From Bolinopsis microptera (Eukaryota > Ctenophora > Tentaculata > Lobata > Bolinopsidae): a stretch of 64,000 nt of DNA. The stretch lies in NCBI RefSeq assembly GCF_026151205.1, contig NC_087081.1, positions 3,415,246 to 3,479,245 of the forward strand, in the 5' to 3' direction. Shown in pieces: positions 1-64,000 of this stretch (its first letter is position 1; each line of letters starts with the position of its first letter). The notes under the pieces were generated by a model. It made no database searches. It saw only the letters and a list, made by a program, of their open reading frames with translations, and had not been told where the DNA came from. The translations under genes were made by a program, and so were the position numbers.

Positions 1-90
1 TTACAAGAGAAACTCGCTGGGTTTGAAATAGAAACAGAACCTGTTGAAATAGAAACAGAACCTGTTTCTCTTGATGAGATTACTGATTAA
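1..90 (+). CDS. C-terminal end of an upstream gene (partial)
   Basis: Frame 1 is open from the window edge to TAA at 88-90 and encodes an acidic tail ending in SLDEITD. It holds a 21-bp tandem duplication giving EIETEPV twice. The open frame, acidic composition and in-frame repeat suggest the last coding piece of a gene that begins left of the window, about 720 bases upstream of the Cbl start and in the same direction. I do not recognise the family. It is short enough that a chance open frame is possible. Confidence 0.4.
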   Translation, partial: LQEKLAGFEIETEPVEIETEPVSLDEITD

Positions 91-809
91 GTGACGAAAT
101 CACTGATTAAGTGCCAAGATCACGTATCTGCAATATCTTAAAAGGGTCATAAATCGATCAAATTGTAAACAACCAACTTGAAATTTTGGGAAAGTACTCA
201 ATTATCAAACCAAACATGTCTAGAAACTTTGAAGTTCTTAGCTGAAAGCGTTCTCACTTTATGGTGATAGGGATTGTCGTGCCGCACCCACTGAAATTGG
301 TTAAATTTGACGTAACTTTCAGGAAATCTAAGTTTGACCCATATCTATAATCTCTGAAATTTCTGTGCAATTCTAAGAAGAATTACGTGAGTTACCGACC
401 ATTCCTATCGTATATTCCTGAATGATGGAATGATTTTTTGTCATTTGGCTATAAAATTCTTGCTGCAATTGATTTGTTGTTCTTCTAAAACATCAAGATC
501 TCACAGTTATGCTCAAACAGCTTCACAATTGACATTCAATAGATTGGGCTCTGGGGATTTCTTCTTGTTCAGTACAGGAGTTGAATTTAAAGTTAATGAA
601 AAAAGCACTTAAAATTTTAATATTATGTAAACGGATACTGTAGACGTAAATATTATATACTTTTGATTTTGTATATTTTAGATTTTCATTTGTACTAACC
701 AACTTACATTTTGCATAGGGCTTATGCTTTTCCTGTGAATACAGACCAACTTATAAGTAAAGCACAGCATCCTACAAACTGTAGATGGAGTGACCTCACA
801 TCAATCTGA
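91..809. other. Intergenic region before Cbl
   Basis: AT-rich sequence between the tail of the upstream gene and the Cbl start exon. It should contain the 3' UTR of the first and the promoter or 5' UTR of the second, but I see no clear TATA box, poly(A) signal or CpG-rich block. The short open frame at 430-612 has no recognisable content. Confidence 0.4.
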
Positions 810-822
810 ATGGCTGAAGGAG
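810..822 (+). CDS. CBL: Cbl exon 1 (start codon)
   Basis: ATGGCTGAAGGAG followed by the donor GTAGTT. It gives MAEG plus one base, which joins the GA at 993 to complete a glycine codon. The ATG is chosen because phase and position fit the next exon and because an N-terminal Gly-rich stretch is usual in Cbl proteins. A 13-base exon is too small for a homology call, so the start rests on splicing logic. Confidence 0.6.
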
Positions 823-3800
823 GTAGTTATATTTCAATGATTCTTGATGTATCATAATATTATGTTTGAATCATAATTACTCTAGATAATATGTATTTTA
901 TATGGCGTTATTTTTTGGGTATTTTGTTTCTTAAAAGCTTGCTATAAATGCTAGCATTATTTATTCAAAAATTTACCAGAAAGCTATCACAGGAATAAGT
1001 GGCCTATTTTCTCGTTTTACTGGAGGTGGAAGAGGCAACACCCAAGGAGGTCTAGATGGAACTAACATTGACAAACGAACTATTGAAAGGTAAGAACTCC
1101 ATAGTTGCAGTTGTTCTAATTTCCCAGAGAGTGCTCAACTAAGGAAGTTTAAAATGTTTTTTTTTATTTTTATTGCTGAAATATATTATCTACAGGGTGC
1201 AAAGATTTCTAGAGAAATTGGTGAAACTATGCAGCAACCCTCAGCTAGGGTTGAAAAGATCTCCTCCCTACCTTCTAGATCTCTTACCACATATGTTCCA
1301 AGTGAGTGTAAGAATAACACTGATAATTTCTTTAAATCAACTGAGGGATTTCTTGTGTTTTATCACTTTCATTGTAAAATTGTATACAGTTGACATTCCT
1401 GTACTTAAATGTTTTGGAAAACTATGAAAGCATGTTGTTTTCGTGCAGAATGGGCACATTTAGATGGTGATTTCAAGTCTGTAGGCTAACACACTCCTTT
1501 CAGACCCTGTCAGAGATATTCAAACAATATGACAGTCGGATAGTCGAACTTAACAGTAACCAGTACTTCCGACTCTTCATTGACAACATCTGCAACAAGG
1601 TACATGTTAACTATTACAAGGTAACCCTCTTAATTTTTTCCAGGGCACATTGACAATAACTCAGTATTTCAACAATACATAGATGTGGATACTGGTGGGG
1701 AGGTGAAACACATTTGTTTACTTTAATAGTAAGCACATGTTCAGCGGGTTGAGGAGGTGAAACACATTTGTTTACATTTTTAGGGTAAGCACATGTTCAG
1801 CGGGTTGAAGAGATGATACACATTTTGTATTATAGAAGGCTTGTAACACTTGTAACGCTTTCTTGTTACCCCCTTTGAAGGCCCCGAATTATTTTCTGAA
1901 CGAAAGCTCAAAAATAACCGAGAAATCGACCTTCTTATTAACTCATTTTGATGACTGTTTCTGACCTAAAATTGCACGAAAAATCGATTTAGCTAGGTTT
2001 CAGAACCTATAAACACTTCCTTATCCCTCAAAATTGATGTTTTATAGTTGATACGAGCAACAAGCAACATATGTTTTGATCCTTCGGTTCTACTCATGAC
2101 CTAGGCAGTTAAGCTGAACCCGACAGATCGAGGCAATCCTCACCTTAACTGATCAAACTGGTACTAACACAATTTTCAGATATAAATGTTCTTTGCGATA
2201 CGTTTATTGCAGCTTTGCAACTTGAGTGAAGACCAGAGTACGAAAACACACAGCAGGTAAGCAACTCACTTTTGGTGACTGTTCCTCACGAACATTCTGA
2301 TCCTGTAACAATTTAGTATACGATAGCTTAGAAGTGAAACCCACTTATTGTAGTACCAACTATGGTCATACGAGACTAAGGAATAATGTACATAAATAAG
2401 TTACATAATAAATTACCATATATTATAACAAACATATGAACAGGGAGATCGTCTCCTTAACAAATTGAACAGGTACTATCACAATTTCCAGAGCAGGTAC
2501 TATCACAATTTCCAGAGCGTAATTTTCACAATTTCCAGAGCATAACAAAGTCAAAAGAAACACAACGAAGGTAGGTTACCAACACCACAATATAACAATT
2601 ATACTAACAACTGAATTAAATTTATTCTGACGACGGGCAGCCCTGATGTGCTCCGTCATCCTCAACGAGCGACCACTTGTAATAGAGGTGTTATGTCATG
2701 TGACACCGATCCGTCCAATCACAAACAGGACGAGTCAGCAGATCGATATCGTGTGTTTACTTTCCTTATCTTTATTTGACCCTCTGTTCACATTGTTATC
2801 TCTACCACATCTCGGCTCGGCAAGGTCCACGTGCAATATCTGCACCGCGGTAAACACGCCATGATTACGTCATGAACTTGAAATAATGTGATTGTTGTAC
2901 TTATATAACCGTGCCCATTGCCCAAGTACAATACAAACTGTTGGGGGGGGGGGGGGGGAGGGGATTGTAGGAACTTATCGTCCAGTCATGAACAGAATAT
3001 TAACATAATTTTTTAGTTATTTAAGCAGACCTGGTCATTTTAAAAGAATCACTGTCCACTTCCCTCAAAAAAACAGGGTTCAAATTAACAAGTTGGGCAC
3101 ACACGAATGCGATGTCGCTCAGATAAGGCAACATCTTCGCCACAACTTTGTTTCCCAAAATCTTGTACCGCTTCAGATAGCCAATTGAGCGTTCCACGTG
3201 GATGCGGGCGATGCTGACTTTTCTGCTGGCTGCTACTTCTTCCGGCGTGAACTGAGTCTTGCCCCACATCCCCGCTGGGATGTTTAGTGTAACTCCTGAA
3301 ATTTAATTCGCTTTTTATGCCGCTTATTCTTAACTAACCGGACGTTGGACAACTAAACCGAAACATGCTATAACTAAACAATGATAATGTTCCGTTCCTG
3401 ATTGAACATTTAGCATCACAGTCAGTTGGAGGAGCGACCAACACACAGAATTAAGACACAGAATTAAGAAACATAATTAAGAAACATAATTAAGAGGCAG
3501 CGTTGTGGAGGGTGGTTGTGGAGTTTGGAACCAAGGGATAGAGATATCTGAAAGGTTGAGGTAGGCATGATTGGGACACTTAATGGTAGGAGGGTTGTGC
3601 TTCGGCATCGCCAAGCAGAGTAAATGGCTGTATCTTTAGCCTTCTTTCTGGAGTAGATGAACCCGTCCGTGTCCACCAGCTGTTGAGATCCTCTCTGTAC
3701 TTCATTGAATTTGGAGAAAGCAAGCATTGAATTGAAACCGATACTTTTCATGTTCACGTTTCAGTATATATACTAGAAGTGCAGTTGTATATTAACAGCT

Positions 3801-6800
3801 GATCAACTCTCTATACTTGTGATTGTATGTCTCGTATCACTCCCATTGCATGCTCGGCTCACATCCTTGGATATGAGAACCAGCCCCTTTCGGACCCGGC
3901 TCACGTCCGTTATGTGAACACATGCCGAGGGCTCAAACACTTCTTAATATACTTCATAATACACAGCTACTTACTAAACTGTCATGTGAACCCTACCCAG
4001 GTTCTTGGGTAACAGTCTGTTGGGATGGTTATAATATGGATCACATCACAAATGATACGTCACTGATTGGGCCATGTGATGTGATACCTGTGGGAGGCCG
4101 GAATGAGAGGTTCCTAGTTGTCGGTCACCGCAACAATCACACTATTTCAAGTTCATGACGTAATCATGGCGTGTTTACCGCGGTGCAGATATTGCACGTG
4201 GACCTTGCCGAGCCGAGATGTGGTAGAGATAACAATGTGAACAGAGGGTCAAATAAAGATAAGGAAAGTAAACACACGATATCGATCTGCTGACTCGTCC
4301 TGTTTGTGATTGGACGGATCGGTGTCACATGACATAACACCTCTATTACAAGTGGTCGCTCGTTGAGGATGACGGAGCACATCAGGGCTGCCCGTCGTCA
4401 GAATAAATTTAATTCAGTTGTAAGTATAATTGTTATATTGTGGTGTTGGTAACCTACCTTCGTTGTGTTTCTTTTGACTTTGTTATCATGCTGTGCTCTG
4501 GAAATTGTGATAGTACCTGTCCGATTTGTTAAGGAGACGATCTCCCTAGCTGTTCATATGTTGCAGGATCAGAATGTTCGTGAGGAACAGTCACCAAAAG
4601 TGAGTTGCTTACCTGCTGTGTGTTTTCGTACTCTGGTCTTCACTCAAGTTGCAAAGCTGCAATAAACGTATCGCAAAGAACATTTATATCTGAAAATTGT
4701 GTTAGTACCAGTTTGATCAGTTAAGGTGAGGATTGCCTCGATCTGTCGGGTTCAGCTTAACTACCTAGGTCATGAGTAGAACCGAAGGATCAAAACATAT
4801 GTTGTTTGTTGCTCGTATCAACTATAAAACATCAATTTTGAGGGATAAGGAAGTGTTTATAGGTTCTGAAACCTAGCTAAATCGATTTTTCGTGCAATTT
4901 TAGGTCAGAAACAGTCATCAAAATGAGTTAATAAGAAGGTCGATTTCTCGGTTATTTTTGAGCTTTCGTTCAGAAAATAATTCGGAGCCTTCAAAGGGGG
5001 GTAACAAGAAAGCGTTACAAGTGTCACAAGCCTTCTATAATACAAAATGTGTATCATCTCTTCAACCCGCTGAACATGTGCTTACCCTAAAAATGTAAAC
5101 AAATGTGTTTCACCTCCTCAACCCGCTGAACATGTGCTTACTATTAAAGTAAACAAATGTGTTTCACCTCCCCACCAGTATCCACATCTATTAATGCCTA
5201 ATAATGATTCACTATGAATGTTCATTTCATGTACAGGTCACACATGTATAGGTCAGCCAATGTTGTTTCATGCCCCTATTTGAACAATAGTCAATATACC
5301 TTATACTTTGAAATTCGGTCATGACTCCAATATTGATAATATCTATTGAGAACTGCAATATTATTATCTGATGGTTTCATCATATATATTATACTGGTAC
5401 AGCTAAATATTCTAGCTTAATCCAACACGAAATGTGTTTAATTAAATAACATACAACAGCTTTAAATTGTTGATAAATACAATGACATCGGTAACAGATT
5501 GGCTGATAAACTACAAGATCTATAATATTTTAACCAATAAAATTAAAGCCGAAAGTTTAATAAGTATCACAATGATTATTCAAGTAAACCTCACAGTAAT
5601 TTGTGTTTCCTCTAGTTTACATCCATTTCTTATCCATTTCTTGAAGTTTACCATTCTAAAGAAGTAAATAATAGGATTGAGGGTAGCATTCAAAACTGGG
5701 AGCAGAATTTCACATATCGTCCAGGAATGCCACAGCATGAAATAATTGCTGAAAAGTCCGACATCTATAGAGAATTTATCACCGTAAACAATCGAGAAAG
5801 TTGTATAAAGACTGAACAGTAAAAAAAGTGGGCAGTTGCAGAGCAAAAAAACGGCTGTGAAAATTGTCACTGTGACAGCAGCAGTTCTCCGTTTGTCATT
5901 TGTTGCCCCAACTCTCGATCCTTTTAACAATTTGACCAGACAGACCAGGAAACTGAAGAAAGTTATGAGGGGAGGAACACCATACTCTATTGAAATAAGT
6001 GCATACTCCGTGGTTATAAATGTATTTTCAGTCTCAGTTATCGTATGTTCGCCTGTCTCAAAATAAAGGTAACAGTAAGTAGCATCAGCCCCGTAAATAG
6101 CATTAAATTTTAAAAGTAACATACAAATACTGTGTGCGATCAAAAGTAGGCAGTACATAAAGAGGCCTCCGAAAATGAGCTTCTTTCTAATTCTATAAAA
6201 TGGTCTAGCGATGGCAATAGCCCGACTTAAACTTAAAAGAAGGACTAAAAACATGGAAATTTTGTTGAGGAAGTCAAAAAGAATGGTCGAAGATGTGCAG
6301 AAGAAGATGTTGTTGAATAAAACAGGGAGTCTCCGCTTAAACAAGGATACTGGAACAGGAAATCGGACCAAACATGTGCAAAGATCAATAACACCGGTTA
6401 TAAGGTACAATTGTGTAGCCAAGTCATTCCTTTTGGTTTGCCAGAAGTATCTGAGTGAAAGACTGTTCCCTGCAATTCCTAGAAGTCCAGCAAGCAGAAT
6501 CAGAGTTCCTAGTGTTATGTCCCAGCCTTCTTCGGGTGAAGTTGAGAGTTCGGAGAACATCAGTACATGGGAATTGAGGTCGTCAGTTCCAGGCATCGTT
6601 TAGTGCAACCTAAAAAGTTATGTATATGGTCAAAAAAAGTTTTTTTGTTTCATATTGCGTAACTAACTTGATTTTTCTCATTCGAAGGAACACTACTCGG
6701 AAATGAAAAAAAAACATTAAAATTTTCAAAGGGCTTTTAAACACTAAAGTAATGAAACTTTTGGGATGATCAACAGCATGATGTGTTGAACAGTGATGAA

Positions 6801-9800
6801 TGTTTTACCAGAGTTATAAATTTGTTCGAGTAGAGAAATAATTGCTGCCCCTAGACTGATACCCTAGTGTATGCCCAAAATTGATGATTCTGGCTAATGC
6901 AGACCTCTTGGAAGTATTTGAGGCCTAAAATTGGCATGAACACAGAATAGAGGTCACTGAAGTCTGAACAAAATGAAAGTGTCAAGTGGAAGATTTGAAA
7001 AAACGTGCGTCCGTCACAGTCGCGTCCGTCACAATTTGAAAATGGCGCCACGCAAACAAAAATTGAGCAATCTCCAAGAAAATGACATCTCCAAAATTTA
7101 ATTTTAGCACATTTCACAGAATATAAAGATGTAAAACAATTCTTAAAATATAATGCCCATTTGGTGTATGACTTTTTGTCCTTGACTGCTAGTTTGGTTT
7201 TGGAAGGACAGGTAACTAACGGGGCAAGGAATAATATCGTTCGTAACATGTTTTAAAAGAGGGTGGTTGATTCAGAAGACAAAGTATAAGACTGCACCAA
7301 ACCGGAAGAATCTCAGATGAGAGTACTAATTTGGGTCACGAAATCCTCTCCGAACCTCCACGTGGTGTGGCCTGGTTGGCACTAACGGGTGGTGTGCTCT
7401 CTTGTTGAGTACAAAGGTTGGGACTTGCCAACTCAAAGTTCCCATAGGAACCAGGAAGTCAACACTAACAGCTACCAAGCACCAGGAAATTTCTCTTTCA
7501 GATATCAGGTTACAAGATAGTACACACACAAACGACGATACGTTAGACACAGATACATAGCTCTAAGAGCTATTAAATCACCAGGAAATTCTCTTTCAGC
7601 TTTCAGGTCCCATCGAAGTCACCCACCACAGAGCTAGGGATTCCAATTCGCTCATCCTGACTACAAGGACACACCGATAATGAGTAGTCTTGGCACTTCT
7701 CCCTCCAGTAACCACTTTTCAGGTCCTTTCAGTTAAGACAGCTAATGCGTTAGGGCTGACACACGCTAGACACAGGCTCGTGATAAGACAGTGTTAGGGA
7801 TGTCAACTCTGACTACGAGGACACACTGATAGCGAGAAATCCTCCAGTAACCACTTTTCAGGGGACCGGGTTAGCTTTGCCACACTCTTCATTGAAGTGT
7901 GACTGGACGCTCTACAATCATCTAGTAGCCAGCAGTGTTTGACTGACACCCCTACTGCAACTGGTTCTATTCAGTTCTACAGCGGAAGTTCTCAACACTC
8001 GAAAACAGTTCTCGGACATCCTGCAGAGATGCTTTTTCACAGCCTGCCCCATTACACGGGGAACCCTTAGATCTACAGTACCCTGGTGGACAGCATAGCT
8101 CACTAAAGCATAGTGGACCTCTTTAGTTCTGAGACGCAAAGCTAACCGGACCAGGAATAAACATCAATGCAATGCTTAGGGGATGCAAATAGGACATACA
8201 ACGTTTAACGATTTACTCTAACTTTTGATTCATTTTTTAGCTCGACGATACATGGTATCATTTCAGGACAGATATTCCTTCTTCAGGTTCATTGAGGAAA
8301 TCGTACCCGCTATTTGCGTTATACAATGGCAAGTATCTGGACTAATGATAACTTAGGATCTCAGATTCCCAGGCTGCATTTAAAGCGCTTAACAGCACCA
8401 GTTTTAACTCCAGGTTCGTTCTGAACATCTCAGACCAACTCAACTCACTAGGTATTCTCATCGAGTAGAACTTCGTTCCAGGACATGAAGGAGTATACGG
8501 TAAAGAACTAGCGGACGAATTCGCAAGGGACGATCAATCCAACAACATCCCCATAGGACCAGAACCCTTCCTCCCAATTAGGCCACACTCAGTGACAAAG
8601 GAACATTCCACTTGAGATGTTCCTCCACAAATATAAATACAGGAACTTTAATTTTTCTGGAACTCACATCAGATGGCTTACATGGTCGCTTTCAGGATAG
8701 GTCACAGCCCACTAGTTTATTTTCAGAACGTGGCAAACAACGTCAACTTCGAGACGCAAGATTGTGAACACTTTTCAGGAGAAGCAGAAACATCCCAGCA
8801 CCTCCTCTGCAAGTGCATCCAGATCATGACGTTCAGAATGAGGATAATTGGTAAACTCTACCTTAAAATCAGTATTAAACTACAATCATATCTTCAAATT
8901 TGTGGAACAGTCGACAAGACTGGATAGGGAAAACCCTTATGGGTAACCTCCTAGGATTCTTCACCAGGAACTTTCGCTAAATCCCATACTAGGAACTCAA
9001 CCTAGGCCCATCTCCGCATAGAGACATATCTCCCAGGCTTTGACCTTGCTCGGAAGTCCCTTGTCTGCCCGCAGAAGTACTACAACGGAAGTGGGTTTGC
9101 TCTGAGACAGGTAGTGACAGCTTCAAGACTCCAGGGGTCTGTTGCATTGATATTTATTATTTTATGATTTCGTATATACTTTGGGAGTCCTGGCGTGCAG
9201 CTAGCAGGAGTTGCATTCTGTGGGCACGGTGAGAAGGCCTCCATCTTTTAGTAAGAGGCCAGAAACCGTTGACCAGAACAGAGAGAGAGAGAGAGAGTAC
9301 TAATTGAGCAAACTCCAAACACTCTTAAATATAGCATTAACAGGTAAATAGATACACTGTGCCCTAAAAATAGCACCACTATTGAGGAATAACAGTACTA
9401 TTATGAATTGTCACGGAACTCTAACAGAAATTAAAATTAGTGGTAACAGATAGATACATTGTGCCCTAAAAATAGCACCACTATTAAGGAATAACAGTAC
9501 TATTAAAATTATCACGGAACTATTATCACGGTACTATTATTAATTAAACGGTACTATTATAAATTATCACTTGCTAGTGATTTAGTCTTATGGGAACGTA
9601 CGCACGGTAGAGCACAGCAAGGCCGACCAAGACAAAGCTACTTGTCTATGTTACTGAAGGAGGTTGGGACAAACTCTAAAGAGGAACTGCGAATCCTGAG
9701 GCGGGACAGAGATATATGGAGGGGGTTATCTGGCGTAGATTGGACTTAGTTCCGACATAGTAGTAGTAGTAGTAGTACAGTAGTATTATCACGCAACTCT

Positions 9801-12800
9801 AACAGAAATTAAAAATAGTGGTAACAGTAAGAGCTCTACTTCTAAAAGTTAAACCAAAACTTGAAAGTTAGAATTTATTGATACGAAAATTAAGTTTTAC
9901 TTTTACAACTTGATCAATGTTAATTTCAGGTCACCGTGTTATTTGCCACAAAAAAAAATCAATCAATTCATAATTGTTGATAACATCGGAGGGAAGAAGT
10001 AGCAAGTCGTATTTACAATAATTTTTGTCTGTATAAAAGTTAATTTCATTTATTTAAACTTCGCCTTTATTACAGTTGAAAAGAGGTATCAAGTTGTTCA
10101 GAGACAGCCGTAATGTGTATAATGAGAATAGCACAGAACGGAAGACACTTACCAGACTATCTCTTCATATCAGTCACATGTTGTATGAACTACGAGCCCT
10201 CTTTCCTAACAGGTAAAACCTTTTTTTAAATATTTTTTATCAATAAACTTTCAAAATTTAAATGTTTACAAATACATCATTTTATTTCATAGAAAATTCG
10301 CCGAATGACCTTACATGCCTTGACAAGTGACCGATTATAAACATTATTTATTGATTCTAATTCCTTTATATTAAAGATTTATACCTTGATTTACTGTCAC
10401 GATCAGATGCAAATATTACTCACGATTCACCTTTTCGTATACAAATAAATGTTCTTCTGGAGTTTCAATTATAAATATTATGTGTTTTAAAGATATTTTA
10501 TCAATGTTTCAGTATTTTCATTGGAGCAGAGTTCCGAATCACAAAAGAAGAAGCTGCCGAATTCTGGAAGAATTCATTTGGAGACAAGTAAGTGACAAGT
10601 GTGATGACTGTCTAACCTACACATTATTACTGGTTTAAGTTAATTATCCATAAGTTAACACTTACAACATTCTTAAATTAAAGGAGAACCAAGCCAAAGC
10701 GAACTTTTGACTTTCGAGTTTCTGTAGGCAACACAGTGGATCGTAGTTTGTTACACAATGTAACACTGTGTTACACTGCGACTATTGGAAAAAAGTCGCA
10801 TGTAGGAAGTGGAATCTGAGATGCGACTTTTTTTTTGTATGAGGAACTATCTAGTATAATATGTTACCTATTTCATACCCCACAATGAATAAAATATGTG
10901 GATTCTGGTGGGGAGTAATATATCTGTTACTCCAAAATCCACATCTATGTACAATGTACATTGTAAATTGTACACCCAGTGTACAAGTTTCACCTCAACA
11001 TCGACAGTGCCGCATACAGCTATACAGGGTATACACTATACATGTTCTCTCAATTTTGACAGTCCAGTAGTACACAACTGTACAATATTCTGCACGTTTT
11101 GCAAAGCCCTCCCCTACCTGTTAAACTGTAAACATTGGAAACCAGATTCTTCAAATACCGGCCACATTCCAACAAGCGAATTAGACAAATCTACACATTA
11201 ACTCCCTACTTTTCTATTATTTCAGCCTTCGCAAGAAGAAAACTTCTTGTAGTTAACAGCTTGTTCTGCAGAGCTTGTTTTCTTTATAATATCACATTAA
11301 AATACCGAATACGCAACAAAATGTGAAAAAGTAGTCAGACTAACCTGTAACTCCCTATTTAGTAGTCAGACTTTAACCTGTAACTCCCTATTTTTGTATA
11401 TTTTACAAGAGTTGTACAACGTATAAGGGAGAAGAAAGTACCAGTAATATAGTACTAATAATTGTATACATTACGTGAGAGTTTTAGTTAATATAACTTG
11501 TATGTTTTACAGGAGTACTAGCTCCGTATCAAGGTATAAATGAGAATATTACCAGTTATACTAGTTTTAGTTGTAGTTGTACAAGAGTGTACCACGTGTT
11601 GTGTACCACGTGTTGTGTACCACGTGTTGTGTACCACGTGTTGTGTACCACGTGTTGTGTACCACGTGTTGTGTACCACGTGGTATAACACCACGTGTTG
11701 TAACCACGCCCTCCCCCTACAATTACAACACATGTCGTCACTTAGCACTGAGTGGAAGCAGTGCTATTGCAAGCTCGGCTTAAACCCATGTTAACTCTCT
11801 TTTAACGTCCGCTGTCACAGCGCTGAGGGGTTGTATTATGTACATTTGTTGATTGCTATGGCGACATCAGATGAGGCAGATGCAGAAGGAGGGGATATGA
11901 GGGGCTGGAGGGGGGACTATATTTACTATGGGGGAAGGGCCGGAGGGGGGGGACTATATTTACTATAGGGGAAGGGCTGGAGGGGGGCTATATTTACTAT
12001 GGGGGAAGGGCCGGAGGGGGGGGGGACTATATTTACTATGGAGGAAGGGCTGGAGGGGGGACTATATTTACTATGGGGGAAGGGCCGGAGGGGGGGGGGG
12101 GACTATATTTACTATAGGGGAAGGGCTGGAGGGGGGCTATATTTACTATGGGGGAAGGGCTGGAGGGGGGCTATATTTACTATGGGGGAAGGGCCGGAGG
12201 GGGGGGGGGGACTATATTTACTATGGAGGAAGGGCTGGAGGGGGGACTATATTTACTATGGGGGAAGGGCCGGAGGGGGGGGGGACTATATTTACTATAG
12301 GGGAAGGGCTGGAGGGGGGCTATATTTACTATGGGGGAAGGGCTGGAGGGGGGCTATATTTACTATGGAGGAAGGGCTGGAGGGGGGACTATATTTACTA
12401 TGGAGGAAGGGCTGGAGGGGGGACTATATTTACTATGGGGGAAGGGCCGGAGGGGGGGGGGGGGGACTATATTTACTATAGGGGAAGGGCCGGAGGGGGG
12501 GGGGGGGACTATATTTACTATAGGGGAAGGGCTGGAGGGGGGATATATTTACTATGGAGGAAGGGCTGGAGGGGGGACTATATTTACTATGGGGGAAGGG
12601 TCGGAGGGGGGCTATATTTACTATGGGGGAAGGGCCGGAGGGGGGGGGGGGGGGACTATATTTACTATGGAGGAAGGGCTGGAGGGGGGACTATATTTAC
12701 TATGGGGGAAGGGCCGGAGGGGGGGGGACTATATTTACTATAGGGGAAGGGCTGGAGGGGGGCTATATTTACTATGGGGGAAGGGCTGGAGGGGGGCTAT

Positions 12801-15800
12801 ATTTACTATATGGGGGAAGGGCTGGAGGGGGGATTTATTTACTATGGGGGAAGGGCTGGATGGGGGCTATATTTACTATGGAGGAAGGGCTGGAGGGGGG
12901 CTATATTTACTATGGGGGAAGGGCCGGAGGGGGGCTATATTTACTATGGGGGAAGGGCCGGAGGGGGGCTATATTTACTATGGGGGAAGGGCCGGAGGGG
13001 GGCTATATTTACTATGGGGGAAGGGCCGGAGGGGGTTTAAATTACCATAGAGAGGTAAGGGAGCAAGTGAAGGCTAAGATTATTATTAGAGAATGAGTGG
13101 AGAGCTGACTCTGGGGAAGGCTGGGTGGGGGCTGCAATCAACGTTCTATATAATGAGTATCGTTGTTCTGACACATAGTTGGGATTATCATCATCTCAGC
13201 TCATAAATGTGTAATTCATCGTGGGCTGTGAAAACTTTTAAGTATAGGCGTATATAGTAGCACTTAACGTATTTACTTAGCAACTTGCCTGTAAACTATA
13301 CAGTGTATAATACATACAGCTATACAGTGTACAATAAATTTCATGAAATATACACTTACAACAGCGCTTTGAGTAGGAAAATGATTTTTTGTTAGTAGTA
13401 ACGGATGAGAATGGATAGACGTACTCTGTGACGTATAGCAATGTACTTTATCATATTTTTCTTATTTCCAAAGAAATGTTAAATAGTGTTGAAATGTGAT
13501 ATTCCGCTGTATAATAGTATAATGTAACTGCTACAGATTGTAAATAATCGCATAATCCAGTTCAAGTACGCTTGTGCGAAGTCATATGACAGTGCAGGAC
13601 ATTGAATGACAGGACATTGATTCGAATCTCAGAAGCTTTCAAATAAAATGTGTCAATCGTCTTCAGTCGACAATAAGTTATTTGTATTTCATTATCTCTT
13701 AATCTACAATATCTGTTGTTCTGTAGGATCAAGATGACGTGGTCATAGTTTAATCAAAGCGTAAAGTGTCAACAATTCACCATGCCTGTGCCTTAGTTAA
13801 ACCAATTAAGTCGCTTAGTTGAGACAATTACATCACTTAGTTCAAGCCATTATATAATTAAAATCAACAAAAGTAGCACGCAATTGTATTAAGACTTGAG
13901 TAATACAAGGGAGTGACGGGTTTTATAATTACCAGCATAATTAGCGGAGTAGAACTTCGAAATTTACAGCGCGGCTCAGGTTCATGGCGTTGTATTCTTA
14001 TTTTGCTAAATACCGACTTTGTCGAGTAGATTAGGGGGGGGGGGGGGCGGGGCCGTGGGGGGAGTACTGGGCCTAGACTAACTCTCCTGTGTTCTGCTCC
14101 CAGTTCATTCCATGGCCAGTAAGGTGGGCCAGTAGCATGAAACACTTGTCTCTCGTTTGATTTATAACCGTACCCTGAATTACTTAATGCTTAATGTGCG
14201 TCAAATAGCAGCTCCATATAAAATACTCTAACTAAGGGTTTGTGGTTGAAAAACGTGAACTGTTTAGAAATCAGAGCTTCTTAATGAACGATTTGACCCG
14301 TTCCTCGGTTTGAAGAATTTCTTGAAGCAGGTCCAAGTTGGGATGTTCCGAGCACATATTTTAACAGTGTACAAGTACAACCTGATATATATAACAACAC
14401 AGGCAGTACGTAAGTAGTAGGAGTATATGGAGAGTAGGGGAGGAACTGTTTAAAAGTGCTGAAGACTTAGTAGGCATGTTGCAGTTACTAATGGTAATGC
14501 GCTGTAACTAGTGGTAACTAATGGTAACGCGCTGTAACTAGTGGTAACTAGTGGTAACTAATTATGGTAACACGCTGTAACTAGTGGTAACTAATGGTAA
14601 CACGCTTTAACTAGTGGTAACTAATTATAATGGTAACACGCTGTAACTAGTGGTAACGCACTGTAACTAGTGGTACACGCTGTAACTAGTGGTAACGCGC
14701 TGTAACTAGTGGTAACGCGCTGTAACTAGTGGTAACTAGTGGTAACTAATTATGGTAACACGCTGTAACTAGTGGTAACTAATGGTAACACGCTTTAACT
14801 AGTGGTAACTAATTATAATGGTAACGCGCTGTAACTAGCGGTAACGTGCTGTAACTAGTGGTAACAAGTGGTAACTAGTGGTAACGCGCTGTAACTAGTG
14901 GTAACGCGCTGTATATTTAGTATTTACAATGTATGGAATACTTGAATTGGAGTAGTTAGTAGTATACATCATATTATACTGTTTGTGGAGTCATGCAAAA
15001 TAGTTATAATCGTCGATCTTAGGACTCTCGAATCAAAGGAATAATTGAATGATAGAGAAAACTTATGACTATGTTCTTTCATTAACTGGACTCTAGTTCA
15101 AACCTAAAATCGCACTATAACCGAAGCCTTCGCAATCTTATGACTTGTTAAATTCTCTAGTTATTTAATTATTCGGTCATTCACAAAGTTAATCTCTAAA
15201 TAAATCACATTTTCAGAGTGATTGTATCTTGGAAAGATTTCCGAATGTCGCTGTCGAATGTGCACCCAATAACGAGTAGCTACGAGGCTATGGCTCTGAA
15301 GTCTACCATCGACCTTACTCACAATGACATGGTTTGTTCAGCCACTGAGGGACCAGGGGGGGGACCTTACTCACAATGACATGGTTTGTTCAGCCACTGA
15401 GGCCAACTGAGGGGCCGGCCCGGAGGGGGGGACCTTACTCACAATGACATGGTTTGTTCAGCCACTGAGGGGCCGGGGGGGACCTTACTCACAATGACAT
15501 GGTTTGTTCAGCCACTGAGGGCAACTGAGGGGCCGGCCCGGAGGGGGGGACCTTACTCACAATGACATGGTTTGTTCAGCCACTGAGGGGCCGGGGGGAC
15601 CTTACTCACAATGACATGGTTTGTTCAGCAACTGAGGCCAACTGAGGGACCGGCCCGGGGGGGGGGGGGGGGGGGGGGCTGGGATTGTTCGACCTTACTC
15701 ACAATGACATGGTTTGTTCAGCCACTGAGTGGTTTGTTCAGCCACTGAGGGGCCGGCCCGGAGGGGCCGGGTGGGGGGGTTTGGGGCTTGGATTGTTGGC

Positions 15801-18800
15801 GCTAAACAATCAGAATATTACAATGGCATAGCTTGGCGGGTCACAAATCTGCCCTCCCTTACCACAGATAATAGAGCCAGTTCTCGCATCATAAATACGC
15901 CTCATTATCTAATATTTATCCATATTGTATAGTGTAAATATTATTTTTATATCGTCAGAAAACACCTATCTTTCTCGTGATATGTTTTGCTAACAACTGT
16001 GATCGTGTGATCTATCTAACTTCGTTTGGTAACTAGTGGTAACTAGTGGTAACTAGTGGTTACGCGCTGTAACTAGTGGTAACTAATGGTAACTAGTGGT
16101 AACTAGTGGTAACGCGCTGTAACTAGTGGTAACGCGCTATTATATGTTTTGCTAACAACTGTGAAGGTGTGATCTATCTAACATTGTTTGATCTAAATTG
16201 TCATGTTATCTTGTATTCCTTACTTTGTAGGGCAGTAGTTAAGTTATTATCTATCACATGTTATCTCGTTAAATATGTAATTATCTAACACATATCATTA
16301 TCTCTAGGTATCAGTGTTCGAGTTTGATGTGTTTACTCGGCTCTTTCAACCGTGGGATACTCTCTTGATAAACTGGAAAATGTTAGCTGTAACACACACA
16401 GGTGAGAGAGAGAGACAGTTACAATAGTTATGGTAAATAGTGTAGGTTCGGTTCAGAAACGGCACTAGCTAGAGTTATGATAACCCCGCCCGAAATACCG
16501 TAGTTTCACTGCTATTATGATCTTGTAGATGTAAGCAAATATGTTAATTATTTGATAACGATTAAATTAACGACGCGACACACGCTACAAATGACCAAAA
16601 AGTGGAAACTCCTCCCAAAGTAGCGTTTCCTGGTCTCTTTTACATATCTTCTCACATATTTCACATATCTTCTAACATATTTCGCATAATATCTTCTCAC
16701 ATATTTCATGTGATATCTACAGGTTACCAGGCATTTCTGACGTATGGTGAGGTAAAAGAGCGGTTACAGAAATACATTCATAAACCTGGAACGTAAGTAA
16801 CCTAAAAGGGGATATAAATAAATAATAAATGAATAAAATAAATTTTCATCCAGCACAGTTATAATATAATAAGTTGAATTTTTCTCTCAAATTTCTCCAT
16901 CCTCCTCCAAATTTGAATTTTTCCTAACACCAACTTATCCTGTGTATACAATGAATTATAACTTGTACAGTAAAATAGTAGTAACAGTAGTATATAGTTT
17001 GATGCTTCCAAACTTGATACACTCTTAATCACATTCCAACGAGTGTCAAGTAGTAACACATACGAAAGTAACAACAAATTACAAAACAATCTCACCTCAT
17101 TATCAATTACAAATTACAAAGTTACAAAACAATCTCACCTCATTATCAATTACAAATTACAAATTACACGTTACTTTAAACCCCCTCCTCATTACAAATC
17201 ACACGTCAGTCCTGTGTAACACTGGGTGTTAAGTACCCTCATTAGTCCCTCACTCCTACATAGACAGACCTGTATAGTAGGACTATAACACGGTGTATAT
17301 ACAGTGTATTAGAGAAGTAGGACTATACCGTATACCGTATAATCCCAGTGCAGTGTATACCGTATAGTATATACCGTATAGTCCTACTTCTCTCTCCTTC
17401 TTACTGAGAACAGTATAGGTAGCTAACTTAGCTACCTATGCTGTTTAAGCTAACTGTGTTATAGTAGCTGTGTGTTAGACAGTGCTCTCTCTTTGTACCT
17501 CTTGTTGAACAGTGTAGAGAACCAGGCACGTTACCATGGTAACAGTGTAAATCATACACATACAGCTCCTAAACGTGTAGTGTAGTGTGTACTTGAAGCA
17601 ATCCTTACTTTAAACTTATCACGTACCGTCTAGATGTAAGGAATTACTAAACCATTTAATTATTGTGATTACATTTGGGGGAGAGGAAATACCCGCAGTA
17701 AACGGGAATCAGAATGTTACTACTTACAAGCACGACCTCGTGTCCCATTCAGGTCCAGCTTCTCTTTTTAAAAAAGAGAGAAAGAAAAGAATACACGACC
17801 CTTGAAATTTCACAATAATATAAACTTTAACGTACAATGTAGATGCGTCCTATGCGTAAAAATATGTCATTTACATTTTACATGTCACACTACACCAGCT
17901 ATAGAATGTAGATCGTTATTGATGTTTAATTAAAGAAACACCACTCTTGGACGCAAATTATAACCCATCTTACTACGTGAACTACAATCCTTCTGTACTA
18001 ACATCTCAATATATATTAGTGTATTGAGTAACTCCGTCATTCAATACACTATATAGCTATATGACATTGTGTCCGTCTGAGATTGTAAACACTTCAAGAA
18101 TCAGTGGTTGCGTCAGCGTTATCTGTTAAAGCTCGTCTTCTAGAACTTGGGCCTATTAAAGCACCGAAACCATTTAAGTTCGTAATATGTTGTAAATATT
18201 GTCGTGTTTGAGCAGCTCTGTTGCAACGTAAAGTAGGCAGTACTACAGGGTGTTTCAAAAATACATTATATATGTACAGGGTGGGCCAATAGTCAGTACC
18301 CATACGTTAGCCTTTATAGCTCAGTCACTGACTGCCCAATTGAAATAATTCTTTCTGGTATGACTTAATACCACCACTGGTTCGAGGAATTTGTCAACTC
18401 GAAAAATATTCGTGTTCATTTTTTTCAAATGAAGGTTAATTTTCGCATTTATTTGATAATTTGGATAGTCGGATCGAGCTAAATTTTACTGAATTGTGTT
18501 TGGCCATTTGAATTACGTTTGTCCTGAAAAAATTAGAGTTATAGCTTCTCAGATGACCGAGATACGAAGCATAACGAGTTTATTCATTACATGTGATCAG
18601 GTGATTGGCTTACCTAATCACGTGATAAGGTGACCCCCGTTAACCACCCCATTAAACATTATGGGAATTGTTAAGGCTGCCCAATTAAGGTGTCGTGTCA
18701 CGGTGTCACATAATCACCCAATCAATTTTGCTAACGAGATACACAAAATCCTTGATATCTTCGTCATTTCTAATCCATTTCACATATTTTTTTCAGATAA

Positions 18801-21800
18801 GATGCAAAATGTAATAATCTACCGTCTCAGAAAAAAATTAGGAGTCCAACATGTTCAGAGAGAACAATATAGGTGTTTTAATATTGAATGGGCGTGGTCT
18901 AAAATATTCGAATTTTCAAATTTTGGCGACGGAATCGTCGAACAAGTAGGTACAGTATGCCATCTGCAAAGCAACAACTCTCAAATATAAAACACGGCGG
19001 AGGTATAAGACCCAACGTATGGGTACTGACTTTTGGCCCACCCTGTATATTATGTGCGTCAGAAAACTCAAAGCAGTTCAACAAACAACACCTCTTGTGC
19101 CAATGGGGGTACTATCTTGAGGTTCAATTGTACAGCTCATAAAATAGCACTTGAACGAGATAGATTTGAACAAAAGACCAATCTTTCTTGCATGCCTACC
19201 TTCATTTTGAAGAAAGCAAGATATTAAAAAAAAACCTCTGATCTGGACTCAAGCACTTAAAATTGATAATGGGCTTCTCGGAATATCATCACGATTTGGC
19301 ACCTTCCCCTGTTCATGCATATAAGAGAGATGGGCAGAGTCAATTTGCCACATTTTAGTTTTTGACTACAGTAGTAGAGCTCCGATCATCAAATCCAAAT
19401 GTTTTCCAGTTCAAACCTTCTCTGCGTCTTAGCTTTCTGGGTAGCTTGTTGGTTTTTGGCATCTGTAAATGCATTGTCCCCTGTAGTAAACATGACTACC
19501 CTTACAAGGGTATTGGATGGTGAGACCCCTGTATTTGGTCCCATTGAGCGAATGTTATCCAAGGTGTTCGAGAGGCAGACCTGCACCGAGCTGGTGACTC
19601 AGTGGGGACTTCCTCTGGCAATCCGACATTCTGATCTTTTCCTTCAAATAGATCTTGCTGAGAACCTGACTGAGAATGGTACTATGATTGATAATAAGGA
19701 TGGGTACTCCACGTGCTTTGACGGGAATAGCTCAGCCACGTTGGGTTGTGCCATATCCAACAAATGGAAGTGTGACGGTTACTCTTCGTGCCTGACAGAT
19801 GAATGCGGGTGCGGGGAGGACACCTTCAAGTGTGCTGATGGTAGAGGATGTATAACAATCAGCCAGCTGTGTGACAGTAAGCTCGATTGTCTTGATTACA
19901 GTGATGAGTGTGCTTGTCATGATTACCAACAGTGTCAGAGGATTATTTACTTCAACAAGGAGAGAACCAACGCGTCAAATGTCTGCTTCATAACGCCGAA
20001 TTGTTCGAAAATTTTGGCTCAAGAAACTGCGAGCGAAATTTTGAAGTTGAACAAAAATTTGTTTTTGGAAGTTACGTGGCAATCCTGGTTAGATAAGTTA
20101 CCACAGAAAAAAAACAAAAATCTCCAACAAGTATAGACCCAGCAGAATTAGAAAATTGCATAAACAACACAACTCTTGGCTTCCATTGCAAAAAGATTGA
20201 ATCAGGGCTTGACCCCACCTACAACTGTACTGAAACCTCCTCAATTGAACTGACTTATGACTCAACGCAAACATCGTCAAAATCTTTCGTTTTCTGTGAC
20301 CGAATCAAAAACTGCAAAAACGGTGTTGATGAACAACATTGCCCTGATACATTCTACTGCAAATCAAACCAGCTTCCAGTTCCCAAGAAGCTAACCTGTG
20401 ACTCTATCCCGGACTGCTCTGATTCCAGTGATGAGTGTGATAACTGTACCATGTCCTCCTACTTCTCATCTCAAACGAGCCTGATAGCCAGCAAGACCAT
20501 GATTGTTGTAATGATGGTAGAAACACTGGGCATATTTTGTTTAAATGCATATGCTATTTCGTACCATATCATGAGATACGGGAATGGCAAGCGCACATCA
20601 CTGAAGATAGACATAGTGCAGTGCGTGACGTTGGCAGTGTACGATGTACTACTTGCAGTGTATTTGCTCATAGTTTGTTGGAAGCATTGGGAGTTTGAGG
20701 GGGAATACTGTCTACATGATGTGTCTTGGAGGTCATCAGTTCTGTGCAAGGTGTCAGGAGCATTAGCATTTGCCTCGACCCATGGCGCACTGCAAGTTGC
20801 TGTGGCTACTAGTGTGTGTAGGAGTTACACCTGCATTAAGGGACTCGGGGCCCAAGAAATTAAATTCCAACAATTTTCAGTGCTTTACATTATTATGAAT
20901 ATATTTAATGTTGCAATGGCTCTGTTGCCTTTAATAGCTACCTTTACCAGTTTTGAGTGGGCAGCTGCTTTTGTCCATGAGTACTTTTTCAAAAGTAATC
21001 CACTCATCAGAAGGGGAAGAAAGGCAGATTTAGCTCTGCTGGTTAGCCTTTACAAAAGGTTGGATCTCAACACTACACTTCAGTACACCACTAGTGATCT
21101 GTTGAAGTGCTGAGGAACATGACCTGGCAAGGTGAGTTGTTCTCCTCTGACAAGATGACTTCAGTTGGCCTCTATGGAGCATCTTCAATGTGCTTTCCTG
21201 ACTTGTTTTCAACTGAAGGCTCAATGCTTACATACAAGATAGTTTATGTGGTTGAAAACTCCATCTATCTACTTCTCATAGCGATTTGTTATCGTTGCAT
21301 AACCCGCGAATTCCTGAAATCCAAAGCAGCAGTGAATCCCTCAAATAACCAGGATCTTGACAACACTCCGGAAACTGACAGAGCATTCTTTCTCTCCTTC
21401 AAAGTTTCCATCCTCGTTGGATTACAAGTTGCTTGCTGGTTTCCTGTTCACGTGACAATGATTGCAAGTCTCCTTGGAAAGACAATACCTCATCATATTA
21501 CTGATATTCTGACTATGACAGTAGTGCCACTAAACGCGCTCATGAACCCGATACTGCACACGGATCTACTGAAGAGGGTTTTTTATCTTGCTTCAGAGAA
21601 AGTTTTGTGTATGAAGGAGTGGATGATGGCCACTTTCCAATACTGTCCAGATGCAGATGCTGATCAGTTTGAACTCAATGAACGTTGAGTTCTGAATTGA
21701 AAAGAAAAAGATGGTTCTTTGTCCTGAAACTGTTTCGCCAGACTTTTAAATAAAAGTATCAACATTTAAATGTCATATTTACAATCCAAACACTTGGCTG

Positions 21801-24319
21801 GTTTCGTATGTTGAATATCTAAGTTTATTTTAGTTGCTTGTAGTTATTGTTCAGTAATCCGTGCGCTAAGAGTTAAAGTGGTGTGATCACGTGACTACAT
21901 TTCCCTCATTTGCTTGACTGTGATTTTTAGTTCCTTTAGATTTAAGAACGAGCTACTTACTTACTTATGGTGTTGTCAGACGAAATTTTCATCTGAGATG
22001 CGATGATCACTAAAATTTACTTCACTTTTTCATGTGTATTCTCTCTACTTTGACTTTTACGAGCGGCTTTTCTTGAGGTTATACCATGATATGTATGTAC
22101 CATGATGTACTATAATGTACTATAGACCATTACGGGAAGAACGATGATTACCTAACCAACATACATGACATAAGAAACACTACGTATATTGAGCAACTGT
22201 ATATAATTGTCTAGATTTGTATTGTAAACTGTCAGAATGTACCCTACACATTTATATACAATAATACAGCTGCTGTGTACTAGTTTTCATCATACATCTC
22301 GCGATAACACACTGCCAAACCAGCTGTAATCAGTGACATAATCACCATGAAAAAAGTCTGGTACATTACTCGTTGTAGGAGATGCTGTTGAGTGTAGATA
22401 TTATAATATTGAGTTATAACTTTATAAGTAGAGTTAACAGATGAATTTGTAGAGTTAACAGATGAATTCGGCTCTCTGAGATCACTGAAAATCGTACTGA
22501 TTTCTTATGTCTAATCTGATGAGGACAAAATTCCAATAATCGTGGACTTAGAGGCCAACTTCATTACAATTTACATGACAACACTGTAAAGTTAACTTTA
22601 CATGTTATAAATATTATGATGCAGGACATAATTTATGATAAAATACACTGCATAGTGTTAAGTTAAGAAGTTAAGGTAAGTAGGAAGCGAATTGTCTGTA
22701 ATATACGCTGCTATATTTACTCCGGGTACATTGTATTGTTTTTATTTGTTATTACCGTTATCACAACTGTATCTAAGTGGGTTAACATAAGATAATATTA
22801 TATTAAGATAATATTATGTTCGTAAGTACCGTACAGTTGCAAACTACAATGCAATAGTTTTATGAAAACCAAGAAAAAAAAGTAGCGCGGCTTTAAATAC
22901 ATCACTAACAGCCAATCAGAAAACACTATTCACACCACGTGACAGAAACCAACCAATCTAAGCCCAGTATTCACACCACGTGACAGAAACCAACCAATCT
23001 AAACACCGTTTTTGTTTCAGGTACATATTCCGCTTATCGTGTACCAGACTGGGACAGTGGGCTATTGGCTACGTTACAAACGAACACGAGATCTTGCAGA
23101 CAATACCACAGAACAAGAGCTTGTGTGAGGCCCTGATTCTCGGTGCTCAGGAGGGATAGTAAGTTATTAACTTATTGATCAACATATTATTTTAATTAAC
23201 TGATTTAATTGTACTCTTTTTGTTCTTCGAAGGGGGCTGTGGTCAAGATGATCACTGTAAGAATCATGGAGCCCTGTGCCTACCCCGTTAAAATTAAGTA
23301 AAAGTTAAACTTTAAGTTTTGTGAAACGTTTCGGCGAGTTCTTGAAACCGATAATGTTTGGGAATTAGTAGATGTCCACTATGTCTGTCACACTGAGATA
23401 AAAGGAGTATCCTCCTCGTTGGAAATACCACCATTAGTTGTATCCCTAGTATCTGTTTAAAACGATCGCTGTTTTTGTTTATTGATCCCTATTGACTGTT
23501 AATCATTGAATTACAAAACTTTAACGTTTCTGAACGATGATAAAGCTGTAGTAGTTTCCAACACAGCTACCTGTATCCGGACGGCAAGGAACAGAACCCA
23601 GACCTGACAGTCATACAACACGAGAAACAGAAGAAAGTGATACAAGTCACGGAGGAGGAGTATGAGATTTATACAAGCATGGGATCTACTTTCCAACAGT
23701 GCAAGGTTGGTGTCTGTAACTAGTAGCGTAGGTGTGTATTTTGTTGCTGTGGGTAGAGAGGTTACTAGTAGCGTGTACCATTATTTGTTTTTACTCAGTG
23801 AGAAATCCCGACAACATCGAGCATTTTGTGAGCCAATTTGTCGTCCTGTGATATCATAGGTGTGGGACCTTGTGAATAATTCTGCAATGTTTACTTGTAA
23901 CCTGATTACTGTAAAGGGGTAAACTAAAAACGCCCAATTATTTCTTTCGGCTTTTGAAGTTAAATGTCGGCCTATTTCTGTTGTGTATATTATGCTAACA
24001 AATCGACCAGTGCTCGCTAAAATATTATTACATAGATAAAATGAAATGTTGTTATTACAGCTGAGTAATCGCGTTTGTTGGCACTTGGCTTGCTTTTCCA
24101 TGATATTGGAATTTGTTCCCCGGTTTGTCACTGAATGCTGCGCGCCGCGAACTGCACTTTAATTTCATTGTGATGTGATGAAAGTTTTCAATAGCGGCAT
24201 AGTGGTCGCACGCGCGTACTTTTTAGCTCTCTGTTGATTGCTGGAACGCGACATATTTACTCTTCCGGTTTTGTTTTTGAGTGTATCATTCTGTGAAATT
24301 TAAGTTCCTTCAACATTAA

Positions 24320-24350
<31 letters not shown>

Positions 24351-25680
24351 CACCCTGATTTTTTTGTGAAACTTGGTTTCGAGATAGCAGCTGACCAACA
24401 AACTAACACCGGTGACCGAACTTTTGAGGGGGTCCCGGACGCCAAACGGTGCCCGCGGGGCAGCCACGCCCATATTTGGTCTAAATTAGGCCCAATTTAG
24501 CCAAATACCCTGAACATGCCCAAAACCCATATTTTATGTGCTCTACTTGTAGCTAGTGGTCTCTTGAACTCGTATATGAATTTTCACCAAGATTGGACAA
24601 AAAATGACTGAGTTATGAGCCAAAAACCATATGACCATATTTGGGCATACGCACCAAATATGATCGATTTTGGCCCATAAATTGGTAAAATATAAATATT
24701 TTTGAATGAAACCAACTTTATATGGAAGGTAAGCCTATACTACACATTCTCTATGATTATCAGCTCAATATCTAACTTACTGTGGATTCTGTGTTCAAAT
24801 AATCGCAAAAAATGAATAAAATCGCCTATATCTCAGTTCGCGATAATTGCAAAACTGATTTCGCTCAAAACAATAGAACTCAATAGGGTTTCAATATTTT
24901 TACATGAAATTTTCAGAATCAACGTAGAATCGCATTTCGACCTTAAGTTTTGTATTGGAATTTTGAGTTAGGCCTTTAAAAGAATTTGGCGGCCAAATTC
25001 TGAATTTCGCATTGCAAAATTTGGAATTTGGCTGCCAAATTTTTTTAAAGGCCTAACTTTAAATTCCAATACACAACTTAAGGTCGAAATGCGATTCTAC
25101 GTTGATTCTGAAAATTTCATGTAAAAATATTGAAACCCTATTGAGTTCTATTGTTTTGAGCGAAATCAGTTTTGCAAATATCGCGAACTGAGATATGGGC
25201 GGTTTTGTTCATTTCTTGCGATTATTTAAACACAGAATCCACAGTTAGTTAGATACTGAGCTGATAATCATAGAGAATGTGTAGTATAGGCTTACCTTCC
25301 ATATAAAGTTGGTTTCATTCAAAAATATTGATATTTGACCAATTTATGGGCCAAAATCGATCATATTTGGTGCGTATGCCCAAATATGGTCATATGGTTT
25401 TTGGCTCATAACTCAGTTATTTTTTGTCCAATCTTGATGAAAATTCATATACGAGTTCAAGAGACCACTAGCTACAAGTAGAGCACATAAAATCTGGGTT
25501 TTGGGCATGTTCTGGGTATTTGGCTAAATTGAGCCTTATTTGGACCAAATATGGGCGTGGCTTCCCCGCGGGCACCGTTTGGCGGTTGGGGTCCGGGACC
25601 CCCTCAAAAGTTCGGTCACCGGTCCTAGTTTGTTGGTCAACTGCTATCTCGAAACAAAGTTTCACAAAAAAATCAGGGTG

Positions 25681-25713
<33 letters not shown>

Positions 25714-28700
25714 TTAAATGTTGGAAGTGTCACTTCTCGAGGGTGCGCAGTAACCTACTCTCAGGTTAAAATCTCACCTCAAATCCTCCAAATTTCAGAT
25801 CTGCCAAGAAAACGACAAGGACGTTAAACTACAACCCTGTGCTCATCTTCTGTGTTCCGAGTGTCTGTTCCAGTGGCAGGAGCACGATAAATCGAGCTCT
25901 CTAACCTGTCCCTTCTGTCGAGCTCAAGTCAAGGACTACGAGCACGTAGAAGTGGACCCCTTCCAGTAAGTTTTCGTTTTGAATTGGATTGTTCTACAAG
26001 AGCATGGTTTAGGATGTTCTTAAAAGTTTCGTGGGTTTCAGCTGTATTTGTAGTGAAATAAAACTATCAGTTTGTTTAACAGACTGCTTATTATCTTGCT
26101 ACATGCATTTGGTCGGTTTACACCCATCTCCTGTTTTGTTTCCTCAGTTTTATCCCGGGAACTTGGTTATTTCTGGCGTGTTTGAACTGCTAAAATTTAT
26201 TTACTTTTTCACTTCTAGTGGCAGCGTTACAACCATACAAAAGTCGAGGTAATGTTATGCTATCCAACTGCAGATATCACTAAGAGAGGCTGAGCGCTTT
26301 TAATTCATTTTCGTTTCTGTCTTCCAGTCATGTTTTCTCCTTCAGTCCCCTCTACAGCATTTAATGTTAGCATGACGTGATCTATTGTTGTACGCACTTT
26401 TTGCGAGGTTCCAAACCGTCTAGAAGATTCTTTAATAGTAGCCTAGCATCGCAACAGCTACAAAGCTGTGCTGCACACTTGATGTTTCCATATTTTTAAT
26501 CTACCTTACTCGGGATTATTATGACCGGGATAAAGTGGTGGGTTTAGGGTAATTTCGCCATATTTTTCCCGAACCACATTTTCACCGGTCGTTAATAAAC
26601 CCGCCTACTCAGCTTTTAGGGTTCCCAAGGGGTATGGGTGCTCATATTTTAATCGTTGTCTTATATTCACTAAAGAAGACTATTGGGACACTTGTTGTAG
26701 GTTTTTCGACTTCATTTGGCTAAAATTGCAAAAAATTCACCTTTTTGCCCAATTCTTGTCATATATCCTTATTGTCAAATTTGATTTAAATAGGCCAATT
26801 TTTAATTTCTTAGGTATTGACTATCTCTACATAATGAAATAGGACTCAAAGTAAAAGTAACAGTTAAATTAAAACTTGAATTAATTAAAACTGATGAAAG
26901 GGATGATCCAGATGAAGATAACGAAGATGATTACAACTTATTGGAAGACTAAACAGCTCTCCCTTTATCTTAATATCGATCTAGTTGTTACGCTTCAAAT
27001 GTTAAAAATTATTTTCCATCTAGTTTGATTAACCACGAGTCATTATTTCTGTCTACTTTCAACAATTATTGATAATTCGACTTGTTTCACAAGTTTTAGC
27101 AATGCGAAAATTTCTAAACTTGCTTATCTCTAATAAGGAAATTTACATCTGAGACAAAATTTTTGAATCTAAAATTGAAAGGTTGGACACCGGTAAAATG
27201 GCGACCGGGAAAATGTGGTGGGTTTTGAGCAATTTCGCCATATTTTTCCCGAACCATATTTTAACCGGTCGTTAATAAACCCGTCGTAATAATCCCGAGT
27301 AAGGTATATTCTATATTCGACACTCCACCGCCCAAATTCTCGAAGTAAAGCATTATTGTTACACATATTTGTATATTTGACGTGAATTGTGTAATTTTGT
27401 AATCTCTTATAAAACGGAAAGCTATGTACAGGTACGTCTTACAACAGCACTTATTCATGAAATCTAATTTCCAGCTGATTAATATTTCATTTCAACGAAC
27501 ATTTTCAAATAATTGTTTCTTCGAAAAGAGCCCCCAAGTGGGGTCAGCACTTCTCCCACTCAACCATATCCGTGTCACAGGAAAGAGACCAACAAGTTAG
27601 CACGAGTTGCAGAGGTAGTAGTAGACGGAGCTGGACCGAGTAGAGCAGCTCCACCTATACCAGGCGCTCCACCCATCCCAGATAGGCGGACTAGTGTTAA
27701 ACAACAGGTAAGGAGACTCGGCATCTGGATGTTATGTGGATGGGGGCGGGGATTAGGATTGTGAAAAAGTTGTGATTTTAGGAATATGAGAGTTTTTTAG
27801 ATTATGAATTATAAATGCTGCTTTATCCTTTCGCAAAGCTGTACTGATCATATCCTGTGAGGTGTGAGCTTCATAATTGCACACGAACAATCCCAGTACA
27901 CTCTATGAACTCAATTCACACAACTTTAAGATAACTTAAAACATCACTAAAAACTCTGCACTTGAACTCGAAAACTCCCCACTCATTAGAACTCTCTGGC
28001 ACACTCACTATAACACTCACTAAACCACTAATTGCACTAAAGCTGTCCAGACACTAACTACCTCCTGAACTGCCCCCACTACACCACTACACGAATACAG
28101 TCTCGCTTAGAACACTCAAAGTTGAGCTAATGCTGCTTTTCAGTCTAGTAGTGGTGGGAGCCCAATCAAGGGGCAAGCTCCCGCGCCGCCCTCCATCCCT
28201 CGCAGACCGGGTGACAATGAAACACTCGTGCCGTCCCGCCCGCCTCCCTTACCACCTGTAAACACCATGCCCAAAGTACCTGATCCTTTCCAGGTGCCGA
28301 GAAATATATATGCAGTTTATTTATCTTTTTTATACTGTGATTTTTGGTTCACGCATCTTTTTTTTACTGCCGCGAACCTGTTTTAACACTTAAATGATTG
28401 TTTCTCAATCTATAAACTGCTGATAAGAAGTTTTTAAAAACTGTTGAACTGAAAAACCTAACATTCTACAATTATAATAAATATTCTGAACTCATCAAAT
28501 TTTCCGTGTGCGCCTCCTCACTAAGCACCCTCATAGCCTCCTCCCGTGACGAGCCAGCCACCACCCATGCCAGGGCAGAACGCGCTGCACATAGCACCCG
28601 CACCCCCGCCCATCCTCACCGCACCGCCGGGCGGCGCTCCCAGCCTCCCTCTCAGCCAGCCTCCTCCTCTACACAGTACCCCTGGGAACGACTCTTTCTC

Positions 28701-31700
28701 TTCCTCGGTTAGTTTAAGCTGGTTGTGTTACTAAAAGAACAGTAATAATATAATAATTAACGTATGCGTCAGTTATTTAGTATAATCATGAGCAATGAGC
28801 ATGCTGCAATGACTTGATGTTATGTTATCACGTATGTGACCGATGTGCATGTGTAGAAATAGGCCATGGTGCTGTAGTTGAGGATACAGATATGTTAGGG
28901 AGAGAGCGACTTATAATTTAGTAGGCTATTTAGACTGCTACTAGACTTAGATCTAGACTAATAACCTGCCTGTAACCTGCCTGATATATTAAGACTAAAT
29001 TTACATAAATCTAATAATGTCACCTGCTGATGCTGGTTGAACTCTGTAGTATGACTGTGGCCGTTGCATTGTGTGTTCCTAGCTCATGAACAATTCAATA
29101 ACTGCTTAAAAAGTCAAAAGCATGGATCGTGATTACCAGAACCAAGCATGTGCATCTAGATATTATGGAGTTTACAATTTAATTTCATGGCGTGAAGTAA
29201 GAAAGAATTTCCTCCACAATTACAAGGTGCCACATTGTGATGAATAAGTAATGGGGTATATAAATTAATGTATACGAATAGTTAACCTGGGCTTAGTATT
29301 GTTACCCTGTATAGTGTACCTACTAGGGACCCAAGAACCCTGTGCCTTTCCTTGCATCCGCTTACACTCGAAAGAATAGCACAATAGCCCTAACAATACA
29401 CTGTAAGCTCTCCGATCTTCTCGACCAATGACAGCTCGGTATAAACGTCACGTGATAGCTCTCTACCAATGGGTAACGTGACAAGTGGCAAGTGATCACG
29501 TGGTTTCTTTACAGCACAATAATGTTATGTTCCCCAGATGAGCGCGACCAACCCCTTCTTTTCTGATGTTCAAGCGTTACGCAGCCAAGATCCCCCTGGA
29601 TTGACAGGTAAGAGAACAGCTTCCCGCCTTTTTGTAATTAATTACCCTGATTAATTACTCCTAATTAATTACTGGTTCTTTATTTGTCTTTATTGTTAGT
29701 CAGTTTCTAGCAGTTTCTGCTCTACGTAATATATGAGCAATCCTTTAGTTGCTTAGTTACTACATAATATTAAGTTAAGTTACTAAATTAGTTACTATTA
29801 GTTACTATCTAACTATCCTGGTTTTCATTTTTCAGATTAGACCCGCACTTTGTAATTATACCGATCAATCTGATTTACGCTCACCGTATTGTATGCCAGG
29901 GGTACAGTGCAGTGTACCCGGTACAGTGTACCCGGTACAGTGTACACGGTACACCCCTGTTGTATTGTATACCTAGAGTATCTAGACTATGCTTGGAGCC
30001 TCCAGGTCGTTCTGTCAGGCATCACCTAGCTTGCTAGTCAGGCATTACCTAGCTTGCTAGTCAGGTATTACCTAGCTTGCTAGTCAGGCATTACCTAGCT
30101 TGCTAGTCAGGCATTACCTAGCTTGCTAGTCAGGCATTACCTAGCTTGCTAGTCAGGCATTACCTAGCTTGCTAGTCAGGCATTACCTAGCTTGCTAGTC
30201 AGGCATTACCTAGCTTGCTAGTCAGGCATTACCTAGCTTGCTAGTCAGGCATTACCTAGCTTGCTAGTCAGGCATTACCTAGCTTGCTAGTCAGGCATTA
30301 CCTAGCTTGCTAGTCAGGCATTACCTAGCTTGCTAGTCAGGCATTACCTAGCTTGCTAGTCAGGCATTACCTAGCTTGCTAGTCAGGTATTACCTAGCTT
30401 GCTAGTCAGGCATTACCTAGCTTGCTAGTCAGGCATTACATAGCTTGCTAGTCAGGTATTACCTAGCTTGCTAGTCAGGCATTACATAGCTTGCTAGTCA
30501 GGCATTACCTAGCTTGCTAGTCAGGCATTACCTAGCTTGCTAGTCGGGCATTACCTAGCTTGCTAGTCAGGCATTACCTAGCTTGCTAGTCAGGCATTAC
30601 CTAGCTTGCTAGTCAGGCATTACCTAGCTTGCTAGTCAGGTATTACCTAGCTTGCTAGTCAGGCATTACATAGCTTGCTAGTCAGGCATTACCTAGCTTG
30701 CTAGTCAGGCATTACCTAGCTTGCTAGTCGGGCATTACCTAGCTTGCTAGTCAGGCATTACCTAGCTTGCTAGTCAGGCATTACCTAGCTTGCTAGTCAG
30801 GCATTACCTAGCTTGCTAGTCAGGCATTACCTAGCTTGCTAGTCAGGCATTACCTAGCTTTACCTAGCATTACCTAGCTTGCTAGTCTCTTGTTCTCTTT
30901 GTCCCACGCACAGGGATTGGTGCACCAGGTAATGTCAGGCTATGAATTATTATTATTCATGATCACTGATCAGTTAATGAGATATTGTCAGATTCTTGGT
31001 ACCGATTTCATGGACTCGCTATTCATGTCGATACTAATGATTATGACTATCTAGATCACAGTAGTAGTGGTACAGTAGTATTATAGTAGTATCACAGTAG
31101 TAGTTTTACAGTAGTATTACAGTAGTATTACAGTAGTAGTGTTACAGTAGTAGTGTTACAGTAGTAGTGTTACAGAATAAGTGTTACAGTAGTAGTGTTA
31201 CAGTAGTAGTGTTACAGAAGAAGTTTTACAGTAGTATTACAGTAGTAGTGTTACAGTAGTATTTGAACTTCAGAACATGACCTGCTTTACAGTACCTGGG
31301 TACCAGGAAATGAGGAACCAGTGCAGCTGTTAACTATTAGTCACAGCTGTTCGTAACTACTACTGTCCTGAGTCCATTCCATCAGCCATGTATACTGCAT
31401 TAGTCTACTACCAGTGCCAGTAGAATATGTTTCTAATGTTTGTCCTTTGCAACTAGCTACTTTCTACATGATACTGTACGACTATCAGCTGGTGTTGTTC
31501 AACTTAGCCCTGCACCTTAGGATATGTCACGTTACTTAGCCCAGCACCTTAGGATATGTCACGTTACTTAACCCAGCACCTTAGGATATGTCACGTTACT
31601 TAACCCTGCCCCTTAGGATATGTCACGTTACTTAACCCTGCACCTTAGGATATGTCACGTTACTTAACCCTGCACCTTAGGATATGTCACGTTACTTAAC

Positions 31701-32980
31701 CCTGCACCTTAGGATATGTCACGTTACTTAACCCTGCACCTTAGGATATGTCACGTTACTTAACCCTGCACCTTAGGATATGTCACGTTACTTAACCCTG
31801 CACCTTAGGATATGTCACGTTACTTAACCCTGCACCTTAGGATATGTCACGTTACTTAACCCTGCACCTTAGGATATGTCACGTTACTTAACCCTGCACC
31901 TTAGGATATGTCACGTTACTTAACCCTGCACCTTAGGATATGTCACGTTACTTAACCCTGCACCTTAGGATATGTCACGTTACTTAACCCTGCACCTTAG
32001 GATATGTCACGTTACTTAACCCTGCACCTTAGGATATGTCACGTTACTTAACCCTGCACCTTAGGATATGTCACGTTACTTAACCCAGCACCTTAGGATA
32101 TGTCACGTTACTTAACCCAGCACCTTAGGATATGTCACGTTACTTAACCCTGCACCTTAGGATATGTCACGTTACTTAACCCAGCACCTTAGGATATGTC
32201 ACGTTACTTAACCCTGCCCCTTAGGATATGTCACGTTACTTAACCCTGCACCTTAGGATATGTCACGTTACTTAACCCTGCACCTTAGGATATGTCACGT
32301 TACTTAACCCTGCACCTTAGGATATGTCACGTTACTTAACCCTGCACCTTAGGATATGTCACGTTACTTAACCCTGCACCTTAGGATATGTCACGTTACT
32401 TAACCCAGCACCTTAGGATATGTCACGTTACTTAACCCTGCACCTTAGGATATGTCACGTTACTTAACCCTGCACCTTAGGATATGTCACGTTACTTAAC
32501 CCTGCACCTTAGGATATGTCACGTTACTTAACCCTGCACCTTAGGATATGTCACGTTACTTAACCCTGCACCTTAGGATATGTCACGTTACTTAACCCTG
32601 CACCTTAGGATATGTCACGTTACTTAACCCTGCACCTTAGGATATGTCACGTTACTTAACCCTGCACCTTAGGATATGTCATGTTACTTAGCCCAGCACC
32701 TTAGGATATGTCACGTTACTTAACCCTGCACCTTAGGATATGTCACGTTACTTAGCCCTGCACCTTAGGATATGTCACGTTACTTAACCCAGCACCGGTT
32801 AGGAGTTAGGACGGGTTCTATGTTTTCAGCTGTGTCGTTGTAATATTGTTTCATTAGTCCTCGTCTTTGTTTCGGTGGTTCAACATCTTTTCTGCTAACA
32901 GGTAACCGGTCGCGGTCGACTAACTAACTAACTAACTAACTGACTAACTAATTAAATAACTAACTAACGAACTAACTAAT

Positions 32981-33019
<39 letters not shown>

Positions 33020-33167
33020 GTTCTAACTAACTAACTAATTAACTAACTAACAAACTAACTGACTAACTTACTAACTAACTAACTAACTAACTAGCTAACT
33101 CACTAACTTACTAACTTACTAACTTACTAACTTACTAACTTACTAACTAACTAACTAATTAATTAAC

Positions 33168-33199
<32 letters not shown>

Positions 33200-36100
33200 C
33201 CACTACAGCTCGCGGTACCGAACTCTCTCTCTTTACCCCTGAAGGTACTCCCCCCTCTCAGCGCCGTTCGTTTTGTGTCCCGTCTTTCTCTCTCAATAGA
33301 TCTTCCATGTTTGAGGATGACGCCTCTTCCACTGGTCACGACGGTAGCACCTCTTCCACGGGTATCAAATTCTCCAATAGACGCATGTCGGAAGGTGGCA
33401 ATACTCTATCTGAGAGCTTGTATATGAATAACTTGAGCGAGGTGGTAGATGAATTATACATGAACAACCTGACTGACGAACAAACAGGCTCTAAAACTGA
33501 CAAACAGGACGAGGAATCTCACACTTCATGGAACCTGGAGCCCCTTGGCTTCACCGGACGTTCCGTCTCCAGGACCTCCCTGTTTGACGACAACAGCCAT
33601 GGTCCTGAGGTGGCTGAGGGAGCTGGGAGTGCTGGTTCTGAAGCAGCTTCTCAATCTGATCCGCTTTATGAGGTGGAGGGAGCAGGGAGTGCTGGTTCTG
33701 AAGCAGCTTCTCGATCTGATCCGCTTTATGAGGTGGAGGAAGCAGGGAGTGCTGGTTCTGAAGCAGCTTCTCAATCTGATCCGCTTTATGATATAGTGGC
33801 TAATCTGTTGGAGACCCCTTATGATTGTGTGGCAGACTCTTACTCAGATCCTGTATTGAGAAGACAGGCATCTGACGAACTGACAGACGAACTGACAGAC
33901 GAACTGACTGATTTAAAGACCAAGTGGGATGATATTCCTATGCCAGGTGATTATAATGTTGTGTTTAGCGTTAATGTTATGTCATTGTGTGCTGTTCCTG
34001 TTGGTTTTAAGGGTGTCAAGATTTGCAGAAATTAGCAGTGGTAGGAATTGTACTGGAAGTACTGGAGGTAAGCGTACTGTGTACTGTGTATGTACTATGT
34101 ACTGTGTATGTACTGTGTACTGCGTATGTACTGTGTAAGTAAGCGTACCTAAAGGTCACAATATGTGGACAGATGTTGTTAAATGTGGCCCATCCCATAT
34201 TACACTAAGGATCTATACATGTGCTGGATTTAGCTTAGTGACGCAACAGTGATGTATAGTATTGATGTTGTAGTAGATGATCCAAGCACATTATCATGAT
34301 TATGTACTCGATCTTGCCGACTTGATATTTATAGGCAAATGGTTCATGGTAAATCTCTATTTACAAATTGGGGAAAACTTGACTTAGCAGAATGTGCAGT
34401 GCATTGTTTTTTGTGTTTTCGTTTTTAACTGCGCGTTTTCAACCCCATTCTCTCAGGCCCTTTATCTGCGCGTTTTGGAGTCATAAGCCAGATAATTTCC
34501 AGGATTGTGCCTGGTTCTTACCTGGTTGTACGGGGGTCATTACTCAGGATGGAGTTAATCTACCTGCTCCCAATGACCTGACCCCTCCTCCTGAGTCCTA
34601 AACAAGGCCCCTCTCTTGTAGTGAATGTATCGTGTATCTCAGTATCTGGTGCCTCTTTGTTCTTTGTGGCCCTCATCAGTTAGAATAGATATACGTGTTC
34701 TGTCTAAAGGAGGACACGAACACTTTACATTGACACATTAAGTTAGTTACCCCGCCTTTATAGCAGCTCTCTGTACTTTACACGTGTACTAAGTAGTTCA
34801 TTAAGTAGACAATGTGAAGCATGTGCTCACAGTGCTTCAGTTGGCCCTGGTACGCATACAAATTCTCAACAAATTATAAGTTATAACTTAGGTGGGTTCT
34901 AATGTTATACTGTAAATATTATGTATATACAAGAAAGTTATTGTCGTAGTGTTGCAAATATTCATGCCCTTGAAATCTTGATAGTTACTGAGTGTCGGCT
35001 ACTTATTTGTCATCATTTGTGATGGTCATCTGGTTAATATAGTGGGCCCAAAGCTAAGTGTCCAGCGTAAACTTCTAAACATTTCGAGAAGTTTATCTGG
35101 TATCTTTACACAGGCTACTAACCTAAACGTTTAGTAAGCTGGTGTGCAATATGAGGGTGTCAGAAGAGTTGAAACAGATGAGTTATTGTTACTGTAATAT
35201 CCCCTTGTCAGGCAACGCGGTTCAATTGCCACCGGAACTCCCGCTACCTCCGATACCACGTGACACACCACGTGACGACACCAGTGACGACGAAATGTCC
35301 TCAAATCGTGATCTTCAGGAGCGTGACGAGGCTCTTGGGGCCCTCGGTTTATCCGGAGGAAACGCTCCGCTTCCTAAACCTAAGAAGAAAACTAAAGAAG
35401 AGAAGAAGGAGAAGAAGGAGAAGAAATCAAGCGAAGAGTTGAAGAAGGAGGTGCTTCAAAACCTTGGACTGGGTGACACTGAGAATTTGCTGTCACCTAA
35501 AGAAAAGAAGAAGCCACTCCGGCCCCCGAGGTCTCCTAAATGTAAGAAAGAACTGAGTGAGAAGGATTTGAAGCACCGGAACGAAGCATTAATAAGCATG
35601 GGTTTATCACCAAAAGACACAAAACTTCCCAAGAAAGTTCGAGAAGTAATGACTACTCAGGGTACTCTCTCCTCCTTGAAACCCCAACCTCCCCCTCTTC
35701 CCGTTACTCCGATTCCAGGAGCGGGTCCTCCTCCAATACCAGCTAGAGAAGTTCAAATCCCTCAATCCAGCTCAACCCCTCCACCGCTCCCTCCCTCGGC
35801 TCCACCCCCCACTTTACCTCCTAATGCCTCGTTAACAGGAGGAACAGCCCCTCCACCTCCTCCCCCGATTACTACTTTACCACGTGACCCAACTCTACCA
35901 CCACGTGACGCAACTCTACCACCACCCCTTCCCTCTACCCTCCCACCTGAAGATTCACCTCCACCCCTACCATCCACTCTACCGCCTGGTGATTCCCCTC
36001 CCCCACTCCCCTCCGCTCCCATCCCGGGAACCCTTCCCAAATCAATCGAGCAGAACCACGTGATCATATACGAAACAGAGGATGAGATTCCGGTCAGTTC

Positions 36101-39100
36101 TACTAATCTGAACCACGCAGCGTTCATCAGGTCTGACTCATTTGATGGCATGATGCCAGAGGAGGTGGAGTTTAATGTTGATATCAGTGGGGAGTCCAGT
36201 TCGGCGGATACCAGTAGGACTAGTACCATGGAGGATCCGAACAGCAAGGGTAACGTCACTGCTGACAAACCAGTAAACCAAGATGTGGTGCCAGTGGCTA
36301 AAGAAGAAACTCTTGTATCAGAATCTGTACCGGGAGATAACAGTGGTGAAGGAGAAAATGGTCCTACTGAAGGAGACATTGGTCGTACTGAAGGAGACAA
36401 TGGTCCTACTGAAGGAGACAATGGTCGTACTGAAGGAGACACTGGTCCTCGTGAAGGTGATGGCTCCTGCAGCTCTGCTGTGTGCCACCAGCTCTCCTGC
36501 CACCTCGCTCTTACGCTTCCACTTTCGACTTAGCTCAACCAGACTTGTCTGTGTGAAAATCGAAGATCAAAATTTGCAGCTTGCCATGCTCCTAGCTACA
36601 AAACGGTTGGATTTAATTATCATCCACTGATTGTTTTACCCATTTTGCTTGATTAAACGGCCGAAATCTTAGATAAGCTGGCTGAAGTAACAATTATAAT
36701 GCTGTGAGAGAACAGTTTCCAAATTTGGCAAAATTATAATTGAATGATCCGCTGTAGACCAATTGATTAATACAACACTTGAGCTGTGAAGATGAGCTGA
36801 ATTTATAATTCATAAGCAGTCGCTGATTACTCATCAATAATATGTTTAGGGCTGGAAAATTAGTTGAAGGCCGGATTTTAATAATTGCTGGAATTTGGAA
36901 TGTTTGGAAGTTCAGTATTTTTGAGACGCCAAGAAATTAATGTGAAAGTGTCTACGGAGTAAAGTATACAATATGAATTTTAAAAGTATATAGCTGGTTA
37001 TAGTGTGGTTTGATATGGTTAGAATGGTCTGCTCTTGTTAGTTGGTATCAGAAAATCTAAAAGTTTAGTCCACGTTGTACTTTCGAACTTAAATAGTAAA
37101 ACTTTTTACGTTTCTAACTGGTGAACTCTTCAGATGGTGCCGAGAAAAGGTTAACGAACTATGCAAACGTAAGCTTATTAGATTGCGAATGTTTCCAAGG
37201 AAAATATTATCAGTTTTAAATTTTAATCAAAGTATTTTTCGCCGAGTAATTTATTTTGCTGTTAGAAGCTGAAACCTTAGCCTGCGAGACCGTAGATCGC
37301 ATGCCATGGTTGCTAAAAAACCAATTATAAAAAGACTTGACCATTACCAATTATTATATACATTATTCAAGTGCGTCATACATAAGGATTTAAGGGGAAG
37401 TAATGGTGGAGCATATGCCTTATACTCGTGACAGAGAACGCTGGCAAACCAAGCTACCAATGATTTAAATGAAATTCGTCAAATTTGTCACGCGAAATTT
37501 ATATGCTCCACCTTTTAAATAACAATCAAGTTTAATTAAATAAAAATAAATTCTACCTTCAATTTTTCAAAGGTGGAATACTATGGAAATAGAACAGCGG
37601 AATACACCGACAACATTATAACCGAACCGGCTGACAAACGAATGACCATATTTTCTGAGGTAGAGAAACTCACGTGTTGTCATAGAGGAGGCGTAACATT
37701 ATTGGTCACATAAAGCCATAGTACATACATATTACATTACGATGGAAACTGTATTACGATGAAAACTGCGATAAAAAGCCGCTCATATAACATAAAAACA
37801 TGCGCGATGTGCGGCTTTTTATCGCAGTTTTCATCGCAATGCAGTTTCCATCGCAATGTGATATGTATGTACTACGGCTTAATTGCTCACATTATTGTGT
37901 GATGCCTCCCTGATAGCAGCGACGTCTTTAGTTCGTGTCATCTGCATGTGCATGTTAAATATTTTCACTGTTTTGATGGTCAATGGCGAACACTCGGAGA
38001 ATATTCCCAACTATATAAGGCGGGACGTATGACCATTGACCCCCCCCCCCCCCCCCCCCCCCCCCGCAAGTATGAACTTCCCCCAAATCCATCAAACGCC
38101 GACCTCCGTGTCGGCGGATTTTGTGGGGGGGGGAGGGAGTGCACTACACTTTAGTGATTGCTCAAAAAAAAGTAGGAGAAGATAGACTTTTAGATTCGAC
38201 TTCAGGGCGCGATCAAAAATCGCTCGTGCAATACAATTACACACACACGCTGACCTTTGACTGGCAATAATTTATTTTAATGTAAATTAGTGTAAAAAAG
38301 TGTAGTGCTCCCCCCCCCCACCCCCGGTTTTGTGGGTTTAATGCTAGCACCCCGCCTTATTTGTTGGCACCCCACCTTATTTATTATATGCATGATCTGC
38401 AGTGAACCGTGAAACTCTTGTGGCAGGTACACATACCCACCAACTCTCATTGTAAAAGTGAGGATATCATGATTCGGTCAGTTGAGGTAAATCGAAATGC
38501 ATACATGATATGATTTGGGAGATTTCAAGTGGATTTTAATGAGGTCCAACATGAATTCCACTGCGATCCAGCATGGATTTTAGCTAAACATCGCGCATGA
38601 TACAAAGCATGATGACTCAAGACACGACCGTTACTATGGTTACGCTACTGACCTGACATTTCTTTCATCTACTTCTTGGCATTAGCATAAGCAAACTGAA
38701 TGACTCACGTTCTCTGATGTCTTATTTAGATTCTAGATGCATCTTCAACAATCTTTATTGCACGCTTTTCTTGAGATTTTTTTTCAAATGCATGCGGAAA
38801 TATCCTTAAGATATATCAGTACCACAATGATCTTAATAATATAACCTATTTGGCACAAATTAATTTCATCTCACTCTGAAAATGCTGAAAATAAAAGTAT
38901 CACCATTATGTCATAATAATTACATAACTATAAAACTCCTAATTAGTTAATGACCTAATTTCTTAGATCCAGTCAGAAGATACGTATAATAATGTAGAGG
39001 AGGACCTTAATAATGGTACTGTTAGTAGAGGAAAATTCTCAGATGCAGACCTATTTACTGTGGCTCCAAGTGGATGGGATGCTGGTCAGTCTCCGTTATA

Positions 39101-39732
39101 TTCAGCTTACAATTAGCTTACAATTTAAGCTTCTAATTAGCTTATATAATTAGGGGTTATATAATCCAAAAAATGATTACGTAAAATGTGAACGACCCTC
39201 TACTTGAGAGCTTAAATTATATCTTTTAAAAGCTTAAATTTTATATATTTTAGGCCAATTCGACGATTCCCTCCCAAAAGTAACGACCACGGAAAACAAC
39301 GACCTGTACTGCAACGTCGAAGCCCCGCAACAACAACCAACCCCCACTGATGACGTCACCAAACAGCTGCTGACGTCACCAATGTCTGGTGGTAAATCCA
39401 CCTCGCCCCTCCTCAACATAGCCCTCCGACCCACCTCAATGTACGACCCGGACCAGTCCCTGTTCGAGGGAGGAGAACATGTGAACAGTGTTACGTCACA
39501 GGGTGGTGACGACATCTACGAGAACCAACCGATTAACAACATGTCGTCTCCCCACAACAACCAACTACCTGTGACGACAAAAGATAGGTTGCTTGCGGAG
39601 GGTTTTAGAGAGACAGACATACAGCGAGCTGTGGACATTGTCGGTGAGAATGAGGAAATGGCCAGAAAATCCTGCAGAGTTTCGTTGCGAGAAACTGAGA
39701 TGAGGGCACCTCAAAATTCTAATGTTGATTGA
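810..39732 (+). CDS. CBL: Cbl-family E3 ubiquitin-protein ligase, whole gene span (about 21 exons)
   Basis: Cbl proteins bind phosphotyrosine on activated receptors through the N-terminal TKB region, recruit an E2 through the RING finger, and ubiquitinate the receptor so that it is internalised and degraded. The exons traced here spell the whole order: four-helix bundle, EF-hand, divergent SH2 with FRLSC and GQWAIGYV, a linker tyrosine within EEYEIY, a C3HC4 RING, a proline-rich tail and a C-terminal UBA. By exon counting, the SH2 arginine is near residue 272 (c-Cbl R294), the linker tyrosine near 349 (c-Cbl Y371) and the first RING cysteine near 359. Phases agree at each splice junction except the 3' end of the 35212 exon. 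The tail adds repeats absent from vertebrate Cbl. Total length is roughly 1,450 residues versus about 906 in human c-Cbl. Presence of a UBA makes it a long-form Cbl. Introns reach 8.5 kb and hold two receptor genes and many transposons. Confidence 0.95.
993..1089 (+). CDS. CBL: Cbl exon 2, Gly-rich N-terminus and start of TKB
   Basis: Acceptor ATCACAG at 986-992 and donor GTAAGA at 1090. It reads [13 protein letters not shown] and then a Gly-rich linker into [10 protein letters not shown], matching the region where vertebrate Cbl reads DKKMVEK or DRRTVEK at the first helix. The exon ends with two bases of an arginine codon, completed by the G at 1196. Confidence 0.8.
1196..1301 (+). CDS. CBL: Cbl exon 3, four-helix bundle
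   Basis: Reads [20 protein letters not shown] then [15 protein letters not shown]. This parallels the vertebrate helix with VVRLCQNPKL and the invariant NSPPYILDLLPDTYQ. Acceptor CTACAG, donor GTGAGT, ends in phase 0. Confidence 0.92.
1504..1599 (+). CDS. CBL: Cbl exon 4, four-helix bundle
   Basis: 32 codons, [16 protein letters not shown] then [16 protein letters not shown], matching the vertebrate LSRYEGK..ENEYFRVFMENLMKK stretch. Donor GTACAT at 1600. A second in-frame GT donor lies 21 bases downstream (1621) and would add VHVNYYK; the shorter form fits the family better. Confidence 0.9.
3021..3269 (-). pseudogene. DDE transposase C-terminal fragment
   Basis: An 82-codon frame with [20 protein letters not shown] followed by [18 protein letters not shown]. 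In DDE_Tnp_4 transposases the last catalytic Glu sits in just such a R-x-H-V-E-R-x-I-x-x-x-K block, followed by a hydrophobic stretch ending in N-L-x-P. The preceding catalytic domain is missing from this core, so the copy cannot be autonomous. Located between the long inverted repeats of the 1680-5191 element. Confidence 0.7.
3464..3757 (-). pseudogene. Possible FLYWCH-like zinc-finger remnant
   Basis: A 97-codon frame on the same strand and upstream of the transposase tail. It contains [16 protein letters not shown], then WRC and later HNHPP. That spacing recalls FLYWCH zinc fingers (aromatic-rich start, W-R-C, final H-x-H), which occur in some transposase-linked proteins. The middle cysteine is not evident, so the assignment is weak. 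Confidence 0.35.
5192..5579. other. Intron sequence between transposon and receptor gene
   Basis: AT-rich sequence without a recognisable gene. On the - strand it should include the 3' UTR of the 5580-6596 receptor; no clear poly(A) signal was picked out. Confidence 0.4.
5580..6596 (-). CDS. Class A (rhodopsin-like) G-protein-coupled receptor, intronless, nested in Cbl intron 4
   Basis: 338 codons with seven hydrophobic segments at about residues 28-50, 60-80, 101-125, 141-163, 201-224, 238-262 and 288-312. Class A landmarks: GN in TM1 (GIAGNSLSL), cysteine 100 before TM3 paired with Cys175 in the second extracellular loop, CNCP in TM6 at the place of CWxP, and NPIIY (307-311) in TM7. The DRY motif reads SRA at 124-126, keeping only the arginine. 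No signal peptide is visible, and the N-terminus is short and acidic. The ligand cannot be predicted; receptors of this style are numerous in cnidarians and other invertebrates. It is a single exon, opposite in direction to Cbl, consistent with a retro-derived or lineage-expanded receptor. The frame is intact and probably functional. Confidence 0.88.
   Translation of the reverse strand: MPGTDDLNSHVLMFSELSTSPEEGWDITLGTLILLAGLLGIAGNSLSLRYFWQTKRNDLATQLYLITGVIDLCTCLVRFPVPVSLFKRRLPVLFNNIFFCTSSTILFDFLNKISMFLVLLLSLSRAIAIARPFYRIRKKLIFGGLFMYCLLLIAHSICMLLLKFNAIYGADATYCYLYFETGEHTITETENTFITTEYALISIEYGVPPLITFFSFLVCLVKLLKGSRVGATNDKRRTAAVTVTIFTAVFLLCNCPLFLLFSLYTTFSIVYGDKFSIDVGLFSNYFMLWHSWTICEILLPVLNATLNPIIYFFRMVNFKKWIRNGCKLEETQITVRFT
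6597..7095. other. Intron sequence upstream of the receptor
   Basis: AT-rich sequence 5' of the - strand receptor, hence the likely site of its promoter. No distinct motif was recognised. The frame at 6851-7249 (-) overlaps a dispersed repeat and has no protein-like content. Confidence 0.35.
7096..7235. repeat. Dispersed repeat, copy 1 (partner at 49950-50088)
   Basis: About 140 bases starting AATTTAATTTTAGCACATTT and passing GGTGTATGACTTTTTGTCC to ACTAACGGGGCA. The same sequence, clearly related, occurs in the same orientation at 49950-50088. The family is unknown and no coding content is seen. Confidence 0.75.
7236..8449. other. Intron sequence with short scrambled duplications
   Basis: No gene. 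Several short phrases recur (CTCTTTCAG followed by TCAGGT near 7495 and 7590; CCAGTAACCACTTTTCAGG near 7704 and 7842; GGACACAC(C/T)GATA near 7668 and 7821), suggesting old duplicated repeat debris. The frame at 7918-8139 (-) has no recognisable content. Confidence 0.4.
8450..8930 (+). mobile_element. Degraded LINE fragment: RNase H end and tail
   Basis: Around 8471-8600 a frame reads [20 protein letters not shown], the signature end of a retrotransposon RNase H domain (W-V-P-G-H-x-G-x-x-G-N-x-x-A-D-x-x-A). Next comes a stretch with [11 protein letters not shown] and later SQHLLCKC, like the H-L-L-x-x-C tail following RNase H in several LINE clades. Frames change several times, so it is a dead fragment. 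The 5' reverse transcriptase is not visible. Confidence 0.65.
9341..9560. repeat. Imperfect tandem duplication, about 97 bp
   Basis: TAGATACA(C/T)TGTGCCCTAAA onwards occurs at about 9350 and again at about 9449, followed by the same run of short TACTATTA phrases. A third partial copy (CAACTCTAACAGAAATTAAA) lies at about 9796-9815, after the LINE tail. The arrangement suggests the LINE tail at 9590-9757 landed inside the repeat. Confidence 0.7.
9590..9757 (+). mobile_element. LINE 3' end with (TAG)n tail
   Basis: A frame reads [20 protein letters not shown], then [15 protein letters not shown] near the end. The R-P-R-x-x-Y/W ... D-R-x-x-W-R pattern is the usual C-terminus of invertebrate non-LTR reverse transcriptases. 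It ends at a stop and is followed at 9757-9780 by a (TAG)n microsatellite, which such elements often use as a 3' tail. Confidence 0.7.
10076..10212 (+). CDS. CBL: Cbl exon 5, four-helix bundle to EF-hand
   Basis: Reads [19 protein letters not shown], then [20 protein letters not shown] and LFPN. This matches vertebrate SLFKEGKERMYEENSQ and [20 protein letters not shown]. Acceptor TTACAG; the donor GTAAAA follows two bases of a codon (phase 2). Confidence 0.95.
10513..10587 (+). CDS. CBL: Cbl exon 6, EF-hand region
   Basis: Reads [20 protein letters not shown] then SFGDK, matching [20 protein letters not shown] in c-Cbl. Acceptor TTTCAG, donor GTAAGT, phase 2 to the next exon. Confidence 0.95.
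10588..11588. other. Intron sequence with a small palindrome
   Basis: No gene. At 10896-10951 a palindrome of about 56 bases has arms ATGTGGATT.TGG / CCAAAATCCACAT. Its outer sequence resembles the end of the long-TIR transposon at 1680, so it may be a tiny derivative. The frames at 10861-11326 translate low-complexity sequence. Confidence 0.4.
11589..11695. repeat. 14-bp minisatellite of tandem E-boxes
   Basis: Unit ACCACGTGTTGTGT repeated about seven times with little change, each unit holding a palindromic CACGTG E-box. Open frames on both strands here only translate the repeat. Confidence 0.9.
11905..13036. repeat. G-rich minisatellite, about 30 units of 34-42 bp
   Basis: Unit CTATATTTACTATGGGGGAA followed by GGGCCGGAGGGGGG. 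G-run lengths vary, so unit length varies and all three forward frames stay open in long stretches (up to 271 codons). This is repeat translation ([19 protein letters not shown]), not a gene. The + strand has many runs of three or more Gs and could fold as G-quadruplexes. Confidence 0.95.
13037..14489. other. Intron sequence, no gene
   Basis: AT-rich with a G tract at 14034-14047. The frame at 13864-14145 (-) has no recognisable domain. Nothing else stands out. Confidence 0.4.
14490..14920. repeat. GGTAACTAGT-type minisatellite, first locus
   Basis: Irregular tandem array built from GGTAACTAGT, GGTAACTAAT and GGTAACGCGCTGTAACTAGT modules. A higher-order block (about 14556-14650) recurs at about 14737-14830. 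A second short locus of the same modules lies at 16028-16139. Confidence 0.9.
15217..15331 (+). CDS. CBL: Cbl exon 7, EF-hand to SH2 linker
   Basis: Reads [17 protein letters not shown], then [18 protein letters not shown], matching VPWKSFRQALHEVHPISS and [17 protein letters not shown]. Acceptor TTTCAG, donor GTTTGT at 15332. The last 21 bases and the donor are copied six more times downstream, so the true donor in use cannot be fixed from sequence alone; the first copy keeps the frame and needs no insertion. Confidence 0.92.
15311..15770 (+). repeat. Minisatellite duplicating the end of Cbl exon 7 and its splice donor
   Basis: GACCTTACTCACAATGACAT plus G|GTTTGTTCAGCCACTGAGG occurs at 15311 (the real exon end) and again at 15363, 15431, 15481, 15549, 15598 and 15691, with a partial copy near 15728. 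The spacers are G/C-rich (GGGGCCGGCCCGGAGGGGGG) and vary in length. Each copy carries the last seven codons of the exon and the same 5' splice site. Confidence 0.95.
16028..16139. repeat. GGTAACTAGT-type minisatellite, second locus
   Basis: The same modules as at 14490-14920 (GGTAACTAGT and GGTAACGCGCTGTAACTAGT), about 1.1 kb downstream in the next Cbl intron. It is followed by a duplicated phrase, GTTTTGCTAACAACTGTGA (about 15985 and 16146). Confidence 0.9.
16308..16401 (+). CDS. CBL: Cbl exon 8, start of SH2-like domain
   Basis: Reads [20 protein letters not shown] then [12 protein letters not shown], nearly identical in pattern to [20 protein letters not shown] and RNWNSLAVTHPG of c-Cbl. 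Acceptor CTCTAG, donor GTGAGA, phase 1. Confidence 0.96.
16723..16792 (+). CDS. CBL: Cbl exon 9, SH2-like domain
   Basis: Reads [20 protein letters not shown] then PGT, matching [20 protein letters not shown] and PGS. Acceptor CTACAG, donor GTAAGT, ends with two bases of the Thr codon. Confidence 0.96.
16793..18274. other. Intron sequence with short duplications and a hairpin
   Basis: No gene. A 45-bp tandem duplication built on CAATCTCACCTCATTATCAA lies at about 17085-17165. An inverted repeat at about 17312-17392 has arms of about 24 bases (AGAGAAGTAGGACTATACC and complement) around a short loop. Confidence 0.6.
18277..19045. mobile_element. TA-flanked non-autonomous element with mariner-like ends
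   Basis: Ends are an inverted repeat of about 36 bases, CAGGGTGGGCCAATAGTCAG at the left and the complement of CAGGGTGGGCCAAAAGTCAG at the right, each flanked by TA. CAGGGTGG..CAAAA ends with TA duplication are typical of Tc1/mariner elements. The 770-bp interior has no transposase; the 109-codon frame at 18661-18990 shows no domain. Confidence 0.85.
19399..21688 (+). CDS. LDLa-containing G-protein-coupled receptor (RXFP/LGR-like 7TM), nested in a Cbl intron, frame interrupted twice
   Basis: Starts with a signal peptide ([19 protein letters not shown]). The ectodomain has about four LDL-receptor class A modules, seen as [14 protein letters not shown] and [14 protein letters not shown] with the D-x-S-D-E calcium motif, plus many N-glycosylation sites. 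A 7TM part follows from about 20490: TM1 after [14 protein letters not shown], the loop-2 cysteine in [10 protein letters not shown], and TM7 with [11 protein letters not shown] in loop 2 and this TM7 resemble relaxin-receptor/LGR-type receptors, but I see no leucine-rich repeats. Frame 1 ends at 20136, just after an A8 run at 20107-20114; the 7TM continues in another frame, which shifts again near 21095-21110. Both breaks sit in otherwise conserved coding sequence, so either recent pseudogenisation or two base-call errors. Poly(A) signal AATAAA at 21749. No introns. The ligand may be a peptide hormone, by analogy only. Confidence 0.85.
21749..21754 (+). promoter_or_regulatory. Poly(A) signal of the LDLa receptor gene
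   Basis: AATAAA about 60 bases after the stop codon of the receptor at 19399-21688. Confidence 0.6.
21755..22924. other. Intron sequence, no gene
   Basis: AT-rich sequence; nothing recognised beyond short TA-rich and TGTACTATA phrases. Confidence 0.4.
22925..23003. repeat. 40-bp tandem duplication with CACGTG
   Basis: TATTCACACCACGTGACAGA followed by AACCAACCAATCTAA occurs twice in tandem immediately upstream of Cbl exon 10. Each copy has an E-box (CACGTG) and a CCAAT-like CCAATC. Confidence 0.85.
23021..23158 (+). CDS. CBL: Cbl exon 10, SH2 phosphotyrosine pocket
   Basis: Reads [20 protein letters not shown], then [20 protein letters not shown]. The [16 protein letters not shown] string is the hallmark of the Cbl SH2, including the arginine that contacts phosphotyrosine (c-Cbl R294) and the glycine altered in the G306E mutant. 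Acceptor TTTCAG, donor GTAAGT. Confidence 0.97.
23567..23705 (+). CDS. CBL: Cbl exon 11, end of TKB and linker helix
   Basis: Reads [20 protein letters not shown], then [20 protein letters not shown], matching [20 protein letters not shown] in c-Cbl. Both linker tyrosines (c-Cbl Y368 and Y371, where phosphorylation releases RING inhibition) are kept. Donor GTTGGT, phase 0. Confidence 0.96.
23706..24303. other. Intron sequence, no gene
   Basis: No recognisable gene. The 116-codon frame at 23781-24131 (-) shows no domain and lies inside the intron. Confidence 0.4.
24304..25733. mobile_element. Foldback element, 1.43-kb near-perfect palindrome with long G and C tracts
   Basis: The left half (from CTTCAACATTAA and a run of about 30 Gs at 24320-24349) is the inverse of the right half (about 31 Cs at 25683-25713, then TTAAATGTTGGAAG). 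Arms are about 700 bases and meet near 25010, around GGCGGCCAAATT / AATTTGGCTGCC. It lies in the intron between the Cbl linker and RING exons. A related, rearranged copy at 43656-48724 also ends with a C tract followed by TTAA. No protein-coding content. TTAA at the ends suggests a piggyBac- or Kolobok-type target; that is inference. Confidence 0.9.
25799..25965 (+). CDS. CBL: Cbl exon 12, RING finger
   Basis: Reads [20 protein letters not shown], then [26 protein letters not shown] and VEVDPF. The C3HC4 ligands are C359 (previous exon), C362, C374, H376, C379, C382, C394 and C397 by exon counting. It matches [20 protein letters not shown] of c-Cbl. CPFCR is present. The tryptophan that contacts the E2 (c-Cbl W408) is kept in FQWQE. 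The loop before CPFC is two residues longer than in c-Cbl. Donor GTAAGT after two bases of a Gln codon. Confidence 0.97.
26514..27304. mobile_element. TA-flanked transposon derivative, 791 bp
   Basis: Terminal inverted repeat CCTTACTCGGGATTATTA at the left and its complement at 27287-27304, flanked by TA. Two direct copies of an 84-bp block (TTCGCCATATTTTTCCCGAA, ending CGGTCGTTAATAAACCCG) sit near the two ends. Between them, a frame ending at about 26952 reads [19 protein letters not shown] before a stop, probably the acidic C-terminus of a lost transposase. Tc1/mariner-like by target site; the family is otherwise unknown. Confidence 0.75.
27581..27707 (+). CDS. CBL: Cbl exon 13, start of proline-rich tail
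   Basis: Continues VDPFQ with [20 protein letters not shown], then [20 protein letters not shown]. The frame is fixed by joining phase 2 from the RING exon. Acceptor GTCACAG, donor GTAAGG. The proline clusters suggest SH3 ligands. Confidence 0.85.
27708..28143. other. Intron sequence, no gene
   Basis: AT-rich, with a run of ACTC-rich phrases (about 27960-28100) such as CACTAAACCACTAATTGCAC. Nothing else recognised. Confidence 0.4.
28144..28293 (+). CDS. CBL: Cbl exon 14, proline-rich tail
   Basis: 50 codons in phase 0: [20 protein letters not shown], then [20 protein letters not shown] and [15 protein letters not shown] fits P-x-x-x-P-R, the motif by which c-Cbl binds CIN85/CD2AP SH3 domains; SRPPLPPV is a standard SH3 ligand. 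Donor GTGCCG is weak. Confidence 0.85.
28537..28707 (+). CDS. CBL: Cbl exon 15, proline-rich tail
   Basis: 57 codons in phase 0: [20 protein letters not shown], then [20 protein letters not shown] and [12 protein letters not shown]. It opens after CATAG and ends at GTTAGT. Unusually GC-rich against its flanks, as expected for Pro/Ala coding. Confidence 0.8.
28708..29537. other. Intron sequence, no gene
   Basis: AT-rich intron between Cbl exons 15 and 16. No repeat or gene recognised. Confidence 0.4.
29538..29607 (+). CDS. CBL: Cbl exon 16 with an NPF motif
   Basis: Reads [20 protein letters not shown] then GLT plus one base. NPF is the ligand of EH domains (Eps15-type endocytic adaptors), which would fit Cbl's role in receptor uptake; binding is inferred. 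Acceptor CCCCAG, donor GTAAGA. Confidence 0.8.
30010..30895. repeat. 23-bp minisatellite
   Basis: About 38 copies of GGCATTACCTAGCTTGCTAG plus TCA, very uniform, with variants GTATTACC, ACATAGC and TCGGGC recurring in blocks (a higher-order repeat of several units near 30380-30740). In the Cbl intron after exon 16. Confidence 0.97.
30914..30928 (+). CDS. CBL: Possible 15-base Cbl micro-exon
   Basis: GGATTGGTGCACCAG sits between CACGCACAG and the donor GTAATG. It keeps phase 1 and would add GIGAP between GLT and ARGTEL. It is isolated between two minisatellites. Splicing straight from 29607 to 33209 also keeps the frame, so this exon is optional. Confidence 0.4.
31060..31262. repeat. AGTAGT-rich microsatellite
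   Basis: Irregular array of ACAGTAGTAGTGTT and ACAGTAGTATT units of about 12-15 bases. Confidence 0.9.
31505..32796. repeat. 32-bp minisatellite
   Basis: About 40 copies of CACCTTAGGATATGTCACGT plus TACTTAACCCTG. Variants CCCAG for CCCTG and GCCCC for GCACC are scattered. Highly uniform, so young or actively homogenised. Confidence 0.97.
32917..33205. repeat. (CTAA)n tetranucleotide array
   Basis: About 290 bases of CTAA units with interruptions (CTTA, AATT, TGAC), ending directly at the acceptor CCACTACAG of the next Cbl exon, which serves as an odd pyrimidine-poor tract. Confidence 0.95.
33209..33946 (+). CDS. CBL: Cbl exon 18, Ser-rich tail with tandem tyrosine repeats
   Basis: 738 bases, phase 1 in and out: [20 protein letters not shown], then [15 protein letters not shown] and [19 protein letters not shown]. 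Three tandem 20-residue units follow (33616-33795), each [11 protein letters not shown](Q/R)SDPLYEVE or ending LYDIV, then YDCV, YSDPV and a TDEL repeat. YEVE and YDIV look like phosphotyrosine SH2 docking sites, and YMNNL fits the Grb2 Y-x-N pattern. An in-exon alternative acceptor (CTCAATAG, 33299) would shorten the front. The donor GTGATT leaves one G, which joins GC at 35212 to make Gly. Confidence 0.85.
33947..35211. other. Intron sequence with a short tandem repeat
   Basis: At about 34066-34138 a GTACTGTGTATGTACTGTGT-type repeat. A possible 42-base exon-like piece (34029-34069, between TTTGCAG and GTAAGC) is not needed to keep the frame. No other feature seen. Confidence 0.45.
35212..36533 (+). 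CDS. CBL: Cbl exon 19, large Lys-rich and Pro-rich exon (3' end uncertain)
   Basis: Starts at TTGTCAG|GC and reads [20 protein letters not shown]. Three related modules follow: [32 protein letters not shown] and [18 protein letters not shown], separated by Lys/Glu runs. Then a Pro-rich block with [20 protein letters not shown] and PLRPPR (a P-x-x-x-P-R CIN85-type motif), an acidic part ([25 protein letters not shown]), and an 18-base repeat giving GPTEGD and GRTEGDN. The frame runs to TAG at 36531-36533, but the next exon needs a phase-0 donor; candidates are GTGGAG at 36165 and GTAAAC at 36271. In another frame [17 protein letters not shown] runs into GTGTGA at 36551. An isoform ending at 36533 is also possible. 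Confidence 0.85.
36534..37712. other. Intron sequence, no gene
   Basis: AT-rich intron after the large Cbl exon. Nothing recognised. Confidence 0.4.
37713..37880. mobile_element. Small palindromic MITE-like element
   Basis: AAGCC.TAGTACATACATAT at the left is answered by ATATGTATGTACTACGGCTT at the right; inside, GCGATAAAAAGCCGC pairs with GCGGCTTTTTATCGC. Arms of about 75 bases around a short loop. No coding content. Confidence 0.8.
38030..38330. repeat. C/G tract region with an inverted repeat
   Basis: C tract at 38040-38065, then GGGGGGGGAGGGAGTGCACTACACTTT (about 38125-38152, first 20 bases quoted as GGGGGGGGAGGGAGTGCACT) answered by AAGTGTAGTGCTCCCCCCCC at about 38298-38318. This may be another G-ended foldback element. 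Nothing coding. Confidence 0.5.
38967..39084 (+). CDS. CBL: Cbl exon 20, C-terminal tyrosine region
   Basis: Reads [20 protein letters not shown], then [18 protein letters not shown]. Only this frame is open; phase 0 start, phase 1 end. YNNV fits the Grb2 SH2 pattern Y-x-N. Acceptor CTTAG, donor GTCAGT. Confidence 0.8.
39254..39732 (+). CDS. CBL: Cbl exon 21, C-terminus with UBA domain
   Basis: Joins as [10 protein letters not shown] and continues [26 protein letters not shown], then the [40 protein letters not shown]. It parallels the c-Cbl UBA ([29 protein letters not shown]), a ubiquitin-binding and dimerising domain. YCNV and YENQ are further Y-x-N sites. Stop at 39730-39732; ATTAAA near 39865 may be the poly(A) signal. 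Confidence 0.93.
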
Positions 39733-39879
39733 GAATACATGTGTAGTGTTGATTAGAGGATGTTTGAGCTTGGCTAAGTTTTGTAATATTTTCTTTATAA
39801 TTTTTGCTGAGCTAGTTTGTTAAATTTGTTAAGATGTTTGATGCGTGTTCTTCATCTGAACTTTATTAAAGCACCGTTG

Positions 39880-40420
39880 ATTTCTTGGTCACATGACCCC
39901 AGGTTCGCTGTGACAAGTTATTTAAGTTTTGTCCGATATCTAGGGCTACCGGTATGATGTTGCACGTGTGTGCGCGCGCATTATTTTTCCATTCCCGTTA
40001 TCAGTTGTACACAGTGTCCAAAAGCTGCAGCGCGGTCCGAAATTCTGTTGCGAATAAGTTTGTCACAGTGAAAATAGATCTGTAGCAGTTGATTGTTATT
40101 ACACCGTTTTAAGCCAATCAAACTTTTTCGGTAATTTTAATTTTAGACTTTTTAAACTCCCTGCAATAGCGTTTTAGATAATAATACGAGGTTTACTTTT
40201 ATTTTGATCGTTATGATTCTCGCCTGTGTCGCGATTTATATGCGAGAGATTTTACTCCAAATTGTGTTATTTCTTTAGTTAGGGAAAAAAAGTGTTTCAG
40301 ATACCTATCTGGCAGAGAACTGCTCTTTTGGATCCTCACTAACGCCAAAAAATATTTGTAGCACTAGCTTCCTAAGGAAGAAGCCTAGACATCCCCATTT
40401 CCAGATGCCTTAACTTATAC
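39880..40420. other. Sequence downstream of Cbl, no gene
   Basis: 3' flank of Cbl; AT-rich, with a short GTGTGTGCGCGCGC run at 39966. No further feature. Confidence 0.4.
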
Positions 40421-40940
40421 GCGTACAAATGTACGTTTACATGCCTACTGTTATACGTGTACAAATGTACGTGTACATGCCTACTATTATACATGTACAA
40501 AATATGTACGTGTACATGCCTACTATTATACGTGTACATGCCTGGGGGGGGCCAATGACTACTTTTGGGGACTTGGGGAATTACGTCAACGATTTTACCC
40601 CAAGTCCCCATGATTTTTAGTCCCCAAAAGTCTCCATTAGTTCCCATTTAGATGATTTTTAGTCCCCATTAGTCCCCAAAAGTCTCCATTAGTCTCCATT
40701 TAGATTTATCCTACCCTTATCTTGGACAAAACATCTCGATCGTATCGTTATTAAACTAACTTGAAAACCATAAATAACTGTCAAAAATTCTGGGGACTTA
40801 TGGGGACAAATGGTGAATTACGTCAACGAGCTGACCTCTAGTCCCCATGATTTTTAGTCCCCAAAAGTCTCCATCGGTAGTCATTGGCCCCCCCCCCCCC
40901 CCCCCCCCCACATGCCTACTATTATACGTGTACATTGTAA
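40421..40940. repeat. GTACGTGTACATGCCTACT minisatellite, split by a MITE
   Basis: Units of about 34 bases (ATGTACGTGTACATGCCTAC plus TATTATACGTGTACA) at 40421-40543, resuming at 40910-40940 after the inserted element. Confidence 0.85.
40544..40909. mobile_element. G-ended MITE with 8-bp target duplication
   Basis: Begins GGGGGGGGCCAATGACTAC and ends with the inverse (GTAGTCATTGGCC plus a C tract). It is flanked by ACATGCCT on both sides (40536-40543 and 40910-40917), and the minisatellite unit on either side shows the sequence before insertion. The interior holds direct repeats of ATGATTTTTAGTCCCCAAAA and AATTACGTCAACGA. An 8-bp duplication points to a hAT-type transposase; the ends are not classic hAT. 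Confidence 0.85.
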
Positions 40941-43115
40941 AAATCCTCTGCACTGACAGTATGTTAGTAGGGACCCTATAACGTTCTCTGGTTAATAACT
41001 CATTTGATCTAGGTTTTCTCAGATTGATTCAAATCCCCCTAAATACCTGGTTAGTCAGTTAGTGGTATGATAAAGAAGTTTAACTTAAAGACGTTGTTGA
41101 TTTACAATCAAATCCGTTGGCCCGAAACAAGAGGCTAAAACGGTTGTCGCAAAGAAAAATCTGAATGAATTAGAAAGGTCCTAGCTTGTAGCTCTGATTA
41201 TTAGTTGGTCGGACAAATGGACAAGATTTTGTATCTCCTTAGCAATTACTGTTTACCTGAAGCTAAAAACAGATTATTTTTTAGTTTTAAGGCGAGACAA
41301 CTCATTAAGCTATCCTGCTGAAAGTGGAGTTTGGATTATTTATGGCTCTTTGACCGTAGAGTGGTTAAATTGTTGCCATTTTATTCTGAGAGACGGAAGT
41401 ATTTATAGTTATACGTTGCAAGGGCGGATCTGTTGAATTTATAGAAATTGGTTTTACATTTTATTTTTGAAAATTGTACATTATCTTCGTGACGATATGA
41501 ATATGATTTTGTTGATTTCAATAATTTTCTTTACCTTATACCTAAGTATTTGGTCTCTTCTTTTTGTTTCCTCGAAATGAGCGGTGGGTTAAGGGCCGAT
41601 GTTTACAAGAAAAACCGTTTCGGTTGAACGTGACATGACAATATAATTTAAATTATAAGTGATAAGGAAGATGGTCTAATTTTTCGTTAGGATTAAGGTT
41701 TAAGCTTGACGGATGTTACTCGTCTAAATTTCTTCGAAGTAGCGCGCGCCGCTTTCTTCTCGAAATGTTAGCACGAGCTGCGAAGTAGCGCGCGCCGGGC
41801 CAGATCATTAACAATGGTCAAGGTTTAAGCCAGGGGTGAAGGAATGATTTTCTTCATTGTTCATGAGGAGGCAAAAATCTTTGAGTTTTTCAAATTTAGC
41901 ACGCGCTCTGAGCTTGGCCACAGCCTGAATTTTAAAAACGTTTAGTGTCAACCATGCCTGTACAAAGTTGTTGACTGCGTTATATTAATCAACATTTTAT
42001 TTCTAAGCAGAGGATCTGAAAAAGACCCTCTGGTGTCACCAATTTCAGCTCGCAAATGGAGTTGAAACCTCGTTATTTTTAGCAGGGTTGTAAAAATAGG
42101 ATAGGAATAGTATATATATATAGGCTATAGCAATTTTAGAATTTTGCGCTACAACGTATGACAACAGACAATAAAAATGCACGTGCGCGACTTTGTAGGT
42201 TTATAACCTACCAGGACGCGCGCTGAGTTGGACTTGTCGACGGTCCTGATGATAATCGGAACAAATATTTTACGAGTATTTGATACATGATTCGTATCCC
42301 AATATCATGTCAGAGATATTATATTATTATTTTGTATTATTATTTTTTCGCCTTCGGCGGCGCGCGCTTCGCGCGCGTAAAGTGGCATGCAACGTATGTC
42401 AAACGAGTATCAGTATCAGTATCACCCGTTAAGCGCGAGCAAGAACAGATTAGCAACGTGCGTTGTTGACGGATGTTAGTCGTCTAAATTTCTTCGAAGT
42501 AGCGCGCGTCGCTTTCTTCTCGAAATGTTGGCCCGACGGCAAGTGCTACGAAGTAGCGCGCGCCGGGCCAGACCATTAACAATGGTCAACGTGCGTTGTC
42601 ATGCTCCATGATTAATGATACGTCATAACTAGCTCACATTAAAATTTGCGCTATGACTATTTATAACTTTGGTTGTGATTGATCACACAATTTTTACCGC
42701 ATAAAAAAACATCAATTTGATGTTTTTTATGCGATAAAAAGTATCGATTTGAGCGCGCGCAAAGCCGGCTTCGCGTGCACGAGAGGTATACAACGTGTAT
42801 GGTGTAGCAAGGAATACTTAAATAAAACCTTCATCGTTAAAACATAACTGTGTACGTAAAATGACAAAATTTCAACAAAATTGTTATTTAGGAATTATTT
42901 TAATTAGACTTTTTTATTGTTTCCGAAATAATTGATAATGTGCTGGCCGAATAGAAATACGAGCTAAAAACCCATTCAATGGTCAGTGCGCGCGTTTTAC
43001 GGTCGATGGTGCACGGCCTAATTTTTCTTGTAAGCTAGTAGTACAAAATATACTAGCTAAAGCTTGTTTAGGATTACATGCGATGAGCTATTCTTACTTT
43101 AAGTTTATAATTATA
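40941..43115. other. Intergenic sequence with direct repeats and hairpins
   Basis: No gene. Contains the pair at 41709-41823 and 42474-42595 (separate entry), a GC palindrome near 42358 (GCGCGCGCTTCGCGCGCG), and a hairpin at 42701-42735 (GCATAAAAAAACATCAA and its complement). Confidence 0.5.
41709..42595. repeat. Direct repeat pair of about 115-120 bp flanking 650 bp
   Basis: GACGGATGTTA(C/G)TCGTCTAA onwards, with GAAGTAGCGCGCGCCGGGCC and ending ATTAACAATGGTCAA, occurs at 41709-41823 and 42474-42595 in the same orientation at roughly 90 percent identity. Within each copy GAAGTAGCGCGCG appears twice. Confidence 0.8.
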
Positions 43116-43123
43116 TATCACAG

Positions 43124-43207
43124 TTACCTGAGGACCCCAGGCTTTAAATAATATTGTTAAACGAATAGAGATTAGGCGGAATGACAGGCTGAGCGCGGCC
43201 CAGTAAA
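43124..43207. mobile_element. Short MITE, copy A
   Basis: TTACCTGAGGACCCCAGGCT to GCTGAGCGCGGCCCAGTAA, flanked by (A)TATCACAG on both sides, an 8- to 9-bp target duplication. Related copies lie at 48557 and 59285. Confidence 0.85.
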
Positions 43208-43536
43208 TATCACAGACACAAGATCCAATCATGTCCTAATATTACCTACTCAAAGTCTATATCACATTCACTGTAATTCTTAAGCTAAGAAGGTAGTACA
43301 CGCGCGAAACGTGTGTGAACAATGTTCATGCGTTATGAACAATCCAGCAATTGTCGTGCAACTAGTAGTACTAGTAGTACCTACCTTATTATATCGGACC
43401 CTATTTGGACGGACATCAAATGAGCGAACATAATATTATGAACGGACATTATAATACGATTATGAACGCTAGATCACAGATCAAAGGGCATTCAAAACCA
43501 TAAAAAATACAAGTTCTTTTCAATTTTTAAATTTTT

Positions 43537-43655
43537 TTTTATTTCAGCAAATGATTTTTAAATCCATTTTTTATACAGTAAATAAGAAAAGCAGTCGTTA
43601 AGCAGTAAAAATGTTAAAATATGTGCACAGTACATGATCAGTGTCTAATATCACA
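43537..43655. repeat. Direct repeat, partner at 51563-51685
   Basis: TTTATTTCAGCAAATGATTT to CAGTGTCT.ATATCACAT matches 51563-51685 almost exactly in the same direction. The match stops at the TTAA where the foldback fragment begins. Confidence 0.85.
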
Positions 43656-44709
43656 TTTAAGCTTCCGAAAATAAGGTGGAAATGCGATTTAGAGTCGATT
43701 CCGAAAGTTTCGTGCAAAAAATGTGAAAACTGATTGAGTTATTTCCAAATTAATGAATAGTACAGACAGATCCGTTTAAAAAAACCGATCTGCTGACACT
43801 CAAAGCTTTCAGAGGTTTTTTGACGTTTTTTGAGTCCCATTAGGTGCCCTTTATGGCTGGACCAACTTTTTCAAACTTTTCCACTTGTCTTAAGGCCACT
43901 TTTTGCCACTTTACCACTTTTTACCACCTTTTTTGTTTGTCGAATATCTTTAGTTGTGAACATCGTAAAAGGTTGCGGATCAATCGAGTGTGTTCATATT
44001 ATCAGGAAAAAAACTTTTGTTCAAACATTTTTACGTCAGATAATAAGTTAATTGATAATTATCAATTAACTAATTAGCAAAATTCCTAAAAAATTTCTAT
44101 TGGCTAAAAATGATCGGAATAGCTTAAAACACGGAAAAAGGTATTTTTAAGAAAAAATTTAAAAATTTTTCACTTACATTTTTTTTTCGAGACTTGGAAA
44201 AATTTCGAAAATTAAAAAAAAATTTTCCGCCAAAAGTGATCAAATCGCATGAAACACGGATAAAAATGCCTTTCTAAAAAACGTAGTGAATTTTTCGTTT
44301 CAAGAATACTTAAATCGCCAATATTTGTAGTTGGAGTTCAGTAAATCTCGGCAGATTTTAGTAATCAGGAATTAGTATTACTAAACTTGAAGAGGTCTGA
44401 AACTGAAAAACGTTAACCATACGATCGCGCGGCGATATAAGAGTTTCATAAACTAATTTTCACAGAAACTGCACCAATGGCACAGTCAAGATCAAAACGA
44501 TAGCCTGCTGTACTGTCATTTTATTGATTTCAATGATGAATCAGTGGGGTTAAGATAATCACATTTGTAATAAAATATAAATAAAACATCTCTGTACCGT
44601 CAATTGTGCTAGTCTAAACCAGCCTACCTGTATTACCAGACCTCTTCTTTTCCTTGACAATCAAACCAAGTTGCTCATATCGCATTTGGTGGGTGATGTA
44701 AGTAGTAAT

Positions 44710-47127
44710 ACATATCGAGCTGTATTCAATCACAAAACGACACAATGCAATACGTGTATATTATATTATGGCCCTTAATCACAATGCTGGCAAGCATAAC
44801 CGTTGCCCTTATATTCACAACACTATGTACCCCCTATACTATTATATCCCCTTTATTGTTTTCCCAGGCATTAAGACTCATCAGAAAGTAGTTCAGCAGG
44901 TATATTTAAGTTCAAAACATCTAATTCAATGTTAAAGATGACAGGAATAAGAAATAGTTATGTGGAGGTTTTTAAGAAATTTTGCGCAAAATACGCGCCA
45001 GCATGTTATGTGTTTATACGAAATTAGGTAAAAAACCCAAAATCGCCATATTCAGGTGCCTTAAAAACCATGTTTAAAATTGAGTTAGAGATCTGAAACT
45101 TTGCAGAGCGTCTAGACCTTGTCCAAATCGACTGTAAAAAAATTTATCATGTTGCAGGAGTATCGGGAAGGTGGTTTTTCTGGAACCCCTGTTTTTACAA
45201 CAGATTGTCGTGAAGCTATATATATATATATATAGACGCTTTTGCAGTAAATTGTAGCCTACATTTAAGTGTCCGTAGATTCAAAAGTATAAAAGATACA
45301 GTCATTTTGAACCACAGGTTTTAAAGATAATTGTTTATACTTTAATTTACATTATATCGAAAAATAATTTATCGTCATCATTCATCACTTGATGACGGTC
45401 ATCAATTAAGTGTTTTTAAAACTTGATTTTTGACAAAATAACAACTTTCAAATCGATTTTAAAGCATTAAGGAGTAATTTTATTCAAATCTGAGGACATT
45501 TTACCTAGATAATTGTTCAAGCATTCTGAAAATCTACCGGAAAGTTTTTCCTACCTTGCTCCTTCATAAAGATATTCGGCTATTGTAGTTTGTGCTTTTT
45601 TGAAGAATAATTTTATAAAAACACTAAAGTTTGATTTAGGTATTCTCTGGTGTTGGGCCATCCCTTGGGTTGTGGAGCTCAATTTTGCTTCCTAAAGGTC
45701 TAAATTGTGTTATAGGCTAGTTTTAAAGTTGAAAATCGAAAGTTGCACACATGGGACACGCCCTAATTCATTTAAAATAGCTAAAATCACTAAAAATTGT
45801 ATTTCTCACGATTTTACAACTTTGGAGTCACGTTGTGATCCAAGTTCTTTTTGAAATCTTCTGAAACTTTTCATGCTTATCAACTATATATTAAATAACA
45901 CTATGCAAAAATTATGGTGATTCAATATTTTATGCGCACGCAACGTCCGCGTCAAAGTTTGCAACGTGCGAAAGGTGAGAATTTTGCTCATTCGTGATTT
46001 TCGAATATATTTTGCTTTCCCACGATATTAAAATGGCATATATATGAATTTAATGCCAACTTGAATGAGTAATAAGTGCTATATTCAGTCTGTTATTGAC
46101 AGATATGCCTACCTAAACACAAGGAAACGTTTTCAAAGTAAAATATCGAAATCGTTGAAATTACCTCCTTATTAAGGTTTTCGACTGTGTAAATTATCCT
46201 GACATTATAATCAAAAAGAGATGATTTTGACCAAAACCATAATCATGGGTAGAGTGAACCGCGGCCAGTGTCTCTCTTTTCCAACAAAAGAAAATGATAT
46301 TAATTTGAGGAACCGTCCGCAAATTCAAATTGATACCGAGAATGAAATCGGTCGCTCGCTTTTCCCATTCATTCACGGCTTACGTATTGTATTAAAGCTT
46401 ATTGATGGGAAAAGCGAGCGACCGATTTCATTCTCGGTATCAATTTGCATTTGCGGACGGTTCCTCAAATTAATATCATTTTCTTTTGTTTGGAAAAGAG
46501 AGACACTGGCAGCGGTTCACTCTACCCATGATTATGGGTTTTGGTCAAATGAGGTATATGAAACATTCTATATCGTACACTTCTCGTTTCTCCCGTAAGA
46601 GGCCCAGTATGGAGAGGTTTTAACAGTTTATCACGAAACGTCTACTTGGCCTCATGGCTCAAAGAAGGCAAGAAAAGACAAGAAAGCTTTCAACTCGCTC
46701 TTTTTCAATGCCCGTCCATCTGTCCCACATTAATCCTGAGCTGATCAACATAGCCCCGAATATCCTACGGGAAGAACCTGTATTTTTACCTTCACGACGT
46801 CCGATTTCAAATCAACACCCTCAATAACATTAACAATCCTTCCTGATCAGAATAGGTCTCTATTAGCAATTTCCAAAAATACCTGACTCTCGTGGAATAT
46901 TTCACTGAATTAATTATTACCGGGTTCTTTACTACCCCTTGCCCGTCACTCGTATCTACATCTTACCCTTGCCAGTATGTTACCCTTGCTGATTTTACAC
47001 CGAGGGCACTGTGTTAAGGTGATTTAAGTGGGTCCCAATCCCCACCAACCATTCTTCTTTGTGTCATGAATACTTGCTTCATCATCTCCTTTTAATAAAA
47101 TCACGGTGTCCTTTATTGACTAAGCGC
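44710..47127. other. Core of the 4.3-kb element
   Basis: AT-rich; a (TA)n run at 45217-45234 and the nested palindrome. No recognisable protein. 46600-47000 is less AT-rich and holds fragments such as TGCCCGTCCATCTGTCCCAC, but no open frame of note. Confidence 0.45.
46227..46548. mobile_element. 322-bp palindrome nested in the core
   Basis: TTGACCAAAACCATAATCAT to its inverse at 46529-46548, with arms of about 150 bases including AATGAAATCGGTCGCTCGCT and GGAACCGTCCGCAAAT, around a loop of about 30 bases. Noncoding; the opposed frames at 46194-46598 translate the same arms. Confidence 0.9.
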
Positions 47128-48556
47128 ATTACTACTTACATCCCCACCAAATGCGATATGAGCAACTTGGTTTGATTGTCGAGGAAAAGAAGAGGTCTGG
47201 GTAATACAGGTAGGCTGGTTTAGACTAGCACAATTGACGGTACAGAGATGTTTTATTTATATTTTATTACAAATGTGATTATCTTAACCCCACTGATTCA
47301 TCATTGAAATCAATAAATTGACAGTACAGCAGCTATCGTTTCGATCTTGACTGTGCCATTGGTGCAGTTTCTGTGAAAATTAGTTTATGAAACTCTTATA
47401 TCGCCGCGCGATCGTATGGTTAACGTTTTTCAGTTCAGACCTCTTCAAGTTTAGGTAATACTAATTCCTGATTACTAAAATCTGCCGAGATTTACTGAAC
47501 TCCAACTACAAATATTGGCGATTTAAGTATTCTTGAAACGAAAAATTCACTACGTTTTTTTAGAAAGGCCATTTTTATCCGTGTTTCATGCGATTTGATC
47601 ACTTTTGGCGGAAAATTTTTTTTTAATTTTCGAAATTTTTCCAAGTCTCGAAAAAAAATGTAGTGAAAAATTTTAAAATTTTTTCTAAAAACTACTTTTC
47701 CGCCGTGTTTTAAGCTATTCCGATCATTTTTAGCCAATTAAAAATTTTTTTAGAATTTTGCTAATTAGTTAATTGATAATTATCCAATTAACTTATTATC
47801 TGACGTAAAAATTGTTTGAACAAAAGTTTTTTTCCTGATAATATGAACACACTCAACTGATCCGCAACCTTTTACGATGTTCACAACCTAAAGATATTCG
47901 ACAAACAAAAAAGGTGGGTAAAAAAGTGGGTAAAGTGGCAAAAATTGGCTTAAGACAATGTGAAAAGTTTGGAAAAAGTTGGTCAGCCATAAAGGGCACC
48001 TAATGGGACTCAAAAACGTCAAAAAACCTCTGAAAGCTTTGAGTGTCAGCAGATTGATTTTTTTAGACGGATCTGTCTGTACTAGAAATCAATTCCGCGA
48101 CGGCGAATATCGCGAACGAAGATACGGTCAATTTTGTTTATTTTTGGGGTATTTTCGCCTTAGTATCCACATTTAAACAAATATAAAGCTATAACTTACA
48201 GAAAATGTGTAGTTTGGGCTTATCTTTCATATAAAGTAAGTCTCATTCAAAAATATTGATATTTGACCAATTTATGGGACGAAATCTACCAAATTTGGTG
48301 CGTATGCCCAAATATGGGCATATGGTTTTTGGCTCATAACTCAGTCATTTTTGTCCAATCTTGATTAAATTTCATATACGATTTCAGGAGACCACTAGCT
48401 ATAATTAAAGCACCTTAAACTTGGGTTTTGGGCATGTTCAGGGTATTTGACTAAATTAATTGGGCATAATTTGGACCAAATATGGGTGTGGCTCCCCCGC
48501 GGGCACCGTTTGGCGGTTGGGGTCCTGGACCCCCTCAAAAGTTTGGTCACTGTTCC

Positions 48557-48633
48557 TTACCTGGGGACCCCAGGCTATTATGTTCATTAACATAAAGATT
48601 AGGCGGAATGACAGGCTGAGCGCGGCCCAGTAA
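48557..48633. mobile_element. Short MITE, copy B, with 8-bp target duplication
   Basis: 77 bases, TTACCTGGGGACCCCAGGCT to CTGAGCGCGGCCCAGTAA, flanked by ACTGTTCC on both sides (48549-48556, 48634-48641). The first foldback copy at about 25617-25630 reads straight through (CACCGGTCCTAGTTTG) and is the empty site. Confidence 0.9.
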
Positions 48634-48724
48634 ACTGTTCCTAGTTTGTTGGTCAACTGTATGCAAACTCAAAATCAAGTTTCACAAAAAAATACCCATT
48701 GGCTCATCCCCCCCTCCCCCCCTT

Positions 48725-49178
48725 AAGCTAAGAAGGTAGGTAGTACTAGTACTAGTAGTACACGAAACGTGTGTGAACAATGTTGCGTTATCCAGCGAAG
48801 TACCTTGTACAGCTTTACATGTCACGAGGCACACTGTTCCTACTCAAGTATTGTATCCTACAAATCTTCTCTCCAGATACTATTTATTCAGGCAATACTA
48901 TCGAGAATATTATCTATTTATATTTTAAACTTGAAAAAAAAATCCATAATTTCTACAGTATAATAACAGAGCTAGATGATGAAGAAAAATGAAAACATAA
49001 CTGATTTTTAAAATTTCCTCGAACAAAACTTTCGACTAGTGGGTAGTACAATATAATAAATTTTATTAACACACCGAACAAAAAACAACTGGTTAAAACT
49101 TAAAACCAAAAAACAAGAAATGGATTCTCGAAAAAATTATACAAAAAAGATCTAACCACTAGCAATAGCCTAACCAGG
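48725..49178. other. Intergenic sequence
   Basis: 48723-48795 repeats the flank seen at 43278-43340 (AAGCTAAGAAGGTAG, ACGAAACGTGTGTGAACAAT). No gene. Confidence 0.45.
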
Positions 49179-49490
49179 CTATAACTGATCATACAAATAG
49201 TTCTTCAACTTACTCTTAAAAGACACAATATTATCGATGTTACGGACATCAAGAGGAAGAGAATTCCATGATTCAGTTGCATAGTTGCTGAAACGCCTGT
49301 TAGTCGCCTTCAGTTTAGAGCACTTGGGTATCTTCATAAGTATATTGCATGCTGTTTTTGGTCTCGTTTCTTTGACAGCCATGTCATTGTCATTTCTATT
49401 CAATTGAACCAACTCCTGGAGGTACATCGGCGCCAATCCATGAGTCACCTTTAAACAGATAAGGCACACTTTGAAATATATCCTCTTTTC
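49179..49490 (-). mobile_element. LINE reverse-transcriptase C-terminal fragment
   Basis: Reads VEKRIYFKVCLICLKVTHGL, APMYLQELVQL and RRFSNYATESWNSLPLDVRN. The H-G-L-A-P-x-Y-L and W-N-S-L-P elements are the usual C-terminal tail of CR1/L2-type LINEs. It ends at a stop at 49179; the upstream part is degraded. Confidence 0.8.
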
Positions 49491-49553
49491 GACAGGGAAT
49501 AAATTTCAAGATCACATTCTAATTATCATATTTTACTGCCCTATTTTGGCACC

Positions 49554-49907
49554 TCATTTCATCAGTCTCAATTCTCTAATATAAACCAACAACAGTGGCG
49601 GGTAGGACCCTGGAGCTGGGTAGGATGCTTGTGGCGGGTAGGACCCTGGAGCTGGGTAGGATGCTTGTGGCGGGTAGGACCCTGGAGCTGGGTAGGATGC
49701 TTGTGGCGGGTAGGACCCTGGAGCTGGGTAGGATGCTTGTGGCGGGTAGGGCCCTGGAGCTGGGTAGGATGCTTGTGGAGGGTAGGATGCTTGTGGCAGG
49801 TAAGAGGGAGCTTTAGGAGCATCACCAGCTTGAAGACTTTGAGCTGCTAGATTTTGAGGAGCATTCTTCCTCAGGAACATGACTACGATAACCAAAGCAG
49901 CTACCAC
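49554..49907 (-). CDS. Fragment of a membrane protein with a proline-tyrosine repeat tail
   Basis: Begins with one hydrophobic segment (VVVAALVIVVMFLRKN), then QNLAAQSLQAGDAPKAPSYL and about five 12-residue repeats QASYPAPGSYPP, then a stop. The 36-bp DNA unit is nearly identical from copy to copy. It looks like the last exon of a type I membrane protein (splice acceptor TTGATTAG just upstream on this strand) with a short Pro-rich cytoplasmic tail. I see no other exons, and LINE fragments lie on both sides. It may be a stranded exon or part of a transposed segment; function unknown. Confidence 0.4.
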   Translation of the reverse strand: MVAALVIVVMFLRKNAPQNLAAQSLQAGDAPKAPSYLPQASYPPQASYPAPGPYPPQASYPAPGSYPPQASYPAPGSYPPQASYPAPGSYPPQASYPAPGSYPPLLLVYIRELRLMK

Positions 49908-49949
49908 TACTAATCAATGAAACAAGAAATTTTTCAATGAAACAAGAAA

Positions 49950-50088
49950 TTTAATTTTTAGCACATTTTACAGAGTAAAGAGATGTAAAACAATTTATAA
50001 AAATATAATGCTCATTTGGTGTATGACTTTTTGTCCTTGACTGTTAGTTTGATTTTGAAGGGACAGGCAACTAACGGGGCAGGGAATG
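49950..50088. repeat. Dispersed repeat, copy 2 (partner at 7096-7235)
   Basis: AATTTAATTTTTAGCACATTT, differing by only a few substitutions from 7096-7235; it includes GGTGTATGACTTTTTGTCC. Same orientation as copy 1. Confidence 0.75.
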
Positions 50089-50519
50089 TGCGTGCCTGAA
50101 AGCTTTTGCACACACCAAAACGCTAGTTCAGTTGAGTTTTTAGAGACAGGGCTCATATGAGGATCAGAAGAAAATTGTTAGCAGACGTTAGGGGTTCTGT
50201 TTGTGTTTGTTACTATGGGTTACAGTCTTGTTGTGACAGAAAGTCTACACTATATATGTGCCTAAGTTTAAATTGTGTAGTTTGAGGGTATAAGATGCAA
50301 CTTTAAGATGGATATTGGAGAGCTGTTGAAAAATTATGTTCGTTGTATCAATGGTTATAATAAGCTAATATAAATATCTTAAACTATACAGTGCTAATTA
50401 AAAATTTCTTTATACTGCATTATCAAATTAATGTTAAAAATTCAAAAATATACATTCATTTTATTTTATTAAAGACTTTCTCACACATACTTTTCTCACA
50501 GAACAAGACTTGGAAAACA

Positions 50520-51260
50520 CTAGACTAGGAGAATTTCGCTGACATGTGTGTGACCAGCAAGTAGTGATCTTTCGAAGACAATATTGTTGCAGTCAAAATC
50601 TTTGATTGTCCAATCAAGCGGGGCGTGGCTGTGTTGATTATTTAATAGTGCACGTTTAAGCTTTCCCCGCAAACACATCACACTCATGGTAAAGTCATCC
50701 ATTCTAATTTTTGGAGTAATCATGTTAAAAATTTGGTTGATCTTGTATTATGGTTATCAGGTGGGTCAGCCTGAACAAATAAGTAGGGTCGGCTTCCTTG
50801 TCGAGCATGTGTAACCTTCATGTAAGGATATTGGAGCACGAAATTTCATTATCTTGTAGAGCTCGAGGTAACAGTGGTATGTATAGAGATTTTGGATAGC
50901 TAGGATATTATTATGTTTGAATAGCGGTTTAGTATGTTCTTTTATGAAAAACTTGTTGTTAAGTCTTTGGTGCCCTATTGGTCTGGTACGTGCACAGGTC
51001 TTAAACTTATCAAGGTAAGCCTCCTATCACCGAACATAACCCTAAGACAGTACTTCTGGGCGGTAAACAGAGAGCTTATACGATGCTTCGCTGCCCCACC
51101 CCAGACAGATATACAGTAAGAGAGATGGGATTCAAACAAAGTATAGTATAGTTGTTGATGTAGAAATTCTGGAAGGGAGCAGCGAATGATGGACGTCAAA
51201 AAATAATAATCAAGAACATTACTAAAATCAGTTGAACAGACAACTGTCCAGAAACCTACA
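50520..51260 (-). mobile_element. LINE reverse-transcriptase 3' fragment
   Basis: On the - strand: LYYTLFESHLSYCISVWGGA, then QKYCLRVMFGD; after a frame change, FIKEHTKPLFKHNNILAIQN, then YHCYLELYKIMKFRAPISL. This is the post-RT region of CR1/L2-like LINEs (F/Y-S-H-L-x-Y-x-I-x-V-W-G, then QK). 50520-50723 continues toward the tail. Frame changes mark it as dead. Confidence 0.8.
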
Positions 51261-51562
51261 TTTAATGAATTCAAGCTAATGATAAATGAGCAGGCAAATG
51301 TAAACAATGATCGATGTAACCTGAATTGGTTGGCAGTTTTAAAAAAAGTTAAAATGGCGAGGATGCCTGACACAATCAAAAGCTCCAGCCATAATCCGAT
51401 TCCGTTTCCTAGAAAAAAAAAGCTGCCAATTCCAATAGCAAATCCAATACTAATAGCGTATACAAACTTTACAATAAAAAACTGAACACAAACCCCAAGA
51501 AGAATGATTTCTGGGTTCGGCAGTTTGGTATTTTCTTCAGATATATATATTGATCTGACGTT

Positions 51563-51685
51563 TTTTTTATTTCAGCAAATGATTTTTAAATCCATTTTTT
51601 ATACAGTAAATAAGAAAAGCAGTCGTTAAGCAGTAAAAAATGTTAAAATATGTGTACATGATCAGTGTCTTATATCACATATCAT
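51563..51685. repeat. Direct repeat, partner at 43537-43655
   Basis: Near-identical to 43537-43655. Here the sequence continues past ATATCACAT without the foldback element. Confidence 0.85.
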
Positions 51686-51689
51686 CTTC

Positions 51690-53037
51690 ATCAAATGAGT
51701 TTTCGTGCATGAAATAGTCCATGCTTAAAACATTAGTAATTTCTAGCTTAATGGAAACCTTTTTTTATCAAACTACCCCGGTCCTGCATTTCAGTGCCAT
51801 TACAAGCCATTCGGCGTGAAATGGTTTTATCTTAGACAACTTTAGGTTAACATTAACATTAAGTGGAGCTTTCCTAGCACTGTTTCATTACCTCCCCTGA
51901 GTAATATGAACTATAACAACGTCGGACAATGTCCTTGGCAACACGATTTACCGTAATGTCATGTTGGCGGGGACTAGCTTATGAACTATGTTGTTGAGTG
52001 CCATAATTTCGTTGACTTTTTCCGCCAAGTGACTCTTGAAAACATCATAATATACTAGTAGAGTTATATTTTTTTAGAGAATATTTTAATGGTGTCCCTA
52101 CAGTGTAAGCATAGTTCAAAAATGTCTCTATTGCCAAATTGCTTCCAGGCGTTTTGCACGAGTAAAATGCTCAAAAATGTTTGCCTTCGACAAACTTTAA
52201 CTGTACGGTACTACTAGGGTACCTACTATATAGTATTGAAATTTATAAAACCTTTGAAATTCTGACTGTGGCGCACAGAAGATCATTCCTACACCCCTGA
52301 ATTATCTGATATTACATGTGAACATTGCGAGGTATCTAGTCTAGTAGGGTTAGGACAGGACGAATTATTTTACAGAAAATTGAATAAAAATTGAATCAAG
52401 TAATCAAGCTTTCTTGGAAACGCGTAGCACTAGTATAGACATGGTATCCGTATAAGTATCTTACTATATATAAAGCGAGACGATAGTTTCCGTGCCATTT
52501 TACTGACACCGCGGCATCAACTTTAACGCGACTTTCCGCAAAAACCGTAAAAGATATACAACTGAAACTTTTTTTGACTGGGTCAAATGCTTTAATGGCC
52601 TTCAAATCAGCATGAAAAAATAAAAAATTGGCAAAGGAAAAGGAGTTTTAGAGCCCTAAATTTGGACCCCCAAGTGGTGTCAAAAACGCGAATTAAATAG
52701 GTAATAATTATTTTAGTCTCTTGAGTCTTGACACCATTTTAGGGTTATACGGGTTGATCCTGCTAGTAAGTATAACTTACAAGTCATCATCAGGGTCAGG
52801 TACCAACTACCACATCACGATTGAGAAATTTAATTATATTTTTTTTTTTTTTATTTTTTTTTGGGGACCGGTTTTTTATACCCGGCCAATGTCTACAAAA
52901 TAATATAATACATAACAATATAATTTTATTTAATATGCGTGAATATGAAAAATGAAAATGTTGATTACGTCTATTCATTAAAAACAAAAACAGAAACTTT
53001 AAAAATTAAAACTTGTATATCATGATTTATTATCATA
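51690..53037. other. Intergenic sequence
   Basis: No gene. The stretch at about 52455-52720 (TATCTTACTATATATAAAGC onwards) has a slight Helitron-start look but no confirmed end. T-rich run at 52837-52862. Confidence 0.4.
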
Positions 53038-53039
53038 TA

Positions 53040-54976
53040 CGGGTAAACCGCCCCTAAAATGTCACCTGTTTTTTGGGCCCAGATTGCCGAGTTAGGGCTA
53101 AATTTACAGGGTTCTGAAGTGTCTAGGAATAATATTTAAACCTTTTTCTAGCCTGCCAGGAAGATTTGGAAATTTGAAAATAAAATCAGGTACAATTTTT
53201 TTGACGTTGAAATGGGGTCACTTTTAAAACACCTCCCCTAAAATGTCAACTCTATATGTGTGATAATTACAAAATGTACAGGAGGCCTGATTTATATTTT
53301 GTCACTAGTACTATTTGTTTTGTCTTATTAAAACATTAAGCTACTTGAAAACATTCACTCACTAAAGGAAGTGCCTCAAAACCGTAATTACCCCCTAAAA
53401 TGTCACATGCACCACCCCTAAAATGTCAGCTAAAACAGGTTGTGTAGCACTCAGAATGTTGCTCAATTATTAATTTTAACCACTTCTGGGACAAATATAA
53501 CCTATTTCTGAGAGGTGTTGACCAGAATTTCTCTCTCTGTTGAAAAAAAATGGTGAAATTTAATCAATTTACTTTTTGTGACTTTTTTGGGACTTTTTTT
53601 TGAATACCCAGAACTGACGGCAAAACAGTAACTCAGTCAACAAAATTTACACCTGTAGTTAGATTATCTAGTTATAAACTAACAATTGACACAAAGGAAA
53701 TGGATTCAATGTGATTTTAACCTAGTGCAAATTGCATGTTTTAATTGCATTTTTTGGGATTTTTAACATCATCCTGCATTTTGGCAATTTTAGTGACCTG
53801 TAGTTAACTAAGCCAACCCAGTAATCGATCTGACCTTCTCTATAGACTAGATTTGACTGCTTTAGCAAAATTGGATGTCAAAAACTACTAGTTTATGGTA
53901 AACCTATGATATGCCCCTAAAATGTCATTTTTTTCTCCCCTAAAATGTCAAATTTGTTGTTTGTTCGCATGGTGTGCGATAATAGCTCTTGTTTTGGCAC
54001 TTGTTAATTATTAACATCAACTATTAACGATATGTGTAGTAGGGATAAGGAGAAGAAGAAATTCATTAAAAGATCAAAGGCATAGCAGAATTAGCAGGCA
54101 TCTAGAATTAGCAGAAACCGCGCGTATATATATATAAATATTACAGACCTTACTAGGACCTGGTGGCTTGAGTGGTAGGCACGTTTGCTCTCTAGCAGCA
54201 GATTGCACGTTCGATACCCGTCGGAGGTAATTATTCTCCCACATTTTTTTGGCATTTATGAAGAACTTTATTTTAAATTGAACTTTTATTGACTATTGGC
54301 ATTTTCTAGGCCAGATTGAGATAAATTTGGCTGGAAGGAGCTGTTCTTGTATGTAGCAATGCATTGCATCTTAGGAAAAGCCTGAGTAATTTGATCAGGT
54401 TAAAATGACATTTTAGGGGGGATAATTAGACATTTTAGGGGATGTTTATTACGATTAATAATATAAAACTAATTCCTTGAGCTGCCAAAGCTTTCCAATA
54501 TTACCATTAGATGCTAAATATGATGTTTAATAGGCTGGTACCTCCATTTTATGGTGCTTGTAGTCTCAAAGCCAGAATCTGATAAAATGACATTTTAGGG
54601 GGCGGCCAGGTGACATTTTAGGGGAGGGTAGTAATATTGAGTAATGTATTACTTTCCATATCTCCAGTCATATGTACAAAGTTGCTAAAATATGTAAATA
54701 TCACTATCCTAGACCAAAACCGAGTTAATATTAATGAATCCCAGAGTTATAAAATTGTGCGCTTTTTTTCAAAAGTAAAAAATTCGTACAAAGTGAAAAA
54801 AAATGCCCTTATGGCATCATTTAGATTCAATTTCAGGATGTGGCAGGGTCCGAATGATATTTTTTTATGTTTAGGAGTTACAAATGATTAGGTAAGATAC
54901 TTTTTAAGAAGCTGGGATCCAATCAATCAAGAGTGGCATTTTAGGGGTGGCTGACATTTTAGGGGCGGTTTACCCG
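53040..54976. mobile_element. TA-flanked 1.94-kb element with twelve mirrored subterminal motifs
   Basis: Ends are CGGGTAAACCGCCCCTAAAA and its inverse, flanked by TA. CCCCTAAAATGTCA occurs at 53051, 53235, 53392, 53415, 53914 and 53937; its inverse TGACATTTTAGGGG, with two single-base variants, at 54416, 54428, 54588, 54611, 54934 and 54952. No long open frame, so non-autonomous. Subterminal repeats of this sort are transposase-binding sites in known DNA transposons (for example Ac/Ds). Confidence 0.92.
54156..54228 (+). repeat. tRNA-like sequence (SINE head) inside the 1.94-kb element
   Basis: TGGCTTGAGTGGTAGGC resembles a tRNA A box (TRGCNNAGTGG) and ACGTTCGATACCCG a B box (GGTTCGANNCC), 43 bases apart. 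The flanks do not form a clean acceptor stem, so it is more likely a tRNA-derived SINE or pseudogene than a working tRNA. Confidence 0.6.
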
Positions 54977-55189
54977 TAGTGACAAATAATTTGATTTGAT
55001 ACGACAGATGATCACACGCACTGTTTTATAAGCTACTTGAGGTTAAAACAAAAAAGAATAACTGAGCCCATGTCTTATCAGCACCTGCTAGCGCTATCTA
55101 TATGATGCTATTAATATGACAGTGTATGGGCAGTGAAAAAAGTGGCATATGGTTGATAGTGACTAGTGTGCTAACCGTCTGGTTTTATT

Positions 55190-58100
55190 TATTCTTAGTT
55201 TATTCTCGGTAGTTGATTTGTTGTGTGCCTGATCTTGTCGATTTACGTAGCCCGGGTAAATTATGTAACAGAAAAGGTGGCCATTCTTCATCGTTTCCTG
55301 AGCTTTGTAGTTCTATCATTACACGCTTCGCTGATTTCTTATATATGCTTATTGAGAAAATGCTAGATGGGCAAGTTATGCGACTAATGTTGTGCTCGGT
55401 AATAGCTAATATAGGACCTTTATACAGAACACTAGCGCGTAGATCTGGTTGAGAGAACGTTGTTAGCCAGTCGATATTGTCGTCATAAGACGTGCCATAC
55501 TTTGGTATATCGGGAGGAAATAAGTCTTTTATCGACGACGGCAGAAGGCCAGGCATGTAAGTTATCTTGTGCATCAGAGTCAGAGCATTTTTTATGATGA
55601 CCCCGTGTACAGATAATATTTCGTACTCTTTAAACGTAGTTTTAGTATGATCCGGAAGCTTACCGTCCTTGTAATAGTAATTCACGTAGCCCGGCATAAC
55701 TGCTCGTATTCCCTGCTTTTGTTTAGTGAACAGTGATTCAATATGGGATTTTGCAGCAAAGCCCCAAACTAGTGAACAGAAATTTAAGTGAGATTGTACA
55801 AAACTTTGGAAGATCTGTAAGCGTGCTTTGATTGGTAATTTTGCGTTTTATTTGAACATAATACCTATAAACCGTGACATTTTTGTTTTGACGGCTCGGA
55901 TGTGGCTGGCCCATTTTAGTTTGTCGTCGACGATAACTCCTAAAAACCTGGCCTCCGTTTTGCGTTCTATAGGAGAGTTGTCGATACTTACTTGTAGAGA
56001 CGATAGATCTACCCGTCTTTTTGAAAATACCATATAGCAAGTCTTCTTCAGATTAAGAGCTAGGCCGTTCGAGTTAACCCATTTTATCAACACGTCAGTG
56101 AGGTGGTTTACTTTGGATATAATGTCTTGTACATTTGATCCGGTGATAATAATGTTTGCGTCGTCTGCGTATAATATAAATTTAGCTAGGTTACTGATTC
56201 TTGGTAAGTCATTGATATATATGACAAAGAGCAGGGGGCCTAATATGCTCCCTTGTGGAACACCGTATATCATAGATTCCAATGATGAATTGGAGCCGTT
56301 TAGGGAAACAAATTGACTGCGACCACTGAGGTATGACTCGAACCATTTCAACGCAATGCCACGAATACCGTAATGCTCAAGTTTCCTGAGTAATGTCGCG
56401 TGATCTAGGACGTCAAATGCCTTGCTATAGTCTAAAAGTAATAAAAGTGCTATTTGGTTCTTATTTAGAGAATGCAGAATAGAGCTCTGAGCATTGAGAA
56501 GTGCGTGCTCACATGATCTTCCTGGTCGGAATCCGTACTGATTCTCGAATAGAGAGTTATTCTTGTCGAGAAATTCTAAAAACGCGTCTGTGCATTAGTT
56601 TTTCATAAATTTTGAGAACGAGCCCAGAAGCGAAATAGGTTTATAATTCGCTACGTCGAGTTTACAACCTCCTTTGTGTATAGGTGTAACTTTTGCCGTT
56701 TTCAAAGCTTTAGGGAAAGCTCCCTCTACAAAAGATGTGTTAACTACTTTTGCTAAGGCGCATAAAAAATTTTGGCATGTGCTGGCTATTTTCAAGGGCT
56801 CAATCTTTGAATCGAGAGTTGCCTTATTTTTTAGGCCAATAATAATTCTATGAATCTCGGTGGGCCCAGTAGGTTCGAGGTAGATAGACGTTGGACATGA
56901 CCCGGTCAGATACTCCTGGAACCCCCCAGGATCGAAGGTCTGTCGGGAACTGATCTGAGACTTGATGTTGGCTGCGATGCTGGAAAAGTAGCCATTGAAC
57001 TTTTCAGCGACTGCCGAGTTAGTACTCAAGATCGTCCCGTCAGTATCCCTCAATCTGATTTGATCAGATCCCCGTCTTTTTCTGTTTAGCAGGGCCGTTG
57101 ATTATCTCCCATTGTTTTTGGAACAGTCCTGATATTTTTCAAATTGTTTTTTGTAATACCGCTCCTTGGCAATGTTACGTGTTTACTGCAAAATAGTTTC
57201 ATTTTATCGTATGCAGCTATGTTTTCATCAGTAGGCTCTGTGATATTAAGATGGTATAATTGCTGTTTACGTGCACAAGCTGTTTCGAGCCATGGAAGTA
57301 TCCACGGCTTCGGATCAGACCGTTCATTTTCACGACGATTACGATTACTCTTACGGGGTATGCAGTGTTGTAATGTTTCATGTAGATTTCTGAGAACTTG
57401 TCATACTGTTCACCTCGCACTGCCTGATTCCCGTGCTTCCTCCCACGTCTCCCCTTCCAATAGCTCCTTGAACATGTAGCATTGCTGGCTTCATTCATAG
57501 TACGTGTTTCACGGTATTTTGTGGTATCGGTCCTATTTGAGTGTGTAGTGTGCTTTTGTGATACTGCACGTAACTTTATAGTGGTCAACGTTGCAGATGA
57601 TTGGAGATGTCGAGTGTTAACACGTTGCTACTTAATGTGTTTTCAATATTATTTGTGTACACATGGTCAATAAGGGTGGCACTGTGGTCAGTGACTCGTG
57701 TTGGTTTTGAAACAGTTTGACAAAACCATATTTTGCCAGTGTGTCAATGAGGTTCTGGCTTGAGGAATCAGTGTCATATTTAATAAGATCAATATTTGCA
57801 TCGCCATGAAACATAACGTGTTTGCGTGAGTGTCTATCTAGTCTATTAAGTACGTGATCGAGTAAGCTAATGAACTTATTTGTATCTCTTGACGGTGATC
57901 TGTATAAATTTACTATAACCTTGGTTTTGTTAAAACCTTTGCAATTATGAATTTTGACTAGTTGGAACTCGCCACTCATGTCTTCAGGATCCAGAGCTAA
58001 GTCAAGACGTTCAATTTTATCAAAATCGCACACACGTTTGTTTATATAGATTGCTAACCCACCTCCTCTCCCCGATTTTCGTAAAGGTGCTTGTATAACA

Positions 58101-58714
58101 GGTTCGTGAAAACCCTCGATTGTGATATCATCAATACCATTAGGCAGCTTATCAATGTTACAGTTAGTTTCATTAAAGCATAACACATCACATTTTGAGA
58201 AGGTGTGGATTTCTTCTCTAAGATATGTTATGTTTTTTGCTAGTGATCGTATATTTAATGAAAAAACTTTCAACTCGTCTTTGGCGGAGTTTGTGACGTT
58301 TTTAGGTTCTTGATATTTGCACTTGGTTAAGATTTCGCTTATTTCATTCCAGTATTCGTTGTTCATGTCACTATTCTGATCTAAACTATTGCCGATGGAA
58401 TTTATTACGTGCGAGCGATCATATGGATTGAAACTAAGACGTGATGCGTGAAGGTGGTCGAACTTATCATAGAGATCGAATGTCTCTACATTGTAACCTG
58501 GAATCATTGATTCGCAACATCTGATGCAACCTAACGTTTCCTGGAAACATTTCCTATGCACATGGCCCTCGCACCATGCACAAGTACGCAAGTTAGACTT
58601 AGAGTAACACCAGCCCGGACAGGCCGTGCATTTGATTTTAATTTTTTGACTATTGCTAACTTCACCGTTTGTGTTCATGATGTTTTTAAATTTCGTTGTG
58701 AATTGATTAATCAA
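55190..58714 (-). mobile_element. CR1-like LINE, nearly full length but frame-broken
   Basis: On the - strand, 58714 to 57632 encodes a Cys-rich N-terminal domain (CTACPGWCYSKSNLRTCAWC, then RKCFQETLGCIRCC) followed by an APE-type endonuclease (LKVFSLNIRSLAKN, DVLCFNETNC, RGGGLAIYI, VIVNLYRSPS, FHGDANID). The 57588-57060 link is in several frames (PWILPWLETACARKQQLYH resembles the usual P-W-x-x-x-L-L..K-K..L-Y). 57053-56595 is the RT start (AKVTPIHKGG, NYKPISLL), 56351-55848 the RT core (GVPQGSILGPLLFVIYINDL and the catalytic FILYADDANI), 55697-55200 the C-terminus. PQGS, FADD-type YADD and the Cys-rich front fit the CR1/L2 group. At least three frame breaks. 58715-59020 is probably its 5' UTR. 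Confidence 0.9.
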
Positions 58715-59020
58715 AATAAATGTTTATGATAAGGTATATAAGAATATATATGAAAGTCAGACCTGCTTCGCGAAAACTAACAGTTTTTGTGAGCTAACAG
58801 ATCCTGACTGATACTAAGTTACACTAACTGATTAATAATCTTAAACTATCTAAAACTAACTATCTAGCGAGTGTGCTAGTAGAGGCAGCTTAACTTTGAC
58901 TGTACTGTACTAAAACGTGTAACTTTAACTTGACTGTAGCTTAACCTCACTGTACGAAAACTTGCTTAGTTTGGAACTTGTAAGACCTCGCCTACAATTG
59001 CACTCCGCATTACCCGTCCG

Positions 59021-59893
59021 TTAACAAACAAAAAACAAAACAAAAAAACTTTCATTAGGTGTGTTGATGTGTAATCAAAATATTATGTCAAAGATTTGTG
59101 ATGAATATGAGAGTTGGACGATATATGTGTATGGCTGCTAAGTACTAAAATTGTCTTTGATTAAAATTTCGTAGCTGAATAATGGAGATAGTGGTAAAAT
59201 GAAAATCTTATCTGTAGTATTGCTATTTTAGGGGTGGCAGATAAGAAGTGGGCCCATTTATGCATCTGATATCTCCCCAACAATTTACGCTGGGGACCTC
59301 GAGGCTTCTCTGTTCATAAACAGATTGAACATATATTGGAATGACAATTGATAGGCCGAGCGCCGCCCTAGTAACAAGAATTTTGATAAAATTAATTTGT
59401 TTATAATTATATGCTCTCTCGTACCACAATTAGAAAGTCTATTATTTTACTCTTATAAGTATAACCATTGTCAGTCCACTTAGTGTCGGGGTGCAAACGT
59501 GAGGTAAAGTAAGATCATTTCCAGAAATCCTCCAGAAATTCCAGAAATCCTCCATAAATTCCAGAATGTTTAAGGGCTGTTCCACACTATAATTATACAG
59601 TCTTAAAATACTTCTTGTTTCATTGAATCATTCAGTCGGCTAAGCTAATTTATCATTCGATCCCAACGCCAGCTCATTTCCGGATTTATGTCTTATTTTC
59701 AATTTTCAATTTTCTTAGTTCAGGAACATTGATTGCAACAGCGTTGTTAATTTTTGATTTATCTGATTGCAGATATTGCAAAATTTTTTCTACGATTCAC
59801 TTTTATCTCTCTTATGATTCAATTTTAACCAGAATTATTTTAATTTTTTTCTGAAATTGACTCAATATTGTAGATATCGGCAAAGAAGTTGAG
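59021..59893. other. Region upstream of the GPI-protein gene
   Basis: Contains MITE copy C (59285-59374) and AT-rich sequence. The promoter of the 59894 gene should be here; no clear TATA box identified. Confidence 0.4.
59285..59374. mobile_element. Short MITE, copy C (diverged)
   Basis: TTACGCTGGGGACCTCGAGG to GCCGAGCGCCGCCCTAGTAA, clearly related to copies A and B but more diverged. Flanks CAACAAT / CAAGAAT look like a decayed target duplication. Confidence 0.7.
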
Positions 59894-62112
59894 ATGATCT
59901 ATCCAATAGCAGTAATTCTTATTGTCGCATCACTCGACACAGTGAAATCAGGTAACAAATTTTACTCAGTATTTAGGGCCCTGAGTCCTTAACTTGACAT
60001 TAAATTCTAGGTCTCTCGATTAAAACAGATTCAAACAATTGTATAATTGTGTACTCGCACGTACTTTTGTCTTTTAAAGAGTTCTGCCGGTGAGCAGTCT
60101 GTACCATGAGTCCCTATACCTTAATCAACTAAACAGATTAATATTTACAGAGAAACAATGGAAAACAGTCTATCTACCTGAAGATTCAGCGACACAATTC
60201 CAAACAGCTATTCCTCACAGCTTTGAGAGGACAGCTATACAGTTCAAAACTGACAATGATGACAACGACAAGTTTGCGCATCTCGACTTGGATTTTTATG
60301 TGGGAAAAGAAAGGCAAGGGGGGTTTACCGTGCTCTTTCATACGAATCCTGGACAAGCAGATACTTACAACATAAATCAATGCCAAGAGGAATCAACGGA
60401 GAGCCTTTTTCCCAAGAACATGCCGACTGAAGCTGAGAAATTGTGGAGTATTCTTGTGACCACAGGAGCACAACCGTCTTTCAAAGTCCAGGTCAACGGA
60501 GTGGAAGTGATCAACGTACTCCTCACAGACGATACATGTGCTTACGCAAACTGGAGACTTTTCTGGACAAAAGAAATTGATCTACTGAAATTTGAATCAT
60601 GGCAGGAAGCTTTTATCGGTTACCATCTAGGTAGATATTATTGTAAATTAGGTTTAGGTGGCACCTTATACCTAATAAAGTAACTGTAAAAATGGGGTGT
60701 GGAGTGGGGTGGGGTGGGGGTGGAGGAGTGGGGTAGGGGTGGAGGGGTGGTGTGGGAGTGAAGCTTAAGAATTACCAGTAATTTAGGGTCTCCTTTTTAT
60801 AGCAATATCCCGATTTATTGTAATTACTTAATAAAGCAATTTGTATGCCCAGCAAGCCTGAATTTTAAAGGAAATAAGGCAAATCAAAATGTTGGCTTGT
60901 TTGGACCTTTCTCTGGCCTTTGATCCGTAGAGCAGAACCAAACTGCTTGGTTGGCCAAACTAGGACCAGACAAATTATAGGACAGTGTCAACCGTGTCAG
61001 TCTTTATGCCAGTGTTGCTTGGAAATTCTGGAACAATGACAAGGCTACTTGCAGCGGAACATTTTTGCGATATAATATAGGTAGTTGTTCTTGCAGAATT
61101 TGGTTTACTGCAATTTAATCAGTCTTACTACATTCGTATATAATTCTATAAGAATGTGAGGTTTAATTGAATGATGATTCAATCCAGCCCTGGAGAACAT
61201 AGGAATTTGTAAATTCATCTACCAAACTGTTTGATTTACTCTCATCCCACTGTGTGCAAGTAACAGTCACTGGCAGTGAAGTGAGAATATTACAAATCAA
61301 GTCATTTCTAATCATGAACGGGATTGAATACTATACATGTACCTATACTATGATTGTATACTAGATCATGGCTATCATATAAGTACAGGGTCTGGGTATA
61401 CATAGTAAAATAGTACATACCATATGCTATAATGAAGGTTTTTGTTCTCAATCGAGTTTGGGTTGGTTCGGTTTTAGAATTTATACCGTTTCATATTACT
61501 TTTCCGCATATATTTTTATGCTTTAACATATTATGTTAAACCATTACAAATTCCAAATTTTCAGATTCATGCTATTGGGGCCATTACTTGGATGCTGATG
61601 CTGATTGTCAAGAGTGTCCTGCAGATCATTGGAGTGCAGACGCCGGCGATACTGCCTGCACACCTTGTCCAGCAGGAACTCACGTGGGCGCAGGGTTGGG
61701 ATTAGCTGAAAGTGACTGCACAGGGAGTAAGTTCATTTTAGTTATCTGGGTTTCATTCCCTTGTTGTTGTGTTACACAAATATATGAAGCAAATGACAAA
61801 TGAAATGTGCGTACTGTAGAAAGTTGTGCATCACATTCACACTGTCAGCTGCGAGTTGCGACCGAAGCCGTTTAATTTAGCTAATCCTCTGCTCCATGCA
61901 TGACCTTATAGTTATAGTTATAGCTCAGATGTTTTTAAACATTTTAGCCTCAATAATAGCTGTTATTGCCTGTGTTACATTTTACTGAATTTAGTAAATT
62001 ATTTAATTCTACAGACGGAGACGAGACTGAACACAACTACTCTCAATCAGTTGCCCACAAATTGAGCGCTCTTCTTGTCGTTCTCCTGTTTGCTTTGAAC
62101 ATGAACATCTAA
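59894..62112 (+). CDS. Small GPI-anchored secreted protein, four exons
   Basis: Exons 59894-59951, 60082-60630, 61565-61726 and 62015-62112, with matching phases (1, 1, 1). Exon 1 encodes a signal peptide (MIYPIAVILIVASLDTVKS). Exon 2 encodes a beta-rich domain with FERTAIQFKTDNDDNDKFAH, GGFTVLFHTNP and LWSILVTTGAQPSFKVQVNG, then VEVINVLL, of a kind I have seen in invertebrate secreted proteins but cannot name. Exon 3 encodes a Cys-rich piece (CQECPADHWSADAGDTACTP, CPAGTHVGAG) like the ephrin-receptor-like GCC2/GCC3 module. Exon 4 ends in a hydrophobic tail (LSALLVVLLFALNMNI) at the stop, typical of a GPI-attachment signal. The exon 2 donor is taken at GTAGAT (60631); in-frame donors a little downstream are also possible. 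Likely a cell-surface protein; function unknown. Confidence 0.75.
60684..61564. other. Intron 2 of the GPI-protein gene
   Basis: A GGGGTGGGGTGGGGGTGGAG repeat at about 60696-60752; the rest is AT-rich with no gene. Confidence 0.5.
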
Positions 62113-62897
62113 ACTTGTTGCGGACTGCAGGGATGGTTGAACGATAATGCATGACGTTAGAAAAATATGAACTCAAACTTTTAAGCACGCGATATGAATA
62201 TTTCATATATATCTATGCATAAATTAGAACGGCCGACCAAGCTGATTTTAAATTTAAAACCCCGCCACCAACGTCCGATTTCTGATAGCTAATTTTTCTA
62301 TTTTAGATGCCCAATTTCATTGAAAATTATCGACAAGTAATTTACGTTAACACACTTGTCAAATCCCTTTCACAATTGCAAATCAAAATGTTGTTCTATG
62401 TATAATTTTTTAAAAAATTATTTAGCGCCACAAATTGTTTTCTCTATGAATTAGTATAAATGATAAAAATCAGTAGCAGGAGCGATATTAAAATATATTT
62501 CGTACGTGACATTTCTATTGCCGATTATAACGAAACCCCTCGATTATTTCTACTTCAATCTTCAATGGCAATTCTCGTAATAACTGCAAGATAGTTTAAT
62601 TACATAACTGCAGCTTCCAGAAACAGAATAGCATCCCGTTTCTGTAAGACCCAAAAGTCGGTTCTAGAAAAGGCCGACGATTGCAGTATTATCTCACGGT
62701 GTTAGTCATCACATCGTACACAATTTATATAAAGGCTCCATCTAATCAAGAAATGATTAGAATTTGACTACACTTGGTTAGATTTAGTAAACATACTTAC
62801 GGCCGAAGCCGACAACTTGTAGTCAGAATGGAAGAGTGGTGACGTAACATAATGTCACAAGGTTCGGTAGGTAAGTCCCCACCAAATATAGCCATAG
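62113..62897. other. Intergenic sequence
   Basis: 3' flank of the GPI-protein gene; no gene or repeat recognised. Confidence 0.4.
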
Positions 62898-63900
62898 GTG
62901 ACAGTACTTTATCTCAAAGAGTGCTCCATTGTTGTAATATACCAGGACTGGGACCTTTGGTTATCTAGAGTAGTCTTTGTACTCAACTTATTGCGAAATC
63001 GACACATGGGTTATTCTAGCAACAGATTGGTGTTTGGTCGTGAGTTAAACACACCGTTAAGCTTGCTAGCTGAGAATCGTAAGGATTTCGAGTTAGAGCC
63101 TATGAAGAATAATGAGTTTTATGTTGAAGCGTACGAGCTGTACAAGATTCTCAAGTTTATCACCAGGAAGGTGAGGGTCCAAGCTGAGCATGATTTTTGC
63201 TTTGCACAGAGATATCACGATACGCACGTTAAGGGACCATTCTTTGAGGAGGGCGAGGAAGGTTTTGTTTTGATAAATTGTCCAAAGCACAAGTTCGGTC
63301 CTCGTAGGGTTGGCCCTTATAAAATCTCCAGAAAGATAAATGATCACTTGTACTGTTTAGATTTGCCTGATGGAGATCAGAAGAAGGTCTTAAAACGGTA
63401 TGTCAGAAACAAATTTTCTGAGAAGCTAGAGACTATAGTCTTACGTTGCCTAAGACTAAGAACAGTGGGGTTGAATTATATTTATAAAGACGGACTCATC
63501 GTAGCGATTTGTGGTTTATTCTGATAGTGATAGTGATAGTGAAGAGGAGAATGATTTTCAACTAAGAAGAGCACCAGTTGTAGCGAAGAGAAGACAAGTT
63601 CATCTGAGGAAGGTTCCTCTGTAGAAGGATGGTGCAGCTAGTATTTATAAGCAACCTAGTTTTAGTTCAACTCCTAGGGCTGTAATTAGACCTGCTCACC
63701 TAGATCTGAATTCTACTAATCCTAGTTTTCGTACTGTAACACCTCTCACACATAACCTTCCCTCAGACGGTAGTGTAGAAAAAGTTGATAATTCTGCAGA
63801 ATTCTTTACTCCAGGTAGAGATCAGAGATCAGCCGATATAGGGCATTATCGAGTCCGGTTGTTAGTGAAGGAACGATAGGTCCTAACAGTTCTATGTCAT
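62898..63900 (+). mobile_element. Ty3/Gypsy-type LTR element remnant (integrase end)
   Basis: An open frame at 62898-63524 resembles the end of the catalytic core and the C-terminal domain of a Ty3/Gypsy integrase (RHMGYSSNRLVFGRELNTPL, then KFGPRRVGPYKISRKINDHL). Coding-like sequence follows to about 63900. Protease, RT, RNase H and the start of the integrase are absent to the left, and no LTR is visible, though one may lie right of the window. It is a broken fossil. Confidence 0.8.
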
Positions 63901-64000
63901 AACTATGATACAGATTACAGAGGGACACGACAATCATGACACAACAGGATCGCTATCTCCTGTGGATCTAAGAAGACAGAGCCCTCCGAGGGAGGAGCGT

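Follow-up and report, generated by a model that had tools for sequence, protein, structure and literature searches.

The stretch of DNA analysed here, which we call the window, comprises 64,000 nucleotides of the genome of the ctenophore Bolinopsis microptera (NC_087081.1, positions 3,415,246 to 3,479,245). Towards its right end lies a 1,937-bp element with TA on either side and a perfect 25-bp terminal inverted repeat (Table 1); when the TA is counted, 27 of 27 bases are complementary, i.e. 25 bp of the element plus the TA duplication. Close to the element, the minus strand at 55848-58714 holds fragments of a non-LTR retrotransposon (RVT_1, Exo_endo_phos). Elsewhere in the window, overlapping long frames run over a coding tandem repeat of the GEGPEGG type (11928-13096), and there is a 7-transmembrane receptor frame as well as an LDL-receptor class A domain.

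Table 1. Features of the element in the window (positions are those of the window).
Feature	Position	Strand	Basis or remark
Whole non-autonomous transposon	53040..54976	+	Length class common to L010, L011, L012, L014
Left TA of target site duplication	53038..53039	.	Sequence; sister-copy empty sites fit single-TA duplication
Left terminal inverted repeat: CGGGTAAACC + G + motif	53040..53064	+	Inverted-repeat search
Motif site 1	53051..53064	+	Exact
Motif site 2	53235..53248	+	Exact
Motif site 3	53392..53405	+	Exact; paired with site 4 (start-to-start distance 23 bp)
Motif site 4	53415..53428	+	Exact
Motif site 5	53914..53927	+	Exact; paired with site 6, 23 bp
Motif site 6	53937..53950	+	Exact
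Left arm common to both main size classes	53040..54041	+	BLAST of element 1-1002 against copies
Centre missing from 1.64-kb class, 317 bp	54042..54358	.	BLAST junction 1002/1320
Right arm common to both main size classes	54359..54976	+	BLAST, element 1320-1937
Motif site 7	54406..54419	-	Exact; paired with site 8, 22 bp
Motif site 8	54428..54441	-	One mismatch
Motif site 9	54588..54601	-	Exact; paired with site 10, 23 bp
Motif site 10	54611..54624	-	Exact
Motif site 11	54934..54947	-	One mismatch; paired with site 12, 18 bp
Motif site 12	54952..54965	-	Exact; within terminal repeat
Right terminal inverted repeat	54952..54976	-	Inverted-repeat search
Right TA of target site duplication	54977..54978	.	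Sequence and sister-copy empty sites

The frame list of the window contains no open reading frame of 150 or more amino acids inside the element, and the same ends recur in many copies, in agreement with the initial annotation, which had described a TA-flanked transposon without a transposase of its own. With its terminal repeat, TA duplication, many dispersed copies and no transposase gene, the element qualifies as a non-autonomous cut-and-paste DNA transposon. When the text of open-access papers was searched for four short end and motif strings, one string turned up in a single paper, which to judge by its title and the start of its abstract concerns goat prime editing; to this extent the family appears undescribed.

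Within the element, the 14-bp motif CCCCTAAAATGTCA occurs 12 times, ten times exactly and twice with one mismatch, with six copies facing inward from each end. The counts and the mirror orientation had been noted before; the right-half form of the motif is exact at four sites and not at six as first stated, and the site that had been placed at 54416 starts at 54406. The outermost pair of sites falls within the 25-bp terminal repeat, as had also been claimed. At up to one mismatch, all 12 matches are inside the element; the remaining window has none, and neither does any of 200 versions of the element shuffled at the single-base level. When three mismatches are allowed, 20 matches occur in the window, whereas 100 dinucleotide shuffles yield 7.4 on average and 13 at most. 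Repetition of 14-mers is itself common in the window, where tandem-repeat stretches reach 40 copies. The unusual feature is the scattering of motif copies in mirror orientation, not the repetition of a 14-mer. The stretches that start at 29056 and 30993, of 1.9 kb each, are dense tandem repeats in which 14-mers occur 34 and 40 times, respectively.

The sites lie 12, 196, 353, 376, 875 and 898 bp from the left end and 12, 30, 353, 376, 536 and 558 bp from the right end; hence the two arms mirror each other exactly at three positions (12, 353 and 376 bp). The sequence between the sites is unrelated in the two arms (28.8% identical in register vs a background of 27.6%, SD 2.0%), and the three-site mirroring therefore exists without recognisable homology of the spacers. 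Young copies of the family retain the twelve-site layout. Across 37 of them, 285 of the 444 site instances are exact; bases 1-9 (CCCCTAAAA), 11 and 13 are nearly invariant, and most of the variation lies at positions 10, 12 and 14 and consists largely of fixed differences of individual sites. The spacings of the pairs (18, 22 and 23 bp) are also stable: all 37 copies preserve the spacing of three pairs, 36 preserve that of a fourth and 30 that of a fifth. The six-plus-six layout of the putative docking sites is unusually tidy.

To place the element in its genome, we searched the host assembly (264,652,675 bases, or 264.65 Mb, in 232 contigs) with the 22-bp end of the family. At up to two mismatches this gave 57 forward and 54 reverse matches, and the reversed control gave 0. 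Tallied by hand from the matches listed (100 of the 111 for the 22-bp end), the family occupies at least 79 loci, 57 of them found through the 22-bp end and 22 through other end and motif searches; one of these 22, at C7:13100698, is counted by its end and motif pair alone. The expectation that genome copies would carry the same ends is thus borne out.

The insertion sites are uniform in one respect only. Among the flank pairs of copies that retain both ends, 46 of 47 show TA on either side, L024 being the exception; L037, which has two candidate right ends, is entered twice. TA also terminates 106 of 109 distinct 12-base flanks. Beyond the TA no flank base is fixed; the preceding base is T in 45, A in 36, G in 22 and C in 12 of 115 end instances, a count in which some genomic ends are present in two loci. 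Sequences that match the joined flanks with one TA removed, i.e. paralogous empty sites, were found for L036, L045, L047 and L057. Those of L045 and L047 are adjacent repeat units in the same stretch, that of L036 is another copy of the window element's own family, identical across the 41 bases shown, and the empty site of L031 is ambiguous (TATA). Flanks with TA on both sides together with empty sites with a single TA indicate cut-and-paste insertion with duplication of TA.

The young copies fall into two main size classes of about 1.94 and 1.64 kb, and older copies exist besides. Five complete copies, the window copy included, measure 1,937-1,939 bp, and two further copies, L015 (2,013 bp) and L029 (5,910 bp), have other centres between arms that are 98-99% identical to those of the window copy by BLAST. 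In the 1.64-kb class (30 copies aligned) the mean distance from the consensus is 1.0% (range 0.4-2.1%), seven copies of the 1.94-kb type lie 0.1-0.46% from theirs, and older copies such as L093, L094 and L098 are diverged by about 10% or more. We infer that the family has been mobile more than once and that its latest activity was recent. The alignment comprised the window copy and 40 of 93 loci, with large-insertion copies, copies missing ends and short stretches omitted; it visibly misaligns L069 and L093 at their left ends, and the counts of the four old copies were left unused.

The centres are heterogeneous. That of the window copy contains, at about 54050-54265, a foreign repeat that also occurs at other places in the genome (22 matches, five of them in the window subfamily including the window copy itself). 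This repeat looks tRNA-like by eye; a tRNA gene was rejected, as ARAGORN reported 0 and Rfam gave no match at E up to 1 in 53000-55000. The centre of L029 (4.2 kb) is mostly a CTC-type simple repeat with CGGACAAAAA repeats, and that of L015 is other sequence, partly repeated elsewhere. Between 1452 and 5280 of L029, the CGGACAAAAA repeats adjoin kilobases of the CTC-type repeat, and a 43-bp piece at about 1452-1494 matches 39 other places among 40 scored, perhaps as another repeat family. About 120 bp of centre are common to L015 and L029 (5376-5492 in the latter) and are absent from the other places among eight matches; this segment is perhaps a relic of the parent element. None of the three centres looked at (window, L015, L029) shows a recognisable transposase; the frames of L015 and L029 that were tried, eight in total, have no Pfam match over the cut-off.

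The initial annotation had proposed to compare the motif with the spacer among copies, and the outcome is weak: the motif shows no clear excess of conservation, which counts against the binding-site reading. Between the consensus sequences of the 1.94-kb and 1.64-kb classes, conservation of the motif does not exceed that of the spacer (3 of 168 vs 21 of 1424 positions differ), and all three motif differences are at position 10. Within the 1.64-kb class there is a slight excess of conservation, with 37 differences in 5040 motif bases (0.73%) vs 432 in 42568 spacer bases (1.01%; Fisher P = 0.03, which is optimistic because it ignores the shared ancestry of the copies). Both tests are low in power because the copies are young and because insertions that have landed are not expected to be under selection. 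The layout of the sites is stronger evidence than these tests. Among moderately diverged copies, L038 (95% by BLAST) keeps all twelve sites at up to two mismatches, L092 (95-96%), which has lost its left tip, keeps 10 of the remaining 11 at the same threshold, and L069 keeps its six right-arm sites; the most diverged copies have lost sites, with six family sites left in L093 and five matches at up to two mismatches in L094.

The autonomous relative with the same ends that the initial annotation suggested looking for was not found, either by the family ends or by paired motifs, in partial searches of the host assembly that covered 100 of the 111 end matches and a sample of motif contexts. The tip followed by a base other than G occurs at 56 places (146 + 139 in the reversed control), which include 28 places with TACGGGTAAACCT, four of them read; 23 places have the tip with a variable C run, and three have it with other following sequence, of which one was read. 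All 18 places with motif pairs whose spacer starts with A or G are at family loci. The motif in the context VCCCCTAAAATGTCAA, which is absent from the window copy and turned out to be common in the 1.64-kb class, has 46 genome matches, 45 at family loci and one in L095. The places read are family members or tips without motifs. Neither motif pairs in viral contigs nor the family end in prokaryote contigs were found (0 in each case). A C at position 11 had looked like a second family; this was rejected, since these are length variants of a C tract, with 15 of 20 short stretches belonging to the family and five not. In eight of 15 family ends (L070-L083 and L086; for example at the start of L076), the C run that follows CGGGTAAA is at least ten C long without interruption, with a maximum of 34, an instability of length right at the end of a transposon.

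Several loci were considered as the coding parent and set aside. L029, the longest complete young copy read (5.9 kb), has simple repeats at its centre, and two of its longer frames lack a Pfam match over the cut-off; L069 (C12) has a little of the L015/L029 centre and is a broken copy in unrelated sequence. A 3.2-kb central stretch of L091 (about 633-3820) has a 248-aa frame without a Pfam match. It is flanked by GATGCAATG on both sides and carries the same block with TATGCCAT four times at both edges, which we interpret as the mark of an independent insertion that duplicated 9 bp; it looks like another transposon and was rejected as the parental coding region. L090 and L093 adjoin MULE transposase frames, which sit beyond the truncated left end (L090, L092, L093). 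L090, L091 and L092 have the identical right flank TATATGTCCGTA, to which that of L093 is a near match, and on the left L090, L092 and L093 match as well. We read these four as duplicates of one old insertion on account of their common flanks, and L090 and L093 were rejected as parents accordingly; the element seems to have multiplied there as a passenger inside a MULE-bearing repeat. The interruptions of L042, L043, L044, L046, L049 and L068 hold frames that are retrotransposon-like by eye. The assembly also contains 13 matches to DDE_3, of the Tc1/mariner type, and the one inspected, L100 (C3:16199350-16201450), is a mariner-like element of 1.4 kb whose ends are ACAGGGTGTT and in which the motif does not occur even with three mismatches allowed. 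L100 has a 398-aa open frame, and DDE_3 matches in frames of equal length occur at two other places.

Insertion at TA with duplication of TA is the mark of Tc1/mariner, and the family shares this target duplication with Tc1/mariner and with MITEs. Sleeping Beauty has two sites per end, and for Tc1/mariner it is uncommon to find arms of 0.6-1.0 kb that bear six sites apiece; the ends of the family also differ from those of the mariner-like L100. The TA duplication sets the family apart from Mutator (MULE), which duplicates 9 bp, and from piggyBac and Kolobok, which duplicate TTAA. P elements duplicate 8 bp. The 3-bp TWA duplication of PIF/Harbinger does not fit either, since next to the family ends TA alone is fixed and the preceding base is free.

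Closer parallels exist for the arrays. According to excerpts of PMC2613891, CACTA (En/Spm) elements likewise have arrays of short subterminal motifs near both ends, with a G+C-rich and an A+T-rich part; in Spm/En, TNPA recognises such subterminal repeats and defective copies are moved in trans. For SmTRC1, an animal TRC element of the CACTA type, 7 of 14 copies show target duplications of 2 bp (PMC1636069). However, the tips of our family are CGGGTAAACC, not CAC(TA) or the CCC of TRC, its duplication is TA, and it is linked to no transposase. In Galileo, a member of the P superfamily in Drosophila, a THAP domain of the transposase binds several sites in the long ends, which is thought to give specificity (PMC3688188). 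Our family may resemble it in having several sites per long end, if these are docking sites; the inverted repeats of Galileo, in contrast, are long and internally repeated, and the arm spacers here are unrelated. TA duplications are not restricted to Tc1/mariner, as the fungal PHISTA and ESTA, PHIS-like and EnSpm-like lineages, have them (PMC12730594, in part), although these are defined by their transposases and our family is known from non-coding copies. ISL2EU (PHIS), for which extracts of PMC4482050 give an AT duplication inside A|AT|T and ends that usually start with GG, differs from our family, which duplicates TA and starts with CG. Since TA or 2-bp duplications are known from several groups and none of the groups compared has matching ends, we assign no superfamily.

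To account for the architecture of the element, we propose that it is a non-autonomous, TA-duplicating cut-and-paste transposon whose motif arrays are docking sites for a transposase, or for its DNA-binding partner, supplied in trans; judging from sequence, we give this reading a probability of roughly 0.7. The working parts would be the two non-coding arms, each with the 10-bp tip (CGGGTAAACC) and six motifs that share their orientation with respect to the closer end and mostly form pairs spaced by 18-23 bp. Another element would encode the transposase, or the DNA-binding partner of a transposase, that docks on the arrays and brings both ends of the transposon together, and after cutting at the CGGGTAAACC tips the transposon would insert at another TA. 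We infer that the motif is a docking site bound by the transposase rather than by a host protein, that the arms probably suffice for movement, and that the enzyme was presumably supplied by a partner element that the assembly did not reveal. The binding-site reading appears to fit the architecture of the element.

Clustered sites of one kind could recruit a host factor, and the arrays of an otherwise identical TA transposon might then be bound by a silencer or a transcription factor and not by the transposase. The near confinement of the VCCCCTAAAATGTCAA-context motif to family loci would be in keeping with this, and so would the sharing of TTTTAGGGG with what we take to be telomere-like repeats. 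A host factor would, however, leave unexplained the strict orientation towards each end, the exact mirroring and the presence of the outermost motif inside the terminal repeat, and the loss of sites from the most diverged copies also argues against it; we consider it unlikely that the arrays exist for such a protein. RNA offers a different role for inverted sites, in which transcripts would fold by pairing plus-strand with minus-strand copies, six of each, and enter small-RNA silencing. The copies are indeed complementary, with 37-nt arms at 53392-53428 and 54588-54624 that reach 86%, yet the intervening spacers are unrelated and mirror arrays in DNA transposons require no RNA role, and we find this explanation very improbable.

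It is also conceivable that the motif copies do nothing at all, as remnants of an internally amplified repeat in an element that needs only its tips. The want of excess motif conservation between the young subfamilies would agree with this, as would a window rich in tandem repeats such as the 40-copy 14-mer from 30993. Against it, the copies have the 14 bp in common and not their flanks, the six-plus-six orientation is without exception in the window copy, the spacing of the pairs is nearly constant, moderately diverged copies (L038, L092 and L069) hold their sites in place, and three sites take exact mirror positions in two arms whose spacers are unrelated. Taken with these points, functionless remnants seem to us a rather unlikely account, and docking sites for a transposase or its partner remain the reading that we prefer.

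The elements described here form a recently active, unclassified DNA transposon family, and the mirrored-array arrangement is already known in principle from other transposons. More speculatively, and with considerable doubt, the family might represent an animal lineage of TA-inserting transposons outside the known superfamilies, with Spm-like mirrored docking arrays, the coding elements of which are either lost from the genome or different in their arms. With about 80 loci of several ages, varied centres and one site layout common to the young copies, the family offers a clean natural series on the number of putative docking sites per transposon end. As TA duplication combined with six sites per end fits neither Tc1/mariner nor CACTA neatly, the enzyme that moves these elements would show which superfamilies use such arrays.
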